Assembly (NCBI GenBank): GCA_959606905.1
Contig: CAUHML010000008.1
Location: 30,663-94,662, forward strand
Direction: 5' to 3'
DNA from: an uncultured Bacteroides sp.
GTDB lineage: Bacteria; Bacteroidota; Bacteroidia; Bacteroidales; Bacteroidaceae
Length of the DNA: 64,000 nt
Shown here in pieces: positions 1-64,000 of this stretch (within the stretch, counting starts at the first letter, position 1; each line of letters starts with the position of its first letter). The translations under genes were made by a program, and so were the position numbers. Below the pieces are notes generated by a model. That model was not told where the DNA came from and searched no databases. It saw only the letters and a program-made list of their open reading frames with translations.

Positions 1-2
1 AT

Positions 3-164
3 CTGACGACGGACGGTGCGGCTGTTATTTTTGCTCTTTCTCTTTTCATCCCTTTTTTATTGTGTCTGTTGTTCGGTCGTCCACAGCATACACATTCTCA
101 TGCTCCATATCATGGAGTGATTGCACTCCGGGCACCGCCTGCGATTCGTTTTTCAGTTATTTAG
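3..164 (+). CDS. Small His-rich membrane protein, 3' end only (5' end outside window)
   Basis: The open frame runs in from the left edge and stops at TAG 162-164. It encodes a hydrophobic segment, then HTHSHAPYHG, then ALRAPP near the C-terminus. The same layout (transmembrane segment, then SLRAPP before the stop) occurs in the complete 113-residue protein at 2700-3041, so this is the C-terminal half of a paralogue. It lies 85 bp upstream of a TonB receptor, just as the second copy lies 104 bp upstream of its receptor. Function is not known. The His content suggests metal binding, which is inference. The first codons are missing because of the window edge, not because of a mutation. Confidence 0.6.
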   Translation: MTTDGAAVIFALSLFIPFLLCLLFGRPQHTHSHAPYHGVIALRAPPAIRFSVI

Positions 165-249
165 CTGATGATATTCTGCCTTGTTTGAGGCTGGGTATTG
201 TCTGATTTTTCATGTGAATACTTAACGAAGAACGAATTATAAACGAAAA

Positions 250-2577
250 ATGAAAAAATACATATTTTCGCTTGTCTGCTTGTGCTGTGCATTGTTGCCT
301 GCTCTTGAAGGACAAGCTGCTCTTCACGAGCATCCTGAGTATCCGGAATTGCGTAAATCGGATGCGAATATTGTTGGTCATATCCTTGATAAAAATACAA
401 AAGAACATTTGCCCTATATTACTATTGCTCTGAAAGGAACAACAATCGGTACTGTAACCGACGTAACCGGACATTATTTCCTGAAGAACCTTCCCGAAGG
501 AAATTTCGTACTTGAAGTTAGCTCTGTAGGTTATAAAACGGTGAGGCGGAATGTGACCTTGAAGAAGGGACATACGCTGGAGGAAGATTTTGAAATAGAA
601 GAAGATGCGGTAGCATTGGACGGTGTCGTTGTTTCTGCCAATCGCAATGAAACAACCCGTCGTTTGGCACCGACATTGGTGAATGTTGTCGATCTGAAAA
701 TCTTTGAGAATACCAATTCGACAACTTTAGCACAAGGACTGAATTTTCAGCCGGGAGTTCGCGTAGAATCCAATTGTCAGAACTGTGGCTTCCAGCAGGT
801 ACGTATCAATGGACTGGACGGTCCTTATACACAAATCCTGCTGGATTCTCGTCCTATCTTCAGTGCACTTTCCGGAGTATATGGCATCGAACAGATTCCT
901 GCCAGCATGATTGAACGTGTGGAAGTGATGCGCGGAGGTGGTTCGGCGTTGTTCGGTTCGTCTGCTATTGCAGGTACAATCAATATCATCACGAAGGAGC
1001 CGATTCGTAATTCGGGTATGTTGTCGCATACTATTACTGGGATTGGCGACGGTGACGCTTTTGATAACAGTACAGCATTGAATGCCTCACTGGTGACGGA
1101 TGACCAGCGTGCAGGTTTATATATCTTCGGTCAGAACCGTCATCGGTCGGCGTATGACCATGACGGAGATGGATATTCGGAAATACCGAAGATACACGGG
1201 CAAACGGTCGGTTTCCGTTCTTTCCTGAAGACAACTACTTATTCCAAATTGACTTTCGAATATCATCACATGGAAGAATTCCGTAGAGGAGGAGATATGC
1301 TCAACCGTCCGCCTCATGAAGCGAATGTGGCTGAGCAGACAGAGCATTCTATCAATGGTGGTGGTATGAAGTTCGATTATTTCTCGCCTGACGAGAAACA
1401 CCGTTTCAATGTATTCGCATCTGCGCAACATATCAATCGCGACAGCTATTATGGAGGTGGGCAGGACCCGAATGCTTACGGAAACACTACTGACCTAAAT
1501 TGGATGGCAGGCTCACAATATGTTTACAGCTTTGGTAAATGTATTTTCATGCCTTCTGATTTTACTGCCGGAGTGGAATTTAATCAGGACAAACTGGAAG
1601 ACAATATGTGGGGATACAACCGTACGGTAGATCAGAAAGTAAATATCGGTAGTGCTTTCGTACAAAACGAATGGAAGAATGATCGTTGGGGATTTTTGCT
1701 CGGAGGTCGTTTTGATAAACATAACCTGATAGATCATCTCATTTTCAGTCCCCGTGCCAATCTGCGGTTCAATCCGACCAAGGATATCAATCTTCGTTTG
1801 AGTTATTCATCCGGTTTCCGAGCTCCCCAGGCTTTTGATGAGGATTTGCACGTAGAAAATGTAGGTGGTAAAGTAGCAATGATTGAACTTGCTGATAATC
1901 TGAAAGAAGAAAGATCTCAGAGTTTGAGTGCTTCTGCGGATGTTTATCGGCGTTTTGGCGCTTTTCAGATAAACTTCCTGATTGAAGGATTCTATACTAA
2001 ATTATCAGATGTCTTTGCTCTTACCGACGGCGAAGTTGTAGACGGAGTTCTGATACGTACACGTCATAATGCACCGGGAGCTCGGGTAATGGGACTTACA
2101 TTGGAGGGAAAAATGGCTTATCTGAATAAATTCCAGATTCAGGCAGGGGTAACTCTGCAACAGAGTCATTACAGTGAACCGCATACGTGGAATAAGGACG
2201 CACCGGCAGTAAAGAAAATGATGCGCACACCTAACACTTATGGCTATTTCACAGCAACCTATACACCGATAAAGCCGTTATCCATTGCGCTTTCGGGTAC
2301 ATATACCGGTTCAATGCTGGTTCCTCACGAGCCAGTCCCCGGATTCCTTGAGAACCCGATTACGGTGAATACAAAAGATTTCTTTGATATAGGTTTAAAG
2401 GCGGCTTATGATTTTAAACTTTATAAATCAATGAATCTCCAGATAAATGCTGGCATACAGAATATCTTCAATGCTTATCAGGATGACTTTGATAAAGGTG
2501 CAGATCGTGACTCTGGTTATATTTACGGCCCGTCACTGCCGAGAAGTTTTTTTGCGGGAGTAAAGATTAGCTATTAA
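250..2577 (+). CDS. TonB-dependent outer-membrane receptor, copy 1
   Basis: This 775-residue outer-membrane receptor would import a ligand using TonB energy. Residues 1-23 look like a Sec signal peptide. Residues about 40-125 are a carboxypeptidase-regulatory-like beta-sandwich, the usual Bacteroidota N-terminal extension. A plug follows at about 125-240, with the typical run through IERVEVMRGGGSALFGSSA, then a beta-barrel ending in an aromatic-rich strand (FFAGVKISY). The plug carries NCQNC with Cys176 and Cys179. The mature N-terminus has HEHPEYPE, which the second copy lacks. No SusD partner lies next to it, which argues against a polysaccharide system. A metal or metal-chelate ligand is inferred from the His-rich neighbour and nearby metal genes. 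The substrate is not established. Confidence 0.9.
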   Translation: MKKYIFSLVCLCCALLPALEGQAALHEHPEYPELRKSDANIVGHILDKNTKEHLPYITIALKGTTIGTVTDVTGHYFLKNLPEGNFVLEVSSVGYKTVRRNVTLKKGHTLEEDFEIEEDAVALDGVVVSANRNETTRRLAPTLVNVVDLKIFENTNSTTLAQGLNFQPGVRVESNCQNCGFQQVRINGLDGPYTQILLDSRPIFSALSGVYGIEQIPASMIERVEVMRGGGSALFGSSAIAGTINIITKEPIRNSGMLSHTITGIGDGDAFDNSTALNASLVTDDQRAGLYIFGQNRHRSAYDHDGDGYSEIPKIHGQTVGFRSFLKTTTYSKLTFEYHHMEEFRRGGDMLNRPPHEANVAEQTEHSINGGGMKFDYFSPDEKHRFNVFASAQHINRDSYYGGGQDPNAYGNTTDLNWMAGSQYVYSFGKCIFMPSDFTAGVEFNQDKLEDNMWGYNRTVDQKVNIGSAFVQNEWKNDRWGFLLGGRFDKHNLIDHLIFSPRANLRFNPTKDINLRLSYSSGFRAPQAFDEDLHVENVGGKVAMIELADNLKEERSQSLSASADVYRRFGAFQINFLIEGFYTKLSDVFALTDGEVVDGVLIRTRHNAPGARVMGLTLEGKMAYLNKFQIQAGVTLQQSHYSEPHTWNKDAPAVKKMMRTPNTYGYFTATYTPIKPLSIALSGTYTGSMLVPHEPVPGFLENPITVNTKDFFDIGLKAAYDFKLYKSMNLQINAGIQNIFNAYQDDFDKGADRDSGYIYGPSLPRSFFAGVKISY

Positions 2578-2613
2578 TAATGGTTTAATAATTCTTTTAA
2601 GCTCTGAAATCGT

Positions 2614-2656
2614 CATAAATGGGGATTGTTCGGATATAAAACAATCCCTATCTTTG
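2614..2656 (+). promoter_or_regulatory. Promoter with operator-like inverted repeat for the second His-rich protein/TonB receptor module
   Basis: A Bacteroides -7 box TATCTTTG lies at 2649-2656. A TTG at 2626-2628, 20 bp upstream, can act as the -33 element. The arms GGGATTGT (2622-2629) and ACAATCCC (2641-2648) form a perfect 8-bp inverted repeat. It fills the space between the two promoter elements, where a bound repressor would block the polymerase. The left arm is part of CATAAATGGGGATTG (2614-2628), which resembles sequences upstream of the genes at 8576 and 12072. Confidence 0.6.
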
Positions 2657-2699
2657 TTTCGCAGAAAACGCTATTGTTTTTGTTACACAAAACTAACGA

Positions 2700-3041
2700 A
2701 TGAGACAACTGTATCGGAATATAATAAAGTTTTTTCTGCCTGTACTATTTATTTCGTACATGGCAGGGATTACTTTGTTTACTCACTCTCATGTAGTAAA
2801 CGGGGTTACAATTGTCCACTCACATCCTTTTAAGAAGGGCACCGAACACAATCACACGACAGTCGAGTTTCAGTTACTTCATCTATTGAACCAAGTGTTG
2901 GTGACAGATAGCGGGTTATTACCTATATTTGTTGTTTCCGTTTTATCATTATTATGTATTCTTCTTATTCGTCCGCAAGGTGCGTGTTATTGCCGGTCTT
3001 GTCCGGGTGTTGTCTCTCTTAGGGCACCTCCTGTCCCTTAG
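2700..3041 (+). CDS. Small His-rich membrane protein, probably metal-related
   Basis: The 113-residue protein has a hydrophobic N-terminal segment (about 8-28) and then a His-rich stretch with His at 29, 31, 40, 42, 50, 52 and 61 in HSH and HNH patterns. A second hydrophobic helix (about 74-91) is followed by a short Cys-containing tail (CYCRSCPG) and RAPP. It is paralogous to the partial gene at the left edge. It lies 104 bp upstream of the second TonB receptor and probably shares its transcript. I do not know a characterised family for it. Binding of Zn, Cu or Fe near the membrane would fit the residues, but that is inference. Confidence 0.65.
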   Translation: MRQLYRNIIKFFLPVLFISYMAGITLFTHSHVVNGVTIVHSHPFKKGTEHNHTTVEFQLLHLLNQVLVTDSGLLPIFVVSVLSLLCILLIRPQGACYCRSCPGVVSLRAPPVP

Positions 3042-3145
3042 TCTACATTTATCGAAATTGCTATTTATTTTTAGAAACAGTACTTATTATTGTTTCCGTT
3101 TCCTTTATTACTTTCTGAATTTAAACGATTAAAAGACTAACGACA

Positions 3146-5485
3146 ATGAAGAAATATCTATTAGTCCTGGTCAGCCTATGCTGTGTCTTATCGGCCGCAT
3201 TCGCTGAGAATCCGGATTACCCTGAGCTGAAAAAATCTGATGCAAATATTATCGGTCATGTATTGGATAAAAAGACGAAAGAACATTTGCCTTATATTAC
3301 AGTCGCACTGAAAGGCACTACGATAGGAACTGTGACTGATGCAACCGGGCATTATTTTCTGAAGAACCTGCCGGAAGGTAGCTTTGTTCTCGAAGTGAGT
3401 TCAGTTGGCTATAAAACACTTACTCGCAACGTTACCCTGAAGAGAGGAAAGACATTAGAGGAAGATTTTGAAATAGAAGAAGATGCGATCGCTTTAGACG
3501 GAGTGGTGGTTTCTGCCAATCGCAGTGAAACGACTCGGCGTCTGGCTCCGACTTTGGTCAATGTTGTTGATTTGAAACTTTTTGAAACGACTAATTCTTC
3601 AACTCTGTCGCAGGGATTGAACTTCCAACCCGGTGTCCGTGTAGAAACAAACTGCCAGAATTGTGGTTTCCAGCAAGTCCGTATCAATGGTTTGGACGGG
3701 CCTTATACGCAGATATTGATTGATTCGCGTCCTGTGTTCAGCGCTCTTTCGGGAGTATACGGGTTGGAGCAGATTCCTGCCAGTATGATTGAGCGAGTAG
3801 AGGTCATGCGTGGGGGAGGATCAGCCTTGTTCGGCTCTTCAGCCATTGCTGGAACAATTAATATCATTACGAAGGAACCTTTACGTAACTCCGGTCAGTT
3901 GTCGCATACCATTACTTCTGTCGGAGGAAGTTCCTCGTTTGATAATAACACATCGTTGAATGCTTCTTTGGTGACTGACGATCATCGTGCGGGATTGTAT
4001 ATTTTCGGACAAAACCGTCATCGGTCCGGATATGACTATGACGGCGACGGATTTACAGAACTTCCTGAATTGAAGAATCAAACAGTCGGTTTCCGTTCTT
4101 ATCTGAAGACAAGTACATATTCAAAGTTGACATTCGAATATCACCATATGCAGGAGTTTCGCCGGGGTGGGGATATGTTGGACCGTCCACCTCACGAAGC
4201 CCATATTGCGGAGCAGTTACAACATTCGATAGACGGCGGGAGTTTGAAATATGATTATTTCTCACCAAATGAAAAGAATCGTCTGAGTATCTTCGCGTCG
4301 GCTGCCAATACAGACCGTGACAGTTATTACGGTCCCGGGAATGACCCTCTCAAAGCATACGGAAAGACAACAGACCTTATTGCTATGGGGGGTGCCCAAT
4401 ACGTACATACGTTTGATAAATGTCTTTTCATGCCTTCCGATCTCACTGCGGGACTTGAATACAACCGTGACCGGCTGAAAGATAATATGTGGGGATACGA
4501 TCGTCATACGGATCAGACAGTGAATATTTACAGCGCCTTCCTGCAAAATGAGTGGAAGAATGAACGCTGGAGTATTTTGGTCGGAGGACGTCTCGATAAA
4601 CATAATATGGTAGATAATATCATTTTTAGCCCACGTGCCAATTTGCGCTTTAATCCTACGCAGAATATCAACTTGCGTTTGAGTTATTCTTCCGGTTTTC
4701 GTGCTCCTCAGGCTTTTGATGAGGATATGCATATTGAAAATGTAGGTGGAACTGTTGCCATGATTGAACGGGCGAAGAATCTGAAGGAAGAGAAGTCGCA
4801 GAGTTTTAGTGCATCCGCAGATATCTATCATCGTTTTGGCGCTTTTCAGACTAATTTTCTGATAGAAGGATTCTACACAAAACTGACAGATGTCTTTGTG
4901 CTGGGTGAACCTTATAATCGTGGAGACGGTGTTCTGGTGAAATTACGTAGTAATGGTCCGGGTGCCAAAGTAGTGGGGGTAACGCTGGAAGGGAAACTGG
5001 CTTATCTTTCCTTGTTGCAAGTACAGGCAGGATTGACATTGCAGCGTAGCCGATATGATGAACCGCATAAGTGGCATGATGATGTGCCTGCCAAGAGGAC
5101 GATTTTCCGTACTCCCAATGTGTATGGCTATTTCACCGCTACCTATATTCCGATTAAACCTTTATCAATAGCCTTGTCAGGTACATATACTGGTAGTATG
5201 TTTGTGCAACGCATGGATATTACAGCCAAAAATGCTGCAATGGGTGATATGCCCGAACGAAAAGCGGAAGCTGTTAAAACTCCGAAGTTCTTAGATTTGG
5301 GCGTGAAACTTGCTTATGACTTTAAATTATATAAAACAGTTGATTTACAACTTAGCGGTGGTGTTCAGAATATTTTGGAAGCCTATCAGAAAGATTTTGA
5401 TAGAGGAGCAAACCGTGATTCCGGCTATATCTATGGTCCCGCACTGCCGAGAAGTTTTTTTGCAGGAGTGAAGATTAGCTATTAA
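3146..5485 (+). CDS. TonB-dependent outer-membrane receptor, copy 2
   Basis: The 779-residue receptor has the same architecture as copy 1: signal peptide (1-20), carboxypeptidase-regulatory-like domain (about 34-119), plug with NCQNC (Cys170 and Cys173), and a barrel with the same FFAGVKISY end. The two proteins are near-identical through the N-terminal domain and plug. They differ mainly in barrel segments such as the C-terminal 150 residues, where exposed loops would lie. That pattern fits tandem duplication followed by divergence of the ligand-contact or phage-contact surface. Copy 2 lacks the HEH motif at the mature N-terminus. The ligand is unknown. Confidence 0.9.
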   Translation: MKKYLLVLVSLCCVLSAAFAENPDYPELKKSDANIIGHVLDKKTKEHLPYITVALKGTTIGTVTDATGHYFLKNLPEGSFVLEVSSVGYKTLTRNVTLKRGKTLEEDFEIEEDAIALDGVVVSANRSETTRRLAPTLVNVVDLKLFETTNSSTLSQGLNFQPGVRVETNCQNCGFQQVRINGLDGPYTQILIDSRPVFSALSGVYGLEQIPASMIERVEVMRGGGSALFGSSAIAGTINIITKEPLRNSGQLSHTITSVGGSSSFDNNTSLNASLVTDDHRAGLYIFGQNRHRSGYDYDGDGFTELPELKNQTVGFRSYLKTSTYSKLTFEYHHMQEFRRGGDMLDRPPHEAHIAEQLQHSIDGGSLKYDYFSPNEKNRLSIFASAANTDRDSYYGPGNDPLKAYGKTTDLIAMGGAQYVHTFDKCLFMPSDLTAGLEYNRDRLKDNMWGYDRHTDQTVNIYSAFLQNEWKNERWSILVGGRLDKHNMVDNIIFSPRANLRFNPTQNINLRLSYSSGFRAPQAFDEDMHIENVGGTVAMIERAKNLKEEKSQSFSASADIYHRFGAFQTNFLIEGFYTKLTDVFVLGEPYNRGDGVLVKLRSNGPGAKVVGVTLEGKLAYLSLLQVQAGLTLQRSRYDEPHKWHDDVPAKRTIFRTPNVYGYFTATYIPIKPLSIALSGTYTGSMFVQRMDITAKNAAMGDMPERKAEAVKTPKFLDLGVKLAYDFKLYKTVDLQLSGGVQNILEAYQKDFDRGANRDSGYIYGPALPRSFFAGVKISY

Positions 5486-5528
5486 AACAGTGTATAAAAG
5501 ATTTGTCTCCAGATAAACATATATAAAA

Positions 5529-5568
5529 AACAGCTTTCATTTTTCATATCCGCAAAATGAAAGCTGTT
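5529..5568 (-). terminator. Bidirectional terminator between TonB receptor and YecH-like gene
   Basis: A 12-bp perfect stem (AACAGCTTTCAT, 5529-5540, with its complement at 5557-5568) is followed on the minus strand by a T run. It best serves the minus-strand gene ending at 5592 and may also stop transcription from the receptor. Confidence 0.7.
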
Positions 5569-5591
5569 ATTATTCTAGTAAGAAGGCAGAG

Positions 5592-5825
5592 TCAATGATT
5601 GCAAACCTTTGTGATATCTACGGTAAAACCTTCATCGGTAGACATAAACTTACCTTTCATCTTGAGAAACTCTATAAGTTCATCAATATCCATATTTTCT
5701 GCCGAACAAGTATAGAAGCGTTGATCTTCTCCGAACTTTTCAATAATTGCCTTCTTTAATGATGATTCTGAGTAACTATTACCTTTCATCATGTGAAGGA
5801 CTTCATGAGCATGTAATTGTTCCAT
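5592..5825 (-). CDS. YecH-like small metal-binding protein (DUF2492)
   Basis: The 77-residue cytoplasmic protein closely resembles E. coli YecH along its whole length. It starts with the HAHEVLHMM type motif (His5, His7, His11), has FYTCSAENM in the middle (Cys40) and ends in a Cys75-x-His77 tail. These His and Cys residues are the basis for the family's description as probable metal binding. Biochemical function is not established. Its own promoter box is upstream (5840-5847) and a terminator follows it, so it is probably monocistronic. It sits between TonB receptors and a cation efflux transporter, which supports a role in metal handling. Confidence 0.85.
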   Translation of the reverse strand: MEQLHAHEVLHMMKGNSYSESSLKKAIIEKFGEDQRFYTCSAENMDIDELIEFLKMKGKFMSTDEGFTVDITKVCNH

Positions 5826-5839
5826 AATCTATTTTTTTG

Positions 5840-5847
5840 CAAAGATA
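5840..5847 (-). promoter_or_regulatory. -7 promoter element for the YecH-like gene
   Basis: On the minus strand this reads TATCTTTG, a perfect TAnnTTTG box 15 bp before the start codon. The expected -33 position is next to the palindrome at 5870-5885. Confidence 0.6.
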
Positions 5848-5869
5848 ATACGGGCATATAGATTAAAAC

Positions 5870-5885
5870 TGTAACATATGTGACA
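5870..5885. promoter_or_regulatory. Near-perfect 16-bp palindrome upstream of the YecH-like gene
   Basis: TGTAACATATGTGACA is symmetric except for one base pair (TGTnACATATGTnACA). It is placed at or just upstream of the -33 region of the YecH-like promoter and 22 bp after the end of the cation transporter. The shape suits a dimeric regulator of the Crp/Fnr or Fur type. The regulator is not identified. Confidence 0.45.
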
Positions 5886-5906
5886 AAGGTCAATTATATC
5901 TATTAA

Positions 5907-6842
5907 TTATGGTTTATTTATTGTTTTTTCGACCATATCTTTATCTATTCCGAATTTTTCATTTGTCTGGCATTCACCGGCAGGTTCTACGTGTACAAGA
6001 ATGTCATAAACGTTATCTATGGAACTTTTTATGCTTTTTTCCACCGATTCTGCAATCTCATGGGCTTGTGTGATGGTAATTTGTGGATTAACCTCTATAT
6101 CGAGGGTAATCATATAAAGATTCCCTATCATTCTTGACCTTACACGGTGCGGGTTGCTTGCGCCGGGGACTTCCTCTACGGCTTCAAAGATCTTGTTATA
6201 TACATTCACATCTTTAACACCGTCCATTAGTTCGACATTAGAATCAATAAAGATACTGACAGACGATTTTATAATAAAGAGACTGATTATTAATCCTGTG
6301 ATTGAATCGAGTATCGGTAGTTTGAATATAAAGGTAAAGACCAGTCCTACCAAAACTCCGGATGAAATAATAACATCATTACGCATATTGATCGCATTTG
6401 CTGTCAGTAAAGAGCTATCAATTCTCTTTCCTTGTTTATACTGATACAGGGCCAGCAAGAGCTTTCCAATGATAGAGAATACAGTAACATATATCGCAAT
6501 AGCCGAAGGAACCTCTTTTGTTGCATCCGAAAAGATGTTGGCAACGGAGGATAACAACATTTGCATACCGGCATAAAATATTACGAGCGACAGGATTTTG
6601 GTTGCGATTCCTTCCGCTTTCTCATAGCCGAATACATACTTTTTTGAAGGTGGGCGGTTCATGATGCGTGCAGTGAAAATCATTACGATAGAGATGATTA
6701 CATCGGTTGCCGAATCAATACCGTCACCGAGTACAGCCAAACTGCCTGCAAATAATCCGACAATGATTTTTGATGCGGAAAGTATGGCGTTGCCAATTGT
6801 ACTTACCCAGGAAGTTCTGATTAATATTTTCTCTCGTGACAT
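5907..6842 (-). CDS. Cation diffusion facilitator family transporter
   Basis: The 311-residue inner-membrane protein has six predicted helices in about residues 10-200 and a cytoplasmic metallochaperone-like domain after residue 205 with conserved HRVRSR and HEIAESVE segments. Family members export divalent metals by proton antiport. The transport site corresponds to Asp43 and Asp47 in helix 2 (GIDSATD) and Asp156 in helix 5 (NMRND). The fourth ligand, His153 in E. coli YiiP, is Asn152 here. This changes the usual Zn/Fe site (DD-HD) to DD-ND. Selectivity is therefore uncertain, and a Mn-like or Fe-like preference is possible. Length is normal for the family. Confidence 0.88.
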   Translation of the reverse strand: MSREKILIRTSWVSTIGNAILSASKIIVGLFAGSLAVLGDGIDSATDVIISIVMIFTARIMNRPPSKKYVFGYEKAEGIATKILSLVIFYAGMQMLLSSVANIFSDATKEVPSAIAIYVTVFSIIGKLLLALYQYKQGKRIDSSLLTANAINMRNDVIISSGVLVGLVFTFIFKLPILDSITGLIISLFIIKSSVSIFIDSNVELMDGVKDVNVYNKIFEAVEEVPGASNPHRVRSRMIGNLYMITLDIEVNPQITITQAHEIAESVEKSIKSSIDNVYDILVHVEPAGECQTNEKFGIDKDMVEKTINKP

Positions 6843-6863
6843 ATAATTACTATGTTTATGAAG

Positions 6864-6871
6864 CGAATATA
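6864..6871 (-). promoter_or_regulatory. Probable -7 element of the cation transporter
   Basis: The minus strand reads TATATTCG, one mismatch from TAnnTTTG, 21 bp before the start codon. No clear -33 box is seen. Confidence 0.35.
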
Positions 6872-7057
6872 TATTATTTTATAATACTGACCCTCATATT
6901 GTTCTTTTTATTATCATAATTTGATATGTGAGAGGACATGAAATCTAATAAATCACTATAATCTTTCTTTCTCCTTTTAGTAGTTTGGATGTTTTAGTTG
7001 TATTATATATAGACAGTCAATTAAAACAAGACATTAACCCATAAATAGTTAGCCTTT

Positions 7058-7228
7058 ATGTTCAAAAAATTAAGTACCTCTCTGCTGATAGTATTAGCTT
7101 ATGTTTTATACTCATGCACATCTGCCGTCAGGCAAGAGATTGCCATTTTACCTACTCCCGTTAATTTAATGGAACAGTCAGTCAGTTTTGTCTTTAGAGA
7201 TGAGATGAAGAATACTTCCTGCCTATAG
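7058..7228 (+). pseudogene. Truncated N-terminus of a GH20 beta-N-acetylhexosaminidase-type lipoprotein
   Basis: A 56-codon frame encodes a lipoprotein signal peptide ending in LYSC (Cys20), then EIAILPTPVNLMEQ. The 'ILPTP' segment followed by a short strand is the usual opening of the GH20 N-terminal domain in Bacteroides hexosaminidases. The frame then stops at TAG 7226-7228, and I see no catalytic domain downstream. The rest, normally 500-700 residues, is missing. This is most simply a deletion remnant. A functional small lipoprotein is less likely. Assignment rests on a short segment, so it is moderate. Confidence 0.5.
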
Positions 7229-7497
7229 AGAGAAAGATTGTGAAGCCTGCTGATATTCTCAGAATGGCAATTTGTCACTCAACAAGGTAAATAGTTCTCG
7301 CCTTGGAGTATAGGCTTTGAATTGTTCTTGTTGTTGAGTCATAACGTTGCTTTTTGTTAGTTTGTTGTTGAGCGAATCGTTTCTTGGTATAACAAGTTTC
7401 CATTGGAAAACGTTTCTCCGATTATCTGTCTTTTTAGAAACGATTCTGCTCGGTACAAACTACATACAAACAAAGCTTACAAAGCCAAAGTTATCTT
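7229..7497. other. Intergenic stretch with no recognised gene
   Basis: The 269 bp between the GH20 fragment and the DUF2023 gene hold no supported open frame. A short symmetric element GTTTCCATTGGAAAC lies near 7396. It is probably what remains after the deletion that removed the rest of the hexosaminidase gene. Confidence 0.4.
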
Positions 7498-7860
7498 TTA
7501 AACAGCAATCTTAATACCTCTTTTTTTGTTGCAATAGCGTTTGCATTGCTGGCAAAGATCATATCCCAGCATTGTTCCTAAAATGAAATCTTCTTCAGCT
7601 GTCAATTGATTTAAAGGACGAGTGATAATATGTCGCATAGCTTCCATACATTCGGGTTTACCAAAAAACAGGTTGATTTTATTAGTACTTATCTCCTGTA
7701 TCATATAGCTGATGTTTTGGTTCTTCAACCGGCGCACGGCAAAGTCTTCATGTTCTTTACTCATTGTATAAAGTACCATGTTACGTATACCTTTCTTAAA
7801 CTCATAAATATGATTGAGGAAAATCCGGATTTCACCGGGAATGATTCTTTTGGTAGCCAT
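7498..7860 (-). CDS. DUF2023 family protein, cysteine-rich C-terminus, paired with flavodoxin
   Basis: The 120-residue cytoplasmic protein matches the DUF2023 pattern with its central NLFFGKPEC segment. The C-terminal part has CQQCKRYC (Cys103, Cys106, Cys110), a CxxCxxxC arrangement that could hold a metal or Fe-S cluster. It starts 32 bp after the flavodoxin stop, in the same direction, so the two are very likely cotranscribed. Function of the family is not established. The pairing suggests an electron-transfer partner or regulator of flavodoxin, which is inference. Confidence 0.75.
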   Translation of the reverse strand: MATKRIIPGEIRIFLNHIYEFKKGIRNMVLYTMSKEHEDFAVRRLKNQNISYMIQEISTNKINLFFGKPECMEAMRHIITRPLNQLTAEEDFILGTMLGYDLCQQCKRYCNKKRGIKIAV

Positions 7861-7892
7861 GATGCAAACAATTGTTTATATTAAGGTAAAGG

Positions 7893-8399
7893 TTAGCTTA
7901 TTTCTTGTTTTACTTGTTCAGCCCATGCACTGATACGTTCCTCTGTCTGATTGTCTTCGTTGACTTCATCAATTGGAAGTCCGACAAATTTGCCGTCTAC
8001 GACCGCTATGGAAGAATCGAATGTGTATCCAGCCGTATCTACTGCTCCGCAGAATTTGCAATGCGTGTCTTTCAGGTCTTCATAAATAATCCCGATGGCA
8101 TCGCAGAATGTATCGCTATATGAGTCGGAATCACCGCAACCGAACAAGGCTACATATTTATGAGACAAATCGCATTTCTTTAAAACATTTACTCCGTCAT
8201 ACCAATCGTCTTGCAGTTCGCCGGCTCCCCAAGTAGAGCTGCCTAGCACAAGTACATCATACTCATTGACTAAAGCCTCTGTAAGTTTAGATACTTCAAA
8301 AATATGTGCGGAAGGAACATTTAGTTTCTCTGCAATTCGACGGGCGACGTCTTCGGTTGTTCCGGTTGTGGAACCATAAAATACTCCAATTTTATTCAT
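7893..8399 (-). CDS. fldA: Flavodoxin (long-chain type)
   Basis: This soluble FMN protein carries low-potential electrons and commonly replaces ferredoxin when iron is short. The FMN phosphate loop GSTTGTTEDVA is at residues 9-19, the first FMN-stacking loop has STWGAGELQDDW, and the second loop has GCGDSDSYSDTF. The length of 168 residues is that of long-chain flavodoxins. I chose the ATG at 8397-8399. The longer frame beginning at 8429 adds ten unusual residues and starts inside the -7 promoter box at 8427-8434, so it would not be transcribed. The DUF2023 gene follows 32 bp downstream. Confidence 0.93.
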   Translation of the reverse strand: MNKIGVFYGSTTGTTEDVARRIAEKLNVPSAHIFEVSKLTEALVNEYDVLVLGSSTWGAGELQDDWYDGVNVLKKCDLSHKYVALFGCGDSDSYSDTFCDAIGIIYEDLKDTHCKFCGAVDTAGYTFDSSIAVVDGKFVGLPIDEVNEDNQTEERISAWAEQVKQEIS

Positions 8400-8426
8400 C
8401 TTTGATATTTTTTTAATGTGATGCTG

Positions 8427-8434
8427 CAAAGATA
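8427..8434 (-). promoter_or_regulatory. -7 promoter element of the flavodoxin operon
   Basis: The minus strand reads TATCTTTG, 27 bp before the flavodoxin start codon. A clear TTTG -33 box is not seen, which may mean that activation is needed. The AT-rich space to 8521 is shared with the divergent lipoprotein gene. Confidence 0.6.
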
Positions 8435-8521
8435 GGGTACCTTGTAGAAATAGAAAATCCCTATTAATAATGGAATAATAGTCTCATTCTCATCATAAGT
8501 GGGGATAAAATAACTATGTTT

Positions 8522-8553
8522 TTTGATACTTTTATTTAAAATAGCTATCTTTG
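8522..8553 (+). promoter_or_regulatory. Promoter of the first LruC lipoprotein
   Basis: TTTG (8522-8525), 20 bp spacer and TATCTTTG (8546-8553) give a near-perfect Bacteroides promoter 22 bp before the start codon. The motif CATAAGTGGGGATAA lies just upstream at 8494-8508. Confidence 0.65.
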
Positions 8554-8575
8554 GGTCGATCAAAACAAACATTAT

Positions 8576-10618
8576 ATGAATATGAGAAATTTAAAGTATT
8601 TTTCTTTTGGAATCATCAGTCTGATTTTCGCTTCATGTATAGAAGAAAAAAACTTATCTATTCAGAATGAGGAAGAACTGGAAAATGCAGAACTTGGTTT
8701 ATCTACAGATTTTTCTCTAAAAACAGAGAGGAGCATATCTATTACTGCTACTGACGGAGAAGGAAAAACACAGAAAGGGGTAAAAATGGGGATATTTGCA
8801 AGTCAACCTTACACGGGCGAAGGAATTATCTCTGTCGAACCTATTTTTGTTGGATATACAGATGCTTCCGGTAAATTGAATGCGGATGTAGTCGTCGCCA
8901 ATAATCTTTCTAAAGTCTTTGTTGCTCCACTTACTGCAGGATATGGGCAGGTGCAGGAAGTGGATGTACGGAATGTTAGCTCATTAAATTTTCGTGGAGT
9001 TGCTTTCCCGCAGGCTGCTACTGTGACTCGTGCTGCTGCAGATGAAATTCCACAGATTTTTGGTCCAATCAGCGGGCTTTATCAATTATTTATTCCTTAT
9101 AAAAATGACGAAGTGAATGAGAATGGTATACCTGTTCAGGGAGGTTGCTCGTTGGTGTCAAAAGAACAACTTTCTCCGGCATTGATTAATAAGATTGATA
9201 GTTGGTATCCGGAAAAAAAGAATGTTCAGACAGCGGATTTATCAAAGAATTCTGATTTGAGAATTGTTGATGAGGACGGAGCTCAGGTTTGGGTGACTTA
9301 TGTTGGAGACGGTGGTTTCTGTGTGGATAATCAAACTGTTTATAATTCATTGCTATATTATAATTATAAAGAGGGGGATTTAAAAAGTGATGTTTATAAA
9401 CTTCACATGACTATGTTACTGCCTAATACAAATCAGTTGCAATGTCCGTCAGGCTTAAAAGTTCAGTTGCTTTATTGGGATGGCTCGAAATATAGTAAGG
9501 TTTTTCCAAATGGTACACGAATCGGGTTTGCCGTTGCGCGTGCCGGATTTAAGAAAGACGGTACTGCTATAACAGATAAACTTGCATATAGTTTTAAGAA
9601 TACGATGAGTCCTGCCGTTAATGGGGATGTGAATGGAATGTATTACTCTACTCCAGAATTGAATACATGGGGTAAAACTCAAGCAGTAACTCGTGAATTG
9701 GACGGCTATAATTGTTGTGTGACAGGTTTTGATATCCGTCCTTTTGGAGACAGGAAGGCTGATTATGATTTCAATGATGTAATGGTAAAGGTAACGGCTA
9801 CTCCTGAAAAAGCTATTAGGCCGGGTGAAGATATTCCAGTTGATGAAGATGTGACTGTGGCTGAATCAATTCATGGTACGTTAGCTTTCGAAGATCAATG
9901 GCCTAATCCCGGTGATTATGATTTAAATGACTTTGTAGTGAACTATACATATGGTGTCTATAAAAATGTGGATAATAAAATTAACGGTATCCAAATGCGG
10001 TTTAGACCGATTGCTAAGGGTGCGGCAAGTTATACAAAAATTGGTTTTGGGATAGAACTACCGTTGGCTTCGAATGATATTGATGTAGCAGAAGTAGAGG
10101 GAGCTATTTTAGAAAGTGGAGACTCAAACGCTACTTTCATTATTTGGGAAGATATAAGTAAACCTTTTGCTGGTGGTGAAACAGGTTTTATCAATACAGA
10201 AAAAGGCTCTTCTTTTGTTTCGGCAGAAGAGTTGGTTGTGACTATCCCATTAAAAGCAGTAACTAGCAATGTTTCTATGATGAAGTTTAATCCGTTTATA
10301 TTTGTCAATAAGCGTTCGCATGAGATTCATTTAACGGATTTTGCTCCGACATCAAAAATGGATATGAATTTGTTGGGAAACGGGAAAGATTGTTCGGATG
10401 TATCGAAAGGTTTTTATTTCCGAATGAAAGATATGTATTGTTGGGCATTGGATTTTCCACGAACTTCTGCAGATGAAGCGGCATGGAGATATCCGAAAGA
10501 AAAATCATCAGTGGTAAAAGCTTATAAGAATTACAATAAATGGGTAACAAACAAGACAGATTTATCTTGGTTTGACTCTACTATTCCGGGTAATGTAGAT
10601 GGAAGTGAATTGTATTAA
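8576..10618 (+). CDS. LruC-domain lipoprotein 1
   Basis: The 680-residue protein has a lipoprotein signal ending in IFASC (Cys21) and an acidic stretch right after the lipidated Cys (IEEKN). That placement is compatible with surface export in Bacteroidota. A carboxypeptidase-like sandwich is likely at about 50-130. Residues about 340-410 end in ADYDFNDV, and the LruC/DUF4842 domain starts near 437 with FEDQWPNPGDYDLND and runs to about 650. The repeated DYDxND pattern looks like a Ca-binding loop, but this is inference. Function is unknown. The window holds two other LruC lipoproteins (17283-19664 and 31641-33995). Only this one has the double DYDxND arrangement and no central beta-helix-like region. 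Confidence 0.82.
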   Translation: MNMRNLKYFSFGIISLIFASCIEEKNLSIQNEEELENAELGLSTDFSLKTERSISITATDGEGKTQKGVKMGIFASQPYTGEGIISVEPIFVGYTDASGKLNADVVVANNLSKVFVAPLTAGYGQVQEVDVRNVSSLNFRGVAFPQAATVTRAAADEIPQIFGPISGLYQLFIPYKNDEVNENGIPVQGGCSLVSKEQLSPALINKIDSWYPEKKNVQTADLSKNSDLRIVDEDGAQVWVTYVGDGGFCVDNQTVYNSLLYYNYKEGDLKSDVYKLHMTMLLPNTNQLQCPSGLKVQLLYWDGSKYSKVFPNGTRIGFAVARAGFKKDGTAITDKLAYSFKNTMSPAVNGDVNGMYYSTPELNTWGKTQAVTRELDGYNCCVTGFDIRPFGDRKADYDFNDVMVKVTATPEKAIRPGEDIPVDEDVTVAESIHGTLAFEDQWPNPGDYDLNDFVVNYTYGVYKNVDNKINGIQMRFRPIAKGAASYTKIGFGIELPLASNDIDVAEVEGAILESGDSNATFIIWEDISKPFAGGETGFINTEKGSSFVSAEELVVTIPLKAVTSNVSMMKFNPFIFVNKRSHEIHLTDFAPTSKMDMNLLGNGKDCSDVSKGFYFRMKDMYCWALDFPRTSADEAAWRYPKEKSSVVKAYKNYNKWVTNKTDLSWFDSTIPGNVDGSELY

Positions 10619-10640
10619 TCTGTTTTGATAATAAGTTAAT

Positions 10641-10676
10641 AAATAAGGGGCTGCTTTTTGAGGCAGCCCCTTATTT
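10641..10676. terminator. Bidirectional terminator between LruC lipoprotein 1 and AICAR transformylase
   Basis: A 14-bp perfect stem (10641-10654 with 10663-10676) has a GC core GGGGCTGC and A/T-rich flanks on both sides. It serves the two convergent genes. Confidence 0.8.
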
Positions 10677-10690
10677 ATTAACTATGTTTT

Positions 10691-11866
10691 TTAATGGTGG
10701 AATAAACGAATTCCTGTAAATGCCATTGCCATATTATATTTGTCGCAAGTGCTGATAACATGGTCGTCGCGTACAGAACCACCCGGCTGTGCTATGTAGC
10801 TGACGCCGCTCTTATGTGCTCGTTCGATGTTATCTCCAAAGGGGAAGAAAGCGTCTGATCCCAAAGATACTCCTGTCATTGTGTTCAACCATGCACGTTT
10901 TTCTTCGCGAGTCAGTACTTCCGGTTTTTCAGTGAAAAACTGTTGCCATATGCCGTCTGCTAATACATCATCATAATCTTCTGATATGTATATATCAATC
11001 GTATTGTCACGGTCTGCACGACGGATTTTTTCAATCCAAGGCAGGTTCATCACTTTCGGATGTTGGCGTAGATACCAGATGTCTGCTTTATTTCCGGCGA
11101 GGCGTGTGCAATGAATACGTGACTGCTGTCCGGCGCCAATGCCGATAGCCTGTCCGTCTTTAGCATAACATACAGAGTTGGATTGCGTATATTTTAAAGT
11201 GATTAAAGCAATAATCAAATCACGTTTTGCATCGGCAGGAATTACTTGATTCTGTGTCGGCATTTCTTTCAAAAGACTTTCGTCAATTTTCAGTTCGTTT
11301 CTTCCCTGTTCGAAGGTTATGCCGAAAACATCTTTGTGTTCAATAGAATCCGGACGATAAGCCGGATCTATTTTGATTACATTGTATGTACCTTTTCTCT
11401 TGTTTTTGAGAATTTCCAATGCTTCGGGAGTATAATCCGGAGCAATCACACCGTCAGATACTTCACGATTAATAAGGCGTGCGGTTTCTTCGTCACAGGT
11501 ATCGGACAATGCGATGAAATCTCCATACGACGACATACGGTCGGCACCACGTGCGCGTGCATAGGCGGTGGCTAATGGGGACAACTTCACATCATCTACA
11601 AAATAAATCTTTTTGAGTGTATCATTCATTTCCACTGCAACGGCAGCGCCGGCTGGACTTACATGCTTAAAGGAAGCGGCAGCCGGTAGCTTGGTAGCTT
11701 CTTTTAGCTCTTTCACTAACTGCCAACTGTTGAATGCATCCAACAGATTAATATAACCGGGACGTCCGTTCAGTACTTCAATGGGGAGTTCGCCGTCCTT
11801 CATGAAAATACGGGCAGGCTTTTGGTTAGGGTTGCAGCCGTATTTCAGTTCGAGTTCGTTTGCCAT
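10691..11866 (-). CDS. Stand-alone AICAR formyltransferase (PurH transformylase domain)
   Basis: The 391-residue cytoplasmic enzyme would transfer a formyl group from 10-formyl-tetrahydrofolate to AICAR late in purine synthesis. The Lys-His pair in SFKHVSPAGAA and the C-terminal block SDAFFPFGDNIERA with GGSVRDDHVI are typical of the PurH transformylase half. The IMP cyclohydrolase (MGS-like) domain that forms the N-terminal 200 residues of bifunctional PurH is absent, so a separate enzyme must close the ring. Bacteroides genomes commonly also carry bifunctional purH, in which case this is an extra copy. That cannot be checked here. A TAATTTTG promoter box lies at 11908-11915. Confidence 0.85.
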   Translation of the reverse strand: MANELELKYGCNPNQKPARIFMKDGELPIEVLNGRPGYINLLDAFNSWQLVKELKEATKLPAAASFKHVSPAGAAVAVEMNDTLKKIYFVDDVKLSPLATAYARARGADRMSSYGDFIALSDTCDEETARLINREVSDGVIAPDYTPEALEILKNKRKGTYNVIKIDPAYRPDSIEHKDVFGITFEQGRNELKIDESLLKEMPTQNQVIPADAKRDLIIALITLKYTQSNSVCYAKDGQAIGIGAGQQSRIHCTRLAGNKADIWYLRQHPKVMNLPWIEKIRRADRDNTIDIYISEDYDDVLADGIWQQFFTEKPEVLTREEKRAWLNTMTGVSLGSDAFFPFGDNIERAHKSGVSYIAQPGGSVRDDHVISTCDKYNMAMAFTGIRLFHH

Positions 11867-11907
11867 ATCACTTTAATTATAAATTACTAATTACAATTTA
11901 ATAGCGA

Positions 11908-11915
11908 CAAAATTA
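11908..11915 (-). promoter_or_regulatory. -7 promoter element of the AICAR formyltransferase gene
   Basis: The minus strand reads TAATTTTG, a TAnnTTTG match, 41 bp before the start codon. It is in the 205-bp divergent region shared with the hemerythrin gene. Confidence 0.5.
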
Positions 11916-12001
11916 CTAAAAAAAGAGTAGCCAGCCTAAACTCCTGTTAGAAATTACTAGCATATAATTAGTATTTAGTAATCCGTAATTAATTGAAATA
12001 C

Positions 12002-12045
12002 CTATAAATGGTGATTGTATTTCCGTGAAATATTCCGTTTCTTTG
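12002..12045 (+). promoter_or_regulatory. Probable promoter of the hemerythrin/LuxR operon
   Basis: TTG at 12015-12017 and TTTCTTTG at 12038-12045 are 20 bp apart, close to the -33/-7 pattern. The -33 element is inside CTATAAATGGTGATTG (12002-12017), which resembles the motif at 2614-2628. It also forms an imperfect inverted repeat AATACC/GGTGATT with the sequence just before it. A redox regulator site is possible. Confidence 0.4.
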
Positions 12046-12071
12046 CAGTATCTAAATATAAATAGGTATAA

Positions 12072-12776
12072 ATGGATAATTTACAGAAATATAAACCAAA
12101 CGATAAGATGATTGATCTTATCAGTGATAACTATTCTTTGTTGCAAGTGATGAGCCGTTTCGGACTTTCGTTGGGATTTGGTGATAAAACGGTCAAAGAA
12201 GTTTGTGAACTTAACGGAGTAGACTGTCGGACTTTTCTTATTGTTGTCAACTTTATAGCTGAAGGTTTTTCCCGGTTGGATGGAGATGACGGAGAAATTT
12301 CCATTCCAGGATTGATAGATTATCTGCGTCAGGCGCATATTTATTTTCTTGATTTCTCCCTTCCCGCTATTCGTCGTAAACTGATTGAAGCGATAGACTG
12401 TTCTCAGGATGATGTCGCTTTTCTTATTCTCAAATTCTTCGATGAATATACAAGGGAGGTGCGCAAGCACATGGATTATGAAGAAAAAACAGTGTTTAAG
12501 TATGTGGATTTACTGATTAAAGGGGATGCTCCTAAAAACTACCAGATCAGTACGTTCTCTAAGCATCATGATCAAGTAGGGGAGAAGTTGACAGAACTGA
12601 AAAATATCATAATTAAATATTGCCCTGCCAAGGCGAACGAAAATTTGCTGAATGCAGCCCTTTTTGATATTTATGCTTGTGAGGCGGGATTGGAATCCCA
12701 TTGCAAGGTTGAAGATTATATTTTTGTTCCTGCCATTCTGAAGTTGGAAAGGAGGATAAGAGAAAATGAAAAATAA
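12072..12776 (+). CDS. Hemerythrin-domain, RIC/YtfE-like protein
   Basis: The 234-residue cytoplasmic protein has an N-terminal ScdA_N-like region (about 12-70, 'SLLQVMSRFGLSLGFGDKT') and a four-helix hemerythrin domain (about 80-225). Candidate diiron ligands are His89, His133, Glu137, His165 or His166, His210 and Glu214. Their order and spacing match those of E. coli YtfE with an offset of about five. YtfE/RIC proteins repair Fe-S clusters after nitrosative or oxidative damage or release iron. The N-terminal cysteines (45, 52) are placed differently from the CC pair of YtfE. It overlaps the following LuxR gene by 11 bp, so it may also act as the sensor for that regulator (inference). Confidence 0.8.
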   Translation: MDNLQKYKPNDKMIDLISDNYSLLQVMSRFGLSLGFGDKTVKEVCELNGVDCRTFLIVVNFIAEGFSRLDGDDGEISIPGLIDYLRQAHIYFLDFSLPAIRRKLIEAIDCSQDDVAFLILKFFDEYTREVRKHMDYEEKTVFKYVDLLIKGDAPKNYQISTFSKHHDQVGEKLTELKNIIIKYCPAKANENLLNAALFDIYACEAGLESHCKVEDYIFVPAILKLERRIRENEK

Positions 12777-13377
12777 CGAAGTTATTCGAATAGCCATTGC
12801 AGAAACTTCTGTGATTATTCGTGGAGGACTGACTGCGGCATTGAAACGTCTTCCTAATGCAAAGGTGCAGCCAATAGAGTTACTTTCTGCTGAGGCTTTG
12901 CATGATTGCTTGCGGACACAATGCCCTGAAATGTTGATTGTAAATCCGACTTTTGGCGATTATTTTGACGTAAATAAGTTCCGGGAAGAAGTATCTGGCA
13001 AAAAGATACGTTTGATAGCATTGGTCACTTCTTTTGTGGATGCTTCATTGCTAAGTAAGTATGACGAGTCGATCTCCATATTCGATGATCTGGAAACTCT
13101 TTCCAAGAAAATTGCCGGTTTGTTGGATATGTCTTCGGAAGAGGATGAAGTGGATAGTCAGGACGCACTTAGCCAACGGGAGAAAGAGATTGTGATCTGT
13201 GTGGTAAAAGGTATGACTAATAAAGAAATTGCGGAAAAATTGTTTTTATCGATTCATACAGTGATTACTCACCGGAGGAATATTAGCAAAAAATTGCAAA
13301 TACACAGTGCAGCTGGTCTGACTATCTATGCTATTGTAAATAAGCTGGTTACGCTTAGCGATGTGAAAGATTTGTAA
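12766..13377 (+). CDS. LuxR-type regulator with degenerate receiver domain
   Basis: The 203-residue DNA-binding protein has a receiver-like fold at residues 5-120 and a LuxR/GerE helix-turn-helix at about 138-200 (LSQREKEIVICVVKGMTNKE, then IHTVITHRRNISKKL). The phosphate-accepting Asp is replaced by Asn60 (LIVNPTF), the acidic pair near the N-terminus is not present, and the usual Lys is missing. It therefore cannot be a standard phospho-switch. The start overlaps the hemerythrin gene by 11 bp, which implies translational coupling. A signal from the diiron protein is a reasonable hypothesis. Target genes are unknown. Confidence 0.82.
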   Translation: MKNNEVIRIAIAETSVIIRGGLTAALKRLPNAKVQPIELLSAEALHDCLRTQCPEMLIVNPTFGDYFDVNKFREEVSGKKIRLIALVTSFVDASLLSKYDESISIFDDLETLSKKIAGLLDMSSEEDEVDSQDALSQREKEIVICVVKGMTNKEIAEKLFLSIHTVITHRRNISKKLQIHSAAGLTIYAIVNKLVTLSDVKDL

Positions 13378-13407
13378 CTACTGAAAGTGTTATAAAACAC
13401 AAAACCG

Positions 13408-13438
13408 TTTGCGTACACGAAAATATTTCGTACCTTTG
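13408..13438 (+). promoter_or_regulatory. Strong consensus promoter of a non-coding transcript
   Basis: TTTG at 13408-13411, exactly 19 bp, and TACCTTTG at 13431-13438 form one of the best consensus matches in the window. The spacer has an interrupted inverted repeat (CGAAA/TTTCG). Transcription would start near 13445. Confidence 0.7.
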
Positions 13439-13622
13439 CAGTGCAGTTGAGAAACTGTTAGTTTATAAGGTAAAAGAAAAAGGTTAAAGGTATTAGATTT
13501 GACAATTTAAGGTATTAATGGTTTTAGTTCAATAGGAAAAGTTTTAATAGAAGGTAAAAGGATAACGATAGGTAACACGTTTTTAGGTAAAAAGAAGATT
13601 AGTTTTCAGGAAAAAAGAGGTA

Positions 13623-13676
13623 ATGAGAAGAAAAGCCCTCAAAGGCTTTTCTGATGCGAGGCGAGTGGTTCCATAG
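13623..13676 (+). CDS. Possible 17-codon peptide inside the candidate small RNA
   Basis: ATG at 13623 follows AAAAAAGAGGTA and encodes a basic peptide (MRRKALKGFSDARRVVP) before TAG. The frame runs through the first 3' hairpin and ends in the loop of the terminator hairpin, so translation would affect RNA folding. No downstream gene lies on this strand to be attenuated. It may be chance. Confidence 0.25.
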   Translation: MRRKALKGFSDARRVVP

Positions 13677-13697
13677 AAGGAATTAGCTCGTTTTTTT
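13662..13697 (+). terminator. Intrinsic terminator of the candidate small RNA
   Basis: CGAG (13662-13665) with GGTTCC and the arms GGAATT and CTCG (13687-13690) form a stem that includes two G-T pairs. A run of seven T follows (13691-13697). Confidence 0.6.
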
Positions 13698-13769
13698 ATT
13701 TTGGGAACAGATTAACGGAGTTATGTTTCCTGATTAATAAAACCTAAAGTCTGTGTAATCTGTGCTTAA

Positions 13770-13807
13770 AACAAAAACAAAATCCCGACGAAATCGCTTC
13801 GGCGGGA
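13770..13807 (-). terminator. Terminator of the polysaccharide module
   Basis: A stem TCCCGxCGAA / TTCGxCGGGA (13783-13807), with TTTTGTTTTTGTTTT after it on the minus strand, lies about 137 bp past the last gene of the module. Confidence 0.65.
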
Positions 13808-13943
13808 CTCTATTTCATTTTTACTTAAATGTGGCTACGTAATAAAATTATGACTAATTAATTCAATTCTGATACTGCAAAGATAAAGCGTTTCAGTGGG
13901 TGTCACAATCACCTTTATGAGGTATATTGCGTAGCTATTCTCA

Positions 13944-14591
13944 CTATTTATAATTACCGGATACTGTTTTTTCCACCTTTTTCCATTCTTTTGTTTCAAA
14001 ATCATAGGTTTTGATAACTTTTGCAGGACATCCGGCACATATAGAATAGGAAGGTACGGAATGGCTGACTACGCTTCCGGCAGCTACTACACAGTGCTTC
14101 CCTAAAGTTACTCCTGGAAGAATAACTGAGTTAGCGCCTACCCATACGTCATCTTCAATAACAACGGGCTGTGTGTTGACCCCTTGTTCGTCGATCATCT
14201 TTTTCACATCCTGATAATTATGATTGAGTCCTGTTACGGTCACATTTTGGGCTAGATTAACGTGATTGCCGATATTGACCGGACCTATAATCGTATTTCT
14301 TAATCCGACACGGGTATAATCTCCGATAGTCAAATCACCAACTGCATTATTAAGGCAGGAGAAATCTTCAACCACAGAATATTTTCCTAAAAAGAAATGG
14401 TTGAAAGGAGGAAGATCTTTGCGTACACTCCGATAGATCACAGAGCCTTTTCCGCGTTTCAGGTAGATGAAATCAAAGAGGCGTATCCACCAGTTTGGAC
14501 GAGTTTTGACAGGATGCATAATAAGCCGATACACTGCTTGCTTTAAACTGGGTTTTTCTTTAATTCGTTGCTTAAATGTCTTTTTCTCCAT
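13944..14591 (-). CDS. Left-handed beta-helix acyltransferase (WcaF/CatB-like)
   Basis: The 215-residue cytoplasmic enzyme has hexapeptide repeats from about residue 85 to 195 (for example IGDYTRVGLRNTIIGPVNIG and VIEDDVWVGANSVILPG). Its catalytic His is probably in GLNHNYQD. The CAGCPAKVIKTY end is characteristic of sugar O-acetyltransferases acting in polysaccharide synthesis. It is the last gene of a four-gene module and overlaps the glycosyltransferase-like gene by 49 bp, implying coupled translation. The likely role is acetylation of a sugar in a surface glycan. The acceptor is not known. Confidence 0.83.
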   Translation of the reverse strand: MEKKTFKQRIKEKPSLKQAVYRLIMHPVKTRPNWWIRLFDFIYLKRGKGSVIYRSVRKDLPPFNHFFLGKYSVVEDFSCLNNAVGDLTIGDYTRVGLRNTIIGPVNIGNHVNLAQNVTVTGLNHNYQDVKKMIDEQGVNTQPVVIEDDVWVGANSVILPGVTLGKHCVVAAGSVVSHSVPSYSICAGCPAKVIKTYDFETKEWKKVEKTVSGNYK

Positions 14592-15484
14592 ATTGAATGT
14601 TTTTTCTTTTTGTCTTCCACCAAATAGTCCGGAATAGCCAGACTATAAGTAACTAGTAGGCCGAAGAGTATAAGCCACCAGCCGATAGATAATGCCCGGT
14701 TATATCCTGTAATCAGCAATGTCCATACACTGACGAAGATACACATTTTTAGCGGAGAAGGTATTAGATGCTGTACTATTCGGTTACAGAAATTCCAGTT
14801 TCCTTCCAAAAGCGAAGGGAAGAAATAAGAGGCTGTCTTTCGGAGGCGTCTCCTATATGGGTGAACCGGACTTGATTGACAGTATACAATAGCATCCGGA
14901 AGGTAGTCAATATATACATTCTTCCGAAATAACTTCCGTTCGATATTGGTTTTAGAGCTTCTCAGATTGTTTTGCAACCATTCCAAGTCGATAGCCATAT
15001 TGGTTCCGGATAAGTTAGACGACAGTCCGAATTGTGTATTTCCAGCTCTGAAAAGGCTGTTCTTTATTTCTTTGCATATAGCACGGAAACGATTACAGAA
15101 ACCTTTGCGATTTTCAATAACTGTGTGTAATTGAATGGCTTGTATTCCGGCATCATACGCATTGTAGATTTTCTCCAGAAAGAGTGGAGACAGAGAAATG
15201 GCTGTGTTTGATAAGATAAGGATCAGTTGATAGTGTTCTCTGTCAAGAGTATTGATTCCTTGATGCAAATCATTGTATGTGAAGAATTCGTAAGATTCTT
15301 CACGATAGATTACGGGAAGCGGACTTTCTTCCGGAACGAGGATAGCACAATGGTATTTCTTTTCAGCTTTTGGATAGACAATGCGCTTGAAGTGCGATGC
15401 AACTGCCAATACAAAGAGGTATAGAATAACAATCCCCACGAAGAAGAATACCAGGTCATCTATTATGTAAATGTAGGTGCTCAT
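14543..15484 (-). CDS. Membrane glycosyltransferase-like protein (GT2-related, degenerate)
   Basis: The 313-residue protein has an N-terminal membrane helix (about 8-30), a GT2-like cytoplasmic domain (about 40-225) and two C-terminal helices (about 240-285). 'HPYRRRLRKTASYFFP' is at the place of the QxxRW-type acceptor motif. Where GT2 enzymes have a DxD metal site before 'L(S/T)P.FL', this protein reads LSNTAISLSPLFL. The acidic residues are lost. It may be inactive as a transferase, or be a structural partner of the upstream sugar transferase. It lies 13 bp after that gene and overlaps the acetyltransferase gene. Confidence 0.6.
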   Translation of the reverse strand: MSTYIYIIDDLVFFFVGIVILYLFVLAVASHFKRIVYPKAEKKYHCAILVPEESPLPVIYREESYEFFTYNDLHQGINTLDREHYQLILILSNTAISLSPLFLEKIYNAYDAGIQAIQLHTVIENRKGFCNRFRAICKEIKNSLFRAGNTQFGLSSNLSGTNMAIDLEWLQNNLRSSKTNIERKLFRKNVYIDYLPDAIVYCQSSPVHPYRRRLRKTASYFFPSLLEGNWNFCNRIVQHLIPSPLKMCIFVSVWTLLITGYNRALSIGWWLILFGLLVTYSLAIPDYLVEDKKKKHSIWRKRHLSNELKKNPV

Positions 15485-15497
15485 CGTCTGTAAAAGG

Positions 15498-16664
15498 TTA
15501 TACGTTCTCTTTTTGAATAAATGCAGTAACTGTTTTCAGAATAATTTTGATGTCCAACCAGAAAGAGAATGTCTTTGCATACTTGATATCCAACTGTTTG
15601 CGTTCTTCCGCAGATAACTTGCCGGCTTCACCTCTTTTTTCTACTTGCCATAGCCCGGTAAGTCCTGCCGGTCCCATAAAGCGGTCGATATGTTCATCAC
15701 TAGTTAGTAATTCGGCTTCGTAGAGTGGGAGAGGGCGATTACCTACTATGGACATATCTCCTTTTAAGATATTAATAAGCTGTGGTAATTCGTCAATACT
15801 ATATTTACGAATGAAGCGCCCTATCTTCGTTATTCTAGGATCATTTTCCAACTTGACAAAAGCATTACTTTTCTCTTTCGATTTTTTGTGAATATAATCT
15901 TCTTCGGAAATAACGAAATCATCAGATATCAGGAGAATTTCTTCTTCGTCCACTTTTTGAATTTCTTCGGTCTCTTGCTCTTCTCCCCAAATATCTTCTT
16001 CTTGTTCTTCCTCTTGCTGATACTGGTTGAGCGTATTGAAATCCTTCAAATGTTTGTCGGCATCGGTATACATGGACCGAAATTTGAGAAAATCAAAAAT
16101 CAGATAATTGCTTCCTACACGTTTGGATTTGTAAATAATAGGACCTTTGCTTTCTAGGCGGATAGCCAGTGCTGTGAGTATGAGAAGTGGGGAAAGACAT
16201 AACAATGCCATTCCTGAAAAGACGATATCAAAAGCTCTTTTCCATAAAGGTAGGCGGAAAGCATTCAAGTTTTGCGTCTTGAGTTGAAGTGCCTGTATCT
16301 TTTGATCTTTTCTATGTTTCAGGAAGGTTGACAGAGCCTGCAAGGATTCCGGATTCGTTTCGTATTTAATGGTATTATTTATACCGGCTTTGAGATATTC
16401 TGGAGCTTCTTCTTTAGATAAAGAATCAATGACGAGTACCATATAAAGTCCCGGATACTTTTTGCGCATATAATGAATATTTGCAATATCTTGGGATAGA
16501 TTTATCTGTTCGAAAAACAGAGCTGTATCGTATTTTTCCCGTATCTTGTCTAGTACCTTAATTGCTTGATTACAATTAGATGCTGCATAAAATACCCCTA
16601 TGCTAAGTTTAGAGAATAGGTTTATAGTCTTGCTATCTTTGCCTATGTAAACAAAATATTGCAT
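15498..16664 (-). CDS. Undecaprenyl-phosphate sugar-1-phosphate transferase with receiver-like N-terminus
   Basis: The 388-residue membrane protein would start glycan assembly by moving a sugar-1-phosphate onto undecaprenyl phosphate. Residues about 136-388 are the bacterial sugar transferase domain (WKRAFDIVFSGMALLCLSPL helix, KFRSM, IRKYSIDELPQLINILKGDM, GLTGLWQV). Residues 1-115 look like a response-regulator fold without the phospho-Asp (TALFFEQ at that strand) and replace the usual membrane-spanning N-terminus. An acidic insert at about 216-262 (QEEEQEEDIWGEEQETEE) breaks the catalytic domain and is not usual. A complete response regulator is encoded 15 bp upstream, so control of initiation by that regulator is plausible. 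Confidence 0.85.
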   Translation of the reverse strand: MQYFVYIGKDSKTINLFSKLSIGVFYAASNCNQAIKVLDKIREKYDTALFFEQINLSQDIANIHYMRKKYPGLYMVLVIDSLSKEEAPEYLKAGINNTIKYETNPESLQALSTFLKHRKDQKIQALQLKTQNLNAFRLPLWKRAFDIVFSGMALLCLSPLLILTALAIRLESKGPIIYKSKRVGSNYLIFDFLKFRSMYTDADKHLKDFNTLNQYQQEEEQEEDIWGEEQETEEIQKVDEEEILLISDDFVISEEDYIHKKSKEKSNAFVKLENDPRITKIGRFIRKYSIDELPQLINILKGDMSIVGNRPLPLYEAELLTSDEHIDRFMGPAGLTGLWQVEKRGEAGKLSAEERKQLDIKYAKTFSFWLDIKIILKTVTAFIQKENV

Positions 16665-16679
16665 ATAGAGGATCTGGTG

Positions 16680-17045
16680 TTAATCGATAATCTTTTTGAT
16701 TCGAATTTTGAGTTCTAGTGGATTGAATGGCTTTAAAATATAATCTTCCGCTCCTTCTTCCAGCAATCTGATTCTTTCGGTTGTACTTTCTTCACTAGAT
16801 AACATAACGATAGGTATTGACTTGAATAACTCGTTATTTTTCATATATCTTAGAAATTCGTCACCTGTCATTAACGGCATACGGATGTCTGAAATGATAA
16901 GATCAGGTACGTTACCTTCATTCAGCCATTCTATTGCTTTAATGGGATCTTCCAAATAGGTAAAATCATAATCCTTACCTAGGTATATACCGGCAACTTT
17001 TCCAATAGTCGCTTTATCATCGACTAGTAATATTTTTTTCTTCAT
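16680..17045 (-). CDS. Single-domain response regulator (CheY-like)
   Basis: The 121-residue cytoplasmic protein is a receiver domain only. The acidic pair Asp9-Asp10, phospho-acceptor Asp53 (LIISDIRMP), Ser in IVMLSSEE and Lys in YILKPF are all present, so it should be phosphorylatable. It has no DNA-binding output. No histidine kinase gene is near, so the kinase is elsewhere. Position as first gene of the polysaccharide module, next to a sugar transferase with a receiver-like domain, suggests output through protein contact, for example pairing of the two receivers (inference). Confidence 0.88.
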   Translation of the reverse strand: MKKKILLVDDKATIGKVAGIYLGKDYDFTYLEDPIKAIEWLNEGNVPDLIISDIRMPLMTGDEFLRYMKNNELFKSIPIVMLSSEESTTERIRLLEEGAEDYILKPFNPLELKIRIKKIID

Positions 17046-17097
17046 ACGAATAGACCTTTCTATCGCTTGCTTTGTTATTGATTTATAGATTAGCTTA

Positions 17098-17132
17098 CTG
17101 TCACAGATTATTTATGACAGTTTGCAAATATA
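17098..17132 (-). promoter_or_regulatory. Promoter and leader inverted repeat of the polysaccharide module
   Basis: The minus strand has TATATTTG at 17125-17132. Just downstream, CTGTCA (17098-17103) and TGACAG (17115-17120) form an inverted repeat at the 5' end of the transcript. It could be an operator or a leader hairpin. Confidence 0.45.
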
Positions 17133-17224
17133 GATATTATTTTAGAATAATCTCTCAATATTGACAAGTAAAATTCGTGATATATATTTATTTTATCTAA
17201 TAAATTTCTCAGTGCGATGTTCTA

Positions 17225-17264
17225 ATAGAAAAACACGGATTTCATATTGATGAAATCCGTGTTA
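17225..17264 (-). terminator. Terminator of LruC lipoprotein 2
   Basis: A 14-bp perfect stem (AACACGGATTTCAT, 17233-17246, with 17251-17264) and 4-nt loop are followed on the minus strand by a T-rich run. It lies 19 bp past the stop codon. Confidence 0.85.
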
Positions 17265-17282
17265 TCAATAAATATTTGGTTG

Positions 17283-19664
17283 TTATTTGTACACTTTAGA
17301 TGAATCGAATGTTTTCCACCATTCCTGATTCTTAACACCACCGCTAGTTACCCAATCTGTAAACAAGGAATAAACAGTTTTTATATTTACATACTCTAAA
17401 GTCCACTTGAAGTCAGTAGGGACCATGATTCCCCATGCCAGATTGTCTTTACTGATGTAATATTTCTTACCGGAAACAGAACTATTATCATTATTTCCTC
17501 CAAATAAATCAGTATTAGCTAGTTTGGTTGGTTGATAGCCGATAACATGAATTTCTTTACGATTATTTCTATTTCCTTCCACAAAAATGAAAACATTCAG
17601 TTTGTTGATGTTTAATTCATCCGGAGAAATCGGATTGCTGAGTTTTATGGTGAAACTGATGTTCTTAACATTCGTATTGTTTGAATGATTGGCAAAGGTG
17701 TTAATTTGTTCATACCGATCTCTTCCCAATGCTTTGTGCGCATCGTCGAATAACGGAATAACTGCATAATCTTGTCCGTTCTCAATCTTATTACTGTTCA
17801 GGTTGAAGCTTTTGATAAGAGAGTTGTCACTAAATTCAACAGGTTGCATAATTGCGCTGGCAGGAACACCGTCCAACATGATAGCAGCTCCAATACTTTT
17901 AGTAGCTCCGGTAGCGGCTAAATCGATGCTTAATTTGAATTCTTCCACTTTATTATTCTTATTGAGAGAAATCGTTCTTTCTTTGATAATCATGACTAAA
18001 TCATTCATATCATAGTCTCCATATAATGGCCATTGATCTTCAAATAAATATGCATAATTATGTGTATCATCCACTATGATCGGGAATTTAGGTTCCTCTG
18101 GTTCTTCTCCCTTATTTCCTTCGTTCTTTGTTCCTGTACAAACTTCGATAGTTACTTTGGATTCTCCTATTTTTGTAATATATGCGCCGTTCTGTACATG
18201 AAAATTAGTCCAATGTGGACTTTTCTCTACATGATTATCTGATTCAATAGCCAAATTGCCGTCATAAGTAAATCCTTGACCGGCTATAATGGGAGATTTT
18301 ATCATAGAGGTGTTTTCACCTTTTCCATAGAACGTAGCATAACCAGGAGGTATATCCAGTCTTGTAGTTGCTTCCAGCATAGAACCGTTATTCAAGTTAA
18401 CAACTCCGTTTTGGAACTCCATTTTAGGTGCCTTGATATATCCTTGGGTTAAGTTTAACTTAATTCCGTTTGCGTAGAAGGAAATAGTGGCTTCCATACT
18501 GCAACTATTGTTGACGGTAGGATTAGTGAAACTGATCGTCTCAAAAATGATTATATTTTTGTTTGTGATAACAGCATCTGAGTTTGCAATCATTTTTTTT
18601 CCATAAATCTCTCCGTTATTTTCTAATGAGAAATTAGACGGAAGGTTAAACTCTCCTTCAAGTTCAATCTTATTGTCGTTGATAATTTGGGTATTTGAAT
18701 TAATTGCTATGTCCTTGCTTGTTATAGTACCTCCGTTGTAGAGTGTAGCTCCCGAATGTAATGTCATAGTGTTTGTAACTGATACATTACCCCAGTTTCT
18801 TAATGCCGCAGGTGCTCCGTTAGTAAATGATATATTTTCGGCTTCAACGTTTCCTTCATCCATGACAGTCAGCATGGAGTTTCTTATAAAAGTCATCACT
18901 CCGGATGCTTTTATTTTAGCATTGTCCATAACTATGATTTCAATACCATTCTGGAACTGGAATGTAGTCGGAATTGTCCATGTTGCATCAACGTAAACTT
19001 TGGTTTTAATCTCACCGTCATATCCGTCAAATTTGAATGTACCGTTATAGTCAGAGGTAATTTTATAGGAAGCGTCACGCAGTAAAGTTGTTCCTTGCAT
19101 TTCTGTAATTTCTTTTGCTTCACTTGGTATGGAAGTATAAACCGGTTTCTCGGGTGAAACAGCTCTTGTGGTAGCGGTACGGCTCATTAACACTCTGTTT
19201 TGAGCAGCAGATTCTTGATAGTAGAGTTTACAGGTAAAGTTGTCATTATCTTCCGGCACATCAAACAGATATACCTCTACACGTCCTCTGGGATCAGTCT
19301 GCTTTATATAAATACCTTTTTGCGTAGGTAGCAGAGTGATAGCAGCTGTAGCTTTAAAGTTATTCTCTTTATTTGCTGTCCTTGTAGCCAGTACAGATGC
19401 GTTTTCATTAGTAAGAGGATCTTCTGTATATATTTCTACTAAGTAGGAATATAACCCTCCTTCTTCATCTTTAACTTCGACTGTGACATTTTCTGTTTTG
19501 ATTGTGCTCCAATCAAAACCATCAGGAGCAGCAAAACCGTCTCCCATTGGGTTGGACGTTTCGTAGGAGGGATCATACAAATCCTTCCCCGAGTCAACAC
19601 AACTAAACAGGATACCTCCCATTGCTATTGCAATGATTGGCATGAAATGAATTGTTTTTTTCAT
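17283..19664 (-). CDS. LruC-domain lipoprotein 2 with central beta-helix-like region
   Basis: About 793 residues. The signal peptide ends in LFSC (Cys22), followed by VDSGKDLYD, very like the CVDNEKNLFD of the third copy. A small sandwich domain (about 40-125) leads to a long region (about 190-450) of irregular repeats with NNG, NNGS and ENNGEI turns, the look of a parallel beta-helix. The LruC/DUF4842 domain (about 535-780) opens with FEDQWPLYGDYDMND. I chose the ATG at 19664. The frame could start at 19667 or 19697, but only the shorter starts give a normal signal peptide. Function is unknown. Surface location and glycan or matrix contact are inference. Confidence 0.8.
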   Translation of the reverse strand: MKKTIHFMPIIAIAMGGILFSCVDSGKDLYDPSYETSNPMGDGFAAPDGFDWSTIKTENVTVEVKDEEGGLYSYLVEIYTEDPLTNENASVLATRTANKENNFKATAAITLLPTQKGIYIKQTDPRGRVEVYLFDVPEDNDNFTCKLYYQESAAQNRVLMSRTATTRAVSPEKPVYTSIPSEAKEITEMQGTTLLRDASYKITSDYNGTFKFDGYDGEIKTKVYVDATWTIPTTFQFQNGIEIIVMDNAKIKASGVMTFIRNSMLTVMDEGNVEAENISFTNGAPAALRNWGNVSVTNTMTLHSGATLYNGGTITSKDIAINSNTQIINDNKIELEGEFNLPSNFSLENNGEIYGKKMIANSDAVITNKNIIIFETISFTNPTVNNSCSMEATISFYANGIKLNLTQGYIKAPKMEFQNGVVNLNNGSMLEATTRLDIPPGYATFYGKGENTSMIKSPIIAGQGFTYDGNLAIESDNHVEKSPHWTNFHVQNGAYITKIGESKVTIEVCTGTKNEGNKGEEPEEPKFPIIVDDTHNYAYLFEDQWPLYGDYDMNDLVMIIKERTISLNKNNKVEEFKLSIDLAATGATKSIGAAIMLDGVPASAIMQPVEFSDNSLIKSFNLNSNKIENGQDYAVIPLFDDAHKALGRDRYEQINTFANHSNNTNVKNISFTIKLSNPISPDELNINKLNVFIFVEGNRNNRKEIHVIGYQPTKLANTDLFGGNNDNSSVSGKKYYISKDNLAWGIMVPTDFKWTLEYVNIKTVYSLFTDWVTSGGVKNQEWWKTFDSSKVYK

Positions 19665-19835
19665 CATAATTAATATTGCTTGATTGTTTGTAACCAAAAT
19701 CTAATGCAAAAATAGCCGCATGTCTTATATTTAGGCCGTATTTTCTGTTATTTTATGTAGGAAAAACAATTGAATTTCCGTTTCGGTTCTATTTTAGCTC
19801 TAGTAGGTGCGATTAAGACTTTTTATATGATAAGA

Positions 19836-19888
19836 AATCCCTTGATTTTCAAATCTACAGATATATCAGATTTGAGAATCAAAGGATT
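19836..19888 (-). terminator. Terminator of the asparaginase gene
   Basis: Arms of 21 nt (19836-19856 and 19868-19888) pair with two mismatches, followed on the minus strand by TTTCTTATC. The hairpin starts 20 bp past the stop codon. Confidence 0.6.
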
Positions 19889-19908
19889 ATAATAATCGAA
19901 TGGGTGTC

Positions 19909-20949
19909 TTAAGACTTGGTGATTTCTCCTATTAAACAGGAGTTCATTTTGTATCGTATATCTTTGTTGGGCAGTCCGTGTCCTAATAGAAACATTAGTT
20001 TTGTTATAGCACATTCAGGGGTACTGTCGTATCCGCTGATAACACCTGCTTCCAAGAGATGCATTCCGGTTTCGTAACGTCCCATTTCGACTGCTCCGGA
20101 AGCACATTGGGTGATGTTGACAATGATAATGCCTCGTTCAGTAGCCTCCTTTAATTGACGGATAAACCATTCTTTTTGCGGTGCATTTCCTGAACCGAAA
20201 GTTTTCATTACCACAGCTTTTAATCCGGGAACATGAAGGAGTGAAGTTACAATACTCTCTTGAATACCAGGGAAAAGGGTTAAAATAACCACATTGTTAT
20301 CAAATAAGTAATGCGGCTTTAACGGCTTCGTAGGGTCTGGTTTACGAATGAGGTTGGGCTCGTATTTAATGTGTATGCCAACTCGTGCCAAAGGCGGGTA
20401 ATTGAAAGAGCGAAAAGCATTAAAGTTTTCTGCATTGATTTTGGTGGTACGATTACCACGCATCAGATGATTTTCAAAGAAAATGCATACCTCCGGAACG
20501 ATAGCAGTGCCATCCGGATTTTTTGCAGCAGCGATTTCAATAGCAGTGATGAGATTTTCTTTCCCGTCTGTACGCAAAGTTCCGATAGGGAGTTGGGAGC
20601 CGGTGAGGATCACAGGCTTACTCAGATTCTCAAGCATAAAACTTAAGGCGGAGGCTGTATATGCCATTGTATCTGTTCCGTGAAGGATCACAAAACCGTC
20701 GAAATAATCATAATTGTAATTGATGATTTTTACCAGTTTTGCCCAGTAAGCAGGCTCCATGTCCGAAGAATCGATAGGAGGATTAAATTGATAGGAGGAA
20801 ATGCGATAGTTGAATCTTTTTAGCTCAGGAACGTGCTTGAGCAGATGATCGAAATTAAAGTTTTCTAGCGCACCAGTTTCTGGGTTTTCTATCATTCCGA
20901 TAGTTCCACCCGTGTAAATTAACAAAACGGAAGGAGTTTCTGCTCTCAT
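19909..20949 (-). CDS. ansA: L-asparaginase, type I (cytoplasmic)
   Basis: The 346-residue enzyme hydrolyses asparagine to aspartate and ammonia. It has the two catalytic Thr motifs of the family: YTGGTIGM near residue 13, and HGTDTMAYTASALSFM near 88. ILTGSQLP lies in between the substrate loops. There is no signal peptide, which together with the length and the C-terminal block (ECAITKLMFLLGH) indicates the cytoplasmic type I group. It stands alone with its own promoter box (20978-20985) and a terminator. Confidence 0.93.
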   Translation of the reverse strand: MRAETPSVLLIYTGGTIGMIENPETGALENFNFDHLLKHVPELKRFNYRISSYQFNPPIDSSDMEPAYWAKLVKIINYNYDYFDGFVILHGTDTMAYTASALSFMLENLSKPVILTGSQLPIGTLRTDGKENLITAIEIAAAKNPDGTAIVPEVCIFFENHLMRGNRTTKINAENFNAFRSFNYPPLARVGIHIKYEPNLIRKPDPTKPLKPHYLFDNNVVILTLFPGIQESIVTSLLHVPGLKAVVMKTFGSGNAPQKEWFIRQLKEATERGIIIVNITQCASGAVEMGRYETGMHLLEAGVISGYDSTPECAITKLMFLLGHGLPNKDIRYKMNSCLIGEITKS

Positions 20950-20977
20950 AATTGTTGAATTACTGTTAAAACGCTGA

Positions 20978-20985
20978 CAAAGATA
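20978..20985 (-). promoter_or_regulatory. -7 promoter element of ansA
   Basis: The minus strand reads TATCTTTG, 28 bp before the asparaginase start codon. Confidence 0.55.
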
Positions 20986-21101
20986 TAGATTAATTGCGAA
21001 TTATGGATAGTAAATGATAAATTTGTTTGTATTTTAGCGTAAAATGTTATAATATTGAATATTTATGCGGATGTATGCTAGGAATTAAAAGGAAAAGCAG
21101 G

Positions 21102-21129
21102 GTAAGTAGCTAAAGTAGTAACTACTTAC
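21102..21129 (-). terminator. Possible terminator of the trp operon
   Basis: GTAAGTAG (21102-21109) and CTACTTAC (21122-21129) form an 8-bp stem 20 bp past the trpA stop. The following minus-strand sequence is T-rich but interrupted, so the call is weak. Confidence 0.4.
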
Positions 21130-21149
21130 TCCTGATTACTTCTATAAAC

Positions 21150-21920
21150 TTACTTCAGTGCTTCTTTCAGTTTGAGAATAGCTTTTTCCGGGTCTTTTTC
21201 TTCTTCGAGCAGGGTGACGAATCGACTACCTATAATAGCTCCTGAAGCATGTTCGCAGGCAGCCTGGAAAGTTGCCTTGTTAGAAATTCCGAATCCTACC
21301 ATTAATGGGTTTTTTAGATGCATATCTTCAATCTTCTTGAAGTATAACCGTTTTTGTTCATTGAAATCCTGTTGAGCTCCGGTAGTGGCTGCCGATGAAA
21401 CCATATAAATGAATCCGTCTGTATGTGCATCAATCTCACGTACACGTTCTTCGCTGGTTTCGGGGGTGATAAGCATAATCACTTTAATGCCGTAACGTTC
21501 GGTAATGATGCGATAGCGTTCCTGGTAATCATGGAAGGGAAGGTCAGGAATAATAACACCGTCGATTCCGCACTCCACGCATTTGCGACAGAAATTTTCG
21601 AATCCGAACTGCATAATCGGGTTTAAATAGCCCATTAATACTAATGGGATTTTTACATCCCGGCGGATGTTACGTAATTGTTCAAAAAGTACCTTTAGGG
21701 ACATTCCGTTGCGTAATGCTTGAGTTGCGGCATTTTGAATGACAATACCGTCTGCCATTGGGTCACTGAAGGGGATTCCGACTTCGATCATGCTGACACC
21801 ATGCTTTTCGAGGGTACGGATCACATCGGCAGTACCGTCCAAAGTTGGATCACCTGCACAAAAATAAATGGAAAGTAAATCTTTCTTATTGCTATTGAAG
21901 AGTTGGTTAATTCTGTTCAT
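21150..21920 (-). CDS. trpA: Tryptophan synthase alpha subunit
   Basis: The 256-residue TIM-barrel protein cleaves indole-3-glycerol phosphate to indole and glyceraldehyde 3-phosphate, passing indole to TrpB. The catalytic Glu is in MIEVGIPFSDPMADG and the catalytic Asp in VIIPDLPFHDY. VGFGIS marks the phosphate-binding region. It is the last gene of the trp operon, 21 bp after trpF. Length is normal. Confidence 0.95.
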   Translation of the reverse strand: MNRINQLFNSNKKDLLSIYFCAGDPTLDGTADVIRTLEKHGVSMIEVGIPFSDPMADGIVIQNAATQALRNGMSLKVLFEQLRNIRRDVKIPLVLMGYLNPIMQFGFENFCRKCVECGIDGVIIPDLPFHDYQERYRIITERYGIKVIMLITPETSEERVREIDAHTDGFIYMVSSAATTGAQQDFNEQKRLYFKKIEDMHLKNPLMVGFGISNKATFQAACEHASGAIIGSRFVTLLEEEKDPEKAILKLKEALK

Positions 21921-21941
21921 GACTTTAAAAAATTAAATTTA

Positions 21942-22562
21942 TCATTTTAGTTCATTTAAAAATGTCCGGATTCGTACCGGATCTTTTTTCCCCGGTTCCA
22001 ATTCAAAACGGCTGTTCAGGTCGTAACCGGCGAGACGTGGATGTTTGAACTCCTTTAGTGCGTTGGCGCTGTAAGAGTTGATGCCTCCGCTAAGAAGGAA
22101 AGGAAGGAGACCGTTATAGGTATGCAGAATATTCCAGTCGAACAAGTTACCGGAGCCGCCGTATTGTTCGCATTTGGTATCGAACAGGAAAAGGTCACAG
22201 ACTTTCTCATACTTATATACATTTTTCAGATCTTTCGGATGGGATATAGAAAAGGCTTTGATAATTTTTATCCCCATGGAATACAATGATCGACAGTATT
22301 CCGGTGACTCATTTCCATGTAGTTGCACATAGTTTAGTCCGAAACGGTCAGCATACATACTGACAATCTGCTTGTCTTCGTTCACAAAAACACCGACACG
22401 GTGGGTGTGGATAGGCAGATAAGCCGGAAGCTCATAGACATACCGGGGAGATTTGGGATAGAAGATAAATCCCAGCATATCTATATCTTGGAGCGATTCT
22501 ATCTCCTGTATGTTTTCGGCTTCGCGCATACCGCATACTTTGATGATTTTTCCGTTGACCAT
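21942..22562 (-). CDS. trpF: Phosphoribosylanthranilate isomerase
   Basis: The 206-residue barrel enzyme converts phosphoribosylanthranilate to CdRP. The catalytic Cys is in KVCGMRE near the N-terminus and the general acid Asp in LFLFDTK. LLSGGINS forms the phosphate site. It lies between trpC (25 bp upstream) and trpA (21 bp downstream), as a separate gene and not a TrpC-TrpF fusion. Confidence 0.94.
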   Translation of the reverse strand: MVNGKIIKVCGMREAENIQEIESLQDIDMLGFIFYPKSPRYVYELPAYLPIHTHRVGVFVNEDKQIVSMYADRFGLNYVQLHGNESPEYCRSLYSMGIKIIKAFSISHPKDLKNVYKYEKVCDLFLFDTKCEQYGGSGNLFDWNILHTYNGLLPFLLSGGINSYSANALKEFKHPRLAGYDLNSRFELEPGKKDPVRIRTFLNELK

Positions 22563-22587
22563 AAATCTTCTGTTTTGAATAATTGAT

Positions 22588-23370
22588 TTATTGTATACCT
22601 TGCAGGAAATTCCCTAAGGTGTTTCCCGGTTGTGTAGTTCTCATAAATGTTTCTCCGATCAGGAATCCCCGGAATCCGGCTGTTTGCAGACGTTTTACAG
22701 TTTGCGGGTCGGAGATTCCGCTTTCGGATACCAATACTGCATCTTGGGGAAGTTGTCCGGCCAGCCGAAAAGAGTTTTCCACATCAGTGAAGAATGTTCC
22801 TAAATTCCGATTGTTGATTCCCACCATATCTATTTTCTCATTAATATAAGTTAACTCCTCGGAACTGTGAATTTCTAGTAGTACTTCCAGACCTAAATCG
22901 TGTGCTTTCTTCACAAGTTCATTGCATTTTTCCGGTTTCAAAGCAGCGGCAATGAGAAGTACAGCATCTGCACCAACAATTTTAGCTTGATAGAGTTGGT
23001 ATTCGTCAATGATAAAATCTTTTCTAAGAATCGGAATATCTACCAAAGGACGTGCAGCGCGAATGTCTTTCAAGTTCCCTCCGAAAAACTTCTCATCCGT
23101 GAGGATAGAGAGCGCAGAGGCCCCTGCAGCCGCATAAGCCGGAGCTATTTCTTCCGGACGAGCCTCCTGCTTTATCCAGCCTTTGGACGGAGAACGACGT
23201 TTGAACTCTGCTATAATTCCCGGAGACGAGGAAATTAATGCCTGTTTCATGGAACGGGAAGACGGCATTTCACTAATTCCTTCCTGCAACTGCTCGATAG
23301 AAATCGCCTGTTTTTGCAGATCTACTTCAAATCGTTTATTTGCTATGATTTCGGATAATATATCTTTCAT
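22588..23370 (-). CDS. trpC: Indole-3-glycerol phosphate synthase
   Basis: The 260-residue barrel enzyme closes the indole ring from CdRP. Key segments are IIAEFKRRSPSKGWI with the catalytic Lys, SILTDEKFFGG, LRKDFIIDEYQLYQA, and VSESGIS. It starts 3 bp after trpD, so translation is probably coupled. Confidence 0.95.
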   Translation of the reverse strand: MKDILSEIIANKRFEVDLQKQAISIEQLQEGISEMPSSRSMKQALISSSPGIIAEFKRRSPSKGWIKQEARPEEIAPAYAAAGASALSILTDEKFFGGNLKDIRAARPLVDIPILRKDFIIDEYQLYQAKIVGADAVLLIAAALKPEKCNELVKKAHDLGLEVLLEIHSSEELTYINEKIDMVGINNRNLGTFFTDVENSFRLAGQLPQDAVLVSESGISDPQTVKRLQTAGFRGFLIGETFMRTTQPGNTLGNFLQGIQ

Positions 23371-23373
23371 ATT

Positions 23374-24369
23374 TTAATTATTGAGTTCAATAAACTTCTT
23401 TAATGTATTCAGTGCCCTTCCGCTTTCTAGTGATTCTTTTGCAAGAGTGATACATTCTTCAATAGTCTTTTCCGGACAAATAACATGAATGGCAAAAGCC
23501 GAATTAACTACTACTACATTTTTTTGAGCTTCAGTTGCTGTATTATTCATGATATTATCGAAAATTTTGGCAGCCTCTTTCGGTGTCTGACCGCCATCCA
23601 GGTCAATGTCCCTATAACGGGAGAATCCGAGGCTTTCGGGAGTATAAATCTTTTCGTTGTCACTCGTTGCTACCTTAAATTCATTCGTCAGAGAAATTTC
23701 ATCATATCCGTCCAAGCTATGAACAACGGCAAATTTGGTTTTACTTTCCTGATAAGTATAAGTATAGAGGCGTAATAACGGAAGATTGTAAACTCCCAAA
23801 AGTTGATAAGCCGGTAATACTGGATTTACTAACGGGCCGAGCATATTAAAAAAGGTACGCACGGCAAGTCCTTTGCGAACCGGAGCGACCGCTTTTAATG
23901 CCGGATTAAACAACGGAGCGTGCAGATAAGCAATGTTACATTGTTCCATGCTGCGGCGCAACTGATCTATATCGTCGGTGAACTTTACACCATGTTGTTC
24001 CATTACGTTACTGGCGCCACTAACAGATGTTGCTCCGTAATTACCATGTTTCACGACCGGGAAACCTGCTCCGGCTACCGTGAAGCAAGATGCTGTGGAA
24101 ATATTGAACGTGTTTTTCCCGTCACCACCGGTTCCTACAATATCTATCGGCGCAAATTCGCTTAAATCAACCGGAACGCGCATTTCCAACAATGCGTCGC
24201 GGAAGCCGCATAATTCTTCGACTGAGATATTGCGCATTAGAAAGACAGTGATGAGTGAGGCCACCTGTACATCGTTATATTTTCCTTGTGCGATATTTTG
24301 TAAGATAGTACGGGCTTCATCACGTCCCAGATATTGATGCTCGAAAAGCTTGTATAGAATCTGTTTCAT
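23374..24369 (-). CDS. trpD: Anthranilate phosphoribosyltransferase
   Basis: The 331-residue enzyme joins anthranilate to PRPP. The PRPP-binding motif is DIVGTGGDGKNTFNIST (near residue 76), with KHGNYGATSVSGASN following and RTFFNMLGPLVNP for anthranilate binding. It is separate from trpG, which lies 4 bp upstream in the operon. Confidence 0.95.
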   Translation of the reverse strand: MKQILYKLFEHQYLGRDEARTILQNIAQGKYNDVQVASLITVFLMRNISVEELCGFRDALLEMRVPVDLSEFAPIDIVGTGGDGKNTFNISTASCFTVAGAGFPVVKHGNYGATSVSGASNVMEQHGVKFTDDIDQLRRSMEQCNIAYLHAPLFNPALKAVAPVRKGLAVRTFFNMLGPLVNPVLPAYQLLGVYNLPLLRLYTYTYQESKTKFAVVHSLDGYDEISLTNEFKVATSDNEKIYTPESLGFSRYRDIDLDGGQTPKEAAKIFDNIMNNTATEAQKNVVVVNSAFAIHVICPEKTIEECITLAKESLESGRALNTLKKFIELNN

Positions 24370-24373
24370 AAAT

Positions 24374-24940
24374 TTAATTGTTTAAGAAGTTCTTGATAAT
24401 TTCTTTTCCTTGCGGAGTTAATACTGATTCGGGGTGGAATTGTATCCCGTGCACATCATAGGTCCTATGGCGCAATGCCATGATTTGTCCTTCCCGGCTT
24501 TCTGCCGTTATTTCCAGACAGTCAGGAAAATCCTCCCGGCTGACCACCCAAGAGTGATAACGTCCTACGGGAATTTCTTTTCCCAGCCCTTCGAATAATA
24601 CATCTTGTCGTAGGATACTGACCGGGGTCTGTACACCGTGATATACCTCTTTCAGATTCTCCAGTCGTGCACCGAAAGCCTCGCCGATAGCCTGATGTCC
24701 CAGACAGACACCTAAAATACTTTTCGTGGCTGCATACTTTTTGATAATAGGCAACAATAAACCTGCTTCTTCCGGGATACCCGGCCCGGGAGACAAGATG
24801 ATTTTATCGAATCGTTCCACATTATCAAGTCCTATTTGATCGTTGCGGACTACTTCTATGTCCGTAGCACCTAATTCTTTCACTGCGTGCAATAAGTTGT
24901 AGGTGAAAGAGTCGTAATTATCTAAAAGTAATATTTTCAT
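24374..24940 (-). CDS. trpG: Anthranilate synthase glutamine amidotransferase subunit
   Basis: The 188-residue class I amidotransferase supplies ammonia to TrpE. The nucleophile Cys is in LGVCLGHQAIGEAFG, the partner His-Glu in QFHPESVLTPQG, and LSPGPGIPEE is the oxyanion region. It lies 52 bp after trpE. A double role in p-aminobenzoate synthesis is possible but cannot be judged here. Confidence 0.93.
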   Translation of the reverse strand: MKILLLDNYDSFTYNLLHAVKELGATDIEVVRNDQIGLDNVERFDKIILSPGPGIPEEAGLLLPIIKKYAATKSILGVCLGHQAIGEAFGARLENLKEVYHGVQTPVSILRQDVLFEGLGKEIPVGRYHSWVVSREDFPDCLEITAESREGQIMALRHRTYDVHGIQFHPESVLTPQGKEIIKNFLNN

Positions 24941-24992
24941 TTTATGATTATTGTAAAATTGTTGCTTAAACAGGTTACTTTATTTTTTCTGC

Positions 24993-26399
24993 TTAGTTCT
25001 TTAATTGAACGGCTAAATCAATCGCCTTTTTCAGTGCTCCCAACTTATTGTTGACTTCTTGCAATTCGTATTCATCCTGACTCCGTGCCACAATACCACC
25101 TCCTGCCTGAAACCACAATTCATTGTTGCGACTGACGAAGGTACGGATAGTTATGGCTTGATTCAATTCACCGTTTAATCCGATAAAACCGATACAACCA
25201 CCGTAAGCTCCGCGATTGTGAGGTTCTATTTCACTAATTAACTGCATGGCACGTACTTTGGGCGCGCCGCTCAAAGTGCCGGCAGGGAACGTATCAATAA
25301 AAGTTTTTATCTTGTCCGCATCCTCGTTCAATTCACCACTGACACGGCTAACCAAGTGGATGACATGACTGTAATATTGTGGCTCTTTATAGAAAAGTAC
25401 CTGTACATCATGACAATTACGTGACAAGTCGTTTCTGGCAAGGTCTACCAGCATAACGTGCTCCGCATTTTCTTTAGGATCAGCCAGTAATGCTTCTGCC
25501 AGTTCACGGTCTTTCACGATATCGCCACTCCGGCGTGTTGTTCCGGCAATCGGATCGATATAAGCATGGTTGCTTTCAATCTTGCAGTGTGTTTCCGGTG
25601 AAGAACCGAAGATTCGATATCCTCCGAAATCGAAATAGAAAAGATAAGGGGAAGGGTTAATGCTGCGGAGTGCCCGATATACTTTGAAATCATCTCCGGC
25701 GTAAGGCTGAATGAACCTCCGGGAAAGAACGATCTGGAATACATCGCCACGCATACAGTGCGCAATACCTTTGCGGACGTTGGCTTTGTGTTCTTCATCT
25801 GTGATAGGGCTGGTAACGGGACCTGTCACAGAAAAATTGTAAGAAGCATAATTCCGGTTTTCAATAGCTGCTTCCAGTTCCGGCAGGCCGCTTTCTTCCC
25901 CTTCGGCCAACATCTCTACGAGTGTCAATTCATTTTTGAAATGATTGAAGACAATTATGTATTTGTATAATATATATAATAAGTCCGGTGCATCATTCTG
26001 TTCATCGTGGCTCTCTTTAACGGGAATATGTTCGAAGTATTTCACGGCATTGAAAGTCGTGTATCCATAAAGTCCGCATACATTCTTATTTTCTCCGGTC
26101 ACTTGGAATTGATTGATGAATCGGTTCATTGCCTTTTCTACGGTGAATGTTTTCGTCAGCGGTTCTTCCGTGCGGCTATTGTCCGGATAGTTGGCTGTGA
26201 CTATACCACTGTTCACACCGATATTTGCCAGTGGACAAAGGGCGATGAATGACAGTGAATTTTCTCCGGCGTGATAATCGGAACTCTCCATTAATGCAGA
26301 TTGCGGATACATATCACGCACTTTCAGATAAATGCTGACCGGAGTATGCATATCTCCCAACACCTGTTTACTGTGGGTAGTATAATTGAATGTTTTCAT
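24993..26399 (-). CDS. trpE: Anthranilate synthase component I
   Basis: The 468-residue enzyme makes anthranilate from chorismate using ammonia from TrpG. The chorismate-binding core runs from about residue 200 (FQIVLSRRF, DPIAGTTRRSGD, ENAEHVMLVDLARND) to the C-terminus (FPAGTLSGAPKVRAM). ALMESSD near residue 35 corresponds to the LLES-type tryptophan site, so feedback inhibition is expected. It is second in the operon after trpB. Confidence 0.95.
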   Translation of the reverse strand: MKTFNYTTHSKQVLGDMHTPVSIYLKVRDMYPQSALMESSDYHAGENSLSFIALCPLANIGVNSGIVTANYPDNSRTEEPLTKTFTVEKAMNRFINQFQVTGENKNVCGLYGYTTFNAVKYFEHIPVKESHDEQNDAPDLLYILYKYIIVFNHFKNELTLVEMLAEGEESGLPELEAAIENRNYASYNFSVTGPVTSPITDEEHKANVRKGIAHCMRGDVFQIVLSRRFIQPYAGDDFKVYRALRSINPSPYLFYFDFGGYRIFGSSPETHCKIESNHAYIDPIAGTTRRSGDIVKDRELAEALLADPKENAEHVMLVDLARNDLSRNCHDVQVLFYKEPQYYSHVIHLVSRVSGELNEDADKIKTFIDTFPAGTLSGAPKVRAMQLISEIEPHNRGAYGGCIGFIGLNGELNQAITIRTFVSRNNELWFQAGGGIVARSQDEYELQEVNNKLGALKKAIDLAVQLKN

Positions 26400-26435
26400 T
26401 TTGATTACAAATTACAAGTTACAAATTACTGTGAA

Positions 26436-27632
26436 CTAATTGTCCTGTTTTTCTTCGTTAAAGGATAAATAAGTCTCTATATCCTTGTCGCCACGTCCGG
26501 ATACAGTTAATACGACTACATCTTCCGGTTTGAATTTCAACTTTTTTAAAGCGCCAAGCGCATGAGCTGATTCCAGTGCGGGGATAATTCCTTCAAACTT
26601 AGTCAGTTCATAAGCAGCTTCTATGGCTTCGTCATCGTTTATTGCCAGAACGTTGGCGCGTCTTTGTGCGGCAAGATTCGCGTGTATCGGTCCGATACCC
26701 GGATAATCGAGTCCGGCAGAAATCGAATAAGGTTCCTCAATTTGTCCGTCTTCGTTTTGGATAACGTAAGTACGTGCTCCGTGGATAATTCCCAATTTGC
26801 CAAGTTGAATGGTAGCTGCGGTCATTCCGGTTTCTATTCCCTTGCCTCCGGCTTCTGCCAGGACGATACCTACCCGCTCATCGTTGATATAATGATAAAT
26901 AGTTCCGGCAGCATTACTTCCTCCTCCTACACAGGCTATCAGGTAGTCGGGGTAATCGCGTCCCTCTTTTTCTTGAAGTTGCTTTTTGATTTCTTCACTG
27001 ATAACGGATTGCAGACGTGCCACCATATCCGGGTAAGGATGAGGTCCTACAGTAGAACCGATGATATAATAAGTGTCGGCGGGATGACAGCACCAGTCGC
27101 GGATAGCTTCGTTGGTAGCGTCTTTCAGTGTCATATTCCCGGAGGTGACAGGGATTACGGTAGCTCCCAGCATTTTCATTTTCTCAACGTTGATGTGCTG
27201 GCGTTCCACATCCGTTTTTCCCATGTATACGATACATTCCATATTCATTAGTGCACATACGGTAGCGGTAGCCACTCCATGTTGGCCGGCGCCGGTTTCG
27301 GCGATGATGCGCTTTTTTCCCATGCGGCGTGCCAATAGAATCTGTCCGATAGTGTTGTTGATTTTATGGGCACCTGTATGGTTCAAGTCTTCCCGTTTCA
27401 GATATAATTTGCAACCATATTTTTTCGAAAGGCGCCTTGCCGGATAGAGTGGGGAAGGACGTCCTACGTAATCACGTAACAACTGTTCGAATTCTTTCTT
27501 GAATTCCTCACTCTCAAGTACTTCGAGGTACTTATTCTTCAGTTCCTCTACACATTTGTGGAGAATTTCCGGTACATAAGCACCGCCGAACTCTCCGTAA
27601 TAGCCATCCTGGTCAACTAAAAAACTTTTCAT
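26436..27632 (-). CDS. trpB: Tryptophan synthase beta subunit
   Basis: The 398-residue PLP enzyme condenses indole with serine. The PLP Lys is in [11 protein letters not shown], the catalytic Glu in [13 protein letters not shown], and the phosphate loop is [10 protein letters not shown]. It is the first structural gene, away from trpA at the other end of the operon. The trpBEGDCFA order is typical of Bacteroides. The attenuator lies 52 bp upstream. Confidence 0.96.
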
Positions 27633-27683
27633 AATCCTATCTATTTTTATATGTTATTTTTTTCGATGTTTAGAAACGGGCAA

Positions 27684-27717
27684 ATAAAAAAGCCCTGCCG
27701 CAAGTTGCGACAGGGCT
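27684..27717 (-). terminator. Transcription attenuator of the trp operon
   Basis: The minus-strand RNA forms AGCCCTGxCGCAA paired with TTGCGxCAGGGCT (27691-27717) followed by TTTTTTATTTG. It stands between the leader peptide and trpB. The 5' arm contains CTGTCG, complementary to CGACAG in the last codons of the leader peptide (27777-27782), which could give an antiterminator. Confidence 0.85.
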
Positions 27718-27770
27718 CTTTCAAATCTGTTATATCTTTAATGAGGTATATACATACGAGCGCTGCTCCC

Positions 27771-27839
27771 TTACGACTGTCGGAGTTGTAACGGACGCCA
27801 CCACCAATATGTATTTACTAATATAGTTCTCATTGTCAT
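27771..27839 (-). CDS. trpL: trp leader peptide, three tandem Trp codons
   Basis: The 22-codon frame encodes MTMRTILVNTYWWWRPLQLR followed by QS and TAA. Trp codons 12-14 lie at 27798-27806. A stalled ribosome here would leave CGACAG (27777-27782) free to pair with the 5' arm of the terminator. A ribosome reaching the stop would cover it and let the terminator form. This is the classical ribosome-mediated attenuation arrangement. The second ATG (27833) is an alternative start. Confidence 0.88.
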   Translation of the reverse strand: MTMRTILVNTYWWWRPLQLRQS

Positions 27840-27856
27840 TTGTTATTTAACGGGAG

Positions 27857-27887
27857 CAAATATAGACACTTTGTTTGAAACAACAAA
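27857..27887 (-). promoter_or_regulatory. Promoter of the trp operon
   Basis: On the minus strand TTTG (27884-27887), 19 bp and TATATTTG (27857-27864) match the Bacteroides consensus. The start point would be about 10 bp before the leader peptide. Confidence 0.75.
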
Positions 27888-27991
27888 CAAAAAATGACTT
27901 TTTTTCATTTTCCCCTTCATTTTTCTGATATAGAACAATTTTCCCCCTGATCTGTTCTTATAAATACTGAATATTTAAACAGAAAACAATT

Positions 27992-28132
27992 ATGAAACAG
28001 AGAAAAGTATTAGTAGGTATCGCTATTGCCATTTTCGTTATATTATTACTTTATTGGTTGTTGGTAGCAGAAGATATGAAACCTTGGTTGTCGGCTATGG
28101 TTCCTTCTCTTACGCAGCAATTCATAGCCTGA
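27992..28132 (+). CDS. 46-residue single-helix membrane peptide
   Basis: The frame starts after AAACAATT with ATG and encodes a basic N-terminus (MKQRK), one hydrophobic helix (about 6-25) and a short amphipathic tail with two Trp-flanked segments. The composition is that of a genuine small inner-membrane protein and not of random sequence. It lies 87 bp upstream of the alcohol dehydrogenase on the same strand. No family recognised. It may be conserved in relatives or be spurious. Confidence 0.45.
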   Translation: MKQRKVLVGIAIAIFVILLLYWLLVAEDMKPWLSAMVPSLTQQFIA

Positions 28133-28159
28133 TTCCGACAAGGTTTCAGATAATTCGTG

Positions 28160-28167
28160 TATATTTG
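28160..28167 (+). promoter_or_regulatory. Probable -7 element of the alcohol dehydrogenase gene
   Basis: TATATTTG lies 51 bp before the chosen start codon. No exact TTTG is seen at the -33 position. Confidence 0.4.
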
Positions 28168-28218
28168 CATGAAACATGAAAAGTGAATAATAACCGAAAT
28201 AATAACAATAGACAAGAT

Positions 28219-29364
28219 ATGGAAAATTTTATCTTTCAAAATCCCGTCAAACTGATAATGGGGCGCGGGATGATTGCCCGATTGGCGAAAGAAATTCCGT
28301 CCGACAAACGTATCATGATTACTTTTGGCGGTGGAAGTGTAAAGAAAAACGGGGTATACGATCAGGTGAAGGAAGCACTGAAGAATCATTATACCGTTGA
28401 ATTTTGGGGGATTGAACCCAATCCTGCTATCGAAACTCTCCGCAAAGCGATTGCTTTGGGAAAAGAAGAGAAGGTAGATTATTTATTAGCTGTTGGTGGT
28501 GGTTCCGTGATTGACGGTACAAAATTAATCTCTGCCGGGTTATTGTATGACGGTGATGCTTGGGACTTGGTGCTTGCCGGACGTCCCGCTACCCACACTG
28601 TACCTCTTTCCACTGTGTTGACGCTTCCCGCTACCGGTTCGGAAATGAACAATGGAGCAGTGATCTCACGTCGTGAAACCAAAGAAAAATATCCTTTTTA
28701 TTCCAACTATCCGTTATTCTCTATTCTTGATCCGGAAGTAACATTTACTTTACCTCCTCATCAAGTGGCTTGTGGATTGGCGGACACATTTGTACATGTC
28801 ATGGAACAGTATATGACTACTCCCAGACAAAGCCGTGTCATGGACCGTTGGGCAGAAGGACTCCTGCAAACTCTTATAGAAATAGCTCCGAAAATCCGTG
28901 AGAACCAGCATGATTATCAACTTATGGCTGACTTTATGCTTTCGGCTACAATGGCATTGAATGGATTTATAGCTATGGGAGTATCGCAGGACTGGGCAAC
29001 TCACATGATAGGACATGAAATCACTGCATTGCACGGGTTGACACACGGACATACGCTGGCGATTGTACTTCCCGCTACATTGCAAGTGCTTCGGGAAGCC
29101 AAAGGAGATAAACTTGTGCAATATGGTGAGCGCGTATGGGGAATAACTTCGGGTACAAAAGAGGAACGAATAGATGAGGCAATCCGCTGTACGGAACAAT
29201 TCTTCCGTTCATTGGGGTTGACTACACGCCTGCACGAAGAAAACATCGGCCAGGAGACGATTCTTGAAATTGAACGCCGCTTCAATGAGCGAGGAGTAAA
29301 ATATGGAGAAAATGGAAATGTGACAGGTGCTGTGGCTCGTAAGATATTGGAAACTGCACTATAA
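28219..29364 (+). CDS. Iron-containing alcohol dehydrogenase (YqhD/BDH type)
   Basis: The 381-residue cytoplasmic oxidoreductase interconverts aldehydes and alcohols with NAD(P)H. The nucleotide-binding motif is AVGGGSVIDGTK, and metal ligands are expected in CGLADTFVHVMEQY and in LHGLTHGHTLAI (Asp and three His). The order of motifs and the length fit the YqhD/butanol dehydrogenase branch. The frame can be extended to a GTG at 28183, but that adds an Asn-rich low-quality stretch (NNNRNNNNRQ). The ATG start gives the usual MENFIFQNP opening. The substrate is unknown. Confidence 0.9.
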   Translation: MENFIFQNPVKLIMGRGMIARLAKEIPSDKRIMITFGGGSVKKNGVYDQVKEALKNHYTVEFWGIEPNPAIETLRKAIALGKEEKVDYLLAVGGGSVIDGTKLISAGLLYDGDAWDLVLAGRPATHTVPLSTVLTLPATGSEMNNGAVISRRETKEKYPFYSNYPLFSILDPEVTFTLPPHQVACGLADTFVHVMEQYMTTPRQSRVMDRWAEGLLQTLIEIAPKIRENQHDYQLMADFMLSATMALNGFIAMGVSQDWATHMIGHEITALHGLTHGHTLAIVLPATLQVLREAKGDKLVQYGERVWGITSGTKEERIDEAIRCTEQFFRSLGLTTRLHEENIGQETILEIERRFNERGVKYGENGNVTGAVARKILETAL

Positions 29365-29388
29365 TTTCTTTTCCTATAAGAAATAATA

Positions 29389-29433
29389 ACTGCCTTGTGA
29401 CTTTTATCAGAAAAGTATACAGGGCAGTTTTTT
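29389..29433 (+). terminator. Terminator of the alcohol dehydrogenase gene
   Basis: ACTGCC (29389-29394) pairs with GGCAGT (29423-29428), with an inner ACTTTT/AAAAGT stem, followed by a T run. Confidence 0.75.
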
Positions 29434-29496
29434 ATTGTTCAATCGTATCGTGTATTGGCACCCCAAAGCAATACGGGAATATCTTGTTTGATATTA

Positions 29497-29510
29497 AAAT
29501 GACGTCATTT
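29497..29510. promoter_or_regulatory. 14-bp perfect palindrome upstream of the SLC13 permease
   Basis: AAATGACGTCATTT is fully symmetric. It is 49 bp upstream of the -7 element of the permease gene and resembles a dimeric activator or repressor site. The cognate protein is not known. Confidence 0.4.
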
Positions 29511-29558
29511 AAACCAAAAATAATTTTAATTTGTTTTCTATAAGGGGGAAGAAATATC

Positions 29559-29566
29559 TATATTTG
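29559..29566 (+). promoter_or_regulatory. -7 promoter element of the SLC13 permease gene
   Basis: TATATTTG lies 55 bp before the start codon. TTTG at 29530-29533 is 25 bp upstream, longer than the usual spacing, so help from an activator is possible. Confidence 0.45.
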
Positions 29567-29621
29567 TTCACTCAAGTTTTTGATATCATCGAAATAAAAC
29601 ATTCATTTTATTTTATTACTT

Positions 29622-31481
29622 ATGTTGATAACCATTATTATTCTCGTTCTTTCGGCTATCTTTTTTGTAAATGGTAAAATCCGTTCGGATATTGTGGCGT
29701 TATGTGCGCTGGTTGCTTTACTTGTCTTTCAGATATTAACTCCTGATGAAGCCCTTTCGGGTTTCTCCAATTCGGTAGTTATTATGATGATCGGACTGTT
29801 TGTGGTAGGAGGTGCTATTTTTCAAACAGGGTTGGCAAAGATGATAAGTTCGCGTATTCTTAAACTTGCGGGAACGAGTGAAATTCGTCTGTTTCTATTG
29901 GTGATGTTGGTGACTTCAGCTATCGGTGCATTTGTCAGCAATACCGGAACAGTAGCGTTAATGCTTCCTATTGTGGTTAGTCTGGCGATGAGTGCTGGGA
30001 TGAATCCGAGCCGCTTGCTGATGCCGTTGGCATTTGCAAGTAGTATGGGAGGCATGATGACATTGATTGGTACTCCGCCGAACCTTGTGATACAGAACAC
30101 ATTAACTTCGGCAGGACTCGAACCGCTTTCTTTCTTCTCTTTTCTGCCTGTTGGCATTGTTTGTGTGATTGTCGGTACATTGGTATTGATGCCGCTTAGT
30201 AAATGGTTTCTGTCTAAAAAAGGACAGAAGAATGACAGTAACCGTTCAGGAAAATCGTTAAAGCAGTTGGTCAATGAATACGGGCTTTCCAGTAACCTGT
30301 TTCGTTTGCAGGTGATAGGGGATTCCCGACTCTTGGGAAAAACGATTATTGATTTGGATATACGACGCAAATATGGATTGAATATAATGGAAGTCCGTCG
30401 TGGGGATGCATCGCAACATCGTTTCCTGAAAACTATCACGCAGAAATTTGCGGCACCGGATACGGTTTTGCAAGTAGAAGATATTCTGTATGTGACAGGA
30501 GATTTTGAGAAAGTACAACTGTTTGCTGAAGATTATCTGCTCGATATATTAGGTGACCATGCTACCGAGGAAACGAAAAATACAACTAGTTCTCTTGATT
30601 TTTATGATATAGGTATTGCTGAAATAGTATTGATGCCTGCGTCTAATTTGGTAAACCAGACAATTAAAGAAGCCGGATTCCGTGATAAATATAATGTGAA
30701 CGTTTTAGGTATCCGTCGTAAAAAGGAATATCTGTTACAGGATTTGGGAAATGAGCATATTCATAGTGGCGACGTGCTTTTGGTACAAGGCACTTGGGGA
30801 AATATCGCCCGTCTTAGTAAGGAAGACTCTGATTGGGTGGTATTAGGTCAGCCTTTAGCCGAAGCTGCTAAAGTAACTTTAGACTATAAAGCTCCGGTGG
30901 CTGCTGCTATCATGGTGTTAATGGTGTTAATGATGGTATTTGATTTTATCCCGGTTGCTCCGGTTACGGCTGTTATGATTGCGGGTATATTAATGGTACT
31001 GACAGGGTGTTTCCGTAATGTAGAGGCCGCATACAAAACGATAAATTGGGAAAGTATTGTACTCATTGCAGCAATGTTGCCTATGTCGTTGGCATTGGAG
31101 AAAACAGGAGCGTCGGAGTATATATCCAATACATTGGTGAGCGGATTGGGTTCCTATGGACCATTGGCTCTGATGGCGGGTATCTATTTTACTACTTCAT
31201 TGATGACTATGTTTATCAGTAATACGGCTACTGCGGTACTGCTGGCACCTATTGCTTTGCAAAGTGCTATACAAATCGGGGTTAGCCCGATTCCTTTCCT
31301 GTTTGCTGTGACAGTGGGGGCAAGTATGTGTTTTGCTTCTCCATTCTCTACGCCGCCTAATGCATTGGTAATGCCTGCCGGACAATATACTTTTATGGAT
31401 TATGTGAAAGTAGGATTACCGTTACAGATTATCATGGGAATTGTGATGATATTTGTTTTGCCTTTGATCTTCCCTTTTTGA
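29622..31481 (+). CDS. SLC13/DASS family permease with two TrkA-C domains
   Basis: The 619-residue inner-membrane transporter has two helix bundles (about 1-200 and 425-619), each with the family SNT signature: VSNTGTVALMLP and ISNTATAVLLAP. These form the Na and anion sites in VcINDY. Between them, at about 210-300 and 320-405, are two TrkA-C (RCK-C) domains, which bind small ligands and regulate transport. The substrate may be a dicarboxylate, sulfate or another anion and cannot be determined. It is transcribed alone, with a promoter and terminator of its own. Confidence 0.88.
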   Translation: MLITIIILVLSAIFFVNGKIRSDIVALCALVALLVFQILTPDEALSGFSNSVVIMMIGLFVVGGAIFQTGLAKMISSRILKLAGTSEIRLFLLVMLVTSAIGAFVSNTGTVALMLPIVVSLAMSAGMNPSRLLMPLAFASSMGGMMTLIGTPPNLVIQNTLTSAGLEPLSFFSFLPVGIVCVIVGTLVLMPLSKWFLSKKGQKNDSNRSGKSLKQLVNEYGLSSNLFRLQVIGDSRLLGKTIIDLDIRRKYGLNIMEVRRGDASQHRFLKTITQKFAAPDTVLQVEDILYVTGDFEKVQLFAEDYLLDILGDHATEETKNTTSSLDFYDIGIAEIVLMPASNLVNQTIKEAGFRDKYNVNVLGIRRKKEYLLQDLGNEHIHSGDVLLVQGTWGNIARLSKEDSDWVVLGQPLAEAAKVTLDYKAPVAAAIMVLMVLMMVFDFIPVAPVTAVMIAGILMVLTGCFRNVEAAYKTINWESIVLIAAMLPMSLALEKTGASEYISNTLVSGLGSYGPLALMAGIYFTTSLMTMFISNTATAVLLAPIALQSAIQIGVSPIPFLFAVTVGASMCFASPFSTPPNALVMPAGQYTFMDYVKVGLPLQIIMGIVMIFVLPLIFPF

Positions 31482-31501
31482 TTGAAAAAGAAAAAAACAG
31501 G

Positions 31502-31533
31502 AAGGCTGTATTGAAAAATGCAGCCTTTTTTTA
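31502..31533 (+). terminator. Terminator of the SLC13 permease gene
   Basis: AAGGCTG (31502-31508) pairs with CAGCCTT (31521-31527), followed by a T run to 31533. Confidence 0.75.
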
Positions 31534-31554
31534 TTTAATATCTGCAAATACAGT

Positions 31555-31562
31555 TATCTTTG
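31555..31562 (+). promoter_or_regulatory. -7 promoter element of LruC lipoprotein 3
   Basis: TATCTTTG lies 78 bp before the start codon, so a 5' leader of about 70 nt is expected. The -33 box is not clear. Confidence 0.5.
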
Positions 31563-31640
31563 CACCGTCCATGACCGATGATTGAGAGGGTTGTGGATGT
31601 TTTTGCGCATAAATAAAACGAACTAAAGCATTAAGGGATT

Positions 31641-33995
31641 ATGAAACAAAACATTGCAAAAGTATTAACCTTTTCTTTATTGGCAACTTCTGCCGTTTTT
31701 ATCAGTTGTGTGGATAATGAGAAAAATCTGTTTGATGCAGAACAACTGAGACAGATTTATGAAGAAACTTTTCCGGTAAAGAATATCGATCCTGACGGAG
31801 ACTGGACTATGTCCCGTAGTGTAACTGCACACGTGACGGTTAATGGAGATTTAGGAGAGGATTATCCGATACGGATATTTGATGCGAATCCTTTAAGTCC
31901 GGAAAGTAATGCCAAACTTTTAGCAGAAGGTGTTGCAAATAGAAGTACATCTTTTAATGTTGTAATGGATTGTGCTACTGCACTCGATAGAGTATTTGTC
32001 GCGCGTGTAGACAGAAAAGGACATTATCTTGTGCAACCGATCGCTATTGAAAATGAAGAGGTGAAGGCCTGTTTCGGAAATAAAGAAGGTAGTACTACTT
32101 GTTCTATCACGAGAACTATAACAGATATACCTGCTATGGCAGCTCCTTATACAGATGAGTATATTAGTAATAAAAAGGCCTATGCTACTATTATTAAGTC
32201 CGGCTGGGATCTTGGCTCTGGATTTGACCAGTATTCTGCCTATAATCTTCCTGTTTTCAAGGAAAAGGAACGTTGGTTTAAGATTCAGGAAGGGGGCTTT
32301 AGGGCAAGATTTACTACAGGAGGAACTTGGGGTGGAGCTAATGCCGTGAAAGTGATTGTTCCTGAAGGAAGTACATGGGTGATTGAAAACGAAAATCAAT
32401 TCAGTGATATAACGGAGGTAATAGTTGAAAATGGAGGAAAAATAGAAATAACTAGAAATGCCAGTTTGATATTGACTCGGGCTTCTTATATAACTGTAAT
32501 GCCGGGTGGTAGTATTATAGGTGAGGGAGATATTTCAATAACAAATAGTTCTGCCGGGTTTAGTAATTATAATGCTGGTATGATTGATTGTTCCCGTTTA
32601 AATATTGATGGCGGTGGAAGTGGGGTTGATTTCATGAATTATGGAACGCTTAAATTGAATTCTTACAATGCATCTACAAGCGGTACAACACTGATAAATC
32701 ACGGTGTTATTGAGGCTGGTAGTATTAATGGTAATAACAATACCAATGTTAAGAACGGCTGTTATATGAATGTGGCAGGAATGTTTCAGTTCGGTACACT
32801 TATAATGGGGCATACTTCTGAAGCTATTTGTGGGGAGTTGGGTTATAACGGAAATAACAATGATATTGTGATGGAGGCACAATCAATACTGACCTGTACA
32901 GGTAAAGCTAGTCTATATAGGCATGTAGTCGGTCCCACAACGGGAACGGCTTTGTTGAGAATTCATACGATTGCTAATATTTCAGGGCTCATTGAATCAA
33001 ATTCGAAAGTCACGAATAACATTATTTGTGAGATAACAGACCAGACCTCTTCTAATGAAAAAGAGCAATCACTGTGGACTCCTTTCGACTGGTTAGTATA
33101 TAAAGGCTTACAGAATTCCGCCACTTATTGCAATCCGGGAAAAGCAGATTTTTTGCTTCCTGCTGATGAAGATGGGTGTATAAAAGAAGGATATGGTTCT
33201 GATGATACCCCCGATGACGTGGAGATTCGGAAAGCCGTTTATTCCTATGCTTTCGAAGATAATTATCCCAAAGCAGGCGATTATGATTTCAATGATATTG
33301 TATTGAACGTGACTTTACCCGTTGCCGGTAATGAAGTGAAAGAATTGAAATACGTGGTTGACCTTCAGGCTGTGGGTGCCATGAAGCAATTAGGTGCCGG
33401 ATTAAGAATACTGGGAATAAATAAAAGTAATGTGGAAACGGTTGACTTTGGAGCCGGCGCCGCTCAACGTGACGGTTCTTTGTCTGCTTCCCGTATATTT
33501 GAAGATGCATCTTATGAGACGACTGGCAGTGAACTTGTCATTCCTTTGTTTGGAGATGCACATTCTGTATATGGATATACCGGAACACAACGTCCTATGC
33601 TGAATACTGGAAATGCAAGTACATCTCTAACAGATATATATACTCTTGAAGTGATAATCAAACTTAAAAATGCCGTATCCATTCCCAGTGTAACAAACTG
33701 TTTAGACTTCTTTATAGCATATCAGGGTACTGGTGAAAAGAGAACGGAGATTCATTTGAATCAATTTAATTCGGCAACGGCGAATGGTCAGTTGGCAGAT
33801 AATAACGTGCTTGAGGTTATCAAGGTAGTCAATAATACATGGGCTCTTTGCGTTCCTGATAAATTCGCATATCCGACAGAAAGAACTGTGATAACAGAGG
33901 CGTATGCTAAGTTTGCGGACTGGGCACATGACCAGAGTACTAATACCGATTGGTATAATATGCCTTCAAGTAGTGATAAAGTGATAGAATACTAA
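31641..33995 (+). CDS. LruC-domain lipoprotein 3 with central beta-helix-like region
   Basis: The 784-residue protein has a lipoprotein signal ending in VFISC (Cys23) and then VDNEKNLFD. A sandwich domain at about 50-140 is followed by an Asn- and Gly-rich repeat region (about 225-440, with turns such as NGGKIEIT, NYGTLKLN and NHGVIEAG). The LruC/DUF4842 domain begins near residue 535 (FEDNYPKAGDYDFND). Domain order and the residues after the lipid Cys match the protein at 17283-19664 rather than the one at 8576. The two therefore form a closer pair. The function is unknown, and surface exposure is inferred. Confidence 0.8.
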   Translation: MKQNIAKVLTFSLLATSAVFISCVDNEKNLFDAEQLRQIYEETFPVKNIDPDGDWTMSRSVTAHVTVNGDLGEDYPIRIFDANPLSPESNAKLLAEGVANRSTSFNVVMDCATALDRVFVARVDRKGHYLVQPIAIENEEVKACFGNKEGSTTCSITRTITDIPAMAAPYTDEYISNKKAYATIIKSGWDLGSGFDQYSAYNLPVFKEKERWFKIQEGGFRARFTTGGTWGGANAVKVIVPEGSTWVIENENQFSDITEVIVENGGKIEITRNASLILTRASYITVMPGGSIIGEGDISITNSSAGFSNYNAGMIDCSRLNIDGGGSGVDFMNYGTLKLNSYNASTSGTTLINHGVIEAGSINGNNNTNVKNGCYMNVAGMFQFGTLIMGHTSEAICGELGYNGNNNDIVMEAQSILTCTGKASLYRHVVGPTTGTALLRIHTIANISGLIESNSKVTNNIICEITDQTSSNEKEQSLWTPFDWLVYKGLQNSATYCNPGKADFLLPADEDGCIKEGYGSDDTPDDVEIRKAVYSYAFEDNYPKAGDYDFNDIVLNVTLPVAGNEVKELKYVVDLQAVGAMKQLGAGLRILGINKSNVETVDFGAGAAQRDGSLSASRIFEDASYETTGSELVIPLFGDAHSVYGYTGTQRPMLNTGNASTSLTDIYTLEVIIKLKNAVSIPSVTNCLDFFIAYQGTGEKRTEIHLNQFNSATANGQLADNNVLEVIKVVNNTWALCVPDKFAYPTERTVITEAYAKFADWAHDQSTNTDWYNMPSSSDKVIEY

Positions 33996-34017
33996 CCTTT
34001 TCTTTTAAATATAAGTC

Positions 34018-34053
34018 AACCGCCGGAGAAGTTTTTGTTTTCCGGTGGTTTTT
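34018..34053 (+). terminator. Terminator of LruC lipoprotein 3
   Basis: AACCGCCGGA (34018-34027) pairs with TCCGGTGGTT (34041-34050) with one G-T pair, then a T run. Confidence 0.75.
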
Positions 34054-34105
34054 GCTACGAATTAATGCTTTGATTGTAAGGTAGTAGTATTTGTTTTACA
34101 TGATC

Positions 34106-34201
34106 TTATTCGTCTGACAGTTGTTGAACATTCGTTTGACAACTGTTGTCTTTTCGTCTAACAACTGTCAGACGAAAAGAAGACAGCTGTCAGACGAATA
34201 A
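34106..34201. repeat. Nested inverted-repeat array built on a GTCTGACA unit
   Basis: The outer arms TTATTCGTCTGACAG (34106-34120) and its exact complement (34187-34201) enclose an inner pair, TTTTCGTCT (34151-34159) and AGACGAAAA (34170-34178). A further partial unit TTCGTTTGACAACTG lies at 34131-34145. About four units of 20 bp alternate in orientation. The array sits between convergent genes, past a separate terminator, and could fold into a cruciform or a long hairpin. It may be a dispersed intergenic repeat family. Confidence 0.65.
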
Positions 34202-34228
34202 ATTGTTGCAAACTGAGGTATAAATTCT

Positions 34229-35158
34229 TTAACTTGGAGAAGTAGAATTATGCGAAACAGGTGGTACATTCATATTCTGTGTGTACAGACTATCAATGAT
34301 ACCATCGGACAATCCGATAGTAGGTACAATAATACCAGTAGCTTTTACATAAGTCGCCACCTCAAGAAATATCTCTGCTGCCGGAACAATTACATCTGCC
34401 CGATCCGGTTTTAGCTTGTATTGTTTGATGCGCTGTTCGGCGGGAAGTACCTGTAATGCTAAATAAATCTCACGTAGTGACTCAACTGGTAGGAGAGAAG
34501 CCTTTTTATCCTTTTTATCCGCGAGACGGAAGAGTTTGTTGATATTTCCCCCCGAACCGATAATGCTGACAGGCGCATATTCTGTGGCAATGCCAATCAG
34601 GTCAGTACGTAACGCTTCTTTTTCCTCCTCTTTCACCATGCCGCTAAGCATACGGACTGTACCTATATTATATGAACGGGAGTTTTTCAGTTCTCCGTTA
34701 CTGATAAGATTGATTTCCGTACTACCGCCGCCAACATCTACATATAGATAATTCTGTCCGGAAGCAAACAGTTGCTCGATATGATTGTCATATACGATAT
34801 GCGCTTCTTCCTGTCCGTCGATAATATCTACACGAATACCCGTTTTCTTGGCTATTTGCCGGACGATAGCTTTACCGTTCCGGACATCACGCATAGCGGA
34901 CGTGGCACAGGCGCGATAATCCACTACATCATATATTTTCATTAACTGCTTGTAAGCTTTCATCAGCCGGATCAGTTTCTTTTCTTTTTCTGCTGAAATA
35001 ATACCTGCTGTGAAAGCGTCTTCTCCTAGCCGTAACGGGATACGGATGAGTTGCACCTTACTCATAAGTTCGGGCGCATTTTCTTCGTTTACGCATTTTA
35101 TCAGTAGTCGTACGGCATTGGAACCGATGTCGATTGCTGCATAATTAACTTTCTTCAT
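34229..35158 (-). CDS. Exopolyphosphatase / Ppx-GppA phosphatase
   Basis: The 309-residue cytoplasmic enzyme of the ASKHA fold hydrolyses polyphosphate or (p)ppGpp-related pentaphosphate. The ATP-type motifs are AAIDIGSNAVRLL (near 6), YVDVGGGSTEI (near 135) and SIIGSGGNINK. Its length is that of the short two-domain form, lacking the HD-like C-terminal region of E. coli Ppx. It follows ppk. An alternative ATG at 35170 overlaps the ppk stop (ATGA) and adds four residues. Either start gives close coupling. The neighbour supports polyphosphate as substrate. Confidence 0.85.
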   Translation of the reverse strand: MKKVNYAAIDIGSNAVRLLIKCVNEENAPELMSKVQLIRIPLRLGEDAFTAGIISAEKEKKLIRLMKAYKQLMKIYDVVDYRACATSAMRDVRNGKAIVRQIAKKTGIRVDIIDGQEEAHIVYDNHIEQLFASGQNYLYVDVGGGSTEINLISNGELKNSRSYNIGTVRMLSGMVKEEEKEALRTDLIGIATEYAPVSIIGSGGNINKLFRLADKKDKKASLLPVESLREIYLALQVLPAEQRIKQYKLKPDRADVIVPAAEIFLEVATYVKATGIIVPTIGLSDGIIDSLYTQNMNVPPVSHNSTSPS

Positions 35159-35166
35159 ATTTATCA

Positions 35167-37254
35167 TCATGTGTTCTTGTATTCGTTATATAATTTTTCT
35201 TGTGAACGGAAAAGCGATGCCATTTCTTCACTAAGCGGGGGAGTAAACGGAAAATTCCATATCCGGTTGGTTCCCATTCCGTCTACTATGCGTCCTTTGG
35301 CTGTATCCTGAAACCCGTAACAAACAATCCGTTTTAAATCCGCCTGTATCTCTTTGTCATAAACAGGAGCCAGTACTTCGATGCGGTTGTCCAGATTGCG
35401 TGGCATCCAATCTGCTGAACCGATATAATACCTTTCTTCTCCGGCATTAGCGAAAATGAAAATACGTGAGTGTTCAAGATAACGGTCGATAATTCCATTG
35501 ATATGTATATTTTCACTGACACCCGGAACGCCCGGTACTAAAGAACAGTTGCCGCGTACAACTAGTTCTATCTTGACTCCTGCTGCTGAGGCTTCGTATA
35601 GCTTTTCGATAAGTGCGCGGTCTGTTATGTGATTTACTTTGGCAAGGATATAGGCGTCTTTTCCTTGTTCCTTGTTCTTTATCTCCTTATTGATAAGGGC
35701 AATCAACCGTTTACGCATATCATTGGGAGAAACGAGCAACTCTTTGAAATTGACGGGAGTGTATGGCTTCTCGATAAAGTCAAATACTGCATTTACTTCC
35801 CGGACAATGGGACGGTGAGTTGTCATAATGGTATAGTCGGTATACATACGTGCATTTCCTTCGTGGAAGTTGCCTGTACTGATACAGACAATATCTCCAT
35901 GTCTTGTCCCGATGTGCACCAGTTTGGAGTGAATCTTCAGCCCTTCCACCCCGAAGATTACACGGATTCCTGCATCCTGCATCCTTTTACTCCAGTTGAT
36001 ATTTGAGGCTTCGTCAAAACGTGCCAGTAGTTCGATGACTACCGTCACTTTCTTACCGTTCTTTGCTGCGCAAATCAATGCTTTAACCACTTTGGAGTCT
36101 TTAGCTAGTCGGTAAAGCGTCATCTTGATGCTTTTCACTTCTTTGCTGATAGCAGCTTCGCGCAGTACGCGGATGAACGTATCAAAACTATGATAAGGAT
36201 AATGTAGTGAACGGTCTTTCTGGCGAATCAGGGTCAGCAGGCTTTCTGTACCATTTAGTTCGGGTTTGAAAATCGGTTCCCAAACCGGATATTTCAGATG
36301 ACTGTGTCCGCAGACAGGAAATTTCATCAGGTCTTTGAAATTATGATAACGTCCGCCGGCTACGCGGGTGTCGTTCTTGTCTATATTCAGCCGGTCGGTC
36401 AGTCTTTTTAGCAAGTCCCTGGGGATTTGCTCGTCATATACAAAACGGAGAGGTTCGCCTTTCTTGCGGCTTTTCACTCCTTTGGAGATTTTCTGAAGTA
36501 CGCCGGTCCGCAAATCACTGTCTATTTCCATTTCAGCGTCTTTGGTAAATTTGAAGGTATATGCTTCATAATCCGTATATTTCATTCCGACAAAAATCAT
36601 TGGCAGGCAGTAACGGATAACATCATCAAGAAACATTAGATAGGTCTTTCCTTCCGATTCGGGTAGTTGGATGAAGCGTCCGAATTCCCCAACGGGCAGT
36701 TGGATAACCGCGTAATCCTTCTCTTTTATTTTTCCTGCTTCATCTTTGCGGAGCAAGCGGATAGCCAGGTAAATATCTTCATCTGTCTGGTCGTCCAGCT
36801 GTCGGGGACCGTTAAGGAAAAGAGGGTTGGTGGAACCGTTCAGCTTATTACGATAGAAAGAAGTGATGAACGCTTTCTGCTCATCGTTCATTTCCGTTTC
36901 TTTGATAACGTAGATATTCTCTTTTTTCAGTTCTTCCATGATAGAAGCGAACGTTTCTTCAAACTGTTCATAGTAACGGTTGTGCAGTTTACCTATCTGT
37001 TTCAGTGTGTGCGCAGCGATTTCCTGTTCTTTCTGTATATTCTTGTCGTCATACTCTATAATCCGGTTTAAGGTAGCGACACGGACGCGGAAGAACTCGT
37101 CAAGATTGTTCGAATAGATGCCAAGAAAAGTCAGCCGTTCCAGTAAAGGAACTTCCGGGCGGGCAGCTTCGAGTAAGATACGTTGGTTGAAATACATCCA
37201 ACTGATGTCACGCTCAACATAAGGGCACTTCTTTCTTGTTTCGCTTGGTTTCAT
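35167..37254 (-). CDS. ppk1: Polyphosphate kinase 1
   Basis: About 695 residues. The enzyme makes polyphosphate from ATP reversibly. The N-terminal region holds ERDISWMYFNQRIL and NLDEFFRVRVA, the central region RFDEASNINWSKRMQDAG, and the autophosphorylated His is in GLKIHSKLVHIG. STGNFHEGNARMYTDY and the late block YYIGSADWMPRNLDNRIEV complete the PLD-like catalytic halves. I chose ATG at 37254 because the ten residues before it (from 37284) are not family-like. It is cotranscribed with the exopolyphosphatase gene, so synthesis and breakdown are encoded together. Confidence 0.93.
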   Translation of the reverse strand: MKPSETRKKCPYVERDISWMYFNQRILLEAARPEVPLLERLTFLGIYSNNLDEFFRVRVATLNRIIEYDDKNIQKEQEIAAHTLKQIGKLHNRYYEQFEETFASIMEELKKENIYVIKETEMNDEQKAFITSFYRNKLNGSTNPLFLNGPRQLDDQTDEDIYLAIRLLRKDEAGKIKEKDYAVIQLPVGEFGRFIQLPESEGKTYLMFLDDVIRYCLPMIFVGMKYTDYEAYTFKFTKDAEMEIDSDLRTGVLQKISKGVKSRKKGEPLRFVYDEQIPRDLLKRLTDRLNIDKNDTRVAGGRYHNFKDLMKFPVCGHSHLKYPVWEPIFKPELNGTESLLTLIRQKDRSLHYPYHSFDTFIRVLREAAISKEVKSIKMTLYRLAKDSKVVKALICAAKNGKKVTVVIELLARFDEASNINWSKRMQDAGIRVIFGVEGLKIHSKLVHIGTRHGDIVCISTGNFHEGNARMYTDYTIMTTHRPIVREVNAVFDFIEKPYTPVNFKELLVSPNDMRKRLIALINKEIKNKEQGKDAYILAKVNHITDRALIEKLYEASAAGVKIELVVRGNCSLVPGVPGVSENIHINGIIDRYLEHSRIFIFANAGEERYYIGSADWMPRNLDNRIEVLAPVYDKEIQADLKRIVCYGFQDTAKGRIVDGMGTNRIWNFPFTPPLSEEMASLFRSQEKLYNEYKNT

Positions 37255-37425
37255 GATGAAGAATCTATTTTTAATTTTCTGCAAAAGTATCTAAGTGAGA
37301 TGTAATAGCTATAACGATTTTGTTACGAACTTATTACAATGTTTATTTGTTATTTTTATATATCAGTAGAAACACTTATATTCGCAAAAGTATTGGAACA
37401 GACTCGGTTAAAAAATATAGAATTT

Positions 37426-38004
37426 ATGAAAACAATGAATTATTCCCTTATTCGTATTCTCTTTGCATTAGTGATTGGTCTGGTGTTGGTGCTATGGCCT
37501 AATACAGCTGCCAGTTATATCGTTATTACGGTTGGAGTTGCCTTTTTGATTCCCGGTGTTATCAGCCTTTTCGGCTATTTCGGACGTAAGAAATCCGAAG
37601 ACGGAGTTTCGCCCCGTTTTCCGATAGAAGGAGTCGGCAGTCTGCTTTTCGGACTTTGGCTGATTGTAATGCCCGAATTTTTTGCAGATGTCCTGATGTT
37701 CTTGTTAGGTTTTATCCTGATAATGGGAGGGGTGCAGCAGATAGCTTCCTTGTCAATGGCTCGTCGTTGGACACCTGTTCCGGGAGCATTTTATCTGGTT
37801 CCCGCTTTGATTTTAATTGCGGGCATCGTTGCTTTATTCAATCCGACAGGAGCACGTAATACAGCGTTTATAATTATTGGTATCAGTAGCTTGGTATATT
37901 CGCTTTCTGAATTGATAAACTGGTTTAAGTTTGTACGTTGCCGTCCGAAGAACCCGATATCACATCACGATGAGGATATTGAGGATGCGAAGATTATTGA
38001 ATAA
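37426..38004 (+). CDS. HdeD-like (DUF308) inner-membrane protein
   Basis: The 192-residue protein has six predicted helices arranged as three pairs, each pair followed by a short loop (for example RILFALVIGLVLVLWP and GVGSLLFGLWLIVMP). This repeat pattern is that of the HdeD/DUF308 family. A hydrophilic acidic C-terminus (HHDEDIEDAKIIE) ends it. I chose ATG 37426. The longer frame from 37339 crosses the likely promoter TATATTCG near 37376. It is divergent from ppk. Function is not known. HdeD is linked to acid resistance in E. coli, but this cannot be carried over. Confidence 0.6.
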   Translation: MKTMNYSLIRILFALVIGLVLVLWPNTAASYIVITVGVAFLIPGVISLFGYFGRKKSEDGVSPRFPIEGVGSLLFGLWLIVMPEFFADVLMFLLGFILIMGGVQQIASLSMARRWTPVPGAFYLVPALILIAGIVALFNPTGARNTAFIIIGISSLVYSLSELINWFKFVRCRPKNPISHHDEDIEDAKIIE

Positions 38005-38091
38005 AATAAGAAAAAGAAGAGGGCTACCTCACGGTACCCCTCCACTGCAAACTTAAAACAACCAACAAAAGAAATAGATCATTTCTACTTT

Positions 38092-38121
38092 ATGTCCGAT
38101 GAAAACTTCTTCATCGGACAT
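38092..38121. terminator. Bidirectional terminator between the DUF308 gene and glnN
   Basis: A 12-bp perfect stem ATGTCCGATGAA (38092-38103) / TTCATCGGACAT (38110-38121), with a T-rich stretch on the plus side, lies between convergent genes. Confidence 0.75.
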
Positions 38122-38130
38122 TCTCTTTTT

Positions 38131-40320
38131 CTATCTTACAAATAATAGTTCTCTGTATTTCGGAAGTGTCCACATCTGGTTGTCAACGATAAGTTCCAAC
38201 TTGTCGATGTGATAACGAATTTCTTCCAGTGCCGGAACAATCGTGTCGTGATAAGCAATGGCTTTTTCACGTTCGCTTTCAATCTTGTTCGCCACTTTAC
38301 GCGCTTCTACCATTGCGTCTACATGCTCTTTGATGAAGGCTGTACGGTCAGCAATTTCTTCGATAAGTTCCAGATTCTTTGCTGATAGTTTCGCCGCTTT
38401 TTCTGCCGGAAACAGGGATTGCATTTTATAGACGTTATTAATCAAATCCGTCTGATACTGGGTTGCAACCGGTATAATGTGGTTCATAGCCAAGTCACCC
38501 AATACACGGGCTTCAATCTGGATCTTCTTCGTGTAGGTTTCCCATTTCACTTCATTGCGTGCTTCCAACTCTTTCTTTGTCATTACACCGGTAGCTTCGA
38601 ACATGGCAATCGTTTCCGGTTTCAGGTAGTTGTCGAAGATAACGGGAACACTCGTTTCACAATCCAGACCACGGCGTGCAGCCTCTTCTTTCCATTCGTC
38701 ACTGTAGCCGTTGCCGTCGAAGTGAATGGCTTTACATTCTTTGATATATCCGCGAATGATTTCAAGGATAGCGGAAACTTTCGGTTCTCCTTTTTCAATT
38801 AGAGCGTCCACGTCTTTCTTGAACTTCGCTAACTGGTCTGCTACTGCGGAGTTCAGCGCAATCATTGCAGAGGCGCAGTTTGCTTCGGAACCTACGGCAC
38901 GGAATTCGAAACGGTTTCCGGTGAAGGCAAAAGGAGAGGTGCGGTTACGGTCTGTATTGTCAATCAACAATTCCGGTATCTGCGGAATATCCAGTTTCAT
39001 TCCCTGTTTGCCGCTAAGGCTGATTAAATTGTCTTTTGTGCTGTTTTCAATATGGTCTAATACTTGCGATAACTGCTTTCCGAGGAAAGAAGATATGATT
39101 GCGGGAGGTGCTTCGTTGGCGCCTAAGCGGTGGGCGTTGGTTGCACTGGAGATAGAAGCCTTCAGTAACCCGTTATGATGATAAACTGCCATTAACGTAT
39201 TTACTACAAATGTCACGAAACGCAGATTGTCTTCCGGTGTCTTCCCCGGTCCCATTAATAAGATTCCCGTATCAGTACCCAATGACCAGTTGTTGTGCTT
39301 ACCGGAACCGTTGACACCTTTAAATGGTTTTTCATGAAGCAATACACGGAAACCGTGTCGACGGCTTACCTTGCGCATCAATGACATAATCAATAAGTTA
39401 TGGTCATTTGCCAGGTTACATTCTTCGAATATCGGAGCTAACTCGAACTGATTAGGAGCAACCTCGTTGTGACGGGTCTTTACGGGAATACCCAATTTCA
39501 GAGCTTCAATTTCGAGCTCTTTCATAAAAGCAGCTACACGGGTGGGGATAGCACCGAAGTAGTGGTCTTCCAACTGCTGGTTTTTAGCACTGTCATGTCC
39601 CATTAAGGTACGTCCTGTCATTAATAAGTCAGGGCGGGCAGCATATAAACCTTCATCAACTAAAAAATATTCTTGTTCCCAGCCAAGGTAGGCAACCACT
39701 TTTTTCACTTCCGGATTGAAATAATGGCAGACGTCTACGGCTGCTTTGTCTACTGCACGTAATGCTTTCAATAATGGAGCTTTATAGTCAAGGGCCTCGC
39801 CGGTGTATGCAATAAACACAGTCGGGATACAAAGAGTATCATCTACAATGAATGCAGGAGATGAAGGGTCCCAGGCACTATATCCACGGGCTTCAAAAGT
39901 ATTACGGATACCTCCATTCGGGAAAGAGGAAGCATCCGGCTCTTGCTGAACAAGTAATTTGCCCGTAAATTCTTCCATCATGCCACCTTTACCGTCATGT
40001 TCAACAAAAGCATCATGTTTTTCTGCCGTACCTTCGGTCAGGGGTGCAAACCAGTGGGTATAATGAGTGACACCCATTTCGATAGCCCATTTTTTCATGC
40101 CGGCAGCTACTTCGTCAGCAATGCTACGGTCTAGCGGAGCACCATTATCAATAGCATCAATCAGTGCATTATACACTTTGCTGGGAAGGTATTTAAACAT
40201 CTTTTCCTTGTTGAACACATACTTGGCGAAATATTCCGACGGACGTTCAACAGGAGTTGCTACCTCAACCGCTTTCTTCTTGAAAGCAGTCTCTACTACT
40301 CTGAATCTTAGTTTTGACAT
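38131..40320 (-). CDS. glnN: Glutamine synthetase type III
   Basis: The 729-residue enzyme assimilates ammonia into glutamine. Type III enzymes are about 700-730 residues and were first described in Bacteroides fragilis. The type III signature is seen near residues 110-170 (GGMMEEFTGKLLVQQEPDAS, SSFPNGGIRNTFEARGYSAWDP), with the metal and glutamate segments ETRHNEVAPNQFELAP-like near 285 (KTRHNEVAPNQFELAP) and FKGVNGSGKHNNWSLG near 335. Regulation by adenylylation is not expected for this type. An ammonium transporter tail lies 60 bp upstream, so a former amt-glnN operon is likely. Confidence 0.96.
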   Translation of the reverse strand: MSKLRFRVVETAFKKKAVEVATPVERPSEYFAKYVFNKEKMFKYLPSKVYNALIDAIDNGAPLDRSIADEVAAGMKKWAIEMGVTHYTHWFAPLTEGTAEKHDAFVEHDGKGGMMEEFTGKLLVQQEPDASSFPNGGIRNTFEARGYSAWDPSSPAFIVDDTLCIPTVFIAYTGEALDYKAPLLKALRAVDKAAVDVCHYFNPEVKKVVAYLGWEQEYFLVDEGLYAARPDLLMTGRTLMGHDSAKNQQLEDHYFGAIPTRVAAFMKELEIEALKLGIPVKTRHNEVAPNQFELAPIFEECNLANDHNLLIMSLMRKVSRRHGFRVLLHEKPFKGVNGSGKHNNWSLGTDTGILLMGPGKTPEDNLRFVTFVVNTLMAVYHHNGLLKASISSATNAHRLGANEAPPAIISSFLGKQLSQVLDHIENSTKDNLISLSGKQGMKLDIPQIPELLIDNTDRNRTSPFAFTGNRFEFRAVGSEANCASAMIALNSAVADQLAKFKKDVDALIEKGEPKVSAILEIIRGYIKECKAIHFDGNGYSDEWKEEAARRGLDCETSVPVIFDNYLKPETIAMFEATGVMTKKELEARNEVKWETYTKKIQIEARVLGDLAMNHIIPVATQYQTDLINNVYKMQSLFPAEKAAKLSAKNLELIEEIADRTAFIKEHVDAMVEARKVANKIESEREKAIAYHDTIVPALEEIRYHIDKLELIVDNQMWTLPKYRELLFVR

Positions 40321-40381
40321 AATACCTAATTTGATTTGTTGTTAAATATGTTAGAGTAAATAATTACGTTCTCTTATATGG

Positions 40382-40510
40382 TTAGTTGTATGCTGATTCT
40401 CCGTGTTCGTAGATATCCAGCCTTTCTTCTTCAACTCGTGCCGGAACGCGGAGTCCGTGGACTTTGTCGAGCACTTTGAAGATGATGAATCCCATACCTG
40501 CTGCCACCTC
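40382..40510 (-). pseudogene. C-terminal remnant of an ammonium transporter (amtB)
   Basis: A 42-codon frame ends at TAA 40384-40382 and reads AAGMGFIIFKVLDKVHGLRV, then PARVEEERLDIYEHGESAYN. The last transmembrane helix followed by GLRV and LDxxEHGESAY is the conserved C-terminus of Amt proteins. Upstream there is an in-frame stop and no further Amt sequence before dapL (34 bp away), so about 90% of the gene is gone. Its place directly upstream of glnN is the normal position for an amt gene. A working transporter must be encoded elsewhere, if at all. Confidence 0.8.
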
Positions 40511-40544
40511 TTACATCATAATAAGAGAACCATTCTATGTCTGC

Positions 40545-41777
40545 TCAAAGCCAGTTCTTTATTCTTCTCATGGCTTCAATGCAGTCGTTACGTTCACCGA
40601 ATGCCGTCAGACGGATATAGCCTTCGCCGCTGGGGCCAAAACCTACACCGGGAGTTCCGACTACGTTGGCCTCATACAACATCTGCTCAAAGAACCGCCA
40701 TGAAGAAAGGCCATTCGGGGTTTTCACCCATAAATAGGGAGCGTTGACTCCTCCGTAAACTTTCAATCCGCTAGCTTCCAGTCCTTCCTTCATGATTCCT
40801 GCATTGGTCATATAATAGTTAATCGTTTCTTTAATCTGTTCCTTTCCTTCTGCGCTGTAAACTGCTTCTGCCGCCCGTTGAGTGATATAGGAAGTGCCGT
40901 TGAACTTAGTACATTGGCGGCGGTTCCACAGTCTGTTGAGTGGGATTCTGTCTCCTTCGAGTGTTGCGGCGGTAAGTTCTTTGGGGACTACAGTGTATCC
41001 GCAACGCACTCCGGTGAATCCTGCCGTCTTCGAAAAACTACGGAACTCAATGGCGCACTTCTTGGCTCCCTTGATTTCATAAATAGAGTGGGGGACATCC
41101 GCATCCTGAATATATGCCTCATAAGCAGCGTCGAACAGGAGTAACGTGTCATTTGCCAAAGCGTAATCTACCCATTTCTTCAATTCCGGTTTTGTCAGTG
41201 TAGTGCCAGTCGGGTTATTCGGATAGCAGAGATAGACAATATCTATCCGTTTGTCCGGAATTTCGGGTATGAAGTTATTTTCACTTGTGCAAGGCATATA
41301 AGTTACATTACTCCACTTACCTGTTTCTTCCTCTAATACTCCGGCACGTCCGCACATGACGTTACTGTCTATATAAACCGGATAAATAGGGTCTGTGACG
41401 CCGACACTGTTGTCATGACGGAGAATATCTCCGATATTTCCAGTATCGCTTTTTGCTCCGTCGCTGATGAATATCTCTGAAGCGGAGAAATGAATACCGC
41501 GCGGAGCAAAGTCATTTTTTATAATTGCTTCAATTAGAAAATCATATCCCTGTTCAGGACCATATCCGCGGAATGTATCCTTATCGGCTAGTTCTTCTAC
41601 TGCTTTGTGCATTGCTTCGATACAAGCCTTGGGAAGTGGCTGAGTAACATCGCCGATACCTAGCCGGATGATGTCCTGCTTGGGATGCGTTATCCTAAAA
41701 GTATTTATCTTTTTTGCTATATCCGAGAATAAATAGCTTCCCGGTAATTTTAAAAAGTGTTCGTTTACTAATGCCAT
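40545..41777 (-). CDS. dapL: LL-diaminopimelate aminotransferase
   Basis: The 410-residue PLP enzyme converts tetrahydrodipicolinate directly to LL-diaminopimelate, skipping the acylated steps. The PLP Lys is in FRSFSKTAGFTGVRCGY. IRLGIGDVTQPLP, YLCYPNNPTGT and FDAAYEAYI mark the fold-type I core, and the GYGPEQGYDFL segment is typical of DapL. It follows dapF by 58 bp on the same strand. Together they supply meso-diaminopimelate for peptidoglycan and lysine. Confidence 0.95.
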   Translation of the reverse strand: MALVNEHFLKLPGSYLFSDIAKKINTFRITHPKQDIIRLGIGDVTQPLPKACIEAMHKAVEELADKDTFRGYGPEQGYDFLIEAIIKNDFAPRGIHFSASEIFISDGAKSDTGNIGDILRHDNSVGVTDPIYPVYIDSNVMCGRAGVLEEETGKWSNVTYMPCTSENNFIPEIPDKRIDIVYLCYPNNPTGTTLTKPELKKWVDYALANDTLLLFDAAYEAYIQDADVPHSIYEIKGAKKCAIEFRSFSKTAGFTGVRCGYTVVPKELTAATLEGDRIPLNRLWNRRQCTKFNGTSYITQRAAEAVYSAEGKEQIKETINYYMTNAGIMKEGLEASGLKVYGGVNAPYLWVKTPNGLSSWRFFEQMLYEANVVGTPGVGFGPSGEGYIRLTAFGERNDCIEAMRRIKNWL

Positions 41778-41835
41778 GTGGTTATTGTTTTAAGTTTCTA
41801 TCAATTATTATTATTAATTCTTCATTTTCAACCCC

Positions 41836-42648
41836 TCAACCCTCGATTTCTTCAATTTCTCCGTCAAAAACTTTAGTTGCCGGTCCCGTCATTAATATAT
41901 GGCCCGAGGCTTCATCCCATTCAATGGTGACTGTACCACCGTCCATTATTATATCGCTTTTTCTTCCTGTAAGCTCGTTGATGAAGGCTGCTACTGCGGT
42001 AGCACAAGCACCTGTCCCACAGGCTTGAGTAATTCCCGAACCTCTTTCCCATACTCTCATCCGTATAGTATCTTTGCAGACAATTTGTGCAAACTCTACA
42101 TTGGTTCTGTCGGGGAAAAGATGATGATTCTCCAATTCAGGGCCGATTTCCGGCAAATTAATCTGGGTAATATCATCCACGAAAGTAACCAGATGAGGAT
42201 TTCCCATTGATACTCTGGTTGATCGGAAAGGATATTTATCCTCAAAATGAACTTCTCCTGTTTCTAATGGACTGCCCATATCTACTGTGACTGCTGTAAC
42301 TGTTTTTCCTTCTACATGAAGTTTCAGAATTTTAATTCCCGACAGTGTGTCCAGAGTGATTTCTGTTTTATCAGTCAAGCCATATTCATATACATATTTG
42401 CCTACACAACGGCTTCCATTACCACACATCATCGCTTCCGAACCGTCTGCATTGAAAATACGCATACTGAAATCAGCCTTATCAGAGTTTCCGATCAATA
42501 TAAGTCCGTCACTCCCAATTCCTGTATGGAACTTGCTCCATTCGATTGCTTTCTTTTCAGGAGCTGCTATCGGATAGTTGGTAGTGTCTACATATATGTA
42601 GTCATTTCCTGCTCCATGCATTTTAGTGAACTTAATCTTTTTTGTCAT
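41836..42648 (-). CDS. dapF: Diaminopimelate epimerase
   Basis: The 270-residue enzyme converts LL- to meso-diaminopimelate. The two catalytic Cys are in [11 protein letters not shown] (first) and [11 protein letters not shown] (second), and the N-terminal [15 protein letters not shown] is typical. I chose the ATG at 42648. The longer frame from 42699 would begin inside the promoter box at 42697-42704. Lies upstream of dapL. Confidence 0.95.
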
Positions 42649-43061
42649 TTTGACTTGTATTTGCTGGTTGTTGTATCCTTTTGTTTTATTACAACGCAAA
42701 GGTATGACTTTTTGCTTTATGTTTTATTGAAATATATATCTAATCTCTATTTATTTTATGTAAACTTTCAATTGTTTCGTATATAGCTATGTTTGGTTAT
42801 AATCTGAAATTATATATATATGTATATTGATAAACTGTTATTTAGGTGAATTGTTTTGCATATACTTTCATAATATATAAAGAATAATTAGCCTTGATAA
42901 TCTTTAAATTTAGTCATAAGAATAGGAAAAAACTCCTTTTTGTTTTGACGAAATGAAAGCGGATAGCTTTATTTCACTATCATATTGCTTGCCGGATACT
43001 CTGAAGAACCTTTTCCCGTATTCATTGTTCTAGCACTATATTAATATAAAAATGTAGAGAT
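42649..43061. other. AT-rich intergenic region, no gene recognised
   Basis: About 410 bp. On the minus strand TACCTTTG (42697-42704) is the -7 element for dapF. The rest is AT-rich with alternating TA near 42810-42830. A 26-codon frame at 42953 has no family resemblance and is not called. Confidence 0.5.
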
Positions 43062-43358
43062 ATGAATATAGAGAAACAATTAGAAACAGCAGTACGAACC
43101 AATCATTTGGTATTGGTTGTATTTTATGCGGACTGGTCGCCTCATTACGAATGGATAGGGCCGGTACTCCGTACTTATGAGAAGAGGACAATCGAATTAG
43201 TACGAGTAAATGTTGGAGAAGATAAGGCAATAGCCGATGCGCATAACATAGATACTATTCCGGCTTTTCTTTTATTACATAAGAGAAATGAACTCTGGAG
43301 ACAAGTTGGGGAGTTGACAGTGGAAGAACTGAAAGATGTATTAGATGATTTCAAGTGA
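43062..43358 (+). CDS. Thioredoxin-fold protein lacking the redox cysteines
   Basis: The 98-residue cytoplasmic protein has the thioredoxin fold order: VLVVFYADWSPHYEW, then ELVRVNVGED, then the cis-Pro loop TIPAFLLL and a last helix. Where thioredoxin has WCGPC, this protein has WSPHY, so both cysteines (Ser26 and Tyr29) are lost and disulfide exchange is impossible. It contains no Cys at all. It may act as a binding or chaperone protein. It stands alone, and nothing near it suggests a partner. Confidence 0.8.
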   Translation: MNIEKQLETAVRTNHLVLVVFYADWSPHYEWIGPVLRTYEKRTIELVRVNVGEDKAIADAHNIDTIPAFLLLHKRNELWRQVGELTVEELKDVLDDFK

Positions 43359-43504
43359 TCGGACTGTAATCTTTTATAAGTATGCATAGAAATATCAATT
43401 TCTTCCTCAATTAAAAATAACGAAAAATGTAGTGTATTGATAATTAAGTTCTTATATGTTTGCATTTTTCTTTAAAAGAAACCATACGTTTGACACCGAG
43501 AAAT

Positions 43505-43531
43505 AGCCCGTTCCTTTTAAAGGAACGGGCT
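43505..43531. terminator. Bidirectional terminator between the thioredoxin-like gene and the phosphodiesterase gene
   Basis: A 13-bp perfect stem AGCCCGTTCCTTT / AAAGGAACGGGCT (43505-43517 with 43519-43531), between convergent genes. Confidence 0.7.
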
Positions 43532-43573
43532 GTTTCATTAATGTTGAAGGATAGAGTATTGAATGTGTATGTT

Positions 43574-44341
43574 TTATTTATTCTTTTTTAGTTCTTCCAA
43601 CAAAACAACCGGCTCATTGGTCGTAATGAAATCTACTTTCTGTTCAATTAACCACTTCATTTCTTCGGCTTCGTCCACTGTCCACACATTGACTTTCAGA
43701 CCAAGGTCATGAGCTTCTTTAATCCATTCGGGATGTTTTTTAATCACTCCCATGTGATAGTCAAGACCCGTAGCCCCGAGTTCTTTTAATTCTTTCGGAG
43801 ATAATTCACCGTTCAGATAGAATACCGGAGTGCCGGCAGGTGCCAGGCGGATAAACTCTTTCATGGCATGCAATGAGAAAGTGATATATTCCATGCGGCT
43901 CTCTAATCCCATTTTTTTCACCGTAGCCAGAATTTCCTGAACGGCTTTGGTCTCGCGCTTTTTGCTGTTAAGTGCTTTCAGTTCAAGTATCAGTTTAGTA
44001 TTATGTTCTTTTCCGACTTTTAAGTACTGCTCCAGACTTGGGAGGTTTTCTCCATTTGATAATTTCAACCCAGTGAGCGCGTCTCCTTTAGAATACTCCA
44101 TAGGTCTCATTTTGTACACAGGATCATGATTGACTACTAACTTGCTGTCTTTAGTAAGCCAAACATCAAATTCTGAACCATAACAACCGATAGAGTCTGC
44201 TTTTAGAAGTGATGTAATACTGTTTTGTGATGATCCCGGGGTTTTCCAGAAACCGCGGTGAGCAATTGCTTTTGTCTGCGCCTGCATACAACATGCAGCC
44301 ATTAAAAGGGCGGAACCTATCATCATTTTTTTTAAATTCAT
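43574..44341 (-). CDS. Secreted glycerophosphodiester phosphodiesterase
   Basis: The 255-residue enzyme hydrolyses glycerophosphodiesters from phospholipids to glycerol 3-phosphate and an alcohol. The catalytic and metal residues are visible: His28-Arg29 (AIAHRGFW), Glu57 and Asp59 (SEFDVWLT), His72-Asp73 (VVNHDPV). A signal peptide occupies about 1-22, with Cys17-Cys18 near the cleavage point, so periplasmic location or lipid attachment is possible. No transporter for glycerol phosphate is next to it. Confidence 0.88.
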   Translation of the reverse strand: MNLKKMMIGSALLMAACCMQAQTKAIAHRGFWKTPGSSQNSITSLLKADSIGCYGSEFDVWLTKDSKLVVNHDPVYKMRPMEYSKGDALTGLKLSNGENLPSLEQYLKVGKEHNTKLILELKALNSKKRETKAVQEILATVKKMGLESRMEYITFSLHAMKEFIRLAPAGTPVFYLNGELSPKELKELGATGLDYHMGVIKKHPEWIKEAHDLGLKVNVWTVDEAEEMKWLIEQKVDFITTNEPVVLLEELKKNK

Positions 44342-44400
44342 TCGTTTTATCTTTTAAAGGGTTTATATAGGTTTAATTGGGTTTGGCTTCAAAATTATAA

Positions 44401-44442
44401 AAAAGAAAACGCAAATTAGTCAATTATATGCTAATCTGCGTT
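44401..44442 (-). terminator. Terminator of the gltB-gltD-asnB operon
   Basis: AACGCAAATTAG (44408-44419) pairs with CTAATCTGCGTT (44431-44442) with one mismatch, followed on the minus strand by TTTTCTTTT. Confidence 0.65.
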
Positions 44443-44519
44443 AATCCTTGGGATTTAGAATCGAAATACTACAAAAAAGTAACAGAAATAACCGATTCTG
44501 TGATTCTTTCTGTCGTCAG

Positions 44520-46187
44520 TTAAGTATAGGCTTCTTCATGTATTCCTTTTACTGCGCGTCCGCTCGGTTCATTCAGGTTCTTGAAGGCGATATCCCATGC
44601 CAGCGCTTCTGCTGTAGAGCAGGCTACGCTGGGAACACTGGGTACACTGCGTGCTGCACTTTCGCTGGGGAAATGTTCTTCAAAGATACTGCGGTAATAA
44701 TATTCTTCTTTATTTTGCGGGGTATTGATAGGGAAGCGCCTGGCCGCGTTTTCCATTTGTTCATCACTTACGGCAGCAGTGGTTATTTCTTTTAACGTAT
44801 CAATCCAGGAATACCCTACACCGTCACTGAACTGCTCTTTCTGTCTCCATGCCACGCTTTCCGGTAGCATATCGGCAAAGGCTTCGCGTACGATTCTCTT
44901 TTCAATGTTTTTTCCGGGACACATTTTGGCTTTCGGATTCAACGTCATTGCGACATCAAGAAACTCTTTGTCTAAGAATGGTACACGTCCCTCTACGCCC
45001 CAAGCTGACAAACTTTTATTAGCACGAAGACAGTCATACATGTGTAATTTAGAAAGTTTACGTACTGTTTCTTCATGAAATGCTTGTGGGGTGGGAGCCT
45101 TATGGAAATAAAGGTATCCTCCGAAAACTTCGTCGGCACCTTCTCCGCTCAGCACCATTTTGATTCCCATGGATTTAATGACACGTGCCAATAGATACAT
45201 AGGAGTGGAAGCCCGTACGGTAGTTACATCATACGTTTCGATAAAATAGATAACATCACGGATCGCATCTAGTCCTTCCTGCACGGTGTAGTTTATTTCG
45301 TGGTGTACGGTACCGATATATTCGGCAACCTCACGTGCTTTTATCAAATCGGGTGCACCTTTCAGACCGATAGCAAAGGAGTGAAGTTGAGGCCACCATG
45401 CATCGCTTGCTCCGTCTGTTTCTATACGTTTGGCCGCATATTTCTTGGCAATGGCGGAGATAACAGAACTATCCAAGCCACCGGAAAGAAGTACTCCGTA
45501 AGGCACATCACTCATTAATTGGCGATGAACGGCATCTTCTAATGCTTCTTTCACATCGCCGGCTTTCGCATCGTTGTCTTTTACAGTTTCATATTCCGTC
45601 CAGTCGCGTGCGTACCAACGTTTCATTTGCCCTTCCTTGCTGTAATAGTAATGTCCCGGAAGGAATAATTCATACTCATCGCAAAATCCTTCAAGAGCTT
45701 TCAGCTCGCTGCCGAAATATATTTTCCCGTCTTTGTCCCTGCCTATATATAAAGGTATGACGCCAATTGGGTCACGGGCAATCAGAAATTCATCTTTTTC
45801 TTCATCGTAGAGAACGAATGCAAAGATTCCGCTGATATCTTCCAAAAAGTGAATGCCTTTGTCTTTGTAAAGGGCAAGAATAACTTCACAATCACTTCCC
45901 GTCTGAAAATCATATTTTCCGGCATATCGGGTACGGATTTCCCGGTGGTTATAGATTTCACCGTTTACGGCAAGTACTTGTTTCCGGTCGGGAGAGTACA
46001 AAGGCTGCCCTCCACTTTGCGGGTCGACAATTGAAAGGCGTTCGTGTGCCAAAATCGCACTTCCACCTACATAGATACCACTCCAGTCCGGTCCGCGGTG
46101 ACGGATTTTCTGAGCCATTTTCAATGCTTTATCTCTTAGCTCCTTGGTTTGAGCTTTTATATTGAGTATACCTGCTATTCCACACAT
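44520..46187 (-). CDS. asnB: Asparagine synthetase B (glutamine-hydrolysing)
   Basis: The 555-residue cytoplasmic enzyme makes asparagine from aspartate, ATP and glutamine. The glutaminase domain starts with the nucleophile Cys2 (MCGIAGIL). The synthetase half has the PP-loop LLSGGLDSSVISA near residue 230 and LSGEGADEVFGGY near 345. Length matches the E. coli enzyme. It begins 4 bp after gltD, so glutamate synthase and asparagine synthetase are made together. Confidence 0.96.
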   Translation of the reverse strand: MCGIAGILNIKAQTKELRDKALKMAQKIRHRGPDWSGIYVGGSAILAHERLSIVDPQSGGQPLYSPDRKQVLAVNGEIYNHREIRTRYAGKYDFQTGSDCEVILALYKDKGIHFLEDISGIFAFVLYDEEKDEFLIARDPIGVIPLYIGRDKDGKIYFGSELKALEGFCDEYELFLPGHYYYSKEGQMKRWYARDWTEYETVKDNDAKAGDVKEALEDAVHRQLMSDVPYGVLLSGGLDSSVISAIAKKYAAKRIETDGASDAWWPQLHSFAIGLKGAPDLIKAREVAEYIGTVHHEINYTVQEGLDAIRDVIYFIETYDVTTVRASTPMYLLARVIKSMGIKMVLSGEGADEVFGGYLYFHKAPTPQAFHEETVRKLSKLHMYDCLRANKSLSAWGVEGRVPFLDKEFLDVAMTLNPKAKMCPGKNIEKRIVREAFADMLPESVAWRQKEQFSDGVGYSWIDTLKEITTAAVSDEQMENAARRFPINTPQNKEEYYYRSIFEEHFPSESAARSVPSVPSVACSTAEALAWDIAFKNLNEPSGRAVKGIHEEAYT

Positions 46188-46191
46188 AACT

Positions 46192-47538
46192 TTAATTTTT
46201 AGTTGTTAAATAAGTATCTATTTCCGCAGCCGTCTTTCGTCCTCCTGCCATGGCGCGTACCACCAGACTGGCTCCGGTAGCAGCATCTCCGGCAAGAAAT
46301 ACATTATCGGCAAAATTCGGTTGTTCCGGTTTTAAGAATCCCATGGCCAGCAATACCATATCTGCCTCGATCACCTCTTTTTTCCCGGTAGGTTTCAGTG
46401 TCGGACGTCCTCCGTCTGTTGCCGGAATCCATTCTACTTCTTCCACTTCCACACCTGTTACGTTCCCATTTTTTCCTAGGAATTGATTGGAAGTGAGGCA
46501 CCAGCGGCGTATGCAACCTTCTTCATGGCTGGAAGTAGTCTTGAGGACTACCGGCCACTGCGGCCAGGGGGTAGACGGGTTATGTCCCACGGGTGGCTGG
46601 GGCATGATCTCAATCTGCGTTACGCTGGTTGCTCCTTGGCGCACACTAGTTCCGATGCAATCCGACCCCGTATCTCCACCACCAATGACAAGTACCTTTT
46701 TGCCCTTGGCATTCACTAATTTATCTTTGGAGAAAGTTTGTCCTTCCAGAATCCTATTCTGTTGGGCCAGCATTTCAAGTGCAAAGTAAATACCTTTCAA
46801 ATCCCGTCCCGGAATACTTAAATCGCGTGCTGCCGGTGTTCCCGTACAGATGCAGTAAGCGTCGAATCCCTCCGGTAAATGATTGACGTCAATTTCTACT
46901 CCCATTTCAAACTTGATTCCTTCCGCAGTTAAGATATTCATGCGCCGGTCAATCACATTCTTATCCAGTTTAAAATTGGGAATACCGAAACGTAGCAATC
47001 CGCCGGGAGCTTCGTTCTTATCAAATAAGGTTACTGAATATCCTTTTAGATTGAGTTGATTGGCCACGACCAGTCCGGCAGGACCGGCACCAATAACCGC
47101 TACTTTCTTTCCGTTTCTTTCCGGGGTCTGTATTTGTATATATCCTTCACGAAAAGCTGCTTCAACGATAGCCGCTTCGTTTTCGCGAATCGTCACAGGT
47201 TGGTCACATGAAAGTTTTAGTACACAAGACTTCTCACAAAGGGCTGGACAAATACGCCCCGTAAATTCAGGAAAGTCACAGGTGGACGATAGGATTTCGT
47301 ATGCCTCTCTCCATTTCCCTTTGAATAAAGCGTCCTGCCATTCCGGTTGTTTATTCCCTATCGGGCATGCCCAGTGGCAGAAGGGTACGCCACAGTCCAT
47401 ACAGCGAGAAGCCTGTAACTTGCGGCTGTTTGTATTCAATGTTTGTTCTACCTGGCTGTAATCAGTGATTCGTTCGTTCACAGGGCGGTATCCCGCTTCC
47501 TGTCGAGGTATATTTAAAAAAGCTCTAGGATCTCCCAT
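46192..47538 (-). CDS. gltD: Glutamate synthase small subunit
   Basis: The 448-residue FAD protein feeds electrons from NAD(P)H to GltB. The N-terminal cluster ligands are in CMDCGVPFCHWACPIGN and CPALCEKSC, for two 4Fe-4S clusters. The FAD loop is VAVIGAGPAGLVVANQL (near 145), and the NAD(P) loop is VLVIGGGDTGSDC (near 285). It lies 69 bp after gltB and 4 bp before asnB. Confidence 0.95.
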   Translation of the reverse strand: MGDPRAFLNIPRQEAGYRPVNERITDYSQVEQTLNTNSRKLQASRCMDCGVPFCHWACPIGNKQPEWQDALFKGKWREAYEILSSTCDFPEFTGRICPALCEKSCVLKLSCDQPVTIRENEAAIVEAAFREGYIQIQTPERNGKKVAVIGAGPAGLVVANQLNLKGYSVTLFDKNEAPGGLLRFGIPNFKLDKNVIDRRMNILTAEGIKFEMGVEIDVNHLPEGFDAYCICTGTPAARDLSIPGRDLKGIYFALEMLAQQNRILEGQTFSKDKLVNAKGKKVLVIGGGDTGSDCIGTSVRQGATSVTQIEIMPQPPVGHNPSTPWPQWPVVLKTTSSHEEGCIRRWCLTSNQFLGKNGNVTGVEVEEVEWIPATDGGRPTLKPTGKKEVIEADMVLLAMGFLKPEQPNFADNVFLAGDAATGASLVVRAMAGGRKTAAEIDTYLTTKN

Positions 47539-47607
47539 TTTCTTTAAGTTTTAAGTTTAATTTTAGTCCCGCATGGAAACCTGGCTCCGGCATCTGCCGG
47601 TTGTCGG

Positions 47608-50600
47608 TTAATAGTCTCTTTGCATATCTGCAATCTTTTGTTGTAACTTTCTCATTTGCTCTTCCTGTAGCACTTTTTTGTACTCGATAGGCACTACCTG
47701 GATAAATTGATCGACATAATGATTCCAGTCATCAAGCATGGTACGTGCCAGTTTCGAACCTGTATATAAGTAATGTTGACGAATCAGTTCGTGTAATTCT
47801 TTTCGGTAACTGGCTTCTTCAATCAGTGAAAGTTCTACCATTTCCATATTGCAGAAATAGTCAAAGTTTTCTTCCTTATTCCATACATACGCTACCCCAC
47901 CACTCATACCGGCAGCGAAGTTGCGTCCTGTCTGTCCGAGAACCACCACACGTCCTCCAGTCATATATTCGCAACAATGATCGCCTACACCTTCTACTAC
48001 GGCTACTGCACCGGAATTACGTACAGCAAAACGTTCACCTACACGTCCGTTGATATACACTTCACCACTTGTAGCTCCATAAAGTAACGTATTGCCTGCA
48101 ATCGTATTCTTTTCAGCTTCGAAGTTGCTACGGATAGGAGGGAGTACGGCAATACGACCACCGCTTAACCCTTTTCCCAGATAATCGTTAGCCTCGCCTT
48201 CCAGTTTGAAATTAACTCCCGGTACTAAGAATGCACCGAATGACTGACCTGCCGAGCCTTTGAATTTCACGTTCAACGTATGTTCCGGTAATCCTCTTTC
48301 TCCATACTTCTTGGCGATGACGCCGGAAAGCATAGCGCCGATAGCACGGTCGGTATTAGCTATCGTATATTCCAGAGAAATCTCTTTCTCATGTTCAATA
48401 GCCGCCTGAGCTGCATCAATAATCGTCACATCCTTTACAGTAGAAATAGCATGGTCCTGGTCAATGACGTGGCGGATAGCTGCACTATTGTCAATGCGTG
48501 TCAGTAATCTTGTGAAATCAATTAATGCGTGCTTCGGATTCGGGTCGTCCGTCCCCGATTTACGTTCAATCAAATCAGTCCGTCCGATGATGTCGTCCAT
48601 TTTTGTGAATCCCATTTCAGCCAGATATTCCCGGACTTCCTGTGCCAGGAAAGTGAAGAAATTTACTAGGTATTCGCTACGGCCATGGAAGCGTTTGCGC
48701 AGTTCCTCATTCTGGGTGGCAACTCCAACCGGACAAGTATTTTGATGACATTTCCGCATCATCACGCAACCTAGTACGATGAGGGCGGAAGTGGCAAAAC
48801 CGTATTCTTCGGCTCCCATTAATGCCATTAGGATAATATCTCGTCCGGTTTTTAACTGGCCGTCGGCTTGCAGTACTACCTGTCCGCGAAGTCCGTTCAA
48901 GACTAATGTCTGCTGTGTTTCGCTTAATCCCAGTTCGGGAGAGATACCTGCATAACGGATAGAAGAAGCGGGCGAAGCCCCTGTACCGCCTTCCGCTCCG
49001 GAGATCACAATCAAGTCCGCTTTCGCTTTTGCCACACCGGCAGCAATTGTTCCAACGCCACTTTCCGCTACCAGTTTCACGCTGATTTTTGCTTGTGGAT
49101 TTATGTTCTTCAAATCAAAAATCAGTTGAGCCAAATCTTCGATAGAATAAATGTCGTGGTGGGGAGGAGGAGAAATCAGCGAAATTCCCGGAATAGAGTG
49201 ACGTGTTTTGGCAATCACATCGTTCACTTTGAATCCGGGAAGTTGTCCGCCCTCGCCCGGTTTGGCTCCTTGGGCAATTTTAATCTGTATTTCATCTGCA
49301 TTTACCAAATATTCTGTCGTCACGCCAAACCGGCCGGAAGCTACTTGTTTAATAGCACTTCGCATGGAATTTCCATCAGGTAACGGCTGGAAACGGGCAG
49401 CATCTTCACCCCCTTCACCCGTATTGCTGCGTCCGTGGATCCTATTCATGGCAATAGCTATTGCTTCATGTGCTTCCTTGCTGATAGAGCCGAAAGACAT
49501 GGCACCCGTAACGAAGCGGCGTAAGATGCTTTCCACCGGTTCTACCTGTTCGATAGAAATCGGATTACGACGGAACTTTAAGAAATCGCGCAGGAAAATA
49601 GGTTTTTCCTTTTCATCTACCAAGTGAGTGTATTCCTTAAATTTCTTGTAACTACCCAAACGGGTGGCCAACTGTAATGTACTGATTGTTTCAGGATTCC
49701 AGGCATGTTTTTCTCCGTCTTTACGGAAAGAATACAAACCTTTATTCGGTAATAATCCGCCTGCCTCTGCTGCAAATCCTTCATTATGGAAAGCAATGGC
49801 GTCTCTAGCTACCTCCTCCAATCGGATACCTCCAATCGGTGAACCTAGTCCTCCGAAATATGCTTTGCTCAGTTCTTCACTCAAACCGATAGCTTCAAAG
49901 ATTTTTGCTCCCCGGTAAGAACGGATCGTAGAGATACCCATTTTACTCATAATCTTGAAAAGTCCCTTGCAGATTGACTTGATGTAGTTTTTCTCTGCCG
50001 TGGCATAATCTAGTTGGATATCTTTGTTTTTTACCAACTTATCAAGAATAGCAAAAGCCATGTATGGATTTAGGGCGCTTGCTCCGAATCCCAGCAATAA
50101 TGCAGCGTGCATCACTTCACGTATTTCACCGCTTTCCACAACCAGCGCTGTCTGTACGCGTTTCCCTACAGAAATTAAATGATGATGAACGGCACTCACT
50201 GCCAGAAGTGAAGGAATCACTGCATGAGTGGCATCTACATTCCGGTCTGTCAGGACGATATAGTTTACTCCTTCTGTTACGGAGGCCTCCGCCTGTTTGC
50301 AAAGTTCGGTCAGTGCTTCCTGTAATCCGGCTTTCCCTTTGGCTACTTCAAACAACATCGGCAGTTTGACAGTCTTAAAACCTTTATAGCGGATATTGCA
50401 AAGGATATCCAGCTGTGTATTGCTTAGGATCGGGTGATTCAGACGTACCATTTTACAATGGCTTTCACTAGGTGTCAGAATATTCATACCGACTGCTCCG
50501 ATATATTCCGTCAATGACATCACCAATTCCTCGCGTAGCGGGTCAATTGGCGGATTTGTCACTTGGGCAAATTGCTGGCGGAAATAATTGTAAAGCAACT

Positions 50601-52155
50601 GCGGCTTGTCCGAGAGTACAGCCAGCGGAGTGTCGTTACCCATTGAATGAATCGGTTCGGCTCCGGTACTTGCCATGGGTATAATCAGTTTCTCGATATC
50701 CTCCTTTGAGTAACCGAAAGTACGGAGCATCCGGTCGTAATTCTCTACATGATGAGGCATTTTGCGTCCGCTTTTCAATTCATCCAGTTCGATACGGTTT
50801 GTAGACAACCAGATACGGTACGGTTTTGCTTCCGCCAGTTGTTTCTTCAGCTCACCGTCATAAAATATTTCGCCTTTTTCCGTATCAACCAGTAGAATTT
50901 TACCCGGTTGCAGCCGTCCTTTCTCTTTGATATCTCCCGGTTCGAAATCCATTACACCGACTTCTGAGGCAACCACCATCATATCATTTTTGGTAATCAG
51001 GTAACGGGCGGGGCGCAGACCGTTACGGTCGAGCATACCACCGGCAAAGCGTCCGTCGCTGAATAACAAGGCAGCCGGTCCGTCCCAAGGTTCCATTAGT
51101 ATGGAATGATATTCATAAAAGGACTTCAAATCTTCACTGATAGGGTTCTTCTCATTGAAAGACTCCGGCACAAGCATTGCCATTGCGTGGGGCAGGCTCA
51201 ATCCCGACATTACCAAAAACTCCAGCACGTTGTCCAATGAGGCGCTATCACTCATGCCCGGCTGTATAATCGGACGGATCTCTTTGATATCCCCGAGAGT
51301 GGGAGAGGAGAGTACACTTTCGCGAGCTTCCATCCACCCGCGGTTGCCGCGAATCGTATTGATTTCACCATTGTGTGCCAGAAGGCGGAAAGGTTGTGCC
51401 AATCCCCATGTCGGGAAAGTGTTAGTACTGAAACGGGAATGCACCAAAGCCAACCCGCTGGTGAAGTAATTGTTCGTCAGGTCGGGATAATAGTTCCGTA
51501 GCTGCAATGACGAAAGCATACCTTTATATATAATACTTTTTGTAGAGAGCGAAACGATGTAAAAATCCTCTTTCGCCGGAATGGCTGACATTCTGACTTT
51601 ATTTTCTATTCTTTTACGGATCAGATACAGTTTACGATCGGCAGTTTCTGTCTCAGTAAATCCCGTGATAAATACCTGTTTGATATCCGGTTCGTTAGCC
51701 AAAGCCGCTTCTCCCAGAATTTCCGGGCAAGTAGGTACATTACGCAGATGCATCAGCGTAAGTCCTTCTTTTTCGATTTCCTCAATAATGATACTCAAAA
51801 TAGTTGCCTGGTCTTTCTCTTTTTTCGGTAAAAAAAGCAGACCGGTGCCATAACGTCCCTTTTCCGGAACGGGAATACCCTGCAATAAAATAAACTCATG
51901 CGGAATTTGTAACATAATGCCTGCACCGTCCCCGGTTTTGTTGTCTGCACCTTCGGCACCGCGGTGGCGCATATTCTCTAATACTTTTAAAGCCGACTCA
52001 ACAATGTCGTGTGACTTTTCTCCGTGAATGTTTACCAGCATACCAACACCGCAGGCATCATGTTCGTATGCCGCATCGTACAGGCCCGGCTGTTTGGGAT
52101 GTCGTTGGTAAGGGAATCCTTTTGCTTCGTTGTTAAAAAGTTCTTGTTTCTTCAT
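47608..52155 (-). CDS. gltB: Glutamate synthase large subunit
   Basis: The 1515-residue enzyme makes two glutamates from glutamine and 2-oxoglutarate. The amidotransferase nucleophile is Cys35 (EHDACGVGML), preceded by a 34-residue stretch that is normally removed. The central and FMN domains follow (EGGTGASPASSIRYAGISPELGL region near 1050), with the 3Fe-4S ligands in CVMMRKCHQNTCPVG and the C-terminal beta-helix (GNTLLYGATSGEVY). The promoter box TAATTTTG lies at 52209-52216. Confidence 0.97.
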   Translation of the reverse strand: MKKQELFNNEAKGFPYQRHPKQPGLYDAAYEHDACGVGMLVNIHGEKSHDIVESALKVLENMRHRGAEGADNKTGDGAGIMLQIPHEFILLQGIPVPEKGRYGTGLLFLPKKEKDQATILSIIIEEIEKEGLTLMHLRNVPTCPEILGEAALANEPDIKQVFITGFTETETADRKLYLIRKRIENKVRMSAIPAKEDFYIVSLSTKSIIYKGMLSSLQLRNYYPDLTNNYFTSGLALVHSRFSTNTFPTWGLAQPFRLLAHNGEINTIRGNRGWMEARESVLSSPTLGDIKEIRPIIQPGMSDSASLDNVLEFLVMSGLSLPHAMAMLVPESFNEKNPISEDLKSFYEYHSILMEPWDGPAALLFSDGRFAGGMLDRNGLRPARYLITKNDMMVVASEVGVMDFEPGDIKEKGRLQPGKILLVDTEKGEIFYDGELKKQLAEAKPYRIWLSTNRIELDELKSGRKMPHHVENYDRMLRTFGYSKEDIEKLIIPMASTGAEPIHSMGNDTPLAVLSDKPQLLYNYFRQQFAQVTNPPIDPLREELVMSLTEYIGAVGMNILTPSESHCKMVRLNHPILSNTQLDILCNIRYKGFKTVKLPMLFEVAKGKAGLQEALTELCKQAEASVTEGVNYIVLTDRNVDATHAVIPSLLAVSAVHHHLISVGKRVQTALVVESGEIREVMHAALLLGFGASALNPYMAFAILDKLVKNKDIQLDYATAEKNYIKSICKGLFKIMSKMGISTIRSYRGAKIFEAIGLSEELSKAYFGGLGSPIGGIRLEEVARDAIAFHNEGFAAEAGGLLPNKGLYSFRKDGEKHAWNPETISTLQLATRLGSYKKFKEYTHLVDEKEKPIFLRDFLKFRRNPISIEQVEPVESILRRFVTGAMSFGSISKEAHEAIAIAMNRIHGRSNTGEGGEDAARFQPLPDGNSMRSAIKQVASGRFGVTTEYLVNADEIQIKIAQGAKPGEGGQLPGFKVNDVIAKTRHSIPGISLISPPPHHDIYSIEDLAQLIFDLKNINPQAKISVKLVAESGVGTIAAGVAKAKADLIVISGAEGGTGASPASSIRYAGISPELGLSETQQTLVLNGLRGQVVLQADGQLKTGRDIILMALMGAEEYGFATSALIVLGCVMMRKCHQNTCPVGVATQNEELRKRFHGRSEYLVNFFTFLAQEVREYLAEMGFTKMDDIIGRTDLIERKSGTDDPNPKHALIDFTRLLTRIDNSAAIRHVIDQDHAISTVKDVTIIDAAQAAIEHEKEISLEYTIANTDRAIGAMLSGVIAKKYGERGLPEHTLNVKFKGSAGQSFGAFLVPGVNFKLEGEANDYLGKGLSGGRIAVLPPIRSNFEAEKNTIAGNTLLYGATSGEVYINGRVGERFAVRNSGAVAVVEGVGDHCCEYMTGGRVVVLGQTGRNFAAGMSGGVAYVWNKEENFDYFCNMEMVELSLIEEASYRKELHELIRQHYLYTGSKLARTMLDDWNHYVDQFIQVVPIEYKKVLQEEQMRKLQQKIADMQRDY

Positions 52156-52208
52156 TCTTACTATCTTTATTGTATGATAATACCTGTTTTATGTATCAAA
52201 ATGTTTGG

Positions 52209-52216
52209 CAAAATTA
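52209..52216 (-). promoter_or_regulatory. -7 promoter element of the gltB operon
   Basis: The minus strand reads TAATTTTG, 53 bp before the gltB start codon. Between here and 52486 the sequence is AT-rich and no gene is seen. Confidence 0.45.
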
Positions 52217-52485
52217 AAAATTTAATTTCATGATGATACTAAATTCTATCATTTCTATGACACGAAATGAGAAGCCTATTCTATATTCTTTTAATTTGTA
52301 ATCAAAATCGTTGGAATTGCTTTTAAATTGTTAGTCTGTTGTCTATTATTTTAAGATGATTGTAATTCGTTTCTTTTTGAGCTAAAAATAATATATTATT
52401 TAACTTTTTGATGTGTTTGCAACTTTTTTGTGCGTTTCTGTCAAATAAATATCGGATTTATTATCTTTATGTTATTTGAAATGTG

Positions 52486-52493
52486 TATATTTG
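52486..52493 (+). promoter_or_regulatory. -7 promoter element upstream of the glmS remnant
   Basis: TATATTTG lies 22 bp before the ATG of the decayed glmS. As no other promoter is evident in the 38 bp between the remnant and the PurF-like gene, it probably now drives the purF-like/carAB operon. Confidence 0.55.
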
Positions 52494-52515
52494 CAACCAA
52501 AATAAAAACGCTATA

Positions 52516-52809
52516 ATGTGCGTGGAATGGTAGGCTATATTGGTACAAGAAAAGCCTTTCCCAGCCTAATAAAAGGGCTGAAGTATCATCGAAAACTATG
52601 TTGTTCTCAAAGGAAAACTTCGAGCCCAAGGAAATACAGTCATCAACAAAATCGCCGATTGTAGTATCGAATTTCCCGAAACAATCGAATGCCTCGATCT
52701 GTTGATTACTACGGTACCTCTTCAGTTGCCTGCTTACCATATTGCGGTTTGCAAGGGAATGGATGTAGGCCAGCCCAGGAATTTGGCTAAATCAGTAACA
52801 GTGGAGTAA
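52516..52809 (+). pseudogene. glmS remnant with frameshift and two large internal deletions
   Basis: ATG TGC, then a 2-bp insertion, then GMVGYIGTRKAFPSLIKGLK are the N-terminus of glucosamine-6-phosphate synthase (normally MCGIVGYIG). The frame then shifts to IIENYVVLKGKLRAQG, a segment usually around residue 105. It jumps again to INKIADCSIEFPETIECLD and LPAYHIAVCKGMDVGQPRNL, ending in AKSVTVE and TAA, the exact glmS C-terminus. The gene is cut from about 1840 bp to 294 bp. It cannot encode the enzyme. An essential glmS must be elsewhere, so this was likely a second copy. Confidence 0.88.
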
Positions 52810-52847
52810 AACTTGTAACTTATAACAGGTAATTTGGATTTGTATAA

Positions 52848-54731
52848 ATGGAACAATTGAAACATGAATGTGGCGTTGCCATGATACGCCTGCTTAAACC
52901 GCTGGAGTATTACGAGAAGAAGTACGGAACGTGGATGTACGGTCTGAACAAGCTTTATCTGCTAATGGAAAAGCAGCATAATCGTGGGCAGGAAGGTGCG
53001 GGACTGGCTTGTGTTAAACTGGAGGCCAATCCGGGTGAAGAATATATGTTTCGCGAACGTGCCTTAGGTTCCGGTGCCATTACGGAAATCTTTGAGAATG
53101 TACAGAATAATTTCAAGGATTTGACTTCCGAACAATTGCATGATGCAGAGTTTGCCAAACGTACATTACCTTTTGCGGGTGAAACGTATATGGGGCATTT
53201 GCGTTATTCGACAACCGGGAAATCCGGTATCTCTTATGTGCACCCGTTTTTGAGGAGAAACAACTGGCGTGCCAAGAACTTGGCTCTCTGCGGTAACTTC
53301 AACATGACGAATGTAGATGAAATTTTTGCCCGTATCACAGCCATTGGACAACATCCCCGTAAGTATGCTGATACCTATATCATGTTGGAACAAGTGGGGC
53401 ACCGGCTTGATCGTGAAGTGGAACGTGTGTTTAACCTTGCCGAGGCCGAAGGGCTTACAGGCATGGGAATCACCAACTATATAGAAGAGCATATTGATTT
53501 GGCTAACGTATTGCGTACCTCCAGCCGTGAATGGGACGGGGGATATGTCATTTGCGGACTGACCGGAAGCGGTGAATCTTTTGCAATACGTGATCCGTGG
53601 GGGATACGTCCTGCTTTCTGGTATCAGGATGAAGAGATTGCAGTGTTGGCTTCCGAACGTCCGGTCATTCAGACAGCTTTTAATGTCCCTGTAGAAGATA
53701 TTAAAGAACTGCAACCGGGACAGGCATTATTGATTAGTAAAGAAGGTAAACTGCGGACATCACAAATAAACAAACCTCGTGAGAAACAGGCTTGTTCATT
53801 CGAGCGTATCTATTTCTCCCGTGGTAGTGATGTCGATATTTACAAGGAACGGAAACGGCTCGGCGAGAAACTCGTGCCGAACATTTTGAAAGCTATCAAC
53901 AACGATCTTGACCATACCGTTTTCTCTTTTATTCCCAACACCGCCGAAGTTGCTTTCTACGGAATGTTACAGGGACTGGATGACTATCTGAATGAAGAAA
54001 AAGTGCAGCAAATAGCTGCATTAGGTCATAATCCGAATATGGAGGAACTGGAAGTTATTCTTTCCCGCCGTATCCGCAGTGAAAAGGTGGCTATTAAGGA
54101 CATCAAGCTCCGTACGTTTATTGCCGAAGGAAACAGCCGAAATGATCTGGCGGCTCATGTCTACGATATCACTTACGGAAGCCTTGTTTCCGGTGTCGAT
54201 AATCTGGTGATTATTGACGATAGTATTGTGCGTGGCACAACATTGAAGCAAAGTATTATCGGTATTCTCGACCGTCTTGGTCCGAAGAAGATTGTTATCG
54301 TTTCTTCTTCCCCACAGGTCCGTTATCCCGATTATTACGGTATCGATATGGCAAAGATGAGTGAGTTTATTGCTTTCAGAGCTGCTGTCGAATTGCTGAA
54401 AGAGCGGGATATGAAAGATATAATTGCGTCTGCCTACCGGAAATCCAAAGATCAGATAGGTTTGCCGAAAGAGCAAATGGTGAACTATGTAAAAGAAATA
54501 TATGCACCTTTCACGGATGAGGAAATCTCCGCCAAAATGGTAGAACTATTGACTCCGAAGGGAACGAAAGCTAAAGTGGAAATCGTCTACCAGCCATTGG
54601 AAGGGCTTCATGAAGCCTGTCCCAATCATCGGGGCGACTGGTACTTTAGCGGCAATTACCCTACGCCGGGTGGCGTGAAAATGGTGAATCAGGCATTCAT
54701 CAATTACATAGAGCAACTGTATCAATTCTGA
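52848..54731 (+). CDS. Amidophosphoribosyltransferase-like protein (long PurF paralogue)
   Basis: The 627-residue protein has an N-terminal glutaminase domain with nucleophile Cys8 (KHECGVAMIR) and NRGQEGAGLA, and a phosphoribosyltransferase domain with the PRPP loop VIIDDSIVRGTTLKQS near residue 460. Canonical PurF proteins are about 470-510 residues, so this one is longer, with extra sequence around 110-200 and at the C-terminus (CPNHRGDWYFSGNYPTPGG). It is first in an operon with carA and carB, an unusual place for a purine enzyme. It may be a second PurF or have a changed role. It follows the glmS remnant by 38 bp. Confidence 0.85.
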   Translation: MEQLKHECGVAMIRLLKPLEYYEKKYGTWMYGLNKLYLLMEKQHNRGQEGAGLACVKLEANPGEEYMFRERALGSGAITEIFENVQNNFKDLTSEQLHDAEFAKRTLPFAGETYMGHLRYSTTGKSGISYVHPFLRRNNWRAKNLALCGNFNMTNVDEIFARITAIGQHPRKYADTYIMLEQVGHRLDREVERVFNLAEAEGLTGMGITNYIEEHIDLANVLRTSSREWDGGYVICGLTGSGESFAIRDPWGIRPAFWYQDEEIAVLASERPVIQTAFNVPVEDIKELQPGQALLISKEGKLRTSQINKPREKQACSFERIYFSRGSDVDIYKERKRLGEKLVPNILKAINNDLDHTVFSFIPNTAEVAFYGMLQGLDDYLNEEKVQQIAALGHNPNMEELEVILSRRIRSEKVAIKDIKLRTFIAEGNSRNDLAAHVYDITYGSLVSGVDNLVIIDDSIVRGTTLKQSIIGILDRLGPKKIVIVSSSPQVRYPDYYGIDMAKMSEFIAFRAAVELLKERDMKDIIASAYRKSKDQIGLPKEQMVNYVKEIYAPFTDEEISAKMVELLTPKGTKAKVEIVYQPLEGLHEACPNHRGDWYFSGNYPTPGGVKMVNQAFINYIEQLYQF

Positions 54732-54758
54732 CAATCATACAACGATTCAAAAATAAGA

Positions 54759-55838
54759 ATGAGAAATGTGACATTAATCCTTGACGACGGGAGCCGGTTT
54801 TCCGGCAAGTCGTTTGGCTACGAGAAGCCGGTGGCGGGCGAAGTAGTTTTTAATACTGCCATGACCGGATATCCGGAGAGTCTCACTGACCCTTCGTATG
54901 CCGGACAGTTGATGACTCTTACCTATCCGTTGATAGGAAATTACGGAGTTCCCCCTTTTTCAATCGAACCGAACGGACTCGCTACTTTTATGGAAAGTGA
55001 GAAGATTCATGCGGAAGCGATTATCGTAAGTGACTATTCTTACGAATACAGTCATTGGAATGCTGTTGAAAGTCTCGGCGACTGGCTGAAACGTGAGCAG
55101 GTTCCCGGCATCACAGGCATTGATACCCGCGAACTGACTAAAGTACTCCGCGAACATGGCGTGATGTTGGGAAAGATTGTTTTTGACGATGAACCGGACA
55201 ATGTTCTTGAAGTTACTTATGCAGGCGTTAACTATGTAGATAAAGTAAGTTGCAAGGAAGTGATTCGCTATAATGAAGGTGCGGATAAAAGGAAAGTGGT
55301 ATTGGTGGATTGCGGTGTAAAGACTAATATTATCCGTTGTCTGCTGAAACGTGATGTTGAAGTGATTCGTGTCCCTTGGGATTATGACTTCAATGGACTC
55401 GAATTTGACGGATTGTTTATTTCCAATGGTCCGGGCGATCCGGATACCTGTGATGCTGCGGTGCAAAATATCCGCAAGGCAATGAAAAACGAAAAACTTC
55501 CTATCTTCGGAATCTGCATGGGTAATCAATTACTCTCGAAAGCCGGAGGTGCCAAAATATATAAACTGAAGTACGGACACCGTAGCCACAATCAGCCTGT
55601 GCGTATGGTAGGTACGGAACGATGTTTCATCACTTCCCAAAATCACGGTTATGCCGTAGATAATAATACGTTAGGAGCAGATTGGGAGCCGCTTTTCATC
55701 AATATGAATGACGGTTCTAACGAAGGAATTAAACATAAGACGAATCCTTGGTTCTCGGCACAATTCCACCCGGAAGCTGCCAGTGGACCTACGGACACGG
55801 AATTTCTGTTCGATGAATTTGTAAACCTGCTTAAATAA
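54759..55838 (+). CDS. carA: Carbamoyl-phosphate synthase small subunit
   Basis: The 359-residue subunit supplies ammonia from glutamine for carbamoyl phosphate, used for pyrimidines and arginine. The nucleophile Cys is in FGICMGNQLLSKAGG and the partner His in QFHPEAASGP. The N-terminal domain has FNTAMTGYPESLTDPSY. It lies 27 bp after the PurF-like gene and 9 bp before carB. Confidence 0.96.
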   Translation: MRNVTLILDDGSRFSGKSFGYEKPVAGEVVFNTAMTGYPESLTDPSYAGQLMTLTYPLIGNYGVPPFSIEPNGLATFMESEKIHAEAIIVSDYSYEYSHWNAVESLGDWLKREQVPGITGIDTRELTKVLREHGVMLGKIVFDDEPDNVLEVTYAGVNYVDKVSCKEVIRYNEGADKRKVVLVDCGVKTNIIRCLLKRDVEVIRVPWDYDFNGLEFDGLFISNGPGDPDTCDAAVQNIRKAMKNEKLPIFGICMGNQLLSKAGGAKIYKLKYGHRSHNQPVRMVGTERCFITSQNHGYAVDNNTLGADWEPLFINMNDGSNEGIKHKTNPWFSAQFHPEAASGPTDTEFLFDEFVNLLK

Positions 55839-55847
55839 CCGACAATT

Positions 55848-58800
55848 ATGAAAGAAAATATAAAGAAAGTATTGCTGCTGGGTTCCGGTGCCCTAAAAAT
55901 CGGTGAGGCCGGTGAGTTCGACTATTCCGGTTCACAGGCACTCAAAGCCTTGAAAGAAGAGGGGATTGAAACGATTCTCATCAACCCGAATATTGCTACG
56001 GTACAGACTTCCGAAGGAGTGGCAGATCAGATTTACTTCCTGCCGGTGACTCCGTACTTCGTAGAGAAAGTGATTCAGAAAGAGAGACCCGAAGGCATTA
56101 TGCTTGCATTTGGCGGTCAGACCGCTTTGAATTGCGGTGTGGCTTTATATAAGGAAGGAGTCCTTGAAAAATATAATGTAAAGGTACTCGGTACTCCGGT
56201 ACAAGCTATTATGGATACCGAAGACCGTGAACTTTTCGTGCAGAAACTGAATGAAATCAATGTAAAGACTATCAAGAGCGAAGCCGTGGAAAATGCGGAA
56301 GATGCTCGTCGTGCAGCAAAAGAACTGGGTTATCCGGTGATTGTTCGTGCTGCTTATGCATTGGGTGGTTTGGGTTCCGGTTTTTGTGATAACGAGGAAC
56401 AACTGAATATTCTGGTAGAAAAGGCTTTTTCCTTCTCCCCACAAGTATTGGTGGAAAAATCACTCCGTGGCTGGAAAGAAGTGGAATACGAAGTAGTGCG
56501 CGACCGCTTCGATAACTGTATTACTGTTTGTAATATGGAGAATTTCGATCCGCTAGGTATCCATACCGGTGAGTCTATCGTTATTGCTCCGTCTCAAACG
56601 CTTACTAACAAAGAATATCATAAACTTCGTGAATTGGCTATTCGTATCATTCGCCATATCGGTATCGTGGGCGAATGTAACGTACAATACGCTTTCGATC
56701 CGGAATCCGAAGATTACCGGGTGATTGAAGTAAATGCCCGTCTTTCCCGTTCATCAGCCTTAGCCTCCAAAGCAACCGGCTATCCGCTGGCTTTCGTTGC
56801 CGCTAAATTAGGATTGGGTTACGGACTTTTCGATTTGAAAAATTCCGTAACAAAAACGACCTCCGCCTTCTTCGAGCCTGCTCTGGATTATGTGGTCTGT
56901 AAAATTCCTCGTTGGGACTTGGGTAAATTCCATGGGGTAGACAAAGAATTGGGTTCTTCAATGAAATCAGTCGGTGAAGTAATGGCTATCGGTCGTACTT
57001 TTGAAGAAGCGATCCAGAAAGGTCTTCGTATGATAGGACAGGGAATGCACGGATTTGTGGAAAACAAAGAACTGGTTATCTCTGATATTGACAAAGCACT
57101 TCGTGAGCCGACCGATAAACGTATTTTTGTAATATCGAAAGCATTCCGTGCCGGATACACAATCGATCAGGTACATGAACTGACAAAGATTGACAAGTGG
57201 TTCCTTCAGAAACTGATGAACATTATGCAGACTTCCGAAGAGCTGCACAGTTGGGGAAACAATCACAAACAGATTACCGACTTGCCGGGAGAATTGCTGA
57301 AGAAAGCGAAAGTGCAAGGCTTCTCCGATTTCCAGATTGCCCGTGCCATTGGTTATGAAGGTGATATGGAAGACGGCATTCTCTATGTCCGTAATCATCG
57401 CAAACGTGCGGGTATTCTTCCCGTTGTGAAACAAATTGATACTCTGGCTGCCGAATACCCGGCACAAACTAATTATCTATATCTTACTTATAGTGGCGTA
57501 GCAAATGACGTTCATTATCTGGGTGACCATAAATCTATCGTCGTACTAGGCTCCGGTGCCTATCGTATCGGTTCTTCGGTTGAGTTCGACTGGTGTGGTG
57601 TTCAGGCATTGAATACAATCCGCAAGGAAGGGTGGCGCAGCGTTATGATTAACTATAATCCGGAAACCGTATCTACGGATTACGATATGTGCGACCGCCT
57701 CTATTTCGATGAACTGACTTTCGAACGCGTAATGGATATTCTGGAACTCGAAAATCCACATGGCGTCATTGTATCTACCGGTGGACAAATTCCGAATAAT
57801 CTGGCATTGCGCCTGGATGCACAAAATATCAATATTCTCGGTACAAGTGCCAAAAGCATTGACAACGCTGAGGATCGCGAGAAATTCTCTGCCATGCTCG
57901 ACCGTATTGGTGTAGACCAGCCGCGTTGGCGTGAACTGACTTCTATGGATGATATCAATGAATTTGTTGACGAGGTCGGTTTTCCTGTACTTGTCCGTCC
58001 GTCTTATGTGCTTTCGGGTGCCGCGATGAATGTTTGCTCCAATCAGGAAGAACTGGAACGTTTCCTGAAACTGGCAGCCAATGTATCGAAGAAACATCCG
58101 GTAGTAGTAAGTCAGTTTATTGAGCATGCCAAGGAAGTGGAAATGGATGCCGTGGCTCAAAATGGAGAAATCGTAGCGTATGCTATCAGTGAGCACATCG
58201 AGTTTGCCGGTGTGCACTCCGGTGATGCGACCATTCAATTCCCGCCGCAAAAGTTATATGTGGAGACGGTTCGCCGCATCAAGCGTATCAGCCGTGAGAT
58301 TGCCAAGGCTTTGAACATTTCCGGTCCGTTCAATATCCAATATTTGGCAAAAGATAATGATATCAAGGTGATCGAATGCAACCTGCGTGCCAGCCGCTCT
58401 TTCCCGTTTGTCAGCAAGGTATTGAAGATAAACTTTATCGAACTGGCAACGAAAGTAATGCTTGGCCTGCCTGTCGAAAAACCGGAAAAGAATCTTTTTG
58501 AACTGGACTATGTTGGAATCAAGGCTTCCCAGTTCTCCTTCAACCGTTTGCAGAAAGCCGACCCGGTGTTGGGGGTAGATATGGCTTCCACCGGTGAAGT
58601 CGGTTGTATAGGTATGGATACTTCCTGCGCCGTACTGAAAGCAATGCTTTCCGTAGGTTATCGCATTCCGAAGAAGAATATCCTGCTTTCTACAGGTACA
58701 ATGAAACAGAAAGCCGATATGATAGACGCAGCCCGTATGTTGGTAAATAAAGGATATAAACTCTTTGCTACGGGCGGTACGCACAAAGCGCTTGCCGAAA

Positions 58801-59075
58801 ACGGTATTGAGAGTACTCATGTTTATTGGCCGAGTGAAGAAGGACATCCGCAAGCTTTGGAAATGCTCCATAGTAAAAAGATTGATATGGTAGTCAACAT
58901 TCCGAAGAATTTGACAGCCGGAGAGTTGGATAACGGATATAAAATCCGTCGTGCGGCTATCGACCTGAATGTTCCGTTGATAACGAATGCCCGTTTGGCT
59001 AGTGCATTTATTAATGCTTTCTGTACAATGAGCATTGATGATATTGCTATCAAGAGTTGGGCGGAATATAAGTAA
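55848..59075 (+). CDS. carB: Carbamoyl-phosphate synthase large subunit
   Basis: The 1075-residue enzyme has two ATP-grasp halves. The first has LLLGSGALKIGEAGEFDYSG near residue 10, and the second repeats the pattern as VVLGSGAYRIGSSVEFDW near 565. The C-terminal MGS-like allosteric domain (about 935-1075, FATGGTHKALAENG) would bind effectors such as UMP or IMP. Length is normal. It is the last gene of the operon, and a terminator follows at 59107-59140. Confidence 0.97.
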   Translation: MKENIKKVLLLGSGALKIGEAGEFDYSGSQALKALKEEGIETILINPNIATVQTSEGVADQIYFLPVTPYFVEKVIQKERPEGIMLAFGGQTALNCGVALYKEGVLEKYNVKVLGTPVQAIMDTEDRELFVQKLNEINVKTIKSEAVENAEDARRAAKELGYPVIVRAAYALGGLGSGFCDNEEQLNILVEKAFSFSPQVLVEKSLRGWKEVEYEVVRDRFDNCITVCNMENFDPLGIHTGESIVIAPSQTLTNKEYHKLRELAIRIIRHIGIVGECNVQYAFDPESEDYRVIEVNARLSRSSALASKATGYPLAFVAAKLGLGYGLFDLKNSVTKTTSAFFEPALDYVVCKIPRWDLGKFHGVDKELGSSMKSVGEVMAIGRTFEEAIQKGLRMIGQGMHGFVENKELVISDIDKALREPTDKRIFVISKAFRAGYTIDQVHELTKIDKWFLQKLMNIMQTSEELHSWGNNHKQITDLPGELLKKAKVQGFSDFQIARAIGYEGDMEDGILYVRNHRKRAGILPVVKQIDTLAAEYPAQTNYLYLTYSGVANDVHYLGDHKSIVVLGSGAYRIGSSVEFDWCGVQALNTIRKEGWRSVMINYNPETVSTDYDMCDRLYFDELTFERVMDILELENPHGVIVSTGGQIPNNLALRLDAQNINILGTSAKSIDNAEDREKFSAMLDRIGVDQPRWRELTSMDDINEFVDEVGFPVLVRPSYVLSGAAMNVCSNQEELERFLKLAANVSKKHPVVVSQFIEHAKEVEMDAVAQNGEIVAYAISEHIEFAGVHSGDATIQFPPQKLYVETVRRIKRISREIAKALNISGPFNIQYLAKDNDIKVIECNLRASRSFPFVSKVLKINFIELATKVMLGLPVEKPEKNLFELDYVGIKASQFSFNRLQKADPVLGVDMASTGEVGCIGMDTSCAVLKAMLSVGYRIPKKNILLSTGTMKQKADMIDAARMLVNKGYKLFATGGTHKALAENGIESTHVYWPSEEGHPQALEMLHSKKIDMVVNIPKNLTAGELDNGYKIRRAAIDLNVPLITNARLASAFINAFCTMSIDDIAIKSWAEYK

Positions 59076-59106
59076 TATAATAAGTTGTTATATAATAAGT
59101 AGAAGA

Positions 59107-59140
59107 AGTCGTCTCTGTTTTTTCAGGGGCGGCTTTTTTT
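59107..59140 (+). terminator. Terminator of the purF-like/carAB operon
   Basis: AGTCGTCTCTG (59107-59117) pairs with CAGGGGCGGCT (59124-59134) including four G-T pairs, then a run of T. It separates the core operon from the AT-rich accessory block. Confidence 0.8.
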
Positions 59141-59261
59141 ATAAAAATATTGCAAAAAGGATAATTGGCTTAGTCTCCGTGCTCATTTTTTTATGCTCGA
59201 AAATTAGCTGCATTCAAATATTCGTTTTACCTTTGACAGAAATTGTCAACGTGTAAAGTAA

Positions 59262-60374
59262 ATGGAGTCATTGAGTCAGTATTCAAAAGATGTTCGTGAG
59301 GAATTGAAATTGTCATTACAAGAAGTCTATAATCGAACTGATATAGATGTCACTCTTTTGGGGTATAAGATGTTTGATTTGGAGAGTCGTAGATATATTG
59401 GAAATAAAGCAAAGTTAACCCCTTGGATTATGAATATAATCAACGAGCATACAGGAGGGTTTGAATCATTTTTTGATGTCTTTGCGGGAACCGCATCTGT
59501 TTCCAAGGCTGCGATACCTTATGCAAAGAGAATAATAATGAATGACTTTCTGTCATCTAACAATATTATATATCAAGCCTTTTTTGGTTCCGGAACTTAT
59601 GATATGAATAAACTTCATTCAATCATAGAGTATTATAATAATATAAATCCTGACACTATTGAAGACAATTACTTTTCGGATAATTTCGGAGATAAGTTCT
59701 TTGATTACAAGAACTCCAAATTGATAGGTCATATAAGGGAGGATGTCGAAAAGAGGAAAGTGGCATTGACGCATAAGGAATATGCCATTCTATTGACCTC
59801 TTTAATATATAGTATTGATAAAATAGCAAATACAGTAGGGCATTTTGATGCATACATCAAAAAAAACATCCTGTATCATCCTTTATCCATACAACTTATT
59901 AGACCACTTGATCCTCAGTGTGTAGAAATCTTTAGAGAAGACTCCAATATACTTGCTGAAAACATCACGGCAGATGTTGCATATATTGACCCGCCTTATA
60001 ACTCTCGTCAATATAGTAGATTTTATCATATTTACGAAAATCTGGTAACTTGGGAGAAGCCTGAATTGTTTGGTGTAGCGATGAAGCCTAAAGCACAAAA
60101 TATGAGTGCATATTGTACCTCTAGTGCTCCCGTTGCATTTCGGGATCTTATAAGTAAATTGAACGTCAAGTATATTGTCGTATCATACAATAATACATAC
60201 GAATCAAAAAGCGGGTCATCAAAAAACAAGATTACATTAGAGCAGATTAAATCCATTTTAGAAGAACGCGGTACTACAAAGATATATGATTGCGATCACA
60301 GATATTTTAATGCAGGTAAGACTAATTTTGCAAAGCACAAGGAACTATTATTTATCACGGAAGTAGGGCAATGA
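59262..60374 (+). CDS. D12-class adenine-specific DNA methyltransferase 1 of a type IIS system
   Basis: The 370-residue enzyme would methylate adenine in one strand of an asymmetric site. Motif X is RRYIGNKAKLTPWI (43-56), motif I DVFAGTAS (72-79), and motif IV DPPY (243-246, in AYIDPPYNSRQYSRF). The order X-I-IV with the target region between I and IV is that of D12-class (alpha group) enzymes. It overlaps the second methyltransferase gene by 4 bp (ATGA). With the AlwI-family endonuclease downstream it forms one operon. The base composition is clearly more AT-rich than in carB. The target sequence cannot be read off. Confidence 0.88.
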   Translation: MESLSQYSKDVREELKLSLQEVYNRTDIDVTLLGYKMFDLESRRYIGNKAKLTPWIMNIINEHTGGFESFFDVFAGTASVSKAAIPYAKRIIMNDFLSSNNIIYQAFFGSGTYDMNKLHSIIEYYNNINPDTIEDNYFSDNFGDKFFDYKNSKLIGHIREDVEKRKVALTHKEYAILLTSLIYSIDKIANTVGHFDAYIKKNILYHPLSIQLIRPLDPQCVEIFREDSNILAENITADVAYIDPPYNSRQYSRFYHIYENLVTWEKPELFGVAMKPKAQNMSAYCTSSAPVAFRDLISKLNVKYIVVSYNNTYESKSGSSKNKITLEQIKSILEERGTTKIYDCDHRYFNAGKTNFAKHKELLFITEVGQ

Positions 60375-61276
60375 AAAAAAAGATAGTAAGATCACCTTTT
60401 TTCTATGTTGGAGACAAATATAAGCTCATTGAAGAAATTAGCTCGTATTTCCCTGACGACATAGAGAAATTCGTTGAACCGTTTGTTGGTGGAGGGTCGG
60501 TATTTATGAATATTGACGCTCGGAAATTTTACCTGAATGATATAGATGTAAATGTAATTGCGCTACACAAATTTTTATGTAAATCTGCCAATAAACGAAC
60601 TGAATTTTTTAGTCGAATAGAAAGTCTTATCGCTGAGTATGGACTATCATATTCATATAAGGAAGATCGTATCCCGATAGAACTTAGGCAACAGTATAAA
60701 AAAACATACTATGCTAAATATAACAAAGAAGCGTATGGGCGGATGAAAAGGGATTTCAATGAATCGTCGATAGCTGATTTATATGTCTTGTATCTTTTGT
60801 TGATATATGGATTTAATCGAATGCTACGATTCAATAAAAATGGAGACTTCAATCTTCCTGTAGGCAATGTTGATTTTAATGCTAATGTAGTAAATGCTCT
60901 AGAGGCATATTTCATGCAGGTAATATCCAAAAAACCTAAATGGTTTAATATCGATTATAAAGATTTCCTACAAAAAATAAGGTTGTCTGAAAAAGATTTT
61001 GTATATTTAGACCCGCCATATCTTATCACATTTAGTGAATATAATAAGTTATGGAATGAGCAAGATGAAATTGAGTTGTTGCAATTATTGGATAGCCTAA
61101 ACAAACGACGTATTCGGTTCGCTATATCGAATGTTACTCATTACAAAGGTCGATGTAACAATCTGTTTATAGATTGGGCATGCAAGTACAATGTTCATCC
61201 GATAAAGAGTAATTATATAAGCTATCACGACAATTCAACAAAACAAATTAGCGAAGTATTAATCACAAATTACTAA
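60371..61276 (+). CDS. D12-class adenine-specific DNA methyltransferase 2 of a type IIS system
   Basis: The 301-residue enzyme is Dam-like: motif X PFFYVGDKYKLI (9-20), motif I EPFVGGGSVF (36-45), motif IV DPPY (214-217). It is not a close copy of the first methyltransferase. This suits an asymmetric recognition site, where each strand needs its own enzyme. It starts within the first gene's stop codon region and ends 1 bp before the endonuclease start. AT-rich like its neighbours. Confidence 0.9.
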   Translation: MKKKIVRSPFFYVGDKYKLIEEISSYFPDDIEKFVEPFVGGGSVFMNIDARKFYLNDIDVNVIALHKFLCKSANKRTEFFSRIESLIAEYGLSYSYKEDRIPIELRQQYKKTYYAKYNKEAYGRMKRDFNESSIADLYVLYLLLIYGFNRMLRFNKNGDFNLPVGNVDFNANVVNALEAYFMQVISKKPKWFNIDYKDFLQKIRLSEKDFVYLDPPYLITFSEYNKLWNEQDEIELLQLLDSLNKRRIRFAISNVTHYKGRCNNLFIDWACKYNVHPIKSNYISYHDNSTKQISEVLITNY

Positions 61277-61277
61277 T

Positions 61278-62885
61278 ATGCCTAGAAAACCTGAATATAA
61301 GCCGTTGCTTTACACGACTACGATACGAAATCCTGAGCGTTTTAAAGATTTCATGCACATACTTAAACGATTCAATGGCCGGATACTTAATAATAAAACA
61401 GTCGAGTTGTTCGAGAGAGAACTGTTTAAGGTTGGCTTGTATCGACCAATGAAGCGCCCGGAAACAGTTCAGGATAAGTGGAAATCAACAAAGAACGGGG
61501 AATTAGCCAGCAAACCATTAACAGATGAAGAAACGAAAGATGTGTATCAGCAGAATGATCCCCAAGTCAACAAAAGTATAAAGGGACATAAAGAAGCAGG
61601 GTTTCCTAAAGGGTGGCCGAGTCGATTTGACACACAATTCAAATTGATGAAAGTTCTGGGCTTTGTATATTATGAATGGGGAAAGCCTATAAACTTCTCT
61701 CAAACAGGTAACTATCTTGCAGATACTGTATCCATTGAAATAGATTCAGGAGCAATATCTCGCGAGATTGTAAATCCACAGAATGAGCAAATTGCATTTA
61801 TGCAAGCTTTTGCCAAGCAACAAAGATGCAATCCGTTTATTTGTGAATTAAATGATAATATTCCACTGATATTATTGCTTGAAGTTATAAAGAAGTTAAA
61901 CTCTGATCCAGATTATAATGGTTCGGGAATCTCATATAAGGAGATACCTTTAGTTATCTTTTGGAAAGATAATGATGCGGAATCTTTGTATCAGCGTATT
62001 AAACTTCTGCGAAAGGAACATAGGTACAATCCTTCAAATGAAGTGATAGAGGATATATGTGTAAACGAAATACTTGGGGGATTCAAGAAATTTGATCTTG
62101 ACTCTATTGTGTCCGAATATCCCGATGAATTTGTCCGCAAAATGAGAATGACAGGACTTATATCATTTAGAGGGGGTGGTCGATTTATCGACATTAACCA
62201 TAATGAAGATGATAAGATAAATTATATACTGGCTAATTATGCCACATATCGCAAGTACACTTCAAAAGAAGAATATTTTGACTATATGTCAGACATTGAT
62301 GGTGCATTGTTTGCATTAAAAGCTGTCGAAATCCCCAAAAATGTCGCAGCTGATAAATTAGCTAAACTCGTGGGTGATTACTCATGGGATTCTATTAAAA
62401 AAGAACTTACCCATTTGGCGAAAAAAACATCATCAAGCCACAATATTTTAAGGTTTATTGCAGCTCCGGCAAGATTAGAGTTCCTGACCGCCCTTGCTAT
62501 TAAGTCAAAACTGCCTGCTGTTGAGGTAATTCCCAATTATCCATGTGACGATGAAGGTCTGCCAACCTCTACGGCTGGTGGGGATATTGGAGATATTGAG
62601 TGTTTCGAGGCTTCTAACAGTATATTGGTGGAAGTCACAATGTCTGAAGGGCGTCAGCAGACAATGATGGAAGTATGGCCTATTGCGAGACATTTAAAGG
62701 AGCTTAGAGAAAAATATGAATGTGAAAATTTCCAATGTGTGTTTCTGGCACCAAGTATATTTGTTGATTCTGAGAATCAGATAGACTGGGTTAAGGATAA
62801 AAAGCAGCTTGTTATTCGTCCATACAAGATTGTAGATTTTATTAACTATCTGGATACAGCAGCATCTTTATATCAGATTGTATAA
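61278..62885 (+). CDS. AlwI-family type IIS restriction endonuclease
   Basis: The 535-residue nuclease resembles AlwI, MlyI, PleI and N.BstNBI, which bind an asymmetric site with the N-terminal domain and cut at a distance with a C-terminal PD-(D/E)xK domain. Four acidic residues, Glu401 (RLEFLTALA), Asp439 (GGDIGDIE), Glu452 (LVEVTM) and Glu465 (TMMEVW), are spaced 38, 13 and 13 apart. As I recall, these are the same intervals as the N.BstNBI catalytic residues Glu418, Asp456, Glu469 and Glu482. The N-terminal YTTTIRNPERFKDFM opening is also typical. It follows the two methyltransferases by 1 bp. Target sequence is unknown. Confidence 0.88.
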   Translation: MPRKPEYKPLLYTTTIRNPERFKDFMHILKRFNGRILNNKTVELFERELFKVGLYRPMKRPETVQDKWKSTKNGELASKPLTDEETKDVYQQNDPQVNKSIKGHKEAGFPKGWPSRFDTQFKLMKVLGFVYYEWGKPINFSQTGNYLADTVSIEIDSGAISREIVNPQNEQIAFMQAFAKQQRCNPFICELNDNIPLILLLEVIKKLNSDPDYNGSGISYKEIPLVIFWKDNDAESLYQRIKLLRKEHRYNPSNEVIEDICVNEILGGFKKFDLDSIVSEYPDEFVRKMRMTGLISFRGGGRFIDINHNEDDKINYILANYATYRKYTSKEEYFDYMSDIDGALFALKAVEIPKNVAADKLAKLVGDYSWDSIKKELTHLAKKTSSSHNILRFIAAPARLEFLTALAIKSKLPAVEVIPNYPCDDEGLPTSTAGGDIGDIECFEASNSILVEVTMSEGRQQTMMEVWPIARHLKELREKYECENFQCVFLAPSIFVDSENQIDWVKDKKQLVIRPYKIVDFINYLDTAASLYQIV

Positions 62886-62991
62886 GGTTACTAAAAACAA
62901 TATAAGAAAACTATAGAAAAGCACCTTCTTGTTTGGAAATTTGTTTAAATTCTCGTATTATCGAATTCATTTTTAAACTAATAGTAATAAT

Positions 62992-63936
62992 ATGAGAAAA
63001 GACGGATTTACCGTATGCGCAAAACATTATATTAAGTGTTTGCGGCAAGAAGGGCGTTATGCCACTGCGCATGTTTATGAAAGTGCGCTTCGCTCTTTCA
63101 CTATGTTTTGTGGCACTGCGGGTGTATCATTCAGACAGATCACCCGTGGAAATTTAAAGAGGTATAGCAGCTATCTTATGGATTGCCATTTGAGGCTTAA
63201 TACCATTTCTACCTATATGCGGATGTTGCGCTGCATATACAATAGGGGAGTAGATATGCATCAGACCCCATACGTTCATCGTATGTTTCGTGATGTGTTC
63301 ACTGGGATAGACACTCGTCAGAAGAAAGCTATTCCTATAAACGAACTTCATACGTTACTTAACGAAGACCCACAATCTGATAAGCTGCGTCGGACACAAG
63401 CTATTGCCAACTTATTGTTTTTATTTTGCGGAATGCCTTTTGTCGATCTTGCCTATTTGGAAAAGTCAAATTTGGAAGGGAATATGTTGAAGTACAACCG
63501 TGCCAAAACCGGTATTCCTATGAACGTAGAAATATTGGATTCGGCAGCAACTATCATTTCACAACTTCGCAATAAGCATACAACAGTTCTTCCCGAACAT
63601 CCGGATTATCTGTTTTACATATTGAGTGGAAAGAATAAGAGGAGTGATGAGGCGGGTTATAAAGAATACCAATCTGCTTTACGTTGTTTCAATAATGATT
63701 TGAAGAGTTTAGCCAGAAAGTTATGTATTCGCTCCTCTGTAACCTCTTATACATTCCGTCATTCATGGGCTACTACGGCAAAATATCGTGGAGTTCCTAT
63801 CGAAATGATAAGTGAATCATTGGGACACAAATCTATCAAAACAACACAAATCTATTTAAAAGGCTTCGAACTGTCAGAAAGAACTAAAGTAAATCGGTTG
63901 AATTATTCTTACGTGATGAACTTCAAGACTATCTAG
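62992..63936 (+). CDS. Tyrosine-type site-specific recombinase with atypical first Arg region
   Basis: The 314-residue recombinase has an N-terminal SAM-like DNA-binding domain (about 5-100) and a catalytic domain (about 110-300). Lys is seen in NRAKTGIPM, the His/Arg box reads YTFRHSWATTA (Tyr in place of the first His, as in many Bacteroides recombinases), and LGHKSIKTTQIYLKGF has the late His and nucleophile Tyr. In the box I region, where relatives have ARGMxFVDLA, this protein reads FCGMPFVDLA, so the usual Arg is missing. It may be an island integrase or an invertase. No matching inverted repeats were found in the 64 bp that follow. Confidence 0.82.
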   Translation: MRKDGFTVCAKHYIKCLRQEGRYATAHVYESALRSFTMFCGTAGVSFRQITRGNLKRYSSYLMDCHLRLNTISTYMRMLRCIYNRGVDMHQTPYVHRMFRDVFTGIDTRQKKAIPINELHTLLNEDPQSDKLRRTQAIANLLFLFCGMPFVDLAYLEKSNLEGNMLKYNRAKTGIPMNVEILDSAATIISQLRNKHTTVLPEHPDYLFYILSGKNKRSDEAGYKEYQSALRCFNNDLKSLARKLCIRSSVTSYTFRHSWATTAKYRGVPIEMISESLGHKSIKTTQIYLKGFELSERTKVNRLNYSYVMNFKTI

Positions 63937-64000
63937 TTGTATGTGTGTAAACTGTTGATAAATAGTATGCTTAGATGAATGTTACTTTAAAGGTAACGGA

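Follow-up and report, generated by a model that had tools for sequence, protein, structure and literature searches.

What does a response regulator (RR) without an output domain control when its gene directly precedes that of an enzyme initiating glycan synthesis? This question is raised by a module of four genes in a 64,000-nucleotide stretch of DNA (the window) from an uncultured Bacteroides sp. The ORF list of the window places all four on the minus strand, in the order RR, monotopic phosphoglycosyl transferase (PGT), GT2-like protein and acetyltransferase (Table 1), with gaps of 15 and 13 bp and a final overlap of 49 bp, as had been claimed in an earlier sequence-only reading (spacing under 50 bp). 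We consider, with a probability of roughly 0.6, that these genes start off a dedicated exopolysaccharide pathway of Wzy type in Bacteroidota, which is switched at the protein level, by a signal passing from a REC-histidine kinase through the RR to the PGT.

Table 1. Features of the module and its upstream region (positions within the window)
Feature	Position	Strand	Basis
Single-domain response regulator (RR), 121 aa, Asp53 phosphorylation site intact, no output domain	16680..17045	-	PF00072 E 1.4e-21; conserved residues; median dN/dS 0.027
Monotopic phosphoglycosyl transferase (PGT; sugar transferase), 388 aa, N-terminal pseudo-receiver	15498..16664	-	PF02397 E 1.6e-60; Foldseek top matches PglC, WbaP; median dN/dS 0.046
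PGT pseudo-receiver with long last helix, residues 1-133, Glu52 at phospho-Asp position	16266..16664	-	AF2 elements; 98.9% profile match to RR family
PGT segment with acidic insert, residues 199-274, FRSM to DPRIT, core EEILLISDDFVISEEDY	15843..16070	-	Clade length and sequence comparison; AF2
GT2-like membrane protein, 313 aa, probably non-catalytic pseudo-glycosyltransferase	14543..15484	-	PF13632 residues 98-280; missing motifs; median dN/dS 0.095
Hexapeptide acetyltransferase-like protein, 215 aa	13944..14591	-	PF00132 E 3.4e-15; NCBIfam; median dN/dS 0.046
LruC-domain (DUF4842) protein, directly upstream of RR	17283..19697	-	TIGR04456, PF16130
TATATTTG, putative Bacteroides -7 promoter element located 80 bp ahead of the RR start	17125..17132	-	Sequence

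The mechanism class is already known, and the earlier statement that it had not been described is out of date: according to the available part of PMC12802240 (published November 2025), the phosphorylated single-domain RR EpsW of Myxococcus xanthus activates the PGT EpsZ post-translationally. In both systems one locus encodes a single-domain RR together with the monotopic PGT that starts a Wzx/Wzy exopolysaccharide pathway.

The RR of the window has an intact active site (D9, D10, D53, S83 and K105) and shares with EpsW the combination of a single domain and complete phosphorylation residues. PF00072 is its sole Pfam match, which agrees with the claimed lack of a DNA-binding output. Asp53 is absent from two of 54 aligned RRs (L103 and L110) and the acidic pair from that of L108; L116 is a further locus whose RR has no such Asp.

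The PGT carries both motifs by which monotopic PGTs are defined in the same available text, namely the DX12P motif of the re-entrant helix (D146/P159) and the Asp-Glu catalytic dyad (D291/E292), which are invariant or nearly so. Its catalytic fold resembles that of PglC and WbaP, which lead the Foldseek matches (structures 8e37/8g1n and 8t53), whereas the matched chains contain no receiver domain. In the AF2 model the N-terminus of the PGT adopts a receiver fold (pLDDT block means of 90-97 for residues 1-120; elements E3-7 through H105-133, then helix H140-171). Foldseek matches this domain to the TadZ, HupR and NtrX receivers, and profile-profile comparison relates it to the family of the adjacent RR (probability 98.9%). 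The position of the phospho-Asp is occupied by E52 (D 32, E 16, N 6 and G 2 in this column over 56 aligned rows), and neither the acidic pair nor the Lys is retained. The domain thus combines a predicted receiver fold with the loss of phosphotransfer residues that characterizes a pseudo-receiver, and the earlier description of a receiver-like N-terminus lacking Asp holds. A TIGR03025 alignment starting at residue 34 hinted at the Rossmann-like DUF of large monoPGTs; this assignment was excluded by the profile and fold results. Large monoPGTs are recognized by four TM helices and a DUF without a beta-hairpin; in the model of the PGT studied here a single long helix (140-171) precedes the catalytic core, and the four-helix bundle is absent.

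The acidic insert noted earlier in the catalytic domain is likewise real. The segment from FRSM to DPR comprises 76 residues in L038, whose protein is identical to the PGT of the window, and 30-95 residues in 69 scorable clade members. In nine controls the same segment measures 14-30 residues; the other 12 controls were not scorable. The core motif recurs, with variation, in relatives including distant loci, which excluded low-complexity noise, and AF2 models the insert with moderate confidence as strand-turn-strand-helix (E244-246, E251-253, H254-267). A segment of at least 55 residues is missing in 21 of the 69 scorable clade members; since 20 of these 21 are still listed with an RR, the insert is not required for RR-PGT pairing. 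L092, the sole clade locus without an RR, has the insert. Just before the catalytic dyad, where the insert lies, many members carry an acidic hairpin-helix, and two a Cys-rich version.

The RR and the PGT belong together beyond chance. Among loci gathered by searches with the PGT only, the RR gene is directly upstream in 71/72 loci of the clade (gaps of -23 to 124 bp) versus 0/21 other PGT loci. The sequence-only reading would have been contradicted by homologous transferases mostly lacking a neighbouring regulator, and within the clade the opposite was found. The pairing is near-strict across several classes, and the genes downstream differ. Such conservation in distant relatives points to a signal directed at the enzyme and not at its gene, and post-translational control of the PGT is the best reading. 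One natural RR-PGT fusion protein exists (its AF2 model, with a pTM of 0.34 and a poor catalytic domain, gave no confident arrangement or interface), and in one genome an RR, a free pseudo-receiver-like protein and a bare PGT are encoded by consecutive genes.

We infer that the REC-histidine kinase would phosphorylate Asp53, and that the phosphorylated RR would bind the PGT and raise (less likely lower) the first transfer of sugar-phosphate to undecaprenyl phosphate; the glycan itself is also presumed. The pseudo-receiver would probably be the main docking or dimerisation surface, with contact to the catalytic domain also possible. A more specific version, in which the phosphorylated RR of a REC-kinase, RR and pseudo-receiver-PGT pathway in Bacteroidota docks on the built-in pseudo-receiver and the loop insert gates the signal to the active site, is put forward only tentatively.

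It is somewhat doubtful, though still worth weighing, that the RR instead acts on the catalytic domain or the oligomer of the PGT, the pseudo-receiver being only a dimerisation or positioning module in the position which the helix bundle and DUF occupy in large monoPGTs. The catalytic domain suffices to recognize the clade (259-368 bits in intact members versus 144-201 in 21 others), and in the available part of PMC12802240 EpsW is modelled touching the catalytic domain of EpsZ as well as its DUF. Moreover, five of the six clade PGTs without a pseudo-receiver keep an adjacent RR, and in three of these bare-PGT loci a gene tagged as a kinase lies directly upstream of the RR (two Pfam-confirmed as HK-REC-Hpt). 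Against this, an RR is adjacent to all 65 clade PGT ORFs of at least 300 aa (N-domain identified by HMM in 62 and by length only in 3; the PGT of L013 is a broken frame) versus six of nine bare PGTs, once three plasmid-borne ones are added; for those of Aureispira and Salinibacter no adjacent RR is listed. This difference favours a part of the pseudo-receiver in RR binding. Of the earlier proposal, the association of the RR with the PGT is supported and post-translational control appears most likely, whereas the putative receiver-receiver contact as an exclusive route is opposed by the bare PGTs with an RR and by two genomes with an RR but no such PGT (G003 and G092).

The orphan kinase, for which a search had been advised, is probably a REC-HisKA-HATPase protein (REC-HK), presumably soluble. 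It was found in 20/20 RR-bearing genomes among 121 Bacteroidaceae genomes. The counts (both/first only/second only/neither) are 20/0/2/99 for RR and REC-HK (p 6.5e-21), 18/2/1/100 for RR and PGT (p 2.8e-18) and 16/3/1/101 for PGT and PCP (p 4.5e-16); these p-values ignore ancestry, which explains part of the co-occurrence, and presence is mixed within five genera. The REC-HK gene is near the RR-PGT pair in two lineages (L027 and L153): it lies directly upstream in Paludibacter (L027). In G040 one PAS gene separates it from the pair, and in G001 it lies about 75 kb from the RR, beside a UDP-glucuronate-decarboxylase-like SDR gene. G001 has one Hpt-bearing kinase that scores above the Pfam cut-off; it was set aside given the profile of REC-HK.

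G003 and G092 (genus Bacteroides) retain the REC-HK and an RR with Asp53, and at the corresponding place have no gene for a clade PGT, PCP, LruC, GT2-like protein or acetyltransferase; the RR may therefore have another target. In G120 the PGT and PCP are present, and the RR and kinase were not found at the thresholds used. That the RR and kinase generally serve a different target, be it another protein or a step of a phosphorelay, and that the RR lies next to the PGT for co-expression only, is nevertheless improbable, considering the near-strict pairing despite varied downstream genes, and an RR without an output domain next to a gene whose protein carries a receiver homologue.

Operon structure and co-occurrence place the module in an exopolysaccharide pathway, the RR being encoded, as in EpsW/EpsZ, alongside the PGT that starts a Wzy-type system. 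In Prevotella, Phocaeicola, Parabacteroides and other relatives, operons of the TolC-like/PCP/Wzy/GT kind begin with the pair. In the nearest genome examined (G001) the operon is divided over two loci; the window holds the initiating genes only, and the remainder is located elsewhere in G001. The chain-length, Wzy-like and TolC-like genes, which form one operon in many relatives, would complete the pathway from this separate locus.

The GT2-like label is only partly apt: PF13632 matches the protein, but the DAD-type motif and QxxRW-like segment of longer homologues are missing and the N-terminal part is shortened. It looks catalytically dead yet conserved, and in two loci (L007 and L013) its ORF is split. 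The missing motifs and the split ORF could indicate a decaying relic, a Bacteroides operon minus its export genes in which the four remaining genes have no current function. We regard this as very improbable, because all four genes are under apparent purifying selection (median dN/dS 0.027-0.095 across nine loci of Bacteroides type; dS is close to saturation), G001 and G033 carry the export half at a separate locus, and the apparent Bacteroides thetaiotaomicron orthologues BT0523 (PGT) and BT0524 (RR) are up about 2-fold without iron (PMC10434189). The best NCBIfam models for the acetyltransferase are WbbJ and WcaF, both scoring under their cut-offs.

Compared with what the available part of PMC12802240 describes, the enzyme architecture, the phylum and the kinase assignment look new. 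Whereas EpsZ, a large monoPGT, has a four-helix bundle and DUF, the PGT here has a pseudo-receiver instead; the RR gene is directly adjacent to that of the PGT only in our system; and a chemosensory kinase acts there, in contrast to the REC-HK-like candidate here. No word beginning with "bacteroid" occurs in the main text of that paper. Small monoPGTs fused to receiver domains (O'Toole et al. 2021, PNAS, as cited in the available part of PMC12802240) likewise unite receiver and PGT in one chain. In PleD (receiver, pseudo-receiver and diguanylate cyclase; available part of PMC12632262) a phosphorylated receiver acts on an enzyme through a pseudo-receiver, as proposed here, but within a single chain, whereas the two domains belong to separate proteins in our module. 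If correct, our reading would mean that the principle known from EpsW/EpsZ also operates in another phylum, on a differently built enzyme. Direct action of a two-component signal would then make the first committed enzyme a fast point of control, conserved in Bacteroidota, which are abundant in the human gut. Our reading bears on how cells ration undecaprenyl phosphate between competing glycan pathways, and the kinase assignment makes the model testable in B. thetaiotaomicron.

The LruC protein is a recurrent neighbour of the pair: of 63 RR-PGT loci scanned, many of which have little upstream DNA, 20 carry an LruC-like ORF upstream in the same orientation. In the literature on LruC we found nothing bearing on this association. 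Between the LruC and RR genes of the window lies the candidate promoter element TATATTTG, based on TAnnTTTG, which we take to be the Bacteroides -7 consensus.

The coordinates and gene order which the sequence-only reading had given for the module were confirmed from the ORFs (see the table). The single-domain response regulator (RR) has PF00072 as its sole Pfam match, and in the monotopic phosphoglycosyl transferase (PGT) PF02397 spans residues 142-383. Near relatives found in the PGT search were Bacteroides records, and the nearest genome compared (G001), which has 92% of sampled 31-letter words in common with the window, carries the same locus (L133).

Positions of the genes discussed (window coordinates unless a locus is named)
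Feature	Position	Strand	Remark
LruC/DUF4842-like protein	8576-10618	+	
Hemerythrin-domain protein, then LuxR-type regulator	12072-13377	+	next to the module in the majority of Bacteroides loci read
Acetyltransferase	13944-14591	-	
GT2-like protein	14543-15484	-	
PGT	15498-16664	-	
RR	16680-17045	-	
LruC/DUF4842-like protein	17283-19697	-	
LruC/DUF4842-like protein	31641-33995	+	from custom HMM only, 124 bits
Omp85-domain protein	L143 (G001): 12578-13834	-	upstream of the TolC-like gene in the export half

Loci were gathered by PGT alone, and their ORFs were scored with HMMs for the N-terminal pseudo-receiver (N-domain), the catalytic domain and the RR. Catalytic scores, listed from 80 bits upwards (which left out L032 and L036), formed two humps, with intact members of the clade of the window's PGT at 259-368 bits and the rest at 144-201. 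Loci scoring at least 250 bits were assigned to the clade, as were L013 and L021, whose reading frames are broken; the count omits the duplicates L088 and L094 and, for L021, its second fragment. The sequence-only reading had held that homologues mostly without a neighbouring regulator would speak against it. The opposite was found: a same-strand RR lies immediately upstream of PGT in 71 of 72 clade loci versus none of 21 others (19 of them with at least 400 bp of upstream DNA), the cut being set after the scores were known and the catalytic HMM trained partly on the same loci, with the RR used in neither. At the sole exception (L092/L116) the upstream RR lacks the phospho-Asp and is separated from PGT by an LruC gene, at a distance of about 2.5 kb. 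Seven plasmid records, outside the HMM-scored set, matched PGT and five were examined. The RR is directly upstream in those of Parabacteroides distasonis, Hymenobacter and a Flammeovirgaceae, and about 4 kb away on the opposite strand in Salinibacter; none was among the genes listed around the Aureispira PGT, where the gene table is incomplete.

The AF2 model of PGT, built on 56 sequences, has a mean pLDDT of 85.3 and a pTM of 0.59, with block means of 90-97 over residues 1-120, values below 50 at 214-218 and 220-238, and a small strand-strand-helix element at 244-267. Foldseek ranked PglC and WbaP highest, followed by receiver domains (TadZ 4lda, HupR, NtrX). The neighbouring RR family matched the N-domain with 98.9% probability over 115 columns (HHalign), and in L112 and L114 this domain is a receiver above the Pfam threshold. 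Its phospho-Asp column reads D in 32, E in 16, N in 6 and G in 2 of 56 rows; among 15 locus-derived rows, E occurs in 14 and D in one (L015). A Cys-rich, zinc-ribbon-like segment replaces the acidic insert in the PGTs of L093/L117 and L095.

All 65 PGT ORFs of at least 300 aa have an adjacent RR, as does the broken L021; their N-domain was recognised by HMM in 62 and by length only in L076, L077 and L093, while L013 is a broken frame. That every N-domain PGT counted has an RR favours a role for the pseudo-receiver. So does genome G120, where an RR, a free-standing pseudo-receiver-like protein and a bare PGT (one without N-domain) are consecutive and head a TolC-like/PCP/Wzy operon (L056/L152; PCP, chain-length-determinant-like protein). 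The pseudo-receiver cannot be the sole possible RR site, because the RR is kept in five of the six clade loci with bare PGTs (239-265 aa).

Control of a PGT by an RR is already known in Myxococcus xanthus, where phosphorylated EpsW activates EpsZ (PMC12802240), and the Bacteroidota system is a variant of that kind. The proposal that the phosphorylated RR controls PGT directly by receiver-receiver contact was right in direction, but it is no longer without precedent, and the specific contact is unproven. A literature search, with most subscription papers outside its scope, yielded no description of the Bacteroidota system. A natural 510-aa RR-PGT fusion (P0080) comes from one metagenomic contig and is possibly a sequencing artefact; its AF2 model with 26 further rows, a thin alignment, reached a mean pLDDT of 71.4 and a pTM of 0.34 and supported no RR-PGT placement. 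Several observations count against the proposed reading. In G003 and G092 (L148, L149) the kinase is retained together with an RR (66 and 63% identical) that has Asp53, and the interval in which this RR stands, bounded by asparaginase-type and LuxR genes, lacks LruC, PGT, GT2-like and acetyltransferase genes. Among 54 aligned RRs, Asp53 is missing in two (L103, L110) and the acidic pair in L108. The bare PGTs with an RR weigh the same way, as does G120, in which PGT and PCP are present and neither this RR nor the kinase was found at the thresholds used.

The search for an orphan kinase, which the sequence-only reading had called for, revealed a candidate REC-HisKA-HATPase protein (REC-HK). It stands near the RR in G040 (L153; GT, epimerase-type SDR, REC-HK, PAS protein, RR, PGT) and directly upstream of it in Paludibacter (L027, 35% identical). 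In 121 Bacteroidaceae genomes (REC-HK at E ≤ 1e-45, scoring no more than 16 candidates in each genome; RR at E ≤ 1e-25), it occurs at one place each in 22, among the candidates scored, and the RR in 20, every one of which also encodes the kinase, though G005 has just part of it; the co-occurrence statistics ignore kinship. The kinase-only genomes are G029, 56% complete, and G078, with a stop-containing fragment. Presence is patchy within five genera (g2, g5, g8, g11, g13), and kinase and RR agree in all 26 listed genomes except G078, which makes common descent by itself a weak account of the co-occurrence. The kinase of G001 is encoded about 75 kb away from its RR, beyond the extent of the window, and the adjacent SDR gene matches UDP-glucuronic acid decarboxylase 1 (PDB 4gll, E 3.3e-117). 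Such an SDR directly upstream of the kinase, seen in four of six regions read, hints at a glycan that may contain xylose. In L111, L113 and L115, whose PGTs lack the N-domain, a kinase gene directly precedes the RR; the two run against Pfam (L113, L115) are HisKA-HATPase-REC-Hpt proteins.

Median Nei-Gojobori dN/dS over nine Bacteroides-type loci (limited to pairs with a defined dS of 0.05-2; dS near saturation) was 0.027 for RR (22 of 36 pairs), 0.046 for PGT (12), 0.095 for the GT2-like protein (14) and 0.046 for the acetyltransferase (18), so all four genes, GT2-like included, look maintained. The GT2-like protein lacks the DAD motif and QRKRW-like (QxxRW-like) segment of its longer G001 homologue and, compared with longer homologues, is missing some of the N-terminal region; it is a candidate pseudo-glycosyltransferase. 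Similar short forms occur in L039 and L047, and the long homologues of L011 and L147 have NSD where DAD is expected.

The loci of Prevotella, Phocaeicola and Parabacteroides, among others, have RR and PGT followed by a TolC-like protein (PF02321), a chain-length-determinant-like protein of 720 aa (a resemblance below curated cut-offs), Wzy_C and glycosyltransferases. In the window's lineage the four genes stand alone, without adjoining export genes. The G001 export half (L143; TolC-like, PCP, Wzy_C and GT genes) is about 0.64 Mb from the module, with neither PGT nor RR in the 20 kb read around it; its Omp85-domain protein may contribute to an exit through the outer membrane. The export genes of G033 (L144) are about 67 kb from PGT, and in G056 and G075 (L146, L147), of the same genus, RR, PGT, TolC-like, PCP, Wzy and GT genes form one run with LruC genes upstream. 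In the 121 genomes, clade PGT (best E ≤ 9.9e-61) was found in 19, PCP (E ≤ 1e-40) in 17 and both in 16; G019, G040 and G108 have PGT without PCP, and G084 the reverse. Distant loci (L111, L113, L115, L116) likewise have LruC genes next to the RR-PGT system, and this recurrence suggests a link between LruC proteins and exopolysaccharide.

PMC10434189 reports that BT0519-20, the apparent B. thetaiotaomicron counterparts of the hemerythrin/LuxR pair, are 16-20-fold up without iron. Its -Fe/+Fe ratios are 2.0 for the sugar transferase gene BT0523 and 2.1 for BT0524, described there as the cognate RR of BT0523. We infer that BT0523 and BT0524 are orthologous to the window's PGT and RR, since they stand in the same arrangement relative to BT0519-20 and the trp genes.
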